From NCBI GenBank assembly GCA_946629065.1, contig CAMOXK010000011.1, forward strand, positions 1-44,301: a DNA stretch of 44,301 bases, given 5' to 3'. Origin of the DNA: an uncultured Clostridia bacterium (GTDB lineage: Bacteria > Bacillota > Clostridia > Oscillospirales > Oscillospiraceae). Under the pieces are notes generated by a model. It was not told the origin of the DNA, searched no databases, and saw only the letters and a list, made by a program, of their open reading frames with translations. The translations under genes and the position numbers were made by a program. Positions within the stretch are counted from its first letter, which is position 1. The number at the start of each line of letters is the position of its first letter. This document shows, piece by piece, positions 1 through 44,301 of the stretch.

Positions 1-268
1 AGACCTTCAGGACGCCTGCCAGGGCGATGATCGCGCTGGCCTTGGGCTCCTGGTCGCCCCGCTCATAGGCTCCGATGCTGCTGGCGCTGATCCCCGCGGC
101 CTCCGCCAGCTCGTCCCGCGTCATGCTCTGGATCCCGCGGATCCACATGAGCCTCGGTCCCAGACCTGCCGGCGGGCCCTTCCGAAGGGCTTGATCCGCC
201 AGCTCCTCGATGATCTGCTCCGGCTTCTTCCCGTAGATCTTCGAGAGCTTGATGATCTTCTCATTCAT
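1..268 (-). CDS. XRE-family helix-turn-helix protein, truncated by the window edge
   Basis: Manual minus-strand translation from ATG at 268: MNEKIIKLSKIYGKKPEQIIEELADQ...MTRDELAEAAGISASSIGAYERGDQEPKASAIIALAGVLKV; AAAGGAG RBS upstream; no stop before base 1; absent from the ORF track. Confidence 0.75.
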   Translation of the reverse strand, partial: MNEKIIKLSKIYGKKPEQIIEELADQALRKGPPAGLGPRLMWIRGIQSMTRDELAEAAGISASSIGAYERGDQEPKASAIIALAGVLKV

Positions 269-761
269 GTTTCGATCGCTCCTTTCGTTTTCTCAGAGAT
301 TTCGCCCATCGTTGTTTGTACTCGGCCGGTGGTTCCTTTTTCATTGGAAAGAATGAAAGTTGGACCGGTTTATGTTCATATCTCTGCTTGTTCCATCGTG
401 GTTTTCCTGCTTTTGCCGCTTCTTGGATCCAGCCCGCCGCTTTTAGGCTTGTCCCTGGCTCGCTCTGCAGGATGAAGGTAATGATCTTCTCGTAGCCCTC
501 GCGCTTTGCCTTCCTGGCTGCGGCAGCATATAGGCAGGAGCAGGCATTTCTCGTCCCGTCCGTACATAGGCGAGTCACCTCGAGCGTGCTGCCGTTGTCG
601 AGTCGACGTCCTGTTGGTCTCCCCACTATAGCCACACCACATAGTCGGCCGCCTTTATATGCCGCAAGACTCCACTTGTGTCCGATTACAGGCCCATGAT
701 GGCGGTGCATCTTGGAGACGAAGGCGTTGGCCTCTCTGAGCGTGATGTCCTTGATCTCCAC
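261..761 (-). CDS. XF1762-like phage protein
   Basis: ITLREANAFVSKMHRHHGPVIGHKWSLAAY...VAIVGRPTGRRLDNG.TLEVTRLCTDGTRNACSCLYAAAARKAKREGY is characteristic of this phage family. Confidence 0.75.
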   Translation of the reverse strand: MEIKDITLREANAFVSKMHRHHGPVIGHKWSLAAYKGGRLCGVAIVGRPTGRRLDNGSTLEVTRLCTDGTRNACSCLYAAAARKAKREGYEKIITFILQSEPGTSLKAAGWIQEAAKAGKPRWNKQRYEHKPVQLSFFPMKKEPPAEYKQRWAKSLRKRKERSKHE

Positions 762-765
762 CGAC

Positions 766-1698
766 TCACCTCGCTCTCGCTTCGTTGATCCTGTTCTCGG
801 CGAGTTTCACATAGTCCGGATTAAGCTCTATGCCGATATAGTTCCGGCCTTCCTCTATGGCGACGATCGCCGTCGTTCCGGATCCCATAAATGGATCAAG
901 GACGACGCCGCCAGGGCGGCAGCCTGCAAGCACACACGGGCGGACGAGCTGCGGAGGGAAGACGGCAAAGTGGGCGCCTTTGAAGCCTCCGGTGCAGATT
1001 GACCACACGTCGCGCTTGTTTCTTCTTGGCCGCGGCGCATAGGCCGATCCGTCCTTTCTTCTGTCTACGATTTGATCCGCTTCGACGTACTTATTGCCAC
1101 CGAAGCGCGGCAGACGTGGAGATCCTTCAGATCTCAGGTATCGCTCCGTGCTGCTCCCTGTTATTGGTTCGCTGATTGCTTCCGCGTCGAAGTAGTAGTG
1201 GCGCCGCTTTGACAGTAGGAAGATGTACTCGTGCGACCGAGTGCATCGGTCCCGAACGCTTTCCGGCATACAGTTCGTCTTGTTCCAGATGATGTCCTGC
1301 CGCAGGTACCAGCCGTCCGATCGGAGAGCGAAGGCGACCATCCACGGGATCCCGATCAAGTCCTTCATCTTGTAGCCTTCCGGGACGCGCTTCTCTGTGT
1401 GCCCTTGACTGTTTCGTGTATTCCGCGGCGCCTGTGGGCCAGAGGACGTCGCGTAGCTGTCGCCGATGTTTAACCATAACGTCCCGTCCGGTTTCAGGAT
1501 CCGCCGTACTTCGCGGAAAACTTGTACGAGTCTATCGACATATAGCTCCGGTGATCCTTCGAGTCCGAGTTGCCCGTCGACTCCGTAGTCTCTAAGGCCG
1601 AAGTACGGCGGTGAGGATACGCACATATCGACGCTCTCGTCAGGAAGCCCACAGAGGCAGCTCAGAGCATCTCCTGTGTGGATAGTGTTCAGCGTCAT
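766..1698 (-). CDS. DNA methyltransferase (N4-cytosine/N6-adenine, SPPY motif)
   Basis: MTLNTIHTGDALSCLCGLPDESVDMCVSSPPYFGLRDYG...VLDPFMGSGTTAIVAIEEGRNYIGIEL; ORF start trimmed from the track to this ATG. Confidence 0.9.
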   Translation of the reverse strand: MTLNTIHTGDALSCLCGLPDESVDMCVSSPPYFGLRDYGVDGQLGLEGSPELYVDRLVQVFREVRRILKPDGTLWLNIGDSYATSSGPQAPRNTRNSQGHTEKRVPEGYKMKDLIGIPWMVAFALRSDGWYLRQDIIWNKTNCMPESVRDRCTRSHEYIFLLSKRRHYYFDAEAISEPITGSSTERYLRSEGSPRLPRFGGNKYVEADQIVDRRKDGSAYAPRPRRNKRDVWSICTGGFKGAHFAVFPPQLVRPCVLAGCRPGGVVLDPFMGSGTTAIVAIEEGRNYIGIELNPDYVKLAENRINEARAR

Positions 1699-1847
1699 GT
1701 CGCGCCTCCTCTGTCCCGGCTCCGTTCTTTTGATGAACAATGCGGGCAGATGTAGCCGGACGGCGGGAGCCGGAGATCCTTCGGGACGTTCCACTCCTTG
1801 CCGCAGATCACGCAGATCTCGTAGCGGACGGATCGCTCCCGCTTCAT
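1695..1847 (-). CDS. small zinc-ribbon-like protein
   Basis: MKRERSVRYEICVICGKEWNVPKDLRLPPSGYICPHCSSKERSRDRGGAT; two CxxC pairs; overlaps both neighbouring starts. Confidence 0.55.
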   Translation of the reverse strand: MKRERSVRYEICVICGKEWNVPKDLRLPPSGYICPHCSSKERSRDRGGAT

Positions 1848-2128
1848 GTCGAACTCTCCCGCATGATCTCGGCGACCAGGCGCCGGATCTTCCGCTCGTA
1901 CTTCTTCCGGGTCCTGTAGCGTTTGGCGTGCTTGTAGAGGTGCCACCACTTCCCAGGGACGAGCCCGCTGACAATGGCGTCCCAGACCTTCTTGATGTTG
2001 TTGACGATCCAGTCGACCAGCGGCTTGATGGCCTCCATGATTGCCTTCACCATTCCAGCGACGGCTTTCTTGACCCGTTCAAAGGCCTCCACGACCTCCG
2101 GCGACGGCTGCAGCGTGTTGTCGTTCAT
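1844..2128 (-). CDS. hypothetical phage protein
   Basis: Tightly packed in the early operon with overlapping start/stop. Confidence 0.5.
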   Translation of the reverse strand: MNDNTLQPSPEVVEAFERVKKAVAGMVKAIMEAIKPLVDWIVNNIKKVWDAIVSGLVPGKWWHLYKHAKRYRTRKKYERKIRRLVAEIMRESST

Positions 2129-2280
2129 GATCTGGCTCCTTTCTTTGCCTTCCAGGCCTCGAACTCCGCCCGGATCTTCGGATCCTTGAGATCCTCTGCG
2201 ACGATCCGGATCAGAGGCGCGGCCAGCTTCTCGAGCTTCTGCCGGGGGATGTCCTCGGCTCTTATGAGTAGGGTGTTCAT
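2125..2280 (-). CDS. hypothetical small protein
   Basis: MNTLLIRAEDIPRQKLEKLAAPLIRIVAEDLKDPKIRAEFEAWKAKKGARS; trimmed to internal ATG. Confidence 0.45.
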   Translation of the reverse strand: MNTLLIRAEDIPRQKLEKLAAPLIRIVAEDLKDPKIRAEFEAWKAKKGARS

Positions 2281-2299
2281 CGTTGCCTCCTGTCGTCGT

Positions 2300-2527
2300 T
2301 TAAGCAACATTAGCATCAAAAAAAAGACGCATAGGGCAGCCGAGGTGGCTGCAGATAGCCTGGAGCTCGTTCGCGTAGAAGTCGGAGGCGCCGCTGATCT
2401 TCTGCATGACGGTCGACTCTGTGCAGTCGATACACTCGGCGACGTCCTTGTAGACGTAGCCGTGCCCTGCAAGCCAGAGCTTGAAGGCGGTGTAGGGCTC
2501 GTGTTTGCGCTTGCTCATGGTTTTCAC
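2300..2527 (-). CDS. helix-turn-helix protein
   Basis: MKTMSKRKHEPYTAFKLWLAGHGYVYKDVAECIDCTESTVMQKISGASDFYANELQAICSHLGCP; Cro/CI-like HTH pattern. Confidence 0.65.
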   Translation of the reverse strand: MKTMSKRKHEPYTAFKLWLAGHGYVYKDVAECIDCTESTVMQKISGASDFYANELQAICSHLGCPMRLFFDANVA

Positions 2528-2856
2528 TCCTTTCTCTCGGGACTTGCCGGTCTTCCGGTCGTGAGCCAGGCGGCCCAGCAGTCCCGGCAGCTTACGTTTC
2601 GGCAGTCGACCTCTCCGGATCCACGGAAGGGAGGACAGGACCCGCTCAGCAGCTCCGCCAGATCGCCGGCGGTCGCGTATGGGCTCTTGATGATCTGCAG
2701 GCCGGGGACGGGCTCACCGTCCGCGGTGACCGGAGACTCGACGACCTCCTCGATCACGCTCTCCATGGCGCGGACGAAGGCCTTCCTGGGGATGGAGTCC
2801 CTGTACTTTTCAAGGACCCGCGAGGTGATGGCTGTGATGTTGTCGACTTTGCTCAT
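2524..2856 (-). CDS. hypothetical phage protein
   Basis: ORF in the early operon, Cys-rich C-terminus, overlapping neighbours. Confidence 0.5.
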   Translation of the reverse strand: MSKVDNITAITSRVLEKYRDSIPRKAFVRAMESVIEEVVESPVTADGEPVPGLQIIKSPYATAGDLAELLSGSCPPFRGSGEVDCRNVSCRDCWAAWLTTGRPASPERKE

Positions 2857-3062
2857 TGTGTCGCTCCTTTCTTCATGTACGCTTCGCAGGTGTATGACTG
2901 GTCAATAAACCTATAACAATAGCGGTTTCCGTATTGATCGGCCACCCTCCCGCTGCCATGGCAGCGGGAGCATGGCGGATCCACGTCGCGGGCGCAATTA
3001 TCCGTACCCTGCCACCTGCAGGTCGAGCATCTGCACCCCTTGCAGTGTTTTGTGAGTTCCAT
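2853..3062 (-). CDS. Cys-rich zinc-binding-like protein
   Basis: CKGCRCSTCRWQGTDNCARDVDPPCSRCHGSGR. Confidence 0.5.
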   Translation of the reverse strand: MELTKHCKGCRCSTCRWQGTDNCARDVDPPCSRCHGSGRVADQYGNRYCYRFIDQSYTCEAYMKKGATQ

Positions 3063-3070
3063 CTCTTTTC

Positions 3071-3493
3071 TCAGGAGGCGTCGCCATGTGGGGCGACCGC
3101 CATAACGGTCTTCTGGGTCCCGTCCTTGTCTCTGTATGTTTTCTCGACGCTGTTATCGGCATAACCGGCGGTCTGGATAAGCCGCCAGCCACGGGCGTCG
3201 TCTTCCGCCTTCTCCGCGGCGATGGCCTCCTGCTGCAGTTCCCGGAGTCTTGCATACTCTTTCGTTGTTAAGCTCCGGAATGGCTCGTCCAGTACGTAAT
3301 TGCCGAGGTGGTAGGTGGTGAAGGTCCGGCGCCACCCGGCGCGATACCACTGGCCGGTCACCTTTGCGGCAAACTCGAGAAGCTCGGCGTCGTCTTCGAT
3401 CGGTCCGCGCTTCCTGGATGCAAAGATGAACTCGTCTCGGGAGTATGTTGGCTTCCCGTTGACGTAGCCGTAGACGTTCGGATCGTATTGCAT
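3071..3493 (-). CDS. hypothetical phage protein
   Basis: 140-aa ORF in operon context. Confidence 0.5.
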   Translation of the reverse strand: MQYDPNVYGYVNGKPTYSRDEFIFASRKRGPIEDDAELLEFAAKVTGQWYRAGWRRTFTTYHLGNYVLDEPFRSLTTKEYARLRELQQEAIAAEKAEDDARGWRLIQTAGYADNSVEKTYRDKDGTQKTVMAVAPHGDAS

Positions 3494-3514
3494 GATTTGG
3501 CTCCTTCCTCCTGA

Positions 3515-3994
3515 TTACGGGTGCAGCTTCTTCCATTCGGCTTCGAGCTCGTGCCGACGGTCTTCGGAGATCAGGCCCAAAAAGCGGCACATTTCGATTT
3601 CTCCACAGTGGGTGAAATACCAGGCGAGCTTTCCGCTCTCGCTCTTTGCCTCTCTGACCATTCTCTCGGCTTCCTCTCGCACGGCGGCGAGGATCTCCTC
3701 GGTGCTTCCAGGGCGGTCTTTCATGAGCTTCTCGACCGCTGTGTAGTCGATCACGCTGTTCTTGACGATGGTCTGGCTGCCGATGCGGACATAACCGACC
3801 CGGAGGCACCCGCGGTCCTCCCAGTCGCCGTGGTCGACTTCGTAGCCGAGGTCTCTGAGTGCTTGCGCGCTTGCTTTTACTGCGCCGGCGGTGAAGGCGC
3901 TGCGAACTACGTCGAGCTTGTCAGCGTTGTTCAGGTTGAACTCCGTGGACTTGACGATGCTCTTGACGAGGCTGATGAACATTTTGGCTTTCAT
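3515..3994 (-). CDS. hypothetical protein, first gene of the leftward early operon
   Basis: 159-aa ORF directly downstream of a near-consensus leftward promoter. Confidence 0.5.
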   Translation of the reverse strand: MKAKMFISLVKSIVKSTEFNLNNADKLDVVRSAFTAGAVKASAQALRDLGYEVDHGDWEDRGCLRVGYVRIGSQTIVKNSVIDYTAVEKLMKDRPGSTEEILAAVREEAERMVREAKSESGKLAWYFTHCGEIEMCRFLGLISEDRRHELEAEWKKLHP

Positions 3995-4044
3995 GATTGG
4001 CTCCTTTCGCTTTATGCGATTATGCTGTCGTCGGTTACGATTAC

Positions 4045-4072
4045 ATTATAGTCGATAATTTCCGGTTGTCAA
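4045..4072 (-). promoter_or_regulatory. leftward early promoter (-35 TTGACA, 16 bp, -10 TATAAT)
   Basis: Minus strand TTGACAaccggaaattatcgacTATAAT. Confidence 0.75.
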
Positions 4073-4114
4073 TAGAAAAATCATTATTTAACCATCTTTT
4101 TTCGCTTTTTCATG

Positions 4115-4143
4115 TTGATTTTTCTGTCGTCGCCCTGTATAAT
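4115..4143 (+). promoter_or_regulatory. rightward repressor/lysogeny promoter (-35 TTGATT, 17 bp, -10 TATAAT)
   Basis: TTGATTtttctgtcgtcgccctgTATAAT, 20 bp before the repressor ATG. Confidence 0.75.
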
Positions 4144-4163
4144 CGTAGTCGGAGGCGATAACA

Positions 4164-4628
4164 ATGAAAAGAAAACCGGACCAGGGCAGCGTCTTCGGGC
4201 AGCGCCTTCGCGAACTGAGAAGCGAGCGAGGCGTCTCCATGGAGCAGCTCTGTGATCAATTCAACAAAACGCAGACCGCGATCCGGCTGAACAGGAGCAC
4301 GGTCTACAGGTACGAGAAGGGACTCCAGGAGCCCATGTTGTCGACTGTTGCAGCCCTCGCCAGGTGGTTCGACGTGGATCCCGTTTATTTGATGGGCGGA
4401 TCCGATGATAAGGGCTGCTATGCTGCGAATATTCAGAACAGCGCCGTCGTCCAGGGAAACAGCGCGACCACCCTGATCGTCCGGAACGGGAACGCCCAAG
4501 AGCGGGAGCTCAACGACGACGAGATCGAGCTCCTCCGGATCTACGAGGTCCTCGACGTTAAAGGCCGTCATGCGCTCATGGCTGCAGCCTGGAAGATCGA
4601 GGAGGAGAAGGGAGGCGGCCCCGTATGA
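4164..4628 (+). CDS. XRE-family phage repressor
   Basis: FGQRLRELRSERGVSMEQLCDQFNKTQTAIRLNRSTVYRYEKGLQEPMLSTVAALARWFDVDPVYLMG; divergent from the early operon. Confidence 0.85.
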   Translation: MKRKPDQGSVFGQRLRELRSERGVSMEQLCDQFNKTQTAIRLNRSTVYRYEKGLQEPMLSTVAALARWFDVDPVYLMGGSDDKGCYAANIQNSAVVQGNSATTLIVRNGNAQERELNDDEIELLRIYEVLDVKGRHALMAAAWKIEEEKGGGPV

Positions 4629-5056
4629 TGTCGCTGATGGATGCCGTCGCCGTCGTTGAGACGCTCGATGTGTCCGATCAGAGGAAGCTCCGCAGCCTGC
4701 TCTCCGAAGCTCTCTACAAGAAGCAGCCCGTCCATAAGATCAGCCGGGGCGAGCAGTTCGACGCCCTGGTCGCCTCTGGCCTCGTCGTTAAGATCGACGA
4801 TCCTGACGCTGTTGTCCTCTCTGATCAGCTCGGGAAGGTTCGGAAGAAGCTCTGCACCTATCTCAGCAGAAGAAACGAGAGCGAGCCCTGTGTTGACGAA
4901 AACGGGGAGCCCTACACGATCCCCAGCGGGGCCTCGTTTGTCGCTGCTGCTTCGCTCTCCGGGCCGCCGTCTCTGTCCATTGTCTTCCCGGAGGACGAGA
5001 TCACAGCTCTCCTCGACCTTCACGGCGTCAACCGTTGCCGGGGATGGAAGCCATGA
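4625..5056 (+). CDS. hypothetical protein between repressor and integrase
   Basis: ORF overlapping both neighbours. Confidence 0.55.
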   Translation: MMSLMDAVAVVETLDVSDQRKLRSLLSEALYKKQPVHKISRGEQFDALVASGLVVKIDDPDAVVLSDQLGKVRKKLCTYLSRRNESEPCVDENGEPYTIPSGASFVAAASLSGPPSLSIVFPEDEITALLDLHGVNRCRGWKP

Positions 5057-6624
5057 GGGCGGTGATCTACGCCAGGTACTCCTCCCACGCCCAGAAGGAC
5101 ACGAGCATCGAGCAGCAGCTCCGCGTCTGCCGGCAGTATGCCGAGGAACATGATCTGCAGATCGTCGGCGAGTACTGCGACCGGGCGATCTCCGGCACCT
5201 CGGACAAGCGGCCGGAGTTCCTCAAGATGATCAAAGACTCGGCGAAGGGGAAGTGGCAGCGGGTCCTCGTCTATAAGGTCGACCGCTTTGCCCGGAACAG
5301 ATACGACTCTGCCATGTATAAGGCGAAGCTGAAGAAGTCCGGCGTGAAGGTCATGTCCGTCATGGAGCCGATCCCGGAGGGGCCGGAGGGGATCCTTCTC
5401 GAGTCTGTCCTGGAAGGGTCCGCCGAGTATTACTCCGCAAACCTGTCCCAGAATATTCTCCGGGGTATGCGCGAGAACGCCCTGGCCTGTAAAGTAAACA
5501 ACGGCGGCCTCCCGATCGGGCTCATGAAGGGGCCGGACGGCTGCTATGCGATCGAGCCCGCCGGCGCTGAGATCGTCCGTGAGATCTTCGACCAGTATTC
5601 CCAGGGGAAGAACGTCGCCCAGATCACCGCCGAGCTGAACGCCCGCGGCCTCCGGACGTCGAAGGGCGCCCGGTGGAATAAAAACAGCCTGCACACCATA
5701 CTCAAAAACGAGCGGTATGCAGGCGTCTACAAGTGGGGGGACGTCCGGATCGAGGGCGGGATCCCGGCGATAATATCGAGGGAGTTGTTCGACGAGGTGC
5801 AGGAGAGGATCCAGAAGGTCGCCAGGGCGCCCGCTGCGGCGCGGACGGATGTGGACTATGTTCTGACCGGGAAGCTGTTCTGCGGCCACTGTGGCAGCCC
5901 CATGGTGGGCGAGAGCGGCACCGGGAAAAGCGGCCGGAAGTTTTATTATTATAACTGCATCAAGCGGAAGCGGGAGCGGGCCTGTGACAAGAAGCCGGTC
6001 AAGAAGGACTGGATCGAGACAGAGGTCGTCCGCCTCACCCGGGAGAAGGTCCTCACAGACGAGGTGATCCGCGTGATTGTCGACGCAGCTCTCCGGAGGC
6101 GTGAAGCGGAGCGGGACGACACGATCCGCCGCTCCCTGGAGACCGAGCTCGTAGAGGTCAAGCGCGGGATCCGGAATATCCTGGCAGCCATTGAGCAGGG
6201 GATCTTCTCACCCAGCACGAAGGAGCGCCTGGACGAGCTGGAGAGCCGCCGGGCGGAGCTGGAGCTCGCGATCGAGGACGCACAGATCGAGCAGCCCACC
6301 GTCACCCGGGAGGAGCTGACCTTCTGGATCGAGCGCTTCCGGAAGGGAGACCCGAAGGATCCGAAGTACCGGGACACGTTCATCGAGGTCTTCATCTCGG
6401 CGGTCTACGTCTACGACGACCACCTTCGGATCGTCGTCAATTTCACCCGGGACGGCGGCGCCGTCTCCTACGATTTCGTCAACGAGATCGAGACCTATGA
6501 GGAGGCGGAGGTGTTCGACTTTGACACCCGAGCCTCCACCAATGGAGGAGTAAACGAACACACGAGGATCTACGTCTGCAGCTCCTTGTTCGTTGTGCTC
6601 CTGCCTCTGCCCGCCGCGAGGTAA
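5044..6624 (+). CDS. large serine recombinase (integrase)
   Basis: MRAVIYARYSSHAQKDTSIEQQLRVCRQYAEEHDLQIVGEYCDRAISGTSDKRPEF...; recombinase domain, Zn-ribbon CGHCGSPM...YYNCIKRKRERAC, coiled-coil. Confidence 0.95.
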   Translation: MEAMRAVIYARYSSHAQKDTSIEQQLRVCRQYAEEHDLQIVGEYCDRAISGTSDKRPEFLKMIKDSAKGKWQRVLVYKVDRFARNRYDSAMYKAKLKKSGVKVMSVMEPIPEGPEGILLESVLEGSAEYYSANLSQNILRGMRENALACKVNNGGLPIGLMKGPDGCYAIEPAGAEIVREIFDQYSQGKNVAQITAELNARGLRTSKGARWNKNSLHTILKNERYAGVYKWGDVRIEGGIPAIISRELFDEVQERIQKVARAPAAARTDVDYVLTGKLFCGHCGSPMVGESGTGKSGRKFYYYNCIKRKRERACDKKPVKKDWIETEVVRLTREKVLTDEVIRVIVDAALRRREAERDDTIRRSLETELVEVKRGIRNILAAIEQGIFSPSTKERLDELESRRAELELAIEDAQIEQPTVTREELTFWIERFRKGDPKDPKYRDTFIEVFISAVYVYDDHLRIVVNFTRDGGAVSYDFVNEIETYEEAEVFDFDTRASTNGGVNEHTRIYVCSSLFVVLLPLPAAR

Positions 6625-6642
6625 AACAGGCGGAAAACAAAA

Positions 6643-6682
6643 AAGCCCACACGGCTGCCTTCTGCGGCTTCCGTGTGGGCTT
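6643..6682. terminator. bidirectional intrinsic terminator between integrase and lysis genes
   Basis: AAGCCCACACGG...CCGTGTGGGCTT perfect 12-bp arms, flanked by A-rich and T-rich sequence, between convergent genes. Confidence 0.8.
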
Positions 6683-6701
6683 CTTCTATGTGGTGGGGTG
6701 T

Positions 6702-7091
6702 TTACTCCTCCGGACAGCTCTCGAGCGCCTGTGCGGCCTCCTGGGCCTCATTGGGAGGCTTGTCGATGTATGCGGCGATGTTGCTGTTCGTTTCCCATGC
6801 ACGCTTCGCCTCGAGGAGCACGAGCTCGATCCATTTCGTGAGGCGTTCAGCCGTGACGAACAGCTTGACGACCGCCGGGAGCTTCGGATAGACTGCCTCG
6901 ATCACCGCGGCCAGCTTCAGAGAGCCGGTGCCGGGTCCGAACTCCCGCTCCGCCTGTGTGACGGCAGCGTAGAGGATCCGCATGATGACCCCCTTGTTGC
7001 CGCGGAAGATAGCGAAGACGATCGCCAGGATCGCGGCGAGGATCAGGGTGATGATGTCCCAGTGGTTCACGATTGCTTTGAGGATGTTCAT
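6702..7091 (-). CDS. phage holin (LLH-like)
   Basis: N-terminal TM segment WDIITLILAAILAIVFAIF, size, position next to amidase. Confidence 0.65.
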   Translation of the reverse strand: MNILKAIVNHWDIITLILAAILAIVFAIFRGNKGVIMRILYAAVTQAEREFGPGTGSLKLAAVIEAVYPKLPAVVKLFVTAERLTKWIELVLLEAKRAWETNSNIAAYIDKPPNEAQEAAQALESCPEE

Positions 7092-7107
7092 GATGATCTC
7101 CTTTCTG

Positions 7108-8316
7108 TTAGACCTTGTGGACGTCGGTCGCGTTCACTCTGCCGGTGTACTGGTTCCCGGTCTTCTGGGTGCTGACCAGGAAGATCTTCCCGCCGCTCTC
7201 AATCTGGCGGACGTACAGGATCGCAGTCCGGACCCATTCGGGCATTGTGACGCCGTTGGAGTACTTCTTGACGCCGGCGTTGCATTGCACCTTGTCGCCG
7301 ACTGCGATCTCCTCCGCGGCAGGGGCAGCGGTCCCGCTCTTAGTCGTGACGAAGGCGTTGAAGCCGGCTGCCTTGAGCTTGTCCCGCTCCGCCTCCGCAT
7401 ACTTCTTCACGCGGTAGGCGCCGACCTGGACCTTGTAGAGCCCGTCGACGATCGTGATGTACGTCGCGAAGCCCTTCGCCTTGATCTTCTCGGCCAGGGC
7501 CTCGGCGTTGGCCTTGATCTTATACGCGCCGGTCTGGACGCGGTAGATCGTCTCGCCTGGCGTGGGATCCGGAGCGGGATCCGGCGTGCCGTTCAGCTTG
7601 TCCAGGTAGGTCTTGACCTGTTGCTTGAAGGTCTTCCAGTTTTGGAGTGCCTTCGACTGGTTCTGGCTGCCGAAGATATACATGGGACACCAATGCTCGC
7701 CGGGCGCCGGCGTGGTGCATTGCACGTCGACGTCGGAGTTGGTCTTTCCGTGTTTCTTCGCGCCCCAGAAAGAATGGGTGACGAGCTTCGAGATCGGGAG
7801 CCCATTCTTCCAGAGCAGCCAGGCGGCGATCCTGGCGCCGTTGTCCCTGGCGATCCGGTCATGCTCCGTGCTCTCGTTCTCGATGATCTCCAGGGCGACG
7901 GTGGTCATGTTGCCACCGTCAGAGACGCTGCCGTCGGCTGCGTGCCAGCCTACCTCAGCGGATCCGATGGGATCGGCCGGGGTGAGACCGGTGCCGGCCT
8001 TGAGGTTCTGCCATGCGCCAGTGTCGTCGACGTAGAAATGTACCCGGGCGGATCCCATGTTCTCGTTGGGATATGTCGCCCGGGTATATTGTTCGCCGTC
8101 GTCGTAGACTTTCGGCAGGTCGCCGGTGTTGTGGATGGTCACGGCCTGGACCTTACCGGTCCCGCCGGAGAGCTTCTGGTTTTTCTTGAATAGGCTGCCA
8201 GGGTTGAAGCCCGCGGCCCGTGCTTTGGCAGCGTCTTTCCATCTGTAACCGTCCGGGATGATGTACTCCCGGATCTTGACGCCGTTCATGGTGTAGGTTG
8301 CGTTCGGTGTGAGCAT
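7108..8316 (-). CDS. endolysin: N-acetylmuramoyl-L-alanine amidase with SPOR-like repeats
   Basis: AVTIHNTGDLP...ARVHFYVDDTGAWQNL...GWHAADGS...TTVALEIIEN...VTHSFWGAKKH; two repeats YRVQTGAYKIKANAEALAEKIKAKGF / YKVQVGAYRVKKYAEAERDKLKAAGF. Confidence 0.9.
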   Translation of the reverse strand: MLTPNATYTMNGVKIREYIIPDGYRWKDAAKARAAGFNPGSLFKKNQKLSGGTGKVQAVTIHNTGDLPKVYDDGEQYTRATYPNENMGSARVHFYVDDTGAWQNLKAGTGLTPADPIGSAEVGWHAADGSVSDGGNMTTVALEIIENESTEHDRIARDNGARIAAWLLWKNGLPISKLVTHSFWGAKKHGKTNSDVDVQCTTPAPGEHWCPMYIFGSQNQSKALQNWKTFKQQVKTYLDKLNGTPDPAPDPTPGETIYRVQTGAYKIKANAEALAEKIKAKGFATYITIVDGLYKVQVGAYRVKKYAEAERDKLKAAGFNAFVTTKSGTAAPAAEEIAVGDKVQCNAGVKKYSNGVTMPEWVRTAILYVRQIESGGKIFLVSTQKTGNQYTGRVNATDVHKV

Positions 8317-8329
8317 GTTGCTCCTCCTT

Positions 8330-8620
8330 TCACTCGCCGGCTCCGCCGGCTTCGTCTGCTTGCTCCTGATCCTCTTTTTCTTTCGCTCGATCTTCAAGCT
8401 CCCACTCCCGTTCTCGGTTGCGATCCTTGGTGGTTTTAATCCACGCCATAGCCCCGCACTCTCCGCCGAGGGAGGCGAAGACGCAGGTCACGAGCGTTTC
8501 CGGGATCATCCCCGTCTCCTTGAAGACGACGATCATCTCCACGGTGAAGGCTGTGAGTGCGACGGCGATCACAAAGAGGATCACGTCCATCGTCTTGATC
8601 TTCTTCCGGTTCTTTTTCAT
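8330..8620 (-). CDS. small membrane protein of the lysis module
   Basis: MDVILFVIAVALTAFTVEMIVVF TM segment plus charged tail. Confidence 0.5.
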   Translation of the reverse strand: MKKNRKKIKTMDVILFVIAVALTAFTVEMIVVFKETGMIPETLVTCVFASLGGECGAMAWIKTTKDRNREREWELEDRAKEKEDQEQADEAGGAGE

Positions 8621-8630
8621 GGGTGTCTCC

Positions 8631-8978
8631 TCAGAACAGGGCAGCGATCCCTTGCGAGGCCAGAAAGTCCTTTTGCTCGTGTTTCACTTTGGCGGCATAC
8701 TCGAGGGCCTCGTGCATGTCTCCGTTGCAGTGGGCGTCCGGGATCCTCTGGACGGCGCGGGCCGTGGCCTCTCCCAATGCGATCGCGGCGCTTGTGCTCC
8801 GGATCAGGATCAGCTCGTGCTCCTGCCGGGCCTTGTCCCGTTCCTTCTCTCGCTCCTCGCGTTCCTTGTCCTTCTTGTCCTGCTCCTTGACGAGCTTCTT
8901 CTGATTGGCGTTGTTGTTGAGTACGCAGACGATGATCGCCGCGATGGCGCTGACGAGCGCACAGATGATTTCTACCAC
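8631..8978 (-). CDS. small membrane protein with coiled-coil
   Basis: MVEIICALVSAIAAIIVCVLNNN followed by a K/E-rich helix. Confidence 0.5.
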   Translation of the reverse strand: MVEIICALVSAIAAIIVCVLNNNANQKKLVKEQDKKDKEREEREKERDKARQEHELILIRSTSAAIALGEATARAVQRIPDAHCNGDMHEALEYAAKVKHEQKDFLASQGIAALF

Positions 8979-9008
8979 GTTGTCTTCCTCCTCTTTGCAG
9001 CGGGTGCG

Positions 9009-9197
9009 CTATGGCCGGAGCTTTAGCTCTATGAGGTCGAGCTCCTCGTCTGCGGCTGCTCGCTTCTCTGCAAACTGTTTCTTGATTTCTTCGTCCACGG
9101 TTTCCATCTGTTCGATGAACTGAGCCTGGTCTCGGACGATGTCGGCCAGCTTAGTCGTGACAGCACAGAGGCGGTCAATCAGTTCCAGAGCGTTCAC
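9009..9197 (-). CDS. hypothetical small helical protein
   Basis: 62-aa ORF in operon. Confidence 0.4.
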   Translation of the reverse strand: MNALELIDRLCAVTTKLADIVRDQAQFIEQMETVDEEIKKQFAEKRAAADEELDLIELKLRP

Positions 9198-9198
9198 T

Positions 9199-9606
9199 TC
9201 ATGTCACCACCTCCGTCCATCCTGCCGGGTAGGCCGCCGGCGACCACACGTTGTTGTCGATCAGGCTCTCGAAGATCTTCCCCTCGAAGCGGACCCTGTC
9301 GCCCTTCATGTAGGCGTTGGTGCTGTCCGGCTGCTCCCAGTCCGGGATCACTTCCGGATCCGGGATCAGCACCTTCGCCCACAGGGAAGGAGCGACGCCG
9401 GGCTCCCACCCGTCCTGTGACGTGTGCCTTTGCAGGCAGCGCCAGAGGATCCCGTTGTGTCGGATCCTCTCTCCGAGCGTGTACGATGTTCCAGGCGTCC
9501 ACGTCGGAAAGAGTTCCACCCCGGTCAGGGCCGTCTCATCGTCGAGTCCCTGGGCGGCCTGCTCGATCAGCCTGCGGAGCTGCAGAGCCTTTTCTCGTAG
9601 CGTCAT
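9199..9606 (-). CDS. tail-associated protein with CBM5/12-like (chitin-binding-type) motifs
   Basis: LFPTWTPGTSYTLGERIRHNGILWRCLQRHTSQDGWEPG..PSLW and a second Y..GDRV.F.GKIFESLIDNNVWSP..YPAGW. Confidence 0.6.
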   Translation of the reverse strand: MTLREKALQLRRLIEQAAQGLDDETALTGVELFPTWTPGTSYTLGERIRHNGILWRCLQRHTSQDGWEPGVAPSLWAKVLIPDPEVIPDWEQPDSTNAYMKGDRVRFEGKIFESLIDNNVWSPAAYPAGWTEVVT

Positions 9607-9607
9607 A

Positions 9608-10000
9608 TCAATCCACCCCCAGCAGGATTTTCGCCGCTTCCAGTTGATCCTCGAGCTCACCGACACGCCTGGCGAGCTCGGCGCGTGTCGGCACCTCTGC
9701 AGGAGGATCGTCGTCCGGGATCTCCGGATCTTCGTCTTCCGGATCCGGGAGGCCGTCGATGATGGCCTGGTACTCAGCCTCGTCGATGATCTCGGCGTAT
9801 GGCTCCTTCTCTCCTCTCGGCATGGCGCCGTTGAGAAGGTAGATGTCGCTGTTGTTGGCCGCGACGATGCCCTGGGCTTCCTCGGCAGACCCGCAGCTGA
9901 CCAGCTGGCCGTTGCTTGCCTGCCACCTCACGAAGATCGGCTCGTCGATCTTCTCGGCGCCTGTGAGGACGTCGTTGATGTCAAAGGTCTTGATGTACAC
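9608..10000 (-). CDS. hypothetical tail-cassette protein (GTG start) overlapping the RT 3' end
   Basis: GGAGG RBS then GTG: (M)YIKTFDINDVLTGAEKIDEPIFVRWQASNGQ...; overlaps the RT by 20 nt. Confidence 0.55.
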   Translation of the reverse strand: MYIKTFDINDVLTGAEKIDEPIFVRWQASNGQLVSCGSAEEAQGIVAANNSDIYLLNGAMPRGEKEPYAEIIDEAEYQAIIDGLPDPEDEDPEIPDDDPPAEVPTRAELARRVGELEDQLEAAKILLGVD

Positions 10001-11126
10001 AGAAGTCCCTCCTCCATACGAAAAGATTGTTGAATAGCTTCCAGATGCTCTTGATGCTGTTGTGGGCGTCGAAGTGCATCGCGTAGCCTGTCCAGCTTGC
10101 GACGGAGTTGTAGGCGTCGGCAAAGGAGCACTTTCCGGCCTCATACAGTCGCGCCAGGTGCTTGATCCGCCGGCGAGCGTGGACGACGCTGGTCTTGCAG
10201 ATCTTCCGGATGATCTTCCCGGTCGGCGTGATGAAGAATCTCGCTTTGAGCCAGGTGAAGCCGTGGCTCAGCTTGACGATCTGGGTCTTCTTCCGGTTGA
10301 GCGTGATGTGCAGCTCGTCGCAGATCTTCTGGATCGCAGCCATGCACTTCTTGAGCCTTTCCTTCGAGATGTTGACCAGGATGCCGTCGTCCATATACCG
10401 GCAGTAGGCGCGGATCCGGAGGATCTCCTTGATGTAGTGATCCAGACGGTTCGCACTCGCCAGGGCGAGCACCTGGGAGATCTGACTCCCGAGTCCGAGG
10501 CCCACGTCGCCGAAGGCGTCGACGAAGTGGTTCACGAGCCGCTTGATCCTCTCGTCCATGAATGTCTTGTCGAAGATCTCCCGGAGGAGGGCGTGGCTCA
10601 CGTTGTCGAAGAACTTGGAAAAGTCATAGAGCAGGACGTAGCCCTCGCGGCCGTACTTCCGGAAGTGGCTCCGGAGGTGCCGCTCCAGTCGGCGGACTGC
10701 GAAGTGGTAGCCCTTGCCTGCCAGGGAGGCGCCGTTGTCATAGATGAACGACGGCGTCAGCGCCGGGACGAGAGCATTGTCGCAGAGGCAGCGCTGCACT
10801 ACGCGCTCGCTGATAATTGTCGAGCGGATGTGCCGGAGCTTGCCCCTCTCGCAGAGATCAAACTCGAAAAAGCCGGGGCTCCGATAGGTTCCAGCCTGTA
10901 GGCGCTCGTAGGTCTTCGCCAGGTTTCGCGGTGCTGCCTCGATGTATCGCTGCACGCTGGCCTTCCATGAGACGCCGCGCCTGCAGCAGCGGTATGACCG
11001 GTAGAGGTTCTCGAAGGAGAAGACGACGTCGAAGTTGTCCGCTTTCTTTAGCCTGGCTGCTTTCTTCGCAGCTCTGGCCTCAGATCTCCGCCGGTACCGG
11101 TTCTCTTTTCGTTCGATGCTGTTCAT
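9981..11126 (-). CDS. DGR reverse transcriptase
   Basis: From MNSIERKENRYRRR (GGAGG RBS): RT motifs VLLYDFSKFFDNVSH, LGLGSQISQVLALASANRLDHYIKE, YCRYMDDGILV; adjacent TR, Avd and VR. Confidence 0.95.
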   Translation of the reverse strand: MNSIERKENRYRRRSEARAAKKAARLKKADNFDVVFSFENLYRSYRCCRRGVSWKASVQRYIEAAPRNLAKTYERLQAGTYRSPGFFEFDLCERGKLRHIRSTIISERVVQRCLCDNALVPALTPSFIYDNGASLAGKGYHFAVRRLERHLRSHFRKYGREGYVLLYDFSKFFDNVSHALLREIFDKTFMDERIKRLVNHFVDAFGDVGLGLGSQISQVLALASANRLDHYIKEILRIRAYCRYMDDGILVNISKERLKKCMAAIQKICDELHITLNRKKTQIVKLSHGFTWLKARFFITPTGKIIRKICKTSVVHARRRIKHLARLYEAGKCSFADAYNSVASWTGYAMHFDAHNSIKSIWKLFNNLFVWRRDFCVHQDL

Positions 11127-11346
11127 GTGATCCTCCGTCACCTCGCGCCGCTGCCGGATGGTTACATGTAGCGGTATAGGGCTACCGGGCATGAAACGCA
11201 GCATTACCATCAAGCCGCGCCATGCAAGAAGCGTCCGCCCGAGCCCGTCGGGGTGAATATTTACCATAGCGGAAGGTCACGCCCTCCTTCTCTCCTGTCA
11301 AGTCTGATTTCGCCGGCTGGCCGGTTACTTTGTCTGCTCTGAGAGG

Positions 11347-11473
11347 AGCCGAACGCGACGCCGTAGGAGTTGTTCGCGTTGTTGTTGTTGCTGCTGCCGC
11401 TCGTCGTGATGTTGTAGAAGTTCGTCGTGTTGCCGGTGTTCGGAGAACGCAGCCACCACGTCGAAGCCGCGCC
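11347..11473 (-). repeat. DGR template repeat (TR)
   Basis: 127 bp homologous to the 3' end of the adhesin gene; coding-strand reading GAASTWWLRSPNTGNTTNFYNITTSGSSNNNNANNSYGVAFG with 10 AAC codons. Confidence 0.95.
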
Positions 11474-11507
11474 GAGCGAGCAGGATGTCCAGGGCGTAAC
11501 CTGTGAA

Positions 11508-11909
11508 TTACAAGAGATTTGCGAAGCGAGTCCTGTCCGACTTCATGACGCCGGTGATCAGCTTGCCTTCTTCGGCCATGAGGGCGCTCATTTTCTTCGC
11601 GCCGGCCGGGCTGAAGATCTGATCACCGAGCAGGAGACTCAGCTGTCCGTTGTAGTCGTCGAGCAGCCTGAGCGCCTCCTCGAGCAGCTCCTCCCGCTTT
11701 TCCAGCTGCTTCCTGGTTTGCGGGTATGGGCTCGCCTTCGTGACGGCGCTGTGGATCTTCCGCGACGTCTGCCAGAGCTCCTGCAGCCCGTAGAAGGTGT
11801 ATCGCTTCGGGCCGTTCACGCAGCGCTTCCGCGTTTCCTGCTCGAGCTCCCTCGCGGTCGTTACGAATTGAGCCTTTGAGGTCGCTCTGTTTGGTTTTGT
11901 TACGGACAC
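11508..11909 (-). CDS. avd: Avd-like DGR accessory variability determinant (133 aa, GTG start)
   Basis: AAAGGAG-8 nt-GTG; (M)SVTKPNRATSKAQFVTTARELEQETRKRCVNGPKRYTFYGLQELWQTSRKIHSAVTKASPYPQTRKQLEKREELLEEALRLLDDYNGQ...; helical, between VR and TR as in canonical DGRs. Confidence 0.8.
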   Translation of the reverse strand: MSVTKPNRATSKAQFVTTARELEQETRKRCVNGPKRYTFYGLQELWQTSRKIHSAVTKASPYPQTRKQLEKREELLEEALRLLDDYNGQLSLLLGDQIFSPAGAKKMSALMAEEGKLITGVMKSDRTRFANLL

Positions 11910-11932
11910 TTTCGGGACTCCTTTCGAGATAA

Positions 11933-11957
11933 ATCCGCCCCCACTGTGGGGGCGGAT
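11933..11957. repeat. perfect 12-bp inverted repeat (1-nt centre) downstream of VR
   Basis: ATCCGCCCCCAC-T-GTGGGGGCGGAT; lies 28 nt past the VR end. Confidence 0.9.
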
Positions 11958-11974
11958 AGGTTTGGATTTTTGGA

Positions 11975-14900
11975 TTAAATGCAGAAGCCGAACGCGACGC
12001 CGCAGGAGTTGCTCGCGAGGCTGCCGCTGCTGCTGCTGCCGCTCGTCGTGATGTAGTAGAAGTTCGTCGTGTTGCCGGTGTTCGGAGCACGCAGCCACCA
12101 CGCCGAAGCCGCGCCGGCTCCGCCGTTGAGTTTCTTGATCCGGCTGGCGTCATTGGTGAAGACAGTGAACGGAGCCTCAGCTTCCAGACTGTAGGGCGAT
12201 GTGCTTACGCTTTGGTTCACCTCTTTCATGGACGGGATCCAGATCTTGTCCTCCGCAGGCGGATCCACGAGGGCGCTCGACTTGTTGCCGGCGCTGGAGT
12301 GGACCTTCACCGTCACGACGAGCTCCTGCCATTCGACCGGCAGAGCTGCGAAGATCCGGTTGTTGAGCCAGGTCCTCATGGGTGCAGCCTTCCAGCCGCC
12401 GGCGTTGGTATTTGCGCTGTTCATCTGGTGGGTCTCCTCGAGCAGGTTCTTCAGGAGGAGGGTGAGATCCGGATAGTGATCGTTGTCCACCCTCACGAAG
12501 CTCCGGAAGGCCCGCTCCGAGGTTCCGACCGCCTGCATCGTCCACGTCTCACGCGGCCAGGATGCGAGCTCCCTGCAGACTGCGTCTCCGAGATCGTCGT
12601 CCCAGAGCTTCGCCCAGTAGATCGAGCCCTTGCCGTAGCTGTCCATGTAGCCGTCGTTCGCCAGCTGGGCGCCGAAGCAGAGCGGCGCGGTGTGCGTCGG
12701 GTCGCTTGCCTGTGTGAGGCCGCTGTAGGATACGGCGTTCCCGTTCTTGTTGGAGCTGTAGACGTGGAGCGTGGCGTCTCCCCTTTGCTTTCGGATCACG
12801 ACCATCTGGCGGACGCCGTTGCTCGACACCTGCTTTGCACTGGCGGATCCGAAGCGGAGAGAGCCGCCGGATGCCATACGCAGCAGGAAGCCGTTGCTCT
12901 GGTAACTGGAGGCCAGGCAGCCGCCGGCGGTGCAGTCTGTGGCGAAGGCAAAGTCGATCGCCAGGGTGAAGGACTTGTCGGTGTTGAACAGGAGAATGTC
13001 CTGGCCGCCGATCTGCGGCTTGAAGTACTCCGTCGAGCCGTCGAAGGTCTTCGGATCGTCCACGCTGATCAGCTCATGGCCCTCGACGTTCTCAAAGTTG
13101 AAGTCGTGGCCGGCGATGATGTCGGTGGTGTCACCGGAGGCGATGACGTCGTTGTTTGTGCCGGTCGGAGAGAGCACGCCCGTCGCGATCAGAGCGTGGA
13201 GCTCTGCGGCCGAGAGCTGGGCGAAGGTCTTCCCGGTCGGGGCCGTCGCCTGAGCGTAGACCGCATGAACGTCCAGATCCTCGCAGATGAAGCCGGTGCT
13301 CTTATCCCAGCCCTTGAAGACGTAGTAGATCGCGTAGTCTCCCTCGCTCGCGTTGGTGGGCCTGCTTCCGGAGAACGTGACCGCCTGGCCGTAGTTGACG
13401 ACCTGCGTCTCGAGGAGGTCGCGGCCGTTGTACCAGCGGACCGTGTATGTCCTCGTCGCTGCTGCGAAGTGGGCGTAGAGCGTGGTGTTCCCGGTGATGG
13501 CGACCTGGCTCAGATCCTCGATGAGGGCGCCGTCCTGCTGCCAGGACCAGCCGTCGAAGGTGAACGTCTGGGCAATCGTGGAGGCCTTCGTCGGAATGGC
13601 GATTGGGTTGACTGCGAACTGTGTCGGATCCTCCGGGGCGCTGCCCTGGGCGATGCGCTGTGTGTTCAGCGTTGTCGTGCCGTCGGCAGCCTTGAAGACG
13701 ACGGTGAAGCTCGGGATCTCGGTGTCGTAGGTGATCGCGAGCTCCGGGAAGGCCTCGCCCAGCGTCGCCAGGTCGTCGGCGGAGATCATGCTGATGTGTG
13801 CGCTGCCGGTGAGGACGAAGTGATCAGCGTTTTCTCCGGTGTTGTCCATGCCGGCCAGATTTGCGAGCCGCTTGAGGAGCGCCGTGTTGTCGAGCTCCCA
13901 GTTGATCCCGATGATCCGGCCGCGGGTCAGGTTCGTCGCGGCAGTCACGAGGGCCTTCGTGTCGATCAGCGGGCAGTTCTCGATCCAGACGGTCTGCAGG
14001 TTTGTCGCCGGCATGGCGAACGTCTCGAGGCTCGTGAGATCTCTCGCGATCAGCTGTCGGATGGCGTTGAGCTGTGCGATCCTGACCGGCGCACGCCTGG
14101 CGAAGGTGATGCCGGTGACGCCGGATCCCGTCGTGTAGATTTCCTCCAGGGATTTCAGAGCGGACAGGTTGAGGCCCTGGGCGAGGTTCGGGTTGCCGCG
14201 GAGGTCGATCTTCCGCATGAGGATATTGTTGCCGAAGCTGACACCGCCGTTCTCGGAGTTGAGGGAGGTGTTCGCGTAGCCTTCGGCATCGGATCCGAGG
14301 ATCATCTGCTGCAGCTTCTTCGCGCTGCTCAGGTCTGCGAACTTTGTGTAAAGTCCGGCCAGGGATCCGATGCTGGCGATGTTGGATGCGCTGTAGATGT
14401 AGGTCTCCAGATCGTTCAGGCTGGCACCTTCCGGCATTTCGATGTCGTAGCTCTGCCCGCGGACTGCTCTGACCTTCACGGTACCGGCGTTGCCGTATTT
14501 GACCGTGATGTAGGTGGAAGCATAGGGCACGATGCCGGTGATGTTTCCGGAAGGCTCCACGCCTCCCCATTCCTCGGGAGCGTTTGCTCTGAGGGAGATC
14601 CGGTCCGCGGTGGAGACGGAGCCGCCGTGCTTTGCGGACTGATAGGGCTCCTGGTATGTCTCGAACTGCTGAAGCTGGTCCTCCTTGGTGCCGAGCATGG
14701 CGCGGATGTACCGCTCCTCCTGGGCGTAGATATACGGCGCGAAGTACTTGTTCCACATGTCCTCGATCAGGAGGCCTTCCGGGCGGGTGTCTCTGTAGGC
14801 TTTCCACTTGGCGAGGATCCGGGAGGAGCTCCAGGCGCCGGCCGCTTCCAGCGTCCGGAACATAGCGTCGAGCTCGTCGGCGAACAGATCGCGGATGTTG

Positions 14901-17900
14901 CACCACAAAACAGAGTCGGAGGCGTTGAAGACGTAGGCTGCGCCCACCATGTCAGTATCTTCGAGTCCGTAGTCGAACGTCAGGCCGCCGCTGTTGTCGT
15001 TGCCGCTCATGGTGTCGAAGTCGTAGCCGTGGACAATGTTCCAGAGCCACTTCCCGGCGTCCTCGTCGTAGTCGTACTCGAAGAAGGTGTTCTTGGCGCG
15101 GTTGTCCGGCAGAAGCCGGCGCTCGGTAACGAGGTAGTGGTAGAGAAACGACGGGACGGCGGCATGATCACCGAACTCCGCCTTGAACTTCGCGGCACGG
15201 TAGGCCTCGGAGTCTGTCGCATACTCGACGCCGTTGTATGTTACGGATCCGCCAGGGAGGGTTGTGTCGGGCGCCGCCGATCTGTCTGTGGAGACGACCC
15301 ACGCGAGGAAGGCCGCCCAGGTTGCCTTGTTGGCGTCTGTCGGTTTCTTGGGGAAGCGGACGTCAAAGCTGGCGTTTCCTTTGCCGTCCCAGGTCTCGCC
15401 GGTCAGATCCGCAGACTTGAAGCGGCACTGCAGGGAGTTGTTGTTGTGGATCTCGACGCAGAACTGCTGAGGGTATGCGGTGAGATCCTGACCGAAGACG
15501 GCGTTGTTCTTCTTGCTGTTGCAGATGTCGCCGGCCGCGTAGAGAATTGTCTCGCCGGGCTGCAGCGTTCTCGCGCCGACCGTGATCGGTTCCTCCGCGG
15601 TAGAAGTGAAGAAGATTGCCGCCGGGTGTCCCTCAATACAGTCTCGGACGGCCGGGTTCGCAGCACGCGCCGGCTTGATGTAGGGCTGGAAGGCGTTGTA
15701 GTCGTCCGCCATGCATACGTTGTTCGCGTTCTCCGAGCTTGCGACATTGACCTTGAGGTTGATGTAGTTGACCGGGATCGCGCCGGGCCGCATGGCATAG
15801 GCCGTGATGCCTTCGCCGTTGCCGTTCTCCCAGAGCGTCGCCGTGCTGAAATCGAGGTCGAGGTTCAGGGCCGCCAGGATGTACTCCAAGCTGGACGTGC
15901 CCTGGGCCTTCATGGTGACGTTCTCAGCCGTGAACTCATACTCGGCGCCGCCGTTTGTCCAGACGAGCGTCACCTTGCAGAGGACCTCGTCGTCCTTCGC
16001 CGTGGTCATTTTGTTCGCCCAGATATGGATCACGCGGAGCTCCGGCTTCGCCTGGGCCAGCTTGGTCTCGTTGATCGTGCCGGTCTCGTTGAAGATGTCG
16101 TTCCGCCGGTAGCGGTCCACCATCTCTTCCGGGCTGCCACAGTCGGCGATGAAGTTGTCGAGGATCTCGGATCTCGTCAAGCTCGTCGCGTAGAGCTTGA
16201 TGCCGTAGATCCAGACGTCGGCGTCTGCAGATCCGATCGTGAGCAGCTGCGGGCTGGCCTGCTGCCAGTTGTCGGAGGACTCGTAAGCGATGGCGCGAGC
16301 CGGCACGCCTTCGAGCCAGACGACGGCAAGGCGGTCTTCTGTGGTCGCCTCGATGTTGACGTCCATTTCGATCTTCTTCTCCTCGCAGTAGCGCACGGTC
16401 GCAGACTGCAGGGCGCTCGAGAGCGTGCCCTGCTGGGCGTACAGCTTGAGGCCGATGTTGTCGGCCTTGCAGCTGAGGATCTCGGCGTCATAGTTCCGGC
16501 ACTCCGTCACCTTGAAGACGATCTTGAGTTCCTTGCCGGATGTTTTCGCATTGTCAGCGAAGACGGACCGGTCGAAGGTGACGCTGGTGCCCTTCTTGAC
16601 CACGAGAGCGGTGACGCCTTCCTCGTCGATCTGGAAGCCGCCGTCTGTCCAGTCGAAGTTCTGCGAGAATGTCAGGGGGTGGTTCGTCCCTTCACCGTCG
16701 ACATAGCCGAACTGCGTCCGGTTTGCCTCGGCGTTCGTGTGGCCGGTAGGGTCGAGCTTCATCGCGAGGCCGCGGGTGACCGGTGTGATGTCGTAGTCCA
16801 GATCCGCGACGGTGAGCGTGATCGAGGCGGAAGATCCGCCGCTCGAGACGGAGAGGGTCTTGCTGCCTGCGGTCGTCGGCCTGTATGTCCAGGTCTGCGT
16901 GTCTCTGCCGACTGTGACGGTCGTTGCAGTCTCGCCGGTGGCGCCGAGCTGGGCCGTGGCGGTCTCGCTTGCCGGGTTGTAGATCCGGTACTTGATCGAG
17001 ACGGTCTCGTAGCGCGTGGTCTCCATGGTGGACTCATAGACCGCGACGATGGTCGTGGTGACTCCGGACTCTACCCAGATGCCGACATGACGCAGCGGCG
17101 TCGTGGTGATTGCCTGGCCGTCGACCGTAGTCTCCATCCAGGCGGTGATCGCGTGGGCGCCGTGCGACTGGACCGGCACCGTGACGGCGATCGCCCGGCC
17201 ACTGGAGGCCACTGTCTGTGTGTAGATGGGCGTGCCGTCCACGGCGACCTTCACCGTCTTCTCGCCCTGGCCGGACGGGATCAGACGGATGTTGAGCGCG
17301 TTCCCGCCGTGAAAGCCGAACTCCTCGACGTTCCACGTCAGGGCGTAGGAGACACAAGTGACCGTCCAGGTGAAGGGCTTGCTGTTGCCGTAGCTGTCCT
17401 CCACCACGAGCTTCACCGTGTTCGTGGCGCCGGCCGTGAGGTAGGGCTTTGCCTCGAAGGAGAGGTTGCCCTGGGCGACCGTCGCCATGCGGACGCGGGT
17501 GTTGTTGACGTACCAGTTCTCCGTCAGGCTGCCCGTGGGATCCCCGCTCTCCTTGTCCAGGCTGACGGCAGCACAGAGGATCTGACACGATGCCGCCGAG
17601 TCGGAGACGCTGAACGCCCTGGACGGCAGCCTGTTTGTGATGGTGATCTCGGAGCCGAAGCCGCTGCCGCCGCCGGGACCTCCACCGATGAACGCCGGAT
17701 CCACGACGTCCTCGCCATTTAGCGTGATGTGCAGGTACCCGGTCTCCTGGTCGTAGGTCACGGCGTCGAAGGCCAGGCCGTCGGCGTGGATCTCGATCAG
17801 TTCCTCGGTGTCGTCCATGTGAACAACACGGATCCCGCCCTCGACGGCCTCAATGGCCTTGAGATCGAGTCTCAAAAGGGAAGCGATTTTCTCGGCGAAG

Positions 17901-18034
17901 GCCCCGATCGGGGCCCGGCGAACTGCTTCGATCTGGTTCCCGTCGACGGTCTCCTGCTGCGTGATCAGCACAGACGCGCCGCTCATGACCTGCGACGCTG
18001 TAGGCTTTTCGGTGATCTTTGTGATCGTAGCCAT
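11975..18034 (-). CDS. giant tail adhesin, DGR target protein (2019 aa)
   Basis: Downstream of tail fibre; LamG-like regions, InlB B-repeat-like region (FDGWSWQQDGALIEDLSQVAITGNTTLYAHF), C-terminal DUF6273/C-type-lectin-like fold ending in the VR. Confidence 0.9.
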   Translation of the reverse strand: MATITKITEKPTASQVMSGASVLITQQETVDGNQIEAVRRAPIGAFAEKIASLLRLDLKAIEAVEGGIRVVHMDDTEELIEIHADGLAFDAVTYDQETGYLHITLNGEDVVDPAFIGGGPGGGSGFGSEITITNRLPSRAFSVSDSAASCQILCAAVSLDKESGDPTGSLTENWYVNNTRVRMATVAQGNLSFEAKPYLTAGATNTVKLVVEDSYGNSKPFTWTVTCVSYALTWNVEEFGFHGGNALNIRLIPSGQGEKTVKVAVDGTPIYTQTVASSGRAIAVTVPVQSHGAHAITAWMETTVDGQAITTTPLRHVGIWVESGVTTTIVAVYESTMETTRYETVSIKYRIYNPASETATAQLGATGETATTVTVGRDTQTWTYRPTTAGSKTLSVSSGGSSASITLTVADLDYDITPVTRGLAMKLDPTGHTNAEANRTQFGYVDGEGTNHPLTFSQNFDWTDGGFQIDEEGVTALVVKKGTSVTFDRSVFADNAKTSGKELKIVFKVTECRNYDAEILSCKADNIGLKLYAQQGTLSSALQSATVRYCEEKKIEMDVNIEATTEDRLAVVWLEGVPARAIAYESSDNWQQASPQLLTIGSADADVWIYGIKLYATSLTRSEILDNFIADCGSPEEMVDRYRRNDIFNETGTINETKLAQAKPELRVIHIWANKMTTAKDDEVLCKVTLVWTNGGAEYEFTAENVTMKAQGTSSLEYILAALNLDLDFSTATLWENGNGEGITAYAMRPGAIPVNYINLKVNVASSENANNVCMADDYNAFQPYIKPARAANPAVRDCIEGHPAAIFFTSTAEEPITVGARTLQPGETILYAAGDICNSKKNNAVFGQDLTAYPQQFCVEIHNNNSLQCRFKSADLTGETWDGKGNASFDVRFPKKPTDANKATWAAFLAWVVSTDRSAAPDTTLPGGSVTYNGVEYATDSEAYRAAKFKAEFGDHAAVPSFLYHYLVTERRLLPDNRAKNTFFEYDYDEDAGKWLWNIVHGYDFDTMSGNDNSGGLTFDYGLEDTDMVGAAYVFNASDSVLWCNIRDLFADELDAMFRTLEAAGAWSSSRILAKWKAYRDTRPEGLLIEDMWNKYFAPYIYAQEERYIRAMLGTKEDQLQQFETYQEPYQSAKHGGSVSTADRISLRANAPEEWGGVEPSGNITGIVPYASTYITVKYGNAGTVKVRAVRGQSYDIEMPEGASLNDLETYIYSASNIASIGSLAGLYTKFADLSSAKKLQQMILGSDAEGYANTSLNSENGGVSFGNNILMRKIDLRGNPNLAQGLNLSALKSLEEIYTTGSGVTGITFARRAPVRIAQLNAIRQLIARDLTSLETFAMPATNLQTVWIENCPLIDTKALVTAATNLTRGRIIGINWELDNTALLKRLANLAGMDNTGENADHFVLTGSAHISMISADDLATLGEAFPELAITYDTEIPSFTVVFKAADGTTTLNTQRIAQGSAPEDPTQFAVNPIAIPTKASTIAQTFTFDGWSWQQDGALIEDLSQVAITGNTTLYAHFAAATRTYTVRWYNGRDLLETQVVNYGQAVTFSGSRPTNASEGDYAIYYVFKGWDKSTGFICEDLDVHAVYAQATAPTGKTFAQLSAAELHALIATGVLSPTGTNNDVIASGDTTDIIAGHDFNFENVEGHELISVDDPKTFDGSTEYFKPQIGGQDILLFNTDKSFTLAIDFAFATDCTAGGCLASSYQSNGFLLRMASGGSLRFGSASAKQVSSNGVRQMVVIRKQRGDATLHVYSSNKNGNAVSYSGLTQASDPTHTAPLCFGAQLANDGYMDSYGKGSIYWAKLWDDDLGDAVCRELASWPRETWTMQAVGTSERAFRSFVRVDNDHYPDLTLLLKNLLEETHQMNSANTNAGGWKAAPMRTWLNNRIFAALPVEWQELVVTVKVHSSAGNKSSALVDPPAEDKIWIPSMKEVNQSVSTSPYSLEAEAPFTVFTNDASRIKKLNGGAGAASAWWLRAPNTGNTTNFYYITTSGSSSSGSLASNSCGVAFGFCI
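11986..12115 (-). repeat. DGR variable repeat (VR), C-terminus of the adhesin
   Basis: 130 bp; GAASAWWLRAPNTGNTTNFYYITTSGSSSSGSLASNSCGVAFG; differs from TR almost only at TR adenines. Confidence 0.95.
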
Positions 18035-18046
18035 TGATGTCCTCCT

Positions 18047-19303
18047 TTAGTAGATCGCGGTATAGAAGTACTTCTCGCCGGTCGTGCAGAGCTGATGCGC
18101 CGGTCGTGCCTCGGTGTCATACCAGCTCACCTTCCTGGCATATCCCGATCCTGATGTGCTGACTTTGAGCTCCACATAAATCCCGCCAGTGGATCCGCCC
18201 GGGTTGTAGACGCTGAAGCCGACAAGCGCCCACGGGAAGATCACGCCGTAGGAGAAGGAGCTAAGACTCGCAGCTTTTGAACTGCGGACGATAATCAGGC
18301 TCGGTGTCCGTTTGAATGTCATTGTGGTCGGGTGTGAAGATCCTGCTTGGTTATTGCCGATGTACTGCCCGTGCTCCGATGCCTTCGGGTACACCCAGGA
18401 CAGGACGCCGGCTGCCGTCTGATTGAGCACCATGTCGTCACTGTCCGTCGGAAGCTCGACCTGGCTGAGGGCGGAGGCAGAAGAAGCGTACAGAAGCCGG
18501 GAGGGGCTCCAGGTAGATTTTCCGGTTCCGCCTCTGGCGACCTTCATGGTGCCGCTTGTGATGTCGGTTGCAAGGTGGGTGTGGATTGCCTTGGCTGCCA
18601 GGATGCCGGCCGGGGTGATGTTGTGGGGGTTCTCGGCTGTGACGTGATTGATCAGTTCCCGGATCGCTCTCTTGATCTGCCCCAGCAGCACGCGGAGCGT
18701 TGAGCCGCTTTCGATCTCCGTGACCCGCTCCGCCTCGGTGAAGGTAGGCGTCTGATTGTTCGTCGATACGTTGGGGACGTTGCCGAGGCCGATCTGGGTC
18801 TTTGTGACCTGGTGGGGGTTGTCAGTGTTGTTGACGTGCGCGTTGAAGGCCGTGATCGTAGCGTAGCCGATGAACTCGCTGATGATGGCGGTGACGTTCT
18901 CGGCGTCGCCCACGGCGACCACGACGTTCAGGTTAATCCGGCCGTAGCCGCTGTTAGCGCCTGCCGGGATCGTTGTGGGCTCGCCGTATGGCCTGGCGAG
19001 CGCGTACAGGATCTCACCGTCGTCCGGGTCGATGGCGTAGATGCCGAGCTCCGTCGCGACGAAGTCCTCCTCGATGGAACTGTTATCGAAGGAGCCGCTC
19101 AGGGAAACGCCGCCGACACCTGTGGTGATGGACGTCAAGCCGAACTTCACGCAGGGATTGACAAGATCCGTCAGAGGCGTCACGTCAGCCGGGACGACGC
19201 CGTTTCCGAGTCCGAGCTTCGAGAAGGTGATGGTCTCACCGGCGAGCGCCTTGATGATCAGCGCACGGCCGGCGTCTGTTAGTGTTGGGTTGTTGAAAAA
19301 CAT
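18047..19303 (-). CDS. phage tail fibre protein (tail-collar type)
   Basis: MFFNNPTLTDAGRALIIKALAGETITFSKLGLGNG...; HVNNTDNPHQVTKTQIGLGNVPN; MKVARGGTGKSTW. Confidence 0.85.
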   Translation of the reverse strand: MFFNNPTLTDAGRALIIKALAGETITFSKLGLGNGVVPADVTPLTDLVNPCVKFGLTSITTGVGGVSLSGSFDNSSIEEDFVATELGIYAIDPDDGEILYALARPYGEPTTIPAGANSGYGRINLNVVVAVGDAENVTAIISEFIGYATITAFNAHVNNTDNPHQVTKTQIGLGNVPNVSTNNQTPTFTEAERVTEIESGSTLRVLLGQIKRAIRELINHVTAENPHNITPAGILAAKAIHTHLATDITSGTMKVARGGTGKSTWSPSRLLYASSASALSQVELPTDSDDMVLNQTAAGVLSWVYPKASEHGQYIGNNQAGSSHPTTMTFKRTPSLIIVRSSKAASLSSFSYGVIFPWALVGFSVYNPGGSTGGIYVELKVSTSGSGYARKVSWYDTEARPAHQLCTTGEKYFYTAIY

Positions 19304-19314
19304 GCTGATCCTCC

Positions 19315-19962
19315 TTAGTCTGTCAGGATGTTGCCGAGCTCATCGGCGAGGGCAAAGTCCAGCTCGTCGGTCAGATACGCGATCACGAGCGCCTCCTGGG
19401 GATCCATCGGCGGGACCTCGATCGTCATGACAGAGACGACGGTCATGCCGACATAGAGATCCTGGTGCTCTGTCGTCGCCAGCTCGACCTCGTCCAGCTT
19501 CGCGCTCGCCCGCTTGACGTAGTTGATGGCCCGCATGATCCGATCGAAGTCGAAGCTCCCAGCGGCGTTCAGCTTGACGCGGAAGTGGTCAGGGGTTCCG
19601 TTGTACTCAAACCACTCGGAGATCTCCGGCGCCACGCCATAGGCAGCGCGGACCGCCTCCACGACGGCCCATTTCGTGCCGGCTTTCTCCTTGAGTGCCC
19701 TCGCAGCCTTCAGCGTTGCCCGCTTGCTCTCGATGCCGACGGTGGGATCGTACCACTCGAGAGACATTTCCCAGGCCATTTCGTCGAGCTCTGCGGCGCT
19801 CATGTTGTCGATCTGGTCCCATTCCCGGAGCCGCTTGATCTCGGATCCGGGGCCGCGGATCAGTTCGTTGATGGCCTTGGAGAGTGCCACGACGGCCTCG
19901 TCGTCCCGCATGAACACAGGGAGCAGTCGGATGATGTCTACGTTCTCGAGGTTCATCCCCAT
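19315..19962 (-). CDS. tail protein I (P2 gpI-like)
   Basis: LLPVFMRDDEAVVALSKAINEL...DEMAWEMSLEWYDPTVGIESKRATLKAARALKEKAGTKWAVVEAVRAAYG. Confidence 0.85.
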   Translation of the reverse strand: MGMNLENVDIIRLLPVFMRDDEAVVALSKAINELIRGPGSEIKRLREWDQIDNMSAAELDEMAWEMSLEWYDPTVGIESKRATLKAARALKEKAGTKWAVVEAVRAAYGVAPEISEWFEYNGTPDHFRVKLNAAGSFDFDRIMRAINYVKRASAKLDEVELATTEHQDLYVGMTVVSVMTIEVPPMDPQEALVIAYLTDELDFALADELGNILTD

Positions 19963-19966
19963 GTCG

Positions 19967-21346
19967 TCAGTCCCCCCTTACAATGTGCCGGACGACCTTG
20001 CTGCCGGAGAACTTCGCCACCACGGTCGGGCTGAGCTCCGTATAGACCGGCTTGACGATCTGCACACGGATGGCGCCGACGAGATCGTCGTCCTCGCCCT
20101 GGGGCGTGAGGATCAGCTTGCGGAGGTAGTCGGGATTGATGTCCCTGTTCAGGGCGGAGCCTTGCCAGTAGATGTACTGGTCGATCGCGCCGCCGTCGCC
20201 TTCCACAGCCTTCACGCAGTTCGCCTCGTCCGCGAGCGTCGTGTAGTAGACGAGCTCGATGTCGTAGGTCTGGACCTGTGGGGCCTGGACTTCGACGTGG
20301 TCGTTCAGCGGCCGGACGTCGTCGGCGCTGCAGGACTCGAGGACCTTCTGCAGGATCGTCGCGGTTGGGATCTCGCCGCCGTAGAGGATCGGCGTGATCA
20401 CCACGGAGCACTCGAGCGTCCGGTCGATGGTGATGTCCAGGGACTCGGCCCCGGCGAGGACTCCGGCGGAGACGATCGAGATCATGAGCAGGTTGTCGCT
20501 GTAGCTCGCGCTGTAGTCCGTCAGGATCTCGGCAGCAGTCGCCGATCCGTGTGCCTTCACGACGAGGGTGTCCAGGAGCAGCCTGTCACCTCCGAGCACG
20601 GCGATCTCCGTGTTGGATCCGTCACCGACGACCGTCATGACCTGCAGCTCTTTCGTGAGAGTCTGGCGCTTGTTCTCGATGATGGCGTCAGCCACCGTCG
20701 GATCCGCCTGCATGGCCCAGTATCGGTAGGAAGCCGCCGGGCCTGCCGTGGTGATTTTGTTGGATGCTGCCCGGATCCGCTCGCGGAAGCCGTCGTCCGT
20801 CTCAGTGTCGTTGCCGCCCTCAGTGGCCGTCAGGTTGCTCACGTTGTCGATGTAGGCCAGCAGGTCGACCAGGATGTTCAGGCCGCCGACTGGGATGGCG
20901 TTATAGTCTACACCGCCCTCGTCCGCTGTGGCCGTGACGTCGACGTGGGTGCTGCCGGCCGCCAGGACGACCGTGGTGTCCGTGAGGAAGTAGTGCTCGA
21001 AGTCACCGGTGACTCGCGTGCCAGCCGGGATGGTGATGTTCATGGGCATTGCCTCTCCGATTGAGAAGCGCAGAGTCGTCGTCGCCTTCTGTGCGTCAAT
21101 ACGCACGAGGCCCGCGTTCTCGCCGATGGCGTCAAGAACAGCGCCCCGGGCATATCGGAGCATCTTCTGCCTGCAGGCGTCGTTGACGGCGCTGTAGACG
21201 GCCACAACGATCGGCACGAAGGCCTCGCCGTAGATGCGGCGCTCGTCACCAGGGTACAGAGGCTCGGCCACGCCGTTCTCGAGGGACGTGATGATTGTGT
21301 CGTAGATCTCCTTGGTGTCAGTGGTGATGAAGTTGAGATCGCTCAC
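19967..21346 (-). CDS. baseplate J-like protein
   Basis: GTG start; MSDLNFITTDTKEIYDTIITSLENGVAEPLYPGDERRIYGEA...; IPAGTRVT; ETDDGFRERI..A. Confidence 0.9.
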   Translation of the reverse strand: MSDLNFITTDTKEIYDTIITSLENGVAEPLYPGDERRIYGEAFVPIVVAVYSAVNDACRQKMLRYARGAVLDAIGENAGLVRIDAQKATTTLRFSIGEAMPMNITIPAGTRVTGDFEHYFLTDTTVVLAAGSTHVDVTATADEGGVDYNAIPVGGLNILVDLLAYIDNVSNLTATEGGNDTETDDGFRERIRAASNKITTAGPAASYRYWAMQADPTVADAIIENKRQTLTKELQVMTVVGDGSNTEIAVLGGDRLLLDTLVVKAHGSATAAEILTDYSASYSDNLLMISIVSAGVLAGAESLDITIDRTLECSVVITPILYGGEIPTATILQKVLESCSADDVRPLNDHVEVQAPQVQTYDIELVYYTTLADEANCVKAVEGDGGAIDQYIYWQGSALNRDINPDYLRKLILTPQGEDDDLVGAIRVQIVKPVYTELSPTVVAKFSGSKVVRHIVRGD

Positions 21347-21627
21347 CTCGGCGCCTCCTTTCGTGTGGAAATATAAGCATTTACGCCGAGATCTCCGACG
21401 GCTGCGATCGTGCCGGCGATGTCGACGCTGTTCACCTTGAGCCGCGGCTCGTAGGTGCTGAGCAGCCACTCGGCGTCCGTTTCTGCGTCTGTGCCGGCCG
21501 TCGAGATCGGTGCATCAACGAGCGATGCGTCGCGGCCCTTGATCCTGTCGTATGGGACCTCACCCCTCGTGATCAGGAGCAGGTTGACCGCACACTGTTC
21601 CGGCGTGCCGTTTCCGCTTGATTTCAT
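21343..21627 (-). CDS. baseplate wedge gp25/GPW-like protein
   Basis: Position upstream of gpJ, size, NLLLITRGEVPYDR..G. Confidence 0.6.
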   Translation of the reverse strand: MKSSGNGTPEQCAVNLLLITRGEVPYDRIKGRDASLVDAPISTAGTDAETDAEWLLSTYEPRLKVNSVDIAGTIAAVGDLGVNAYISTRKEAPR

Positions 21628-21637
21628 GATGCACCTC

Positions 21638-22315
21638 CTACACGAGCGTCAGCTCGTTTGTATAGACCCAGCTGTTGATCCCGTCCGGATGCCCGAGGAG
21701 CGTCCGTTCTCCGGAGATCTGGCTGACCTTGTGGCTGCGCTGCAGCACCCAGTCGGGGATCTTCTGGCCGGAGTAGTACTTCGTCCCGGTGATCTTGACC
21801 ATGGCGCCGACCTTGATCGTGGATCTCTCGGCGGACGCTGCTCCGGCGTTCACCGGCTTTCGGTCCGCCTTCTCCTTCGTCTCGGCGCCCACATTTAGGG
21901 CGGATGTGTCGATCACCGAGGTCGTCTTCCGGTCGTACTCCTTGAAAGTGAACGCCAGAGACGCCAGCCGGATCCGACCGAGGTCGTCGAGCATGGTGTT
22001 CTTGACCTGCACCTTCCGTAGTTGGACCACCGGGCCGAGAGACTTGCCCTCAAGGTAGAAGTAGCCGGTCTTTGTGACCCTGTCCCTCCACTTCTGGATC
22101 TCGCTGCGGACGTCGATGCCGGCGCCGGAGTGCAGCGTAACAGAAAACGAGAGAGGGAACAGCTGCGTCCCTCTCTCGTTCGTCTGCGGAGTGCCTTCGG
22201 CGTCTCGATTGTTGTCGGCGATCTGTTCGTAGGAGAACGTCAGATCCTCGACGGGGTTGACCTTCTTCGTGGAGATCTCGAAGGTCATGTCTCTCCATTT
22301 TGCTTGTACGGACAA
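21638..22315 (-). CDS. phage tail/baseplate protein with SH3-like C-terminus
   Basis: Context between gpV-like and gp25-like genes; C-terminal KVGAMVKITGTKYYSGQKIPDWVLQRSHKVSQI. Confidence 0.6.
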   Translation of the reverse strand: MSVQAKWRDMTFEISTKKVNPVEDLTFSYEQIADNNRDAEGTPQTNERGTQLFPLSFSVTLHSGAGIDVRSEIQKWRDRVTKTGYFYLEGKSLGPVVQLRKVQVKNTMLDDLGRIRLASLAFTFKEYDRKTTSVIDTSALNVGAETKEKADRKPVNAGAASAERSTIKVGAMVKITGTKYYSGQKIPDWVLQRSHKVSQISGERTLLGHPDGINSWVYTNELTLV

Positions 22316-22328
22316 GCTGATCGCCTCC

Positions 22329-22622
22329 TTATGTCGGGCGGCCTGTCGCCGGATCTCCTTCGGTGATCGGGTGGGTGTGCGTCTTCAGACTCACGCCGCC
22401 GAGGACCAGGTCTGGGAGGTTTCCGTCGGCCCTGCCGAGGATGATCCCGCTCTGATCGTCGAAGATCGCATAGACGACCTCGGTGCCCTTAGAGATAGCG
22501 CCGGAGCGCAGGTACCACGGGACGACGACCTGGGCGGACACAAGCCCGGCCTCGCTGCATGGGATCACCCGTGCCGTGCTGCCGTCGACGCTCGTGATCT
22601 TTCCCTTCTCGATATATCCCAT
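22329..22622 (-). CDS. baseplate spike/assembly protein (gpV-like)
   Basis: MGYIEKGKITSVDGSTARVIPCSEAGLVSAQVVVPWYLRSGAISKGTEVVYAIFDDQSGIILGRADG; OB-fold pattern. Confidence 0.7.
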   Translation of the reverse strand: MGYIEKGKITSVDGSTARVIPCSEAGLVSAQVVVPWYLRSGAISKGTEVVYAIFDDQSGIILGRADGNLPDLVLGGVSLKTHTHPITEGDPATGRPT

Positions 22623-23545
22623 TAGTAGCCCTCCAGCGGCCGTCGGAAGAAGACGGTCGTCGTGTTCCTGATGTGATCGTGTCTCACCCTGGTCAGGAAG
22701 ATCGTGCCGTTCCATCCTTCGGCTTTTGTCGTTGTGAGGCGGATCAGACTCGCCGCTGCATACCCGGGCATGAGCTCACGGCAGAAACTCCCGCTCGTGA
22801 GCCCTTTGTTCGCAGCCCGAAGGATCCCGCGGGCGAAGCGTGTCGCCTCTGCGTTGCTTGTGACTTTGATCGGATCCGCCGGGCGGAGGATCCGCTTTGT
22901 TTTGCTTCCCGGGACCGTGAAGGATCCGGAGAAGCTGCCGGACGAGATCACGGCGGAGCTGTATGCCTCGCCGCTTCTGTCCTGGTAGGCAAATACGCCG
23001 CCTGCGCCGATCTCAATGGCTGCCGCCGGCGTTTGCTGCTCGATGTAGTGCTCGTCATAGGTAACGAGCTTCCCGTCGTAGACGATCGCCTGGTAGCCCT
23101 CCAGCATACAGAGCCGGGAGAAGAAGGCGAGATCTGTCTCGTTCTCCTGGGCGATGTAGCGGTAGAGCTGATCGGTGCAGCCGTAGTTCTTGTACTCCAG
23201 GCCGAGCCGCTGTGCGACCTCGTTGGCGATCTGAAAGAAGTGGACGCCGGTCCAGGATCGGCTTGCTTTCGCGGCACCGATCGTAGGCGTCGAGAAGGCC
23301 CGCAGGGTGTAGACGCCGTTCTCCGGTCTCGTGGAATGGATGAACATTCTGCCGGTTCTTCCGCCGGTGTCTCCCTCGAAGGAGATCACGCTGCCGGCTG
23401 CCGGCTGCCACATGCTCCAGAAGCCCTTCGGGTCGTTGAAGCGGATGGTCAGAGCATCGGCCCGGTCCGCTGCGTGCATGTCGTGGACACAGTAGCGGAC
23501 CGAGACCTTGTCGAAGATGTCGACGCCGTTGATGATCAGCTTCAT
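22622..23545 (-). CDS. late control protein D / baseplate hub
   Basis: MKLIINGVDIFDKVSVRYCVHDMHAADRADALTIRFNDPKGFWSMWQPAAGSVISFE...; EVAQRLGLEY...YRYIAQENETDLAFFSRLCMLEGY. Confidence 0.85.
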   Translation of the reverse strand: MKLIINGVDIFDKVSVRYCVHDMHAADRADALTIRFNDPKGFWSMWQPAAGSVISFEGDTGGRTGRMFIHSTRPENGVYTLRAFSTPTIGAAKASRSWTGVHFFQIANEVAQRLGLEYKNYGCTDQLYRYIAQENETDLAFFSRLCMLEGYQAIVYDGKLVTYDEHYIEQQTPAAAIEIGAGGVFAYQDRSGEAYSSAVISSGSFSGSFTVPGSKTKRILRPADPIKVTSNAEATRFARGILRAANKGLTSGSFCRELMPGYAAASLIRLTTTKAEGWNGTIFLTRVRHDHIRNTTTVFFRRPLEGY

Positions 23546-23799
23546 GTCGAGATCCTCCACGGCGGCAGAGTCTCCGGCGTTTCGGTGCTTTCGACGATGG
23601 GGAGCCGGAGCTCGATGTTTCCGTCGAAGATGATGACGTCGGCATAGTCCGGGTTGAACTCGATGATGTATTTGGCGAGCTGCTCGGCGTTGTACATTGT
23701 CAGGGCGAGAGAGTCGAAGGTGTCGCCCGCCTGCGTCCTGTAGGTCAGGTAGCCGGTTACACGTTGCAATACCGTCCCTCCTCTCTGACACGCAGCCAC
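23542..23799 (-). CDS. tail protein X / LysM-like protein (start uncertain)
   Basis: YRTQAGDTFDSLALTMYNAEQLAKYIIEFNPDYADVIIFDGNIELRLP. Confidence 0.75.
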   Translation of the reverse strand: MAACQRGGTVLQRVTGYLTYRTQAGDTFDSLALTMYNAEQLAKYIIEFNPDYADVIIFDGNIELRLPIVESTETPETLPPWRIST

Positions 23800-26285
23800 T
23801 CCTCCAGCCAGTCAAAGAACTCGGCCTCGTGGTCTCTGAGTTTGTCCATGAGATCCTCGTCGTCGTTGCTGCCGAGATCGCCGAAGGTCGGCGACCAGGT
23901 GAAGCCGCTGAAGTCGTAGTAGATGATCGTCGTCCCGCCGGCCATGTCGTTCAGGCTGAAGTCGTCCAGCGTGAGGAGCTTGCCTGCTGTGTTGACGGTG
24001 TTTCCCTCGCCGATGCCGAGCATCTCGCCGGCCTGCAGCCAGTACTCGATGTTCTGCTTCCGGAAGGCCGGGTCGAAGGAGATCACGGCCTCGGTGCCGG
24101 CTTCGCCTGCGATGCTGATGCCCTCGGTGAAGCCGCCGGCCGCCAGTCTCGGGAGCGAGACGTGGTCGATCAGGCCGATCTCCAGGCCGACATACTGCGA
24201 GACGGAGTTGATGCCCTTCAGGATCCCGTTGATCAAGTCGATGGCTCCGTTGATCACGAACTCGACAAAAGACGGGATCAGGTTGAAGATGCCTTTGAAC
24301 AGCTCTACGACGCCGTTCCAGGCCTTTTCCCAGTCGCCCTCGAAGACACCGGTGATGAAGTCGATCAGGCCGCTGAAGACGTCCTGGAGCGCCTGAATGA
24401 TGGGCTGGATGCCCTCGATCGCGCCGCCGAGCACGTCGCCGAACAGCTGAGCCAGGAACTCGAGTATCGGCTGGATTGGCTCGAGGATCTCCGAGATCAG
24501 AGAGCCGAAGATCTCGATCAGCGGACCGATCGCCGTGCTGATCAGGTCGAGGATCGGCGTGATCAGAGCGATGAACAGATCGAGGATCGGCTGGAGTAGC
24601 TGGAGGAGCAGGTCGAGGATGGGCGTCAACACGTTCAGGACCTCGATCAGAACAGGGAGGACGGCCTCCACGATCTGAAGGATGACCGGCATGAGGGCGC
24701 TCAGGAGCTCGTTGATTACGGGCAGGACAGCCTCGATGATCTGGATCAGGATGGGGACCAGAGTGTCGAGCAGCTGGATGATAATGGGGAGTACGGCCTC
24801 CACGATGGAGAGCACCATCGGGAGGAGCTGGTCGATCAGGTCAAGGATGGGCGGGAGGATCGAGGTGATCAGCTCACTCAGCAGCGGCAGGATGGCATTG
24901 ACCAGCCGGATCACCACGGGGAGGATCGCCTGGACGACTCGCATGAGGACCGGGACGATCCGCTGGAATAGGCTGACAAGCACCGGCAGGATGGATTTGA
25001 TTAACTGTGCGAGGATCGGGGCGACCAGCTGGAGCAGTTGGATCAGCACCGGGACGATCGTCGTGACGATGTCAATGACCGGCGGGATCAGCTCGCCGAG
25101 CAGCGTGCCCGCGATGTCGAGCAGGACCGGGACGAGCTCCTGAAGCAGCGGAACGATCACAGGGATCAGATTTTCCACCATGGGCTTCAGCTGCTCGACC
25201 ATGCCCTCGATCAGAGGGATGATGCCCTCCATGAGATCAGCCGCGACCGGCATGAGCTCGTTGAGCGAGTCGAACATGGTGTTCGCAAGGGGGCGGAACG
25301 CGACCTCGGCCTTCTGCTTGAACAGCTGCAGCCGCTCAGCGAAGTCGTAGGTGTCCTCGGAGCAGCCGTTGATCGTCTCGGCGTTTGCCTCAAGCTCCTC
25401 GGTGAGGGCCGCGACGTCGAGCGTGCCGTTGCGGATGTTCTCCGCCATCATGGCTGCGCTCTTAGTGCCGAAGATCTCCGCGGCGATGCCTGCCGCTTCT
25501 GTTGAGGTTTCCGCATTCTTGATGGCTTCGACATACTCCGCGATCCCATGGCTCGCAGTCTTGCCTTCCTTGGTGAAGTTCGCGGTTGCCTTCTTCATGG
25601 CACCGAGGACCTCCGACGTGTTTACGCCGGCCTTGTCCAGCTGCCCGATCAGAGAGATCGACTCCTCGAAGCTGTAGCCGAGTTCCTGAAGCTGTGGGGC
25701 GAACTGCTGCGCCGTCGCGAGCAGGTCAGAAAAGCCGACGCCGGTGCTCTGTGAAGCCTTGAAGACGTAGTCCATGGCGTCGCCCATGTTCTCGGCGTCG
25801 ATGTTCCACGCCTGGAAGGCCTTCGAGGAGGACTCGATCACGGTCCCGAGGTCGTCGCCGAGCATGTCCGCGACCTGGATCGCCTGGACGGAAAGATCCT
25901 GCAGGACGGGCCCGGTCAGCCCGAGGCGCGTGTTGTAGTCTGCGATCGCTTTGCTGGCGTCCTCCATGGAGGTCGGAACGGAGCTGTAGACTGCGTCGAA
26001 GTCGTCCATGAGGGCGTCCAGGGCGTCGCCTGTAGCTCCGGTACCGATGCGGATGCTGTCCGTGACCTCGTCGAACTTGCCGCCGAGATCCACGAGATAC
26101 TTGCTGGCCTCCACGACGGCCTTGCCGGTGCCGACGGCGATCCCGCCGACTGCGGCACCCACGGCCAGGGCTTTCAGGTTCAGCTTGTCAACGATACCGA
26201 CGGCGCCGCTGACTGCCTTTCCGAGAGTCGGGGAAATGGAGCCGGCGATCTCGACGATCGACTGTAGTGTCTTGCCTTTAGCCAC
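23757..26285 (-). CDS. tape measure protein
   Basis: 842 aa; N-terminal TMP core, long apolar repeat region, downstream of tail chaperone; GTG start. Confidence 0.95.
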   Translation of the reverse strand: MAKGKTLQSIVEIAGSISPTLGKAVSGAVGIVDKLNLKALAVGAAVGGIAVGTGKAVVEASKYLVDLGGKFDEVTDSIRIGTGATGDALDALMDDFDAVYSSVPTSMEDASKAIADYNTRLGLTGPVLQDLSVQAIQVADMLGDDLGTVIESSSKAFQAWNIDAENMGDAMDYVFKASQSTGVGFSDLLATAQQFAPQLQELGYSFEESISLIGQLDKAGVNTSEVLGAMKKATANFTKEGKTASHGIAEYVEAIKNAETSTEAAGIAAEIFGTKSAAMMAENIRNGTLDVAALTEELEANAETINGCSEDTYDFAERLQLFKQKAEVAFRPLANTMFDSLNELMPVAADLMEGIIPLIEGMVEQLKPMVENLIPVIVPLLQELVPVLLDIAGTLLGELIPPVIDIVTTIVPVLIQLLQLVAPILAQLIKSILPVLVSLFQRIVPVLMRVVQAILPVVIRLVNAILPLLSELITSILPPILDLIDQLLPMVLSIVEAVLPIIIQLLDTLVPILIQIIEAVLPVINELLSALMPVILQIVEAVLPVLIEVLNVLTPILDLLLQLLQPILDLFIALITPILDLISTAIGPLIEIFGSLISEILEPIQPILEFLAQLFGDVLGGAIEGIQPIIQALQDVFSGLIDFITGVFEGDWEKAWNGVVELFKGIFNLIPSFVEFVINGAIDLINGILKGINSVSQYVGLEIGLIDHVSLPRLAAGGFTEGISIAGEAGTEAVISFDPAFRKQNIEYWLQAGEMLGIGEGNTVNTAGKLLTLDDFSLNDMAGGTTIIYYDFSGFTWSPTFGDLGSNDDEDLMDKLRDHEAEFFDWLEEWLRVREEGRYCNV

Positions 26286-26289
26286 TTCC

Positions 26290-26514
26290 TCACCTCCGCT
26301 TCCTGTGTGGTGGCTTCATGCGCTTCATGCTTTGTTCTCGCCGCTTCTGTTCCTCAGCGAGATCCTCGGCTGCCTCGGCGTACTCGACGAGGAAGGTCTT
26401 TACAGGTCTTCGCTCGAGGTCGGCGACTGAGGTGTGGTAGCATCGGGCGAAGTCTCGGATGGCTCGCTGGAGTCGTCGTCGGGTGACTCCTCGTCCGATT
26501 TCAGCGTAAAATTT
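26290..26514 (-). CDS. -1 frame extension of the tail chaperone (gpE'-like) after putative slippery site A_AAT_TTT
   Basis: Open -1 frame from 26508-26514 to TGA at 26290: YAEIGRGVTRRRLQRAIRDFARCYHTSVADLERRPVKTFLVEYAEAAEDLAEEQKRREQSMKRMKPPHRKRR. Confidence 0.7.
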   Translation of the reverse strand, partial: KFYAEIGRGVTRRRLQRAIRDFARCYHTSVADLERRPVKTFLVEYAEAAEDLAEEQKRREQSMKRMKPPHRKRR

Positions 26515-26807
26515 CTACCCACCTTCATGACCTGCATGAGGTCACCGCCCTGCAGCCGCTCCAGGTCGTTGAAGTCGATCTCCTGATTGACTGCAACGAT
26601 GGCAGCGAAGCCGAGGTAGAGGTGGAAGCTGTAGTCGAGTTCTACGGCGCCGGCGAGGTTGCCGCTCTTGGCGCCGGACGCCTTCATCTTGCGGGCGTCA
26701 GCTTCGGCGAAGTGCTGCGAGGTGATGGCGTCGGTGTCGTAGATGAGCTCCTTGACCTTCTTGCCGTTGACGTCGATCGGGTTTCTGAGTTTGATGACTC
26801 CGTTCAT
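26400..26807 (-). CDS. tail assembly chaperone (gpE-like)
   Basis: MNGVIKLRNPIDVNGKKVKELIYDTDAITSQHFAEADARKM...; between tube and tape measure. Confidence 0.8.
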   Translation of the reverse strand: MNGVIKLRNPIDVNGKKVKELIYDTDAITSQHFAEADARKMKASGAKSGNLAGAVELDYSFHLYLGFAAIVAVNQEIDFNDLERLQGGDLMQVMKVGRNFTLKSDEESPDDDSSEPSETSPDATTPQSPTSSEDL

Positions 26808-26867
26808 GTTGTCCTCCTTTTGTTGTAGAGAGGCCCCGGGATCGCTCCCGAGGCCTCTGATTGATGA

Positions 26868-27377
26868 TTAGAGCATGTTCTGGACGGGGGCCATGTAGTC
26901 CTTGCCGTCGATGCGGAGCTTGCCTGCCAGGCGGTCAATCAGGAGGAACTCCTTGCCGGCGCAGAAGATCTGCAGGCGGCTCACGCCGTAGGTCAGCTCA
27001 TTCTCCGGGGCGCTGCCGACTTCGACGCCGATGCCGGGCAGAGCCTTCGGCATACAGCGGACGAAGGCCTTGCAGCCCTCGACGCTCGTGGCGCCGTCAC
27101 TCTTGACGACGCTCTGGACCCAGCGGAACTCGAGGTTCTGCTTCTCCAGGCGGGACAGACGGCCGAGGCCGGCGTCGATGCCGATCTTGGTGATGGCGAG
27201 CTCCATGTCGTCCAGCAGGCCGATGATGGGGACGGTCATGGTGCCCATGGCCTTGACCTCTGCGGTCTGCATGGTGATGCTCGGCAGGGTGAAGTTGACG
27301 TCCTTGCCGACGAGCTTGTTGTCAGCGTACACGGTGTCGGCCGCGATTGCGCTCTTGAGATCCATCCACATGATCAT
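26868..27377 (-). CDS. major tail tube protein (FII-like)
   Basis: LPSITMQTAEVKAMGTMTVPIIGLLDDMELAITKIGIDAGL... Confidence 0.9.
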   Translation of the reverse strand: MIMWMDLKSAIAADTVYADNKLVGKDVNFTLPSITMQTAEVKAMGTMTVPIIGLLDDMELAITKIGIDAGLGRLSRLEKQNLEFRWVQSVVKSDGATSVEGCKAFVRCMPKALPGIGVEVGSAPENELTYGVSRLQIFCAGKEFLLIDRLAGKLRIDGKDYMAPVQNML

Positions 27378-28843
27378 TCACCTCCAAAATAGGCGGCGAA
27401 GCCTTCGTCGGTGTAGGTCACCCTCATCGTCCCGCTCTTGAAGGGCGGCGTGGGAGTGGCCTCGAGATCCCAGACGAAGTCGCCGTTGACGAGATTGGCC
27501 TCCTGGTTCTCGGACTCGATGAACTCGACGGTCGGAGTCCCCAGGAGGGCGCCGATGCCGACGTAGCTGTCGAGGACCTCCTGCTCTGCGCTGATGATGG
27601 TGTCCCGCTCGTTGATGTTCATGGGAGCATCGACGCGGACGCCATGACGCAGCTGGAAGCCGTTGGTGATGTGCATGAGCATACGGATCGAGGAGTCGAA
27701 GATGGACCGGGGATCCATGTCTCCGCCGTAGCTGTAGGCCGCGGTGTGCGGGCCCCAGAGGACCCACTGGCCGCCCCAGTAGACGGCGGTGGTGATGCCC
27801 TTCTCGTTGAGGGCGTTCGCGGTCTGCTGGTCGTAGCCCATGTTGGAGGCAGCGGCGCCGAAGAACTGGCCGGTCGCCATGATGGCCTTGTTGGACGGGG
27901 ACTCGAAGGGGATGCCGTCGTGCTCGGAGTCGACGCGCTGCATCGTCGCAGCGGTCACCGTGGACAGGTGGAAGCGCCGGCCACTGCCGTCCGGCACCAT
28001 AGGCCAGCAGACCTTGGAGAACTCGGAGGTGTAGCCGTTGTCCGTCTTCCATGCGATCGCCTTGGCGATGGTGTCGACGGGATTGGTGTCGACGAGAGGA
28101 ATGTCCGCGACGACGAAGGCGTCCCAGTGGCCGTTGATCTTCTTCGCGGCGGAGACCATGGCGGTATAGACCGCCGGGATGTGGGACCAGCCGGGGGCGG
28201 CGATGACGTTCGCCACTACGTTCTCGCGCTGATAGAGCAGAGCGAGAGCAGCGAGGCCGGTGTAGACTCCGGAGTCGCTGACGGAGCCGATGATGGCGGA
28301 CGCCTGCACCGTGGAGGTGTTGACCTCGCGGAACGAGACGGAGACGTTGCCGGAGAGCTGCGTCTCACCGATGGACGTGATGACGACCTTGCCGGTGTTG
28401 AAGTTGTAGGCCACTTCGTAGTCGGTGCCCTCGACCTTGTCCTGGATGGCGATCGTGTCGAGGATGATCGTGCTGGAGGCGAACTCGCCGCGGCCACCGG
28501 AGAAGGCGACGGAGATGCTGGTATTCTCCGACTTCCGATGGGTGGTGGGATCCAGCACGTTGATGACGTAGATGGGGCCGACGTTGCCGACCGTGTTGTC
28601 GAAGTGCTCGGCGACGGCCTCGCAGAGGGTGAAGGCGTCCCAGTCGGCCGCGTAGCCGATCTTCGCCTGCGCGTCGACCATGTTGCTCAGCTTGATCGGA
28701 GCGTTGATGATCCCCGCGTTCGCGTACCCTCTCACGAGGTTGACAGGAGCAGTACCGACATACACGACGACGGTGTCGGAGTTGGTCGAGCTCTTGACCT
28801 TGGAGGCCCGGAGCTCGCCATAGGTTCCGTGCTTGTATGCCAT
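27374..28843 (-). CDS. contractile tail sheath protein
   Basis: 489 aa; MAYKHGTYGELRASKVKSSTNSDTVVVYVGTAPVNLV...; position before tube. Confidence 0.9.
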   Translation of the reverse strand: MAYKHGTYGELRASKVKSSTNSDTVVVYVGTAPVNLVRGYANAGIINAPIKLSNMVDAQAKIGYAADWDAFTLCEAVAEHFDNTVGNVGPIYVINVLDPTTHRKSENTSISVAFSGGRGEFASSTIILDTIAIQDKVEGTDYEVAYNFNTGKVVITSIGETQLSGNVSVSFREVNTSTVQASAIIGSVSDSGVYTGLAALALLYQRENVVANVIAAPGWSHIPAVYTAMVSAAKKINGHWDAFVVADIPLVDTNPVDTIAKAIAWKTDNGYTSEFSKVCWPMVPDGSGRRFHLSTVTAATMQRVDSEHDGIPFESPSNKAIMATGQFFGAAASNMGYDQQTANALNEKGITTAVYWGGQWVLWGPHTAAYSYGGDMDPRSIFDSSIRMLMHITNGFQLRHGVRVDAPMNINERDTIISAEQEVLDSYVGIGALLGTPTVEFIESENQEANLVNGDFVWDLEATPTPPFKSGTMRVTYTDEGFAAYFGGE

Positions 28844-28857
28844 TGTTTGTTCTCCTT

Positions 28858-29490
28858 TCAGAGTAGATTTTGATATGCGTCGGGTGTTTTATGGACGACG
28901 CCACACTCAAGCATCACGTCGATCCACAAAAACCAGTAGGGGTAGAAGTCCCAGATCTGCCCCTCCTGCGTGTAGGAGCCGTAGGAGAGCCCGTCGCCTT
29001 CCTTCACGAGCCGGAGGCCGGCGATGAACTCCGCGCTCTCGATCGCTTCGAGCGCCCGGTCTGCGAAGTTCATGACGCCGCGCCAGCCTTCCATGTTTCG
29101 GGTGTATGCGGCCAGATCCTCGCCGGTTCTCCGGTGGTATCTGTTCCCGCCTGGCTTGGTCGGATCCGGCTCCGGGACGACGATCTCGGTGCCGTGCTCA
29201 CCGGGCGACCAGGTCGCCAGGCTGATCCGGAGCTTCACGGTGCGCTTGCCGTCCACGAGCTGATCCTTGCCTTCCTTGAACTGCACGCAGAGCGAAGGGA
29301 TCGGCGCCGCCACATTAGGCGGCAGCCGGTCCTTCGCTGGTACGAACATGGGAAAGGCGGTCGGCGTGACGGTCTCGCCCGGGAAGCCATTGTCGTTCCG
29401 TTCGTCATTAGGCAGCTTCAGCTTGAGACCGTTGCAGATGGACTCCTGCGCCCACTTCGCGACGTTGTCGATGATCGTGGTGAGTGTCAT
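28858..29490 (-). CDS. tail completion protein-like
   Basis: Context between head completion and sheath genes. Confidence 0.5.
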   Translation of the reverse strand: MTLTTIIDNVAKWAQESICNGLKLKLPNDERNDNGFPGETVTPTAFPMFVPAKDRLPPNVAAPIPSLCVQFKEGKDQLVDGKRTVKLRISLATWSPGEHGTEIVVPEPDPTKPGGNRYHRRTGEDLAAYTRNMEGWRGVMNFADRALEAIESAEFIAGLRLVKEGDGLSYGSYTQEGQIWDFYPYWFLWIDVMLECGVVHKTPDAYQNLL

Positions 29491-29502
29491 GCTGCGCCCT
29501 CC

Positions 29503-29820
29503 TTAGACGGTCCTGTTCTGGCGTAGTGTGATCTGAGAGACGCCCTTGTTGTCCGACCAGTAGTCGACGATGTACTCCCGGCCGTCGATGTTGATCAGCG
29601 AGCCTGGCGTCTTCTTCTTGGGGAGTTCTGCCGTCCTGCCGAAGATCAGCAGGTCAGACTCGGCGATGCCGAGGTTCTGGCCGGCCTGGAGCTTCTCCAG
29701 GTGGTCGTTGTCGATCACGATGGAGATCTCCACGCCTTCGACGGTGTGCTTCTCAGCGAAGTCCTCGAGCTCGAAGAAGACGTTCTCGTTGTCCAGGGCG
29801 ATCGTGTCGCGCAGGCTCAT
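29503..29820 (-). CDS. head-tail joining/completion protein-like
   Basis: MSLRDTIALDNENVFFELEDFAEKHTVEGVEISIVIDND...; context. Confidence 0.5.
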   Translation of the reverse strand: MSLRDTIALDNENVFFELEDFAEKHTVEGVEISIVIDNDHLEKLQAGQNLGIAESDLLIFGRTAELPKKKTPGSLINIDGREYIVDYWSDNKGVSQITLRQNRTV

Positions 29821-30227
29821 TACTCAGGCAGAGCCGCAGAGATCTCGGGCGGCTGCTCGTCGTCCTGATCGGTAGCTTTCGCTGCTTCGATCAGAGCGAT
29901 CACCTCGGCCTTGCTCTTGGCCTTGCTCGCGTCTACGCCATACGCAGCGGCGACCTCCTTGAGCTCCGCGAGCTTCATGCTCTCGGAGTAGGCGGGCAGG
30001 GTCTCGGTGATCTCGCCGTCCTCGTCCTTCTCCGGATCCGGCTGCACGGGCTCCTCGGCGGGAGTCTCGACGGAGGGGTTGCCGACGATCCTGGCGACGC
30101 GCAGCTTGACGAGGCGGGCGGCCTCGTCGTCGCTGACGTCAAAGGGAGGATCGTCCGAAGTCTTCCGGATTACGGTGTAGCCGTTCACGCGGAGCCCATA
30201 GGTCCCGCTGATGATCTGGATCTTCAT
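29820..30227 (-). CDS. hypothetical head-region protein with acidic linker and SAP-like C-terminus
   Basis: MKLAELKEVAAAYGVDASKAKSKAEVIALIEAAK. Confidence 0.5.
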   Translation of the reverse strand: MKIQIISGTYGLRVNGYTVIRKTSDDPPFDVSDDEAARLVKLRVARIVGNPSVETPAEEPVQPDPEKDEDGEITETLPAYSESMKLAELKEVAAAYGVDASKAKSKAEVIALIEAAKATDQDDEQPPEISAALPE

Positions 30228-30256
30228 GATGCTTTCGCTCCTTTCTTACGCCCGGA

Positions 30257-31330
30257 TCAGGTGCTGGACACGACGCTCGCAGCGTAGCGCCAGGGCGCCT
30301 TGTTCTTGGGCGCGGTGACGACGCGGGAGGCGAGGCGCAGCTTGCGGATGTCCTTCTCCTGGTCGACGATCAGCTTCGGGATCCGCTGGCCCACAAAGGT
30401 CTCCAGCTCGTCGGAGCCGTAGGGGATCTGGGTGATGCCGCCATAGAAACGCTTACCGCAGCCAGGCGCGGTGACGAGGGCGGACGTCGCGGGGAAGAAG
30501 CTCGCCATGTTGCCGTCGTCGCCCTTGTAGCGCTGCTTCGGGACGAAGATGTTCAGCATGTAGCCGTTGAAGTCCAGGGCGCCGACGTGGGTGACGCCGG
30601 GGGCCACGATCCGGGACTCGAGGTCGCCGATGTACTCGTGGCGCTTGTCGAGGAGGTTCTGCAGGTCGGTGAACTGCTTGACAGTCGCCCAGGCGGTGGA
30701 GCCCAGGATCAGATCAGCTGCGGGAAGATCGGACTCCGCCAGCTCGTCGCACATGGCCTCGACGTCCGCCTGCATGGCGGCGAAAGTGCTCCACACGCCG
30801 GAGACGGTGTAGATGCCGGGGTTGGATTTGTTGGTGTCGTAGAAGTAGATCGGCAGGCTGCGGCCGGTGGTCGCTGCGTCGATGTACTCCTGGATGGTGA
30901 CGCCGTTGTTGATCATGGTCTGAGCGGCCATCCACTCTTCACGGCGGACGATCCGCCGGGTGAGGTCGCTCAGGTCGCGGACCTGCAGACGGCGGGCACG
31001 CTCGGCGGCCGTGCTGTTCGCGTAGATCGCCTCACCGAAGCCGCGCTTGGTCAGGTCGTCAATGGTGAGGACCCGGGAGGGCGCGATCATGGGTGCGGTG
31101 AACTCGTACAGCTCGTAGCCTTCGCGCTCGACGGGGATGTCGCCGGCGCGAGGATCCACGAAGGGCGCCATTTTGCGGTCGCCGTCCATGTACTCGACCA
31201 GCACCTTCTCGGTGTTGAACTCCTCGGTCTCGCTGAAGTAGCGGTCCCGGAAGAAGGTGGTCTCGGGAACGATTTCCTCGACCATGCCGGCCATGTAGTA
31301 GGTGTCGAAGAAGTTGATGTTGTTAGCCAT
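30257..31330 (-). CDS. major capsid protein (lambda gpE-like)
   Basis: MVEEIVPETTFFRDRYFSETEEFNTEKVLVEYMDGDRKMAPFVDPRAGDIPVEREGYELYEFTAPMIAPSRVLTIDDL. Confidence 0.95.
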   Translation of the reverse strand: MANNINFFDTYYMAGMVEEIVPETTFFRDRYFSETEEFNTEKVLVEYMDGDRKMAPFVDPRAGDIPVEREGYELYEFTAPMIAPSRVLTIDDLTKRGFGEAIYANSTAAERARRLQVRDLSDLTRRIVRREEWMAAQTMINNGVTIQEYIDAATTGRSLPIYFYDTNKSNPGIYTVSGVWSTFAAMQADVEAMCDELAESDLPAADLILGSTAWATVKQFTDLQNLLDKRHEYIGDLESRIVAPGVTHVGALDFNGYMLNIFVPKQRYKGDDGNMASFFPATSALVTAPGCGKRFYGGITQIPYGSDELETFVGQRIPKLIVDQEKDIRKLRLASRVVTAPKNKAPWRYAASVVSST

Positions 31331-31344
31331 TTCCTTTGTCCTCC

Positions 31345-31752
31345 TTATCGTGCGGCGGACGCGGTTTCCAGGAAGATCCCGCGCTGGCGCAGGGCGTCCT
31401 TATCCGCCTCGGTGATGGTGTAGCCCGTCTTGGCGACGAGCTTGTTCGGGTTGAAGCAGCCCATGTCGTAGACCGCTACGTTGACGTCGGCAGCGGTGCC
31501 GACCTCAACGTCGTCCGCCAGGATGTAGCAGGGGGTGAGAGTCTCGTTGCTGGCTGCGGAGTTGCCAAGGACGACGCACTTGCTGTCGCCGGCGCTGCCG
31601 TAGCTCTTAGCGAGGACGGTGCCGCGGACCAGGGTCTCGGCAGCGGCCAGCTTACGGATGGTGGCGCCAGTGACCTTCGCCTGGGGAGTCAGCCCGGAGA
31701 TCAGGCCGTCGAACTCCATGGTGTCGACCTTCTTGCTGAGATAGCGTGCCAT
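31345..31752 (-). CDS. head decoration protein (gpD-like)
   Basis: Size, position directly upstream of capsid; LAAAETLVRGTVLAKSYG...CYILADDVEVGTAADVNVAVYDMGCFNPNKL. Confidence 0.8.
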   Translation of the reverse strand: MARYLSKKVDTMEFDGLISGLTPQAKVTGATIRKLAAAETLVRGTVLAKSYGSAGDSKCVVLGNSAASNETLTPCYILADDVEVGTAADVNVAVYDMGCFNPNKLVAKTGYTITEADKDALRQRGIFLETASAAR

Positions 31753-31755
31753 AGT

Positions 31756-32964
31756 TTAGCCCTCCTTCTTGTTCATGGCTGCCTTGGCGTCAGCGCGGCC
31801 CTGGGCCATGCGCTGTTCCTTGGTCAGCGGCTTATCTTCGTCGCCCTTGGAGGCGGCTGCCTGGACCTGCTGGGCGCCGGATGCCGCATTGTCGGCGGCG
31901 GACGCCTGCAGGAAGCTCGTGCCGAGCTGCGCGTGCTTCTTCATGGCACGGAACGCGAGCTGCTCGGCGGTACAGGCGGTCTTGCCGTATTTGGCCTCCT
32001 GCACCATTTCGGCGTCACCGACGGACGCCGCGATCTCGTCGATCGCCTGCAATCTTGCCCGTTCGTTGGTGACGGCGTCGGACACGGCAGCGGCCTCGAT
32101 CTGTTCGACCAGCTGCGGCTCCGCCGCTCTGAGTTCTGCGGTGGTGTTGAACATTGTCTTTGTTCCTCCTTCTGTTTGTGCTCCGGCGTTGCCGGGCGAT
32201 TTAATTTCTGCAGCCTTGGCCGCTGCGGAAACACTGGGGATGTGCAGGCCGTCCGGGATGTGGAGGCCCTTGACGTCATGACGCACGCCGGCGACCATGA
32301 GGACGTCCTTGCCGATCATCTTCATGTCGGGGCCGGCACCGGTGAGAAGCTCGTCGGCGAAGCCGTTCTCGATGGCCTGCTTGCCGGTCATCCACGTTTC
32401 CTTGTGCATCATGGCCTTCAGCTTGTCGATCTCGGTGCCGGTCTTCGCTGCATAGACCTCCGCAGCCGCGTCGATGCCTGCGTTCAGCATTTTGATGATC
32501 TGCTTGAGGTCGTCGATGTTGCAGTAGTCGACGACGGTGCAGGCGGGCTCGTGGATCATGACCAGGCTGCCCGGGTAGACCTGGACGGTGTCGCCGGCGC
32601 ACATGATCACGGACGCGGCGCTTGCGGCGATGCCCTCCACGACGACGTCCACATGGGCGCCGAGGGCCTTGATGGCGTTGTGGATGGCGATGCCGGTGTA
32701 TAGATCGCCGCCGCAGCTGTTCAGCTTGACGGTGACCTTGCTCTTGCCGCGGACGGTTTCGAGATCCTGCATGAAGCCCTCCGGCGTGATAAACAGGCCG
32801 GGCTCAGGCTCTCCGGTCCACCAGTCGACGGGCTGCTGGGAAACGACGTCGCCATAGAGGACGATCTCGCCCTCCTCCTCGGAGACGCTCGCGATGTTCC
32901 AGCACCTCGCAGCGCCGGAGCTGGGGTTAGGTCCTGCCAGAATTGTCGGGCGGATCTTCTTCAT
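31756..32964 (-). CDS. head maturation protease, ClpP/S14-like
   Basis: LNSCGGDLYTGIAIHNAIKALGAHVDVVVEGIAASAASVIMCAGDTVQVYPGSLVMIHEPA. Confidence 0.95.
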   Translation of the reverse strand: MKKIRPTILAGPNPSSGAARCWNIASVSEEEGEIVLYGDVVSQQPVDWWTGEPEPGLFITPEGFMQDLETVRGKSKVTVKLNSCGGDLYTGIAIHNAIKALGAHVDVVVEGIAASAASVIMCAGDTVQVYPGSLVMIHEPACTVVDYCNIDDLKQIIKMLNAGIDAAAEVYAAKTGTEIDKLKAMMHKETWMTGKQAIENGFADELLTGAGPDMKMIGKDVLMVAGVRHDVKGLHIPDGLHIPSVSAAAKAAEIKSPGNAGAQTEGGTKTMFNTTAELRAAEPQLVEQIEAAAVSDAVTNERARLQAIDEIAASVGDAEMVQEAKYGKTACTAEQLAFRAMKKHAQLGTSFLQASAADNAASGAQQVQAAASKGDEDKPLTKEQRMAQGRADAKAAMNKKEG

Positions 32965-34567
32965 CTTCCTGTTCCTCCTTCTCAGGTTGTTCGGGCGACG
33001 GGCTCTGTGGCTCCTGGGTGAGTCCTGCGTCCTTCTTGAGCTGCGCCTCGATGGCGAGCTGGATGATGTTGTCCTGCCACGAGCCGCCGTTCAGGCGGAT
33101 CGTCGACTGCTCGTGAGTACTGAAGCCGTGCTCGATGGCCTTCGCTTCCGCCTCGATCTCCTTCGTCGGATCGAGCATACCCTGAGACGGACCGATCCAC
33201 TCGCTGCCGATGTAGGCCCGCCGGATCCGCGGATCCGAGAAGAAGCCAGGGGCAGAGATCCTGCCGCGGGCGATTGCCTCACTCAGCCAGATCTCATAGA
33301 CCGGTCTGCAGAAGTCCTCGACAAACCATCGGCGGCGCATTTGGAAAGCCTTCCAGGCCTCCAGGAGCGCGGCACGGCTGGCCGAGTAGCTGGCGTTGAA
33401 CGCCTTGAGCAGCAGGTCCTTCGGGATCTCCAGGGCGGCGCCGATCTGCGTCGAGACACTCGTGACGAAGGCGTCGAAGCCGCCGGCCGGTCGCTTTGGA
33501 TCCGCGAAGACGATGTCCTCGCCGGGCTCCATGTAGTTGATCATGCCGGCGCCCAGCTCGTACTCGTTCGGGCTCGTCGTGGTCTCCTGCTGATTGATCG
33601 GAGTGTCACCCACGTTCCCCCAGCCGACCTCGTTGAACGGGTTGTCAGCCGGCGAGGCCGTGGTCTTTACGAAGCCGGTGAAGCAGGCCTCGATCGCAGC
33701 GGCGGAGAGTTCTGCGTCGGTGTATCTCCGGAGCTGCAGCAGCGGCTCGATCACGGGTGCGAGGTAGGAGACGCCGCGGTACTGGTCTGCACGTTCGCTC
33801 TCCATAAGCTGCAGAATGTTCGGCAGACCTGTCCGCTCACCGTATGCCTCGACGCGGACAAACTGCTCGGCCTCCGGAGCGAGGACTTCGGAGGGGTAGG
33901 TGTTCGCGACGTAGTAGGCTACGATTGCGCCGGACTCGTCGACCTCGACGCCGTCATAGATCCGGTTGCCGTTCTCTGCGATGCCGTCGGTGATCACGGT
34001 ACCGGTCTTCCCAGGCGTCCGGATCCTGTCTGCCTCGACAATGTGCAGCCGGAGGCTGTAGGGTGCCGTCGGTGTGGGCTTGACCTGCTTGATCACCACG
34101 AAGGCGTCGCCGCTTGTCAGCCATGAGACGAAGGCGAGCTGCTGCATCGAGTAGAAGGTGTTGACGCCGGTGGCGTCGCATGTCCGCTTCTGATCGGCCC
34201 AGAGCCCGAACTCCTCCTCGGCGATATGCTGCCACGCCTTCGCCTGCTCCGGAGTCATGCCGAGCGTCTCGGCGTCGATCTTCGCCTTCAGCTGCAGGCC
34301 CATTCCGATCACGTTCGTCCGGTTCGTAGCGATGGCGGATCTCGCAATCGGCGTGCTCATGTAGAGGATCCGGCCTCTCTGCCGGAGCGTCTGATTGTTC
34401 CAGTCGATGTCCTCACGAGGAGAGCCGCTCGCAGCCCGGAAGCCCTTGAGGGACTTCTTCACCCGGCTCGCGCCGGCTTCGCTGTAGCCCTTTGCCTGCG
34501 GTGCCTGGCGCTTCCGGAAGATGCCGAACAGCTGCAGGGGTTTTCTGTTCTTGCTGATGATGCTCAC
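32927..34567 (-). CDS. portal protein (lambda type)
   Basis: LRQRGRILYMSTPIARSAIATNRTNVIGMGLQLKAKID...; context. Confidence 0.95.
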   Translation of the reverse strand: MSIISKNRKPLQLFGIFRKRQAPQAKGYSEAGASRVKKSLKGFRAASGSPREDIDWNNQTLRQRGRILYMSTPIARSAIATNRTNVIGMGLQLKAKIDAETLGMTPEQAKAWQHIAEEEFGLWADQKRTCDATGVNTFYSMQQLAFVSWLTSGDAFVVIKQVKPTPTAPYSLRLHIVEADRIRTPGKTGTVITDGIAENGNRIYDGVEVDESGAIVAYYVANTYPSEVLAPEAEQFVRVEAYGERTGLPNILQLMESERADQYRGVSYLAPVIEPLLQLRRYTDAELSAAAIEACFTGFVKTTASPADNPFNEVGWGNVGDTPINQQETTTSPNEYELGAGMINYMEPGEDIVFADPKRPAGGFDAFVTSVSTQIGAALEIPKDLLLKAFNASYSASRAALLEAWKAFQMRRRWFVEDFCRPVYEIWLSEAIARGRISAPGFFSDPRIRRAYIGSEWIGPSQGMLDPTKEIEAEAKAIEHGFSTHEQSTIRLNGGSWQDNIIQLAIEAQLKKDAGLTQEPQSPSPEQPEKEEQEDEEDPPDNSGRT

Positions 34568-34584
34568 CTCCTGTCAAAAAGAGT

Positions 34585-34664
34585 GGCGGCGCCGGAGAGT
34601 AAAGGAGCCAAAAGCTCCCCGGCGTCGCCTGTTATAAGCAGCACGGAACTCCGTGCCGTATAAC
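34585..34664 (-). other. structured intergenic leader with two hairpins upstream of portal
   Basis: GGCGGCGCCGG[agagtaaa]GGAGCcaaaaGCTCC-CCGGCGTCGCC (34585-34629) and GTTATA..GCACGGaactCCGTGC..TATAAC (34631-34664). Confidence 0.6.
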
Positions 34665-34919
34665 CTACCAATCTACCAAAACGGCCCCGACGGCCTTCCG
34701 GGCCTTGCCGCCGTTCAGCTGCGCCTCCAGCTCCTCGAGCTGCTTCTCCAGCGCCTTGATGTGCGCGAGCAGCTTGTCGATGTCGAGCCGGGTGACAGAT
34801 CTGCTGCCGAGGCTGTAGCTCGCGACGTTGCCGTCGAGGAGTTGGATGTAGCCCTCGCGGGCCTTATCGAGTGCCTTGCGTGTCCACTCGATCCGGGCCT
34901 GGATCTCAGTCTTGTCCAT
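34665..34919 (-). CDS. gpW-like head-tail connector
   Basis: ARIEWTRKALDKAREGYIQLLDGNVASYSLGSRSVTRLDIDKLLAHIKALEKQLEELEAQL; between TerL and portal. Confidence 0.75.
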   Translation of the reverse strand: MDKTEIQARIEWTRKALDKAREGYIQLLDGNVASYSLGSRSVTRLDIDKLLAHIKALEKQLEELEAQLNGGKARKAVGAVLVDW

Positions 34920-34933
34920 GTCGGTCCCCCTCC

Positions 34934-36874
34934 TTACCATTCGTCGTTGTCGTGGCGCCTGACGGCGCCTCTGCGTCGTTGCGGCGCCTGCTGTGTCTGC
35001 TGTACCGGCGGCGCCACGCCTTTCAGGCGCCTCTCTATGGCGTCCATGTCTGGGTTGATAATTCTAAGACCGGCGAGCGCGTAGTTGCGGCAGTCAAGGG
35101 GCTCGTTTCTCTGATGGCCCGGTAGCTTCTCCCACGCCCAGCGCGTTCCGCGTTTGGTGTTCGTGAGGACAAGCCGCTCTGAGAGCAGGCCGTTGAAGAA
35201 GCCGATGTCGTAGCCTGCGGCCTCCTCTTTCGGGAAGTGGCAGAACTTCGGGCCGGGCTCGCCGACCTTCAGGTTGCTCATGATGGCAGCCTTGCCGGCG
35301 TCGACACCGATGCTGTAGAGCCAGCAGGTGACCTGTTTGTTCTCGCGGATCGGCACCTTCGACGGCGGTGTCGTGTATGGCACGTCCTCGCCGCCCTTGC
35401 CCTTGATAGCAAAGACGCGGTATGGCTGCCGCGCCCTGCAGGCCTCATAAACCTCCTGGGTGAAGTGGCCGCCGGAGTCGATCAGCGTGATCGAGATCCG
35501 CAGCCCGCGGCCGTGCTTGAACTTGTAGACGTGCTGGATGATGTCGTCCAGCTTCGCCCAGACTTCCCGGGTGTCCGGACGGCCCATGATGTACCCGCGC
35601 TTGATCCCCCAGGTCTCGCCGTACTGGCCGTGGCCGAGGACCTCATACTCGAGCCGGTTGTCCTGTGTGTCGACGCCCATTGTGAGAACGAGGACGCCGT
35701 CAGGCAGCTCCGTCGGAGATCCGTCCGGGTTCGTCCCGTAGTCCTCCCGCCGGGCGAGCATGGTGTCCTCGTCCACGAGGTCGCCCCGCTCCTCCCAGAG
35801 CTTGCCGAGGAGGGTGTTGTAGACGACCTGCAGGCGGAGGGGATCGTCCTTTGCTTCCAGGAACTCGATCACGATCTGCGTCCAGGGCGTCCACGGCGAG
35901 GAGAAGGCGTTGAGCCAGTAGCTCTTGACGCCCTTCTCATAGGCGTCCGGATTTGCCGCGATCCACTTCGCCGGCTGCCGGCGCATGGTTTCCTCCGGGA
36001 TCAGGCAGCCGCAGTTCGGGCAGCACCATTGAGGCGGTGCCTTGATGCCCCAGATCTTCTTGCTGCCGACTCGCGTCACGGTAGGCTCGAATTTGATGTC
36101 GTCGAAGTCGATCTCGGAGAACTCACCGCACTCCGGGCATTGATGGCACCAGCGCTCCTGGGTGCCCTCGTAGAAGCTGGTCTCGATGCTGCTCGCCCCC
36201 TTTATGGTCGGCGTGCTGACGTCGATCGCCTTCCGGTTGTAGAATGTGGTCTGGCGTCGCTCCGCCAGTTTCCAGGGATCGCCCTCTTTGCCGGCGCTGA
36301 TCGCCCAGCGGTCGTGCTCGTCGCCGATGACGTAGCGGACAGGCGTGGACGCCAGGGCTCGCGGCGTGTTGGATCCGATCAGGGTGATGGATCCGCCAGG
36401 GAAGATCTTCTGCAGGATCGTGTTGCTGCTGTCCTTTGCCTTGACGTCTGCGACCTTCGTCTTCAGGACCTTGCAGTCCTGGATCATCGGCGCGAGGCGC
36501 TGCCGGCTGAACTTTCGAGCCTCCTCGAGACTCGGGTGGATGTAAAGGATCGTCCCCGGATCCTGGTCGATGATGTAGCCGATGGCGTTAAGCTCGAACT
36601 CCGACTTGCCGACCTGTGAGGCTGCCACCACGACGATCTTGTGTACCCTGGGATCCGTGAAGGCGTCCATGGGCTCCCGCAGATATGGCGTCCTGGATGT
36701 TCTCCAGGGGCCGGGCTCTGATGCCGTGTCTGGGAGTCGCCGCTTCTTGTCGGCCCACTCCGCGACCGTCAGAGCCTCCGGCGGTGTGAATATGGCGACG
36801 GATCTGCTGATCACCTTGTTCAGGCGGTCGATCCGGTTGTCGCTTTTAATCTCCTTCGTCGATAATGTCGGCAC
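34934..36874 (-). CDS. terL: terminase large subunit (lambda gpA family)
   Basis: VAEWADKKRRLPDTASEPGPWRTSRTPYLREPMDAFTDPRVHKIVVVAASQVGKSE...; IDQDPGTILYIHPS; nuclease-domain motifs. Confidence 0.97.
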   Translation of the reverse strand: MPTLSTKEIKSDNRIDRLNKVISRSVAIFTPPEALTVAEWADKKRRLPDTASEPGPWRTSRTPYLREPMDAFTDPRVHKIVVVAASQVGKSEFELNAIGYIIDQDPGTILYIHPSLEEARKFSRQRLAPMIQDCKVLKTKVADVKAKDSSNTILQKIFPGGSITLIGSNTPRALASTPVRYVIGDEHDRWAISAGKEGDPWKLAERRQTTFYNRKAIDVSTPTIKGASSIETSFYEGTQERWCHQCPECGEFSEIDFDDIKFEPTVTRVGSKKIWGIKAPPQWCCPNCGCLIPEETMRRQPAKWIAANPDAYEKGVKSYWLNAFSSPWTPWTQIVIEFLEAKDDPLRLQVVYNTLLGKLWEERGDLVDEDTMLARREDYGTNPDGSPTELPDGVLVLTMGVDTQDNRLEYEVLGHGQYGETWGIKRGYIMGRPDTREVWAKLDDIIQHVYKFKHGRGLRISITLIDSGGHFTQEVYEACRARQPYRVFAIKGKGGEDVPYTTPPSKVPIRENKQVTCWLYSIGVDAGKAAIMSNLKVGEPGPKFCHFPKEEAAGYDIGFFNGLLSERLVLTNTKRGTRWAWEKLPGHQRNEPLDCRNYALAGLRIINPDMDAIERRLKGVAPPVQQTQQAPQRRRGAVRRHDNDEW

Positions 36875-37409
36875 CTTTGCGCTCCTTCACCCGGCGCCGG
36901 AACTTCTCGGGATCGTACTGATACGACGCGAGGGCGCTCAGGATTTCATAGCACTCGTCCCGGATCCGGATGGCCTCCTCCTCCGGCGTTTTGATCTGCG
37001 CCGTGTCTACGGCCAGGCGCCCTGGGAGGGCGGTGATCATGCTGCGGATCTCCGAAGCCAGATCAGAGAGGACGGCCTCGACGTCTTCGCTGCGGTGCAT
37101 CTGGCCCTCGAGCTCTGAGCGCTGCATCATGGCGATCGCTGCCTTCGCTTCCTTGAGCTCGGCCTCTGCCTTTGCCTTCTTCTCCTCCCACGGGTTCCCC
37201 TTGGATCCCGTTTGGGATCGCAGGTACCGGATGTATGACTTCACGGCCTCGACCAGCTTGTATCGGTCACCGGCCGGCGTTTTGTACTGGACCAGCACGC
37301 CCTCCTTCCGGAGCTGACCGACGCGCTGGATCGTCAGGTCGAGGAGCTCGGCGACGTCCTTGGCCTTGACGTAGCCCGGCAGCTCCGCCGCCTTCTTCCG
37401 TTCGGCCAT
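36846..37409 (-). CDS. terS: terminase small subunit (Nu1-like HTH)
   Basis: VKAKDVAELLDLTIQRVGQLRKEGVLVQYKTPAGDRYKLVEAVKSYIRYLR; upstream of terL. Confidence 0.85.
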   Translation of the reverse strand: MAERKKAAELPGYVKAKDVAELLDLTIQRVGQLRKEGVLVQYKTPAGDRYKLVEAVKSYIRYLRSQTGSKGNPWEEKKAKAEAELKEAKAAIAMMQRSELEGQMHRSEDVEAVLSDLASEIRSMITALPGRLAVDTAQIKTPEEEAIRIRDECYEILSALASYQYDPEKFRRRVKERKGADIIDEGD

Positions 37410-37611
37410 GTGGACCACCTCCCGCGGCCTGGTTTGGTAAAGTAAAGCGCCGAAAAACTTTCCCGGCGTCTGCGCGATTTCTGGGCTCGCAAGCACCGCA
37501 GGCGGCAAAAACGCTCAGAAGGACCCGTGAAAAAATTTTTTTCAAATTTTTTCAGTCGCTCGCCCGGAGCTGGGCCTGCTTCGCTTTTTGCTTTTTTCTC
37601 CGCGCTTTTTT

Positions 37612-38295
37612 CTACACTTTCTTCATCTCTTGCTCGAGGTGATGCTCGAGTCTCTTGCGAAGGCCTTCGTCGATTGCCTCGGTGATCTTTTCGGAGACCT
37701 GTGGGTTCGTGATCATCTGGGGGACGCTGACCGTCTTGATGCTCTTGATCGGCGTGCGCCCGTCCCCCTCTCTCTGGAACGGGATGTACCCGCCGCCCCC
37801 GTTGGAGCCGAGGAAGGCTGTGCCACCTATGGTCTTACGCTTCCCCCGGTAGACCTCCGCCGTGATGTTGTATGGGGCCGGGGGGCGGACCATGGCGACG
37901 TCCCCCCCTCCTTCTCCTACCCCTCCCCCTGGGACCCTCCTGTAGTCCTGCGCCCTCTTGGCTGGGATCTTGGTGGGTTTCATTTTGAAGTGGGTTGGAG
38001 TGAGCGGGCGGCCAGAGTATTCGATCTGCACGTTGTCGACGGCGATGCCCCCCACGTTGATCTTGCCGACCGACCTCTTGCCGGTGATGGCGTCCTTGAC
38101 CTCCGCCTTTTTGATGTTGTACGTCTCGGCGACGGCTGCGCTGATCCAGGCGGGCGCCCTGCTCTTGAAGTCTGAGACGGTCTTCTTGACGGCCTTCTCC
38201 GCTGCCTTCTGCTTTTTTTCGAGCCGATCCTTGACCTCTGCGTAGTTGCTGAGGAACACGTTGAGCGTGCCGCTCATGCCCTTCGGGACAGACAT
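37612..38295 (-). CDS. minor tail protein Z-like (GPZ)
   Basis: RAPAWISAAVAETYNIKKAEVKDAITGKR...GRPLTPTHFKMKPTKIP...IPFQREG. Confidence 0.7.
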   Translation of the reverse strand: MSVPKGMSGTLNVFLSNYAEVKDRLEKKQKAAEKAVKKTVSDFKSRAPAWISAAVAETYNIKKAEVKDAITGKRSVGKINVGGIAVDNVQIEYSGRPLTPTHFKMKPTKIPAKRAQDYRRVPGGGVGEGGGDVAMVRPPAPYNITAEVYRGKRKTIGGTAFLGSNGGGGYIPFQREGDGRTPIKSIKTVSVPQMITNPQVSEKITEAIDEGLRKRLEHHLEQEMKKV

Positions 38296-38372
38296 GCCTC
38301 CGCCTCCTTCCTGCGCTGTGAATAAAAAGATCCGCCGGGGGAGAAGTCCCTCGACGGTCTTTTTCATTTTTG

Positions 38373-38402
38373 CTTATACCACGGGCCCGGCCTGCCGTTC
38401 AA
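38373..38402 (-). promoter_or_regulatory. putative late promoter (-35 TTGAAC, 18 bp, -10 TATAAG)
   Basis: Minus-strand TTGAACggcaggccgggcccgtggTATAAG in the gap upstream of the late operon. Confidence 0.45.
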
Positions 38403-38444
38403 TTCCGATTGCTGCCATTTACTGCGGATTTGTGACTTTCTTTC

Positions 38445-38474
38445 GGATTTCCTCTGGATTTCCTACGGATTGCC
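38445..38474. repeat. 11-bp-spaced iterons
   Basis: GGATTTCC (38445), GGATTTCC (38456), GGATTGCC (38467), exactly 11 bp apart; related GGATTTGT at 38426. Confidence 0.65.
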
Positions 38475-38930
38475 GGAAGAAGTCGCCCACTTTTCGGCCA
38501 TTGTCAGCAGCGCCCGACCGTGGATCTTGAAGGTCTTGTTCATGTAGCGGTCGATCTCGACCTCATAGTCGTCCGCTTTGCCGTAGATGATCCGGCTGAT
38601 CTCGGGCCACTCCGCCCCGTGCATGTATCGGAGGTTGACGACGAGCGTCTCCACCGGCTGCAGATCCTCCACAACAGGCTCCAGCTCCGCCCAGTCGGCC
38701 TCGATTTCTTCCCGCTTCTGCGCCACTCGTTTTTCGAGCTCGATGATCTGGTCGGTCGCTTCGGCCACCGGATCGCCGGGCAGCCCTCCGCCCCTGGGCG
38801 TGTGTGTCAGCCTTGGGATCTTGGGCCCAGGGTTCCGAAGGTATTCGAGCTCCTGCTCCATGGCGTGAAGCCGCTGGAGGAGTCTCCTGTGGCCGTTCAG
38901 CCGTTCCTTGATCGCGTTCGTTTTTTTCAT
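38463..38930 (-). CDS. ArpU/RinA-like late transcription regulator (sigma-70 region 4-like C-terminus)
   Basis: LRYMHGAEWPEISRIIYGKADDYEVEIDRYMNKTFKIHGRALLTMAEKW; position upstream of terminase. Confidence 0.6.
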   Translation of the reverse strand: MKKTNAIKERLNGHRRLLQRLHAMEQELEYLRNPGPKIPRLTHTPRGGGLPGDPVAEATDQIIELEKRVAQKREEIEADWAELEPVVEDLQPVETLVVNLRYMHGAEWPEISRIIYGKADDYEVEIDRYMNKTFKIHGRALLTMAEKWATSSGNP

Positions 38931-38944
38931 GATCTCCTGGCGCT

Positions 38945-40309
38945 TTAGCCGGTTTCACCTCCCTCGATCGCTCTGCTGAGCAGCGGCATGATCTCCGCCC
39001 TGGTCAGCTCTCGACCGTTGCGAATGCACTTCACATCTGCCCTGCCGGTGTGGCGGATGTACCTCTCGACGATGACGTCGGTGTAGCCCGGCGTCAGTTC
39101 CATGACGTAGGCCTGGGCACCGTTGTCCTCGCAGGCGATCAGAGTCGTCCCGCTCCCTCCGAAGGGATCATAGAAGCCCGTCGCCCAGTCCATATTGTCG
39201 ACGACGCTACTGATCAGCTCGACTGGCTTCTGTGTCGGGTGCAGGTCGTTCCCGGATCTCGAGACGCTGAGGACGTTCCCATAGCCCTTGTGGCCGTCGA
39301 AGTGTGTGGTCCCTCTGGCGCCGAACAGGATGATCTCATGCTGCGAGCGCCAGCCGACGCCCATGCCCGGCGTGCCCTTGTCCCAGACGATCATCGACTT
39401 CGCTCCGAAGCCTGCAGCCTCGACGATGTCGAACAGGTAGACCCACATGCGCCAGTCTGTAAAGACGTAGCAGAACAGGCAGGGGATGTCCTTCAGAGCG
39501 CCGGCGATCAAGTGCTGGTAGCCTCTCGTGCTGAGGATGTCGTTCGCGATCATCGGCGTCTTCTTGTCCTTCCGGTCCGTTCCGATGCTGCCTGTGCTCT
39601 TTTGGCTCTCCTTCTGGCCGCCGGAGCAGTACGGAGGATCCGTGAGCAGCACCTCCGGGCGGGCCCCGTCGAGCAGCAGATCCCGCTCCTCCGGTTTTGT
39701 GCAGTCTCCGCACATGACTCGATGGCAGCCGAGGATCCAGACGTCGCCGCGCTGCGTGACAGGTGCCGCCGGCGGCTCGATCGGTTCGTCTTCCTCCGGA
39801 TCTTCGTCTTCGTCGTCCTCCTCTGCGTCGTCGCCGGCGGTGAGGGCCTGGACGATGGCGTCATATTCTTCCTGGGAGCTGCCGGCGAGCTCGAGCGGCT
39901 CGCCTGCCTGCTGGATCCCCGCGAGTAGACTCGCTGCGAGCTGCTGGTCGGTTTCTGCGAGCTCGGCGATGTAGTTGTCAGCCCAGAGGTCCGCCATTTC
40001 CGCGGCTTCGCTCTCGTAATCCTGGTAGTCGACCGGGGCTTCCTCAAGCTCCTCCAGTTCGGCAGCCATGAGACGGCCGTGGCCCTTGACGATCATGCCG
40101 GAGCGGGTGCTCACCGTGACCGGCTGCCGCCAGCCGTTCCGCCGGATCACGCCGCCGAGCTTCTTGATCTGCTCCGGCGGGTGCTTGTTTGGGTTCATGG
40201 GGTTCGGGCGGAGCTCGGAGATCTTCACGATGGCGTCGTGGGCGCAGTAGACAGGGATCCCGCTCGCCCACGCCTTCGGCTCCGTCCGCTCCTCTTGTTT
40301 CTTGGTCAT
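38945..40309 (-). CDS. ParB-like nuclease domain fused to DNA methyltransferase
   Basis: ISELRPNPMNPNKHPPEQIKKLGGVIRRNGWRQPVTVSTRSGMIVKGHGRLMAAEL then VLLTDPPYCSGG...YDPFGGSGTTLIACEDN. Confidence 0.93.
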   Translation of the reverse strand: MTKKQEERTEPKAWASGIPVYCAHDAIVKISELRPNPMNPNKHPPEQIKKLGGVIRRNGWRQPVTVSTRSGMIVKGHGRLMAAELEELEEAPVDYQDYESEAAEMADLWADNYIAELAETDQQLAASLLAGIQQAGEPLELAGSSQEEYDAIVQALTAGDDAEEDDEDEDPEEDEPIEPPAAPVTQRGDVWILGCHRVMCGDCTKPEERDLLLDGARPEVLLTDPPYCSGGQKESQKSTGSIGTDRKDKKTPMIANDILSTRGYQHLIAGALKDIPCLFCYVFTDWRMWVYLFDIVEAAGFGAKSMIVWDKGTPGMGVGWRSQHEIILFGARGTTHFDGHKGYGNVLSVSRSGNDLHPTQKPVELISSVVDNMDWATGFYDPFGGSGTTLIACEDNGAQAYVMELTPGYTDVIVERYIRHTGRADVKCIRNGRELTRAEIMPLLSRAIEGGETG

Positions 40310-40313
40310 GGCG

Positions 40314-40556
40314 TTACCTCCTCTCGATGATTTCGAGGACGATGTTCGAGAAGTTGCTGATCACTTCCAGAGAGAGCACGGCGATCAGGACCGCGATCGG
40401 CACCCAGAGCGGGGAGAGCACCCATGCCCAGCTCCACGAGACGACGCCAGTGGCCTTGAGGAGCACGAAGGCGAGCGTCATGAGGGCGAGCATCGGCGCC
40501 AGGCCTCCGCCGGTGCGTTTCTGCGGCTTATTCTGCTTCGGTTGCTGCTTCTGCAT
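40314..40556 (-). CDS. small membrane protein
   Basis: MQKQQPKQNKPQKRTGGGLAPMLALMTLAFVLLKATGVVSWSWAWVLSPLWVPIAVLIAVLSLEV; two TM segments. Confidence 0.6.
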   Translation of the reverse strand: MQKQQPKQNKPQKRTGGGLAPMLALMTLAFVLLKATGVVSWSWAWVLSPLWVPIAVLIAVLSLEVISNFSNIVLEIIERR

Positions 40557-41163
40557 CCTTTTCCTCCTTTGGCGCTTCGTTGGCCGGCGCCTTCCGGTCC
40601 TCGTAGCCTTCCATACAGACGACCTCGATGATCCGGACGTGATTGATCTCGACCGTGTAGGCACCCGGCGCGTCATAGTCGCCGGCGTCCCAGATCTTCT
40701 TGAACTCCTCGAGCGGCATGTCGGAGTATGCGTCGTCTGCGTCGTGCATGGTCTTCATGATCGCAGCGCCGCCGGCTTCGTCGTCGTCAGCTGCTCCGGA
40801 CAGGTGGAAGGCCTCGTAGCCGTCCCAGTTCCAGAGCGAGTAGAGCAGACAGAGGCCGTCCAGAGGCGTTCCTGTGCCGTCTGCTACGCCCCAGACGGTG
40901 AAGGGCTGGTAGTGCTTGTCCGGCGTGATCCTGGCCTTCTCGGCCGCCAGGCGCTTCTTTGTTGCCTCCGTCTCTGCCTGGATCTTGCCGACTTGGACGC
41001 CGCTCTCGAAGGCCTTCCGGTAGATGGCCTTCACCCAGCCGCTCATTTCTTCGCGGTTGTAGTTTTTGGCCCTTCTGTATGTGTCGCGGGAGATCAGATC
41101 CCGCTCCCTTACGGTTTCCTTTTTTGCCCCGATGATCCGGGGATCCTTGCCGATGATTTCCAT
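40528..41163 (-). CDS. hypothetical phage protein
   Basis: 211-aa ORF in operon context. Confidence 0.55.
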   Translation of the reverse strand: MEIIGKDPRIIGAKKETVRERDLISRDTYRRAKNYNREEMSGWVKAIYRKAFESGVQVGKIQAETEATKKRLAAEKARITPDKHYQPFTVWGVADGTGTPLDGLCLLYSLWNWDGYEAFHLSGAADDDEAGGAAIMKTMHDADDAYSDMPLEEFKKIWDAGDYDAPGAYTVEINHVRIIEVVCMEGYEDRKAPANEAPKEEKDAEAATEAE

Positions 41164-41172
41164 GTAGTCCTC

Positions 41173-41778
41173 CTATTCTGCGAGGGAGAATAGCGTCAGC
41201 TGTTCCGCCCGCTCCATTTGTTCGGCTTGCTTTCGTTCTTCTTTGGCTGCCGCTTCCTCGGCACGCTTCCGATCTATGGCAGCCCACCGCTCGGCGGTCT
41301 CGTTATTCATGGCCGGGCCGATCGGCTTCATCGTTTCCGGGTCGAAGTTCCTCGGGATCCTTCCTTCTGCTGCCTGTCTCCGCATGATGTCGATCCAGTA
41401 GTGGCTCGGCCTGTATGCGTCGCAGGTGCTCAGGACGTGTGTCTTCCAGTATTCCGGCTTGGCAGCACCGCCGAGCCCTCCGTTGCCGATGAAAATCTGA
41501 CGCTTGTTCGGCTGCTTTTCATTCGTGCAGAAGCCAGCGTGGAAGGTGTTGTCGTGCTCGCAGGTATAGCAGATCCCGAAGATGTGGTTCGGCGAGAAGC
41601 TCATACACTCGCCCGGGATCCTGTTGCAGCCGCAGATCCCGAAGATATTGCAGGAGAGGTCCTTCCGGTGGGATTGTGCGAAGATCCACGCCTCCGGGAT
41701 GTCTTTGTTTCCTCCTTCAGGGCTTCCGTGCATACAGTAGCGGCAGCGCGTCTCAAAGACGTCGTCCGGGATCTTCAT
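41173..41778 (-). CDS. hypothetical Cys-rich phage protein
   Basis: RCRYCMHGS...CNIFGICGCNRIPGECMSFSPNHIFGICYTCEHDN. Confidence 0.55.
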   Translation of the reverse strand: MKIPDDVFETRCRYCMHGSPEGGNKDIPEAWIFAQSHRKDLSCNIFGICGCNRIPGECMSFSPNHIFGICYTCEHDNTFHAGFCTNEKQPNKRQIFIGNGGLGGAAKPEYWKTHVLSTCDAYRPSHYWIDIMRRQAAEGRIPRNFDPETMKPIGPAMNNETAERWAAIDRKRAEEAAAKEERKQAEQMERAEQLTLFSLAE

Positions 41779-41924
41779 GACGGCCTCCTTCTGGCTTTCT
41801 TGAGTGCCCGAAGGTAGTCCCGCCGGGGATAGCAGACAGTCGGACAGTTTGGCCGCCGGCCGCAGCCCTCACACGGGCTCCTCAGTTTACCCACTCTACC
41901 GCCTGCGTTTCCGGTCTTTGCCAT
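41775..41924 (-). CDS. small Cys-rich protein
   Basis: MAKTGNAGGRVGKLRSPCEGCGRRPNCPTVCYPRRDYLRALKKARRRPS. Confidence 0.5.
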   Translation of the reverse strand: MAKTGNAGGRVGKLRSPCEGCGRRPNCPTVCYPRRDYLRALKKARRRPS

Positions 41925-42724
41925 TGGTGCAGCTCCTTTCCGATGCGGATCCCCTTCGGCGTCTGCTGCCTGAATTGATCGTCCGGCACGATGCCGCGGA
42001 GGCTGTTCTTCATGAAGACGGGGACGTGCCAGCGGTCGAGGTAGTCCACCATCCCCTCGATCCATTCCCAGGTCGGCCGGACCCGCTCCTTCCGGTTTCC
42101 GGTCTCTGCGCCGAAGATGGCCCAGTTCACCCGGGGCAGCTTGTCGTAATCGCCGGAGAACGGCGCGAGGATCGGCTCGATGCTCGCGAAGATGTTGTGG
42201 GAGTCGGAGAAGTAGAACTCCGTCGTGTCGACCGGCACGGTGGAGCCGTACCACATGTTCCGGGTCTCCGGCAGCTTCCCGGCCTTTGCGAGATCCCAGT
42301 ATCTCGTCGGGTTTTTTGTCAAAAAGAGGTAGGTGTGCTGCGGAGCTGCAGCGCAGGCAGCGAAGACGTCCAGGATCCAGCTCTCCGGCACCCAGCTCCC
42401 GAACAGATCCGCCATAGAGCAGACAAAGATCACGCCGCCGGCGCTCTTTTTCTGCGGCTCGTCGAGCCTGTAGCGGTGGAGGGTCGGATCGAAGCAGAAA
42501 GGGAATGGGGCCTTGTGTGCTTCCGGTGAGTAGTAGACCAGCGGAGCGTCGATGACGTGGATCTTCTCAGTCTCGTCCTCTGGGTGATCCTCAAAGCGGT
42601 CGGGATCCATGTGGCCTCCGAAGCGCCTGGCGACCTTTTCGGCGTAGCAGTACTCGCAGCCGTGCAGGCAGCCGGTGACCGGGTTCCAGGTGTAGTCAGC
42701 CCACTCGATCTTCGTCTTGTTCAT
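41882..42724 (-). CDS. DUF5131 / phage Gp37-Gp68 family, radical-SAM-like
   Basis: MNKTKIEWADYTWNPVTGCLHGCEYCYAEKVARRF (CX3CX2C), VCSMADLFGSWVP, LFLTKNP, FGAETGN. Confidence 0.9.
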   Translation of the reverse strand: MNKTKIEWADYTWNPVTGCLHGCEYCYAEKVARRFGGHMDPDRFEDHPEDETEKIHVIDAPLVYYSPEAHKAPFPFCFDPTLHRYRLDEPQKKSAGGVIFVCSMADLFGSWVPESWILDVFAACAAAPQHTYLFLTKNPTRYWDLAKAGKLPETRNMWYGSTVPVDTTEFYFSDSHNIFASIEPILAPFSGDYDKLPRVNWAIFGAETGNRKERVRPTWEWIEGMVDYLDRWHVPVFMKNSLRGIVPDDQFRQQTPKGIRIGKELHQWQRPETQAVEWVN

Positions 42725-43035
42725 TCCTGCACCGCCTTCCGGTCGAACTCGTCGAGGTGCTCCCAGAGGCGTTTGAGCTTCTCCTTCTCCTCCGGATCCG
42801 GTGCTCCGAACAGGATCTTGATCTGATCGAGCATGATCTGGACGTCTGCGGTCTCCTCCCGGATGCTGGCGATGGCCTTCGCTGCCTCCGGAGTCTCCGG
42901 TCGAGTGCGCCAGAGCTTGCAGATCGCTTTCGTCAGCTCGCTCATTTCCTCGATCGCCATCTTGAGTTGAGCTTCCTCTCCGAAGGTGACGACAGCACGG
43001 TTGAGGACCGCCTGCCTGGCGATTGTGTTATTCAT
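42721..43035 (-). CDS. MazG-like nucleotide pyrophosphohydrolase
   Basis: LKMAIEEMSELTKAICK...SIREETADVQIMLDQIKILFG (EExxE..ExxD pattern). Confidence 0.75.
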   Translation of the reverse strand: MNNTIARQAVLNRAVVTFGEEAQLKMAIEEMSELTKAICKLWRTRPETPEAAKAIASIREETADVQIMLDQIKILFGAPDPEEKEKLKRLWEHLDEFDRKAVQE

Positions 43036-43390
43036 CGGTTTTTTCCTCCTCGTCTGCCTCCTCCCGGAAGGCGTGGTAGTAGATGGTGCCGACCTTCTCG
43101 GCCAGCTTGATCAGCTTCTTCAGCAGCTTCGCGGCCATCTTGAACTTGAGCGTCGATTTGACCGAGGTGGAGAGGCCCACGGTGACGGTCAGATCGTTGA
43201 CCTCTCCATTCTCGTCGACGTTCTCGTCGCCGAACATGTTGATCTGAGGATCCGGGAAGAACTGCACCCGGATCGGGTAGCTCTGATCGAGGATGACGAC
43301 GGTGAGGCCCTGGATGTTGTCCTCGACGAACTTCTTCAGATCGTCGACCGCTGCTTCGTAGGCCCGGCGGGCCCTATCAGATGCCACCAT
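43028..43390 (-). CDS. hypothetical phage protein
   Basis: 120-aa ORF overlapping the MazG-like gene start. Confidence 0.5.
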   Translation of the reverse strand: MVASDRARRAYEAAVDDLKKFVEDNIQGLTVVILDQSYPIRVQFFPDPQINMFGDENVDENGEVNDLTVTVGLSTSVKSTLKFKMAAKLLKKLIKLAEKVGTIYYHAFREEADEEEKTDE

Positions 43391-43392
43391 GA

Positions 43393-43674
43393 TCAGACCC
43401 TCCGCCAGACGGCCTCGGTGGCGTCGGAGCGTGTGGCCTTCCGCCGGCCGCAGGTTTCGACGACGCCGATCTCCTTGAGCTCCGTGAGCCTCGGGGCGAC
43501 GTAGTTGCGGTTGAAGTACGGGATCACTCCGGTCCCGACGAGTTCCTCGGTGATCTCGCTGACCGTCATGGAGCGGGTGCCGAGCACCTGCAGGATCTCT
43601 CTTGCGCGTTTTTTGGCCTTCGGGAGGATTGCGTCGTGGCTCTCCCGCCGAGTCTCTTTGGTGATTTCGTCCAT
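43393..43674 (-). CDS. winged-helix-like protein
   Basis: AREILQVLGTRSMTVSEITEELVGTGVIPYFNRNYVAPRLTELKEIGVVE. Confidence 0.55.
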   Translation of the reverse strand: MDEITKETRRESHDAILPKAKKRAREILQVLGTRSMTVSEITEELVGTGVIPYFNRNYVAPRLTELKEIGVVETCGRRKATRSDATEAVWRRV

Positions 43675-43697
43675 TTTGACTCCTCTCTGGCTGGCTC

Positions 43698-44241
43698 TTA
43701 TATCTCGTTCCCCCAGGCGTCCCAGCCTGGCACCGTTTCACGAGCGAAAAGCTCGATCCTGGGGATGTCTCCCATGAGCTCGACGATCTTCTCGCGAGCT
43801 TCGTCTGGTTTCTTGCTGTGTCTTTCGAGCGGGGATACGATTGTTGAGCGAACAGCTGTCCCGACTCTCCTCGGCTTTCCCTTTGTCGCGAGAAGGCAGA
43901 TCTCAGCGTTGCTTCTCGTCCAGTTGCCGAGTCCCATGAACAGCCCAGATCCGCTCCTGTTCTGCTTCACCCAGCAGAAGGCGGCGGTCTTATAAGCGAA
44001 GCCCCATGCCTCGATCACTTCGAGGGCCTCCTTCAGCATTGGGAAGGTCGCCCAGATAAACAGAGCGCAGTCTTCGGAGGCAATACCCCCCCCCCGCGAT
44101 ATTTACCGGCATTTTTTTGATCTCCTCGATCGTCATTGTGCCGTAGTGTCGGTCTGCTGCCGCTCTGGTTCCTTTGTTGCTGTAGCTCCACGGCGGATCC
44201 GCGTAGATGATCCCGTACTTTTTATCCGGAAATGGTAACAT
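43698..44241 (-). pseudogene. MT-A70-family adenine methyltransferase, frameshifted at a G10 tract (44086-44095)
   Basis: MLPFPDKKYGIIYADPPWSYSNKG...IKKMPVNIAGGG | IASEDCALFIWATFPMLKEALEVIEAWGFAYKTAAFCWVKQNRSG...; the two halves rejoin if the tract is G9 (or G12). Confidence 0.85.
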
Positions 44242-44258
44242 GATTGGCTCCTTTCTGT

Positions 44259-44278
44259 GGGCCCGCCGGAGCGGGCCC
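44259..44278. repeat. perfect hairpin upstream of the MT-A70 gene
   Basis: GGGCCCGC-cgga-GCGGGCCC. Confidence 0.7.
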
Positions 44279-44301
44279 AGATAGTGAAGATTTTGAGATC
44301 A

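Follow-up and report, generated by a model that had tools for sequence, protein, structure and literature searches.

The locus analysed here raises the question of which proteins a phage diversity-generating retroelement (DGR) diversifies. The window, which is the whole 44,301-nucleotide stretch of DNA that was analysed, belongs to a gut or rumen phage, and a first-pass annotation of its sequence had described a complete DGR aimed at a phage tail adhesin. The tail-side target stood, but "aimed at a tail adhesin" proved to be half the story, because a second variable repeat (VR) sits in a gene of the replication module past the contig end. Very probably, the element is a working phage DGR with one template repeat (TR) and two VRs, one in a tail-associated target and the other in a replication-module DUF6273 target. 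In the mechanism that we propose, the reverse transcriptase (RT), helped by Avd, would reverse-transcribe the TR RNA and make errors at adenines, and its product would replace the VR sequence at sites marked by their conserved 3' end and by a DNA hairpin downstream. The VRs would encode C-terminal loops: a lectin-like one in a very large tail-associated protein, and one in a DUF6273 protein that is small, free-standing and encoded in the replication/DNA-modification module.

Organization of the element

The DGR is complete within positions 9981-18034 and reads, on the minus strand and in coding order, as a target with a C-terminal VR, hairpin, Avd, TR and RT (Table 1). The positions given in the first-pass annotation for the RT, TR, VR, Avd-like open reading frame (ORF), hairpin and target were all re-found in place, and the RT, TR, VR1 and Avd were each matched by search, which bears out both the identity and the completeness of the element.

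Table 1. Positions of the DGR components and adjoining genes in the window
Feature	Position	Strand	Description
DGR reverse transcriptase	9981..11126	-	381 aa; RVT_1, phrog_1423, PDB 8ub7, motifs
Template repeat (TR)	11473 to 11345/11344	-	90% match to VR1
Avd-like accessory protein	11508..11909	-	133 aa; phrog_3206 family
Hairpin after VR1	11933..11957	-	Stem ~10-11 bp, DNA fold
Variable repeat 1 (VR1)	11983..12116	-	C-terminus of target 1
Target 1, tail-associated protein	11975..18034	-	2019 aa, C-terminal DUF6273
Tail fibre and baseplate genes beside target 1	18047..21469	-	phrog_7037, phrog_14404; Baseplate_J 3.1e-40
DNA methyltransferase adjoining target 2	43698..44241	-	Two frames; phrog_359, MTase_II
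Hairpin after VR2	44258..44279	-	9-bp stem, 4-nt loop, DNA fold
Target 2 stop codon	44299..44301	-	Last three bases of the window; gene continues in contig C89

The RT, read from 11126 to 9981, matched Pfam RVT_1 (4.5e-15) and the reverse transcriptase family phrog_1423 (1.4e-84). It contains the DGR-type motif 4, (I/V/L)GxxxSQ, as LGLGSQ, together with YMDD, both as first described. Its best match in the PDB was the BPP-1 bRT structure 8ub7 (E 1.5e-24), which we take to be the BPP-1 DGR enzyme. Group II intron RTs, with which an RT foreign to DGRs had been expected to cluster, trailed behind it (6ar1, 7e-12; 6me0, 2.6e-10). A GGAGG lies just upstream of the ATG at 11126, and a longer ORF from 11267 is possible.

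All six members of the Avd-like family matched phrog_3206, "Avd protein of DGR" (best E 3.3e-11), while the window protein alone matched it weakly (E 0.0055). Alignment of the family to known Avds with hhalign gave a prob of 75.8. The predicted fold was a helical bundle (pLDDT 75) that weakly resembled S23-family proteins and BPP-1 Avd 4dwl (PDB E >0.1), which lends minor support. The 133-aa ORF is thus probably an Avd, an assignment that is firm only via its family and weak by single-sequence search.

Target 1 comes after the tail-fibre and baseplate genes. Its DUF6273 domain spans residues 1858-2014 (E 7.9e-21), and the protein also matches phrog_14959 and phrog_24896. DUF6273 is reported to be C-lectin-like (PMC10743442). 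To judge from its gene position and from BPP-1, target 1 most likely contacts the host, with VR1 as its C-terminal, putatively lectin-like loop.

The gene order claimed to resemble that of BPP-1 was indeed the one read in the BPP-1 record (AY029185), where the target with its VR is followed by avd, TR and brt. The two elements also share a bRT-like RT (about 28% identical between them), a hairpin after the VR and adenine-specific variation in the VR. They differ in that the target of BPP-1 is Mtd, here a 2019-aa DUF6273 protein, and that BPP-1 has a single TR-derived VR by the scan used here. The "VR2" annotated in bbp36 of BPP-1 had no TR match in that scan and was not counted as a second VR.

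A second variable repeat past the contig end

The TR also matched, at 90%, positions 64-176 of C89 (locus L004), a 5769-bp contig of the same metagenome-assembled genome (MAG); this match is VR2. Since C89 has an exact 55-bp overlap with each end of the window, the two contigs would close a 49,960-bp circle. The second VR could in principle derive from a different phage through misassembly or misbinning: the MAG is 67% complete, C89 stands apart from the window as its own contig, and an overlap of merely 55 bp is a typical assembler k-mer. However, an independent viral contig, IMGVR_3300021431_000167 (L014), spans both joins and holds the window-end, C89 and window-start sequences in one contig, with an RT 100% identical to that of the window; a further relative, L013, agrees, and VR2 matches the window TR. 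An artefact is therefore very improbable. The contigs part where VR2 ends on its 3' side, which would fit an assembly interrupted by VR variation within the population.

Target 2 is a free-standing protein of 221 aa (L004:53-718, minus strand) with VR2 at the 3' end of its gene. The second VR from the same TR thus belongs to a gene outside the structural module, as the gene neighbours show. The protein matches DUF6273 (E 1.3e-15) and is paralogous to the target 1 C-terminus, with which it shares 38% identity across 161 aa. An AlphaFold model of target 2, made with three sequences, had a pLDDT of 46 and was rejected. The gene neighbours of target 2 encode RecU, a G39P-type helicase-loader protein, a replication protein, SSB, Erf, a cell-wall hydrolase and an exonuclease. 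The methyltransferase stretch lies directly after target 2; its two ORFs overlap and both match phrog_359, and the stretch is absent from the relatives L013 and L014. It is either a decayed insertion or the product of a sequencing error.

Other features of this region were observed as well. The first ~36 codons of target 2 (L004:608-718) share 43-60% DNA identity with L014 and L013, while the flanks are mostly 90-100% identical; this N-terminal segment looks as if it had been swapped by recombination, independently of the DGR. Near the replication module, window positions 264-1974 (minus strand) hold genes for a Mom-like DNA modification protein and for a DNA methyltransferase. No integrase was found among the ORFs checked.

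Adenine-specific variation in the repeats

Over about 130 bp, the TR and VR1 of the window are a 90% match and differ in length by 3 nt. Mismatches were counted in an ungapped core of 111 nt, which contains 31 adenines in the TR, and p is the chance that all mismatches fall on adenines. The window was compared with IMGVR_UViG_3300021431_000167 (loci L005 and L014), a member of the same phage species with a 100% identical RT protein and 98.6% DNA identity over 10 kb; the TR core of its locus L005 is identical to that of the window. In this relative, 15/15 mismatches in VR1 (p 2.2e-10) and 14/14 in VR2 (p 1.3e-9) fell on TR adenines, as did 11/11 in VR2 of the window's genome (p 1.8e-7). VR variation is therefore adenine-specific.

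Window VR1 has eight adenine differences from the TR, together with one T>G and one extra codon within an AAC run, which slightly corrects the first-pass annotation. VR2 of L013 showed 12 adenine differences and no others, with two extra codons in the AAC repeat. Three-base slippage in an AAC-type repeat has been posited earlier (PMC12875486), and we set aside VR length variation in this run as a novelty since its mechanism was already proposed there. The T>G, near 12087, changes Ser to Ala in an RSP motif and was unseen in the other VRs of the species.

Invariance of the VR among related phages would have spoken against a functioning element. Instead, differences between two phages with 98.6% identity otherwise were concentrated in the VR: target 1 of the window and of L005 showed 19 and 8 differences per 100 nt around VR1, and 0-10 (mostly 0-5) elsewhere. 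In target 2 of another phage species (L066/L067 versus L069), variation was almost confined to the VR. This standing variation between phages suggests that the DGR may be active in mutagenic retrohoming.

By DNA folding, a stable hairpin lies 28 nt downstream of the VR1 core and another 30 nt downstream of the VR2 core, and none of similar strength was found 3' of the TR. In BPP-1, a hairpin of such type marks the recipient repeat, and by analogy the hairpins at VR1 and VR2 may have the same role. Target recognition has been treated in earlier work (PMC3240598).

Second targets in other phages

We scanned other phages, picked by RT similarity and so not a random phage sample, with non-adenine mismatches counted apart. 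Ten further lineages carried a tail-side or RT-adjacent VR and a distant VR from the same TR: Roseburia phage Shimadzu, Dulem virus 34, nd4, Acutalibacter phage Fontainebleau, Dulem virus 37, MT835491, Lagaffe, Lelie, IMGVR_3300031993_000083 and a phage on a roe-deer MAG contig. No second VR was found in BPP-1, Brigit (50 of 62 kb), BKO1-TP1, Roos (50 of 54 kb), MT835543, Taranis without its early end, or the records behind L006, L010, L011 (20 kb) and L012. Three roe-deer MAG loci (L063, L064 and L065) were equal-scoring phage loci in MAGs labelled Clostridia, Eubacterium and Paludibacteraceae, which suggests that phage contigs were binned with the wrong host.

Wherever the neighbours were readable, the distant VR gene lay on the non-structural, replication side. 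It was located after RecU in the window phage, before Erf in Shimadzu, before an exonuclease in nd4 and Lagaffe, between DNA polymerase I and a helicase in Fontainebleau, and before a ParB-methyltransferase gene in the roe-deer phage. The large terminases of the window phage, Shimadzu, nd4 and Lagaffe were 65-75% identical and the module was largely common to all; these are therefore related phages with target 2 in different slots. The domain type of the second target also varied, being DUF6273 in several lineages and FGE-like in Lagaffe and Dulem virus 37. DNA methyltransferase genes or fragments flanked target 2 in the window phage, Dulem virus 34, Shimadzu, IMGVR_3300031993_000083 and the roe-deer phage, and LPD15 proteins preceded it in nd4 and Lagaffe.

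Shimadzu (LR596903) resembles the window phage in its RT (50% identical), its TerL (65%) and its two VRs, which lie in a tail fibre and in a DUF6273-like protein next to Erf/SSB. Unlike the window phage, it has target 2 before Erf rather than after RecU; the two second targets are 25% identical, and Shimadzu is temperate. Two-target phage DGRs are already published, including a proposed counter-defence role (PMC10743442, PMC11792537, PMC8008677), with Shimadzu, Lelie, nd4 and Quimbyvirus as known cases, and we make no claim of novelty for them. Faecalibacterium phages Lelie and CP11 have two VRs per DGR, in a large and a small DUF6273 target (PMC11792537); these phages and Faecalibacterium phage Lagaffe have other hosts, and Lagaffe has Mtd/FGE-like targets. 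The passages of that paper found here offer no comment on the genome module of the second target. The tentaclin DGRs of nd4 and nd12 (PMC10743442) also have two targets, one of them DUF6273-only, so that a small DUF6273 target is on record for Lelie, CP11, nd4 and nd12 (PMC11792537, PMC10743442). They differ from the window element in their first target, which is a tentaclin and has its VR at the N-terminus. The TerL of nd4 is 75% identical to that of the window phage. Quimbyvirus, likened here from the description in the paper only (PMC8008677), has two C-lectin targets, of which one is on the structural side and the other, a non-structural one, has a nuclease and methyltransferases around it; unlike the window phage, it infects Bacteroidetes and has its RT spread over three frames. 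In the open-access literature searched, as far as its accessible text goes, the repeated siting of the second target in the replication module across these phages is unstated.

Possible roles of the second target

The likeliest role of target 2 is that of a binder acting inside the cell in phage-host conflict, with a second adhesin as the alternative. As an early cytoplasmic binder, it would inhibit or decoy defence factors or exclude rival phages, a reading that we hold tentatively and with somewhat less than even confidence. It is suggested by the position of target 2 in the replication/DNA-modification module, in varying slots and often beside DNA methyltransferases or LPD15 proteins, and by the similar target of Quimbyvirus, which Benler et al. 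placed in a counter-defence neighbourhood (PMC8008677). However, this support is gene neighbourhood alone and methyltransferases are common in the module; Lelie and Fontainebleau have no methyltransferase adjacent to target 2, and PADLOC gave no match.

Nearly as likely is that target 2 is a second surface adhesin, or a soluble or virion-associated receptor binder, encoded away from the tail genes and serving the same purpose as target 1. Because the protein and the C-terminus of target 1 are paralogues and both are diversified from one TR, they may bind similar ligands. Receptor-binding proteins are moreover the usual targets of phage DGRs (PMC10743442). On the other hand, target 2 has neither an N-terminal virion-anchoring domain nor, by hydropathy, a membrane-like segment, and among the two-target phages examined its gene was not part of the structural module.

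We consider it improbable that VR2 is a by-product, that is, a duplicated lectin domain overwritten by the DGR and lacking a selected function of its own. Any TR-matching sequence with a hairpin could be a retrohoming target, and target 2 is a paralogue of target 1. Yet the frames are intact in the carriers examined, VR2 has its own hairpin, residues are conserved outside the VR, and the arrangement recurs in 11 lineages (the window included) with different domain types.

Implications

As a phage DGR the element is ordinary, and its second target is the useful part. The layout recurs in 11 lineages, with the second VR on the early or replication side where neighbouring genes were readable, in varying positions and domain types, and we regard this siting of two-VR elements as a moderately interesting generalisation. 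VR surveys confined to the vicinity of the RT, as in PMC8144416, would miss such second targets. With the cultured two-target phages Shimadzu, Lelie and Fontainebleau, it is directly testable what such a hypermutated non-structural protein binds. It is possible, although we think it rather doubtful, that many gut and rumen phages diversify two things by one DGR: the tail tip, and a small, rapidly evolving cytoplasmic lectin-fold binder for counter-defence or exclusion that has been repeatedly recruited into the early replication/DNA-modification module. If this is true, the use of DGRs to phages would extend beyond attachment to the stages that follow entry.
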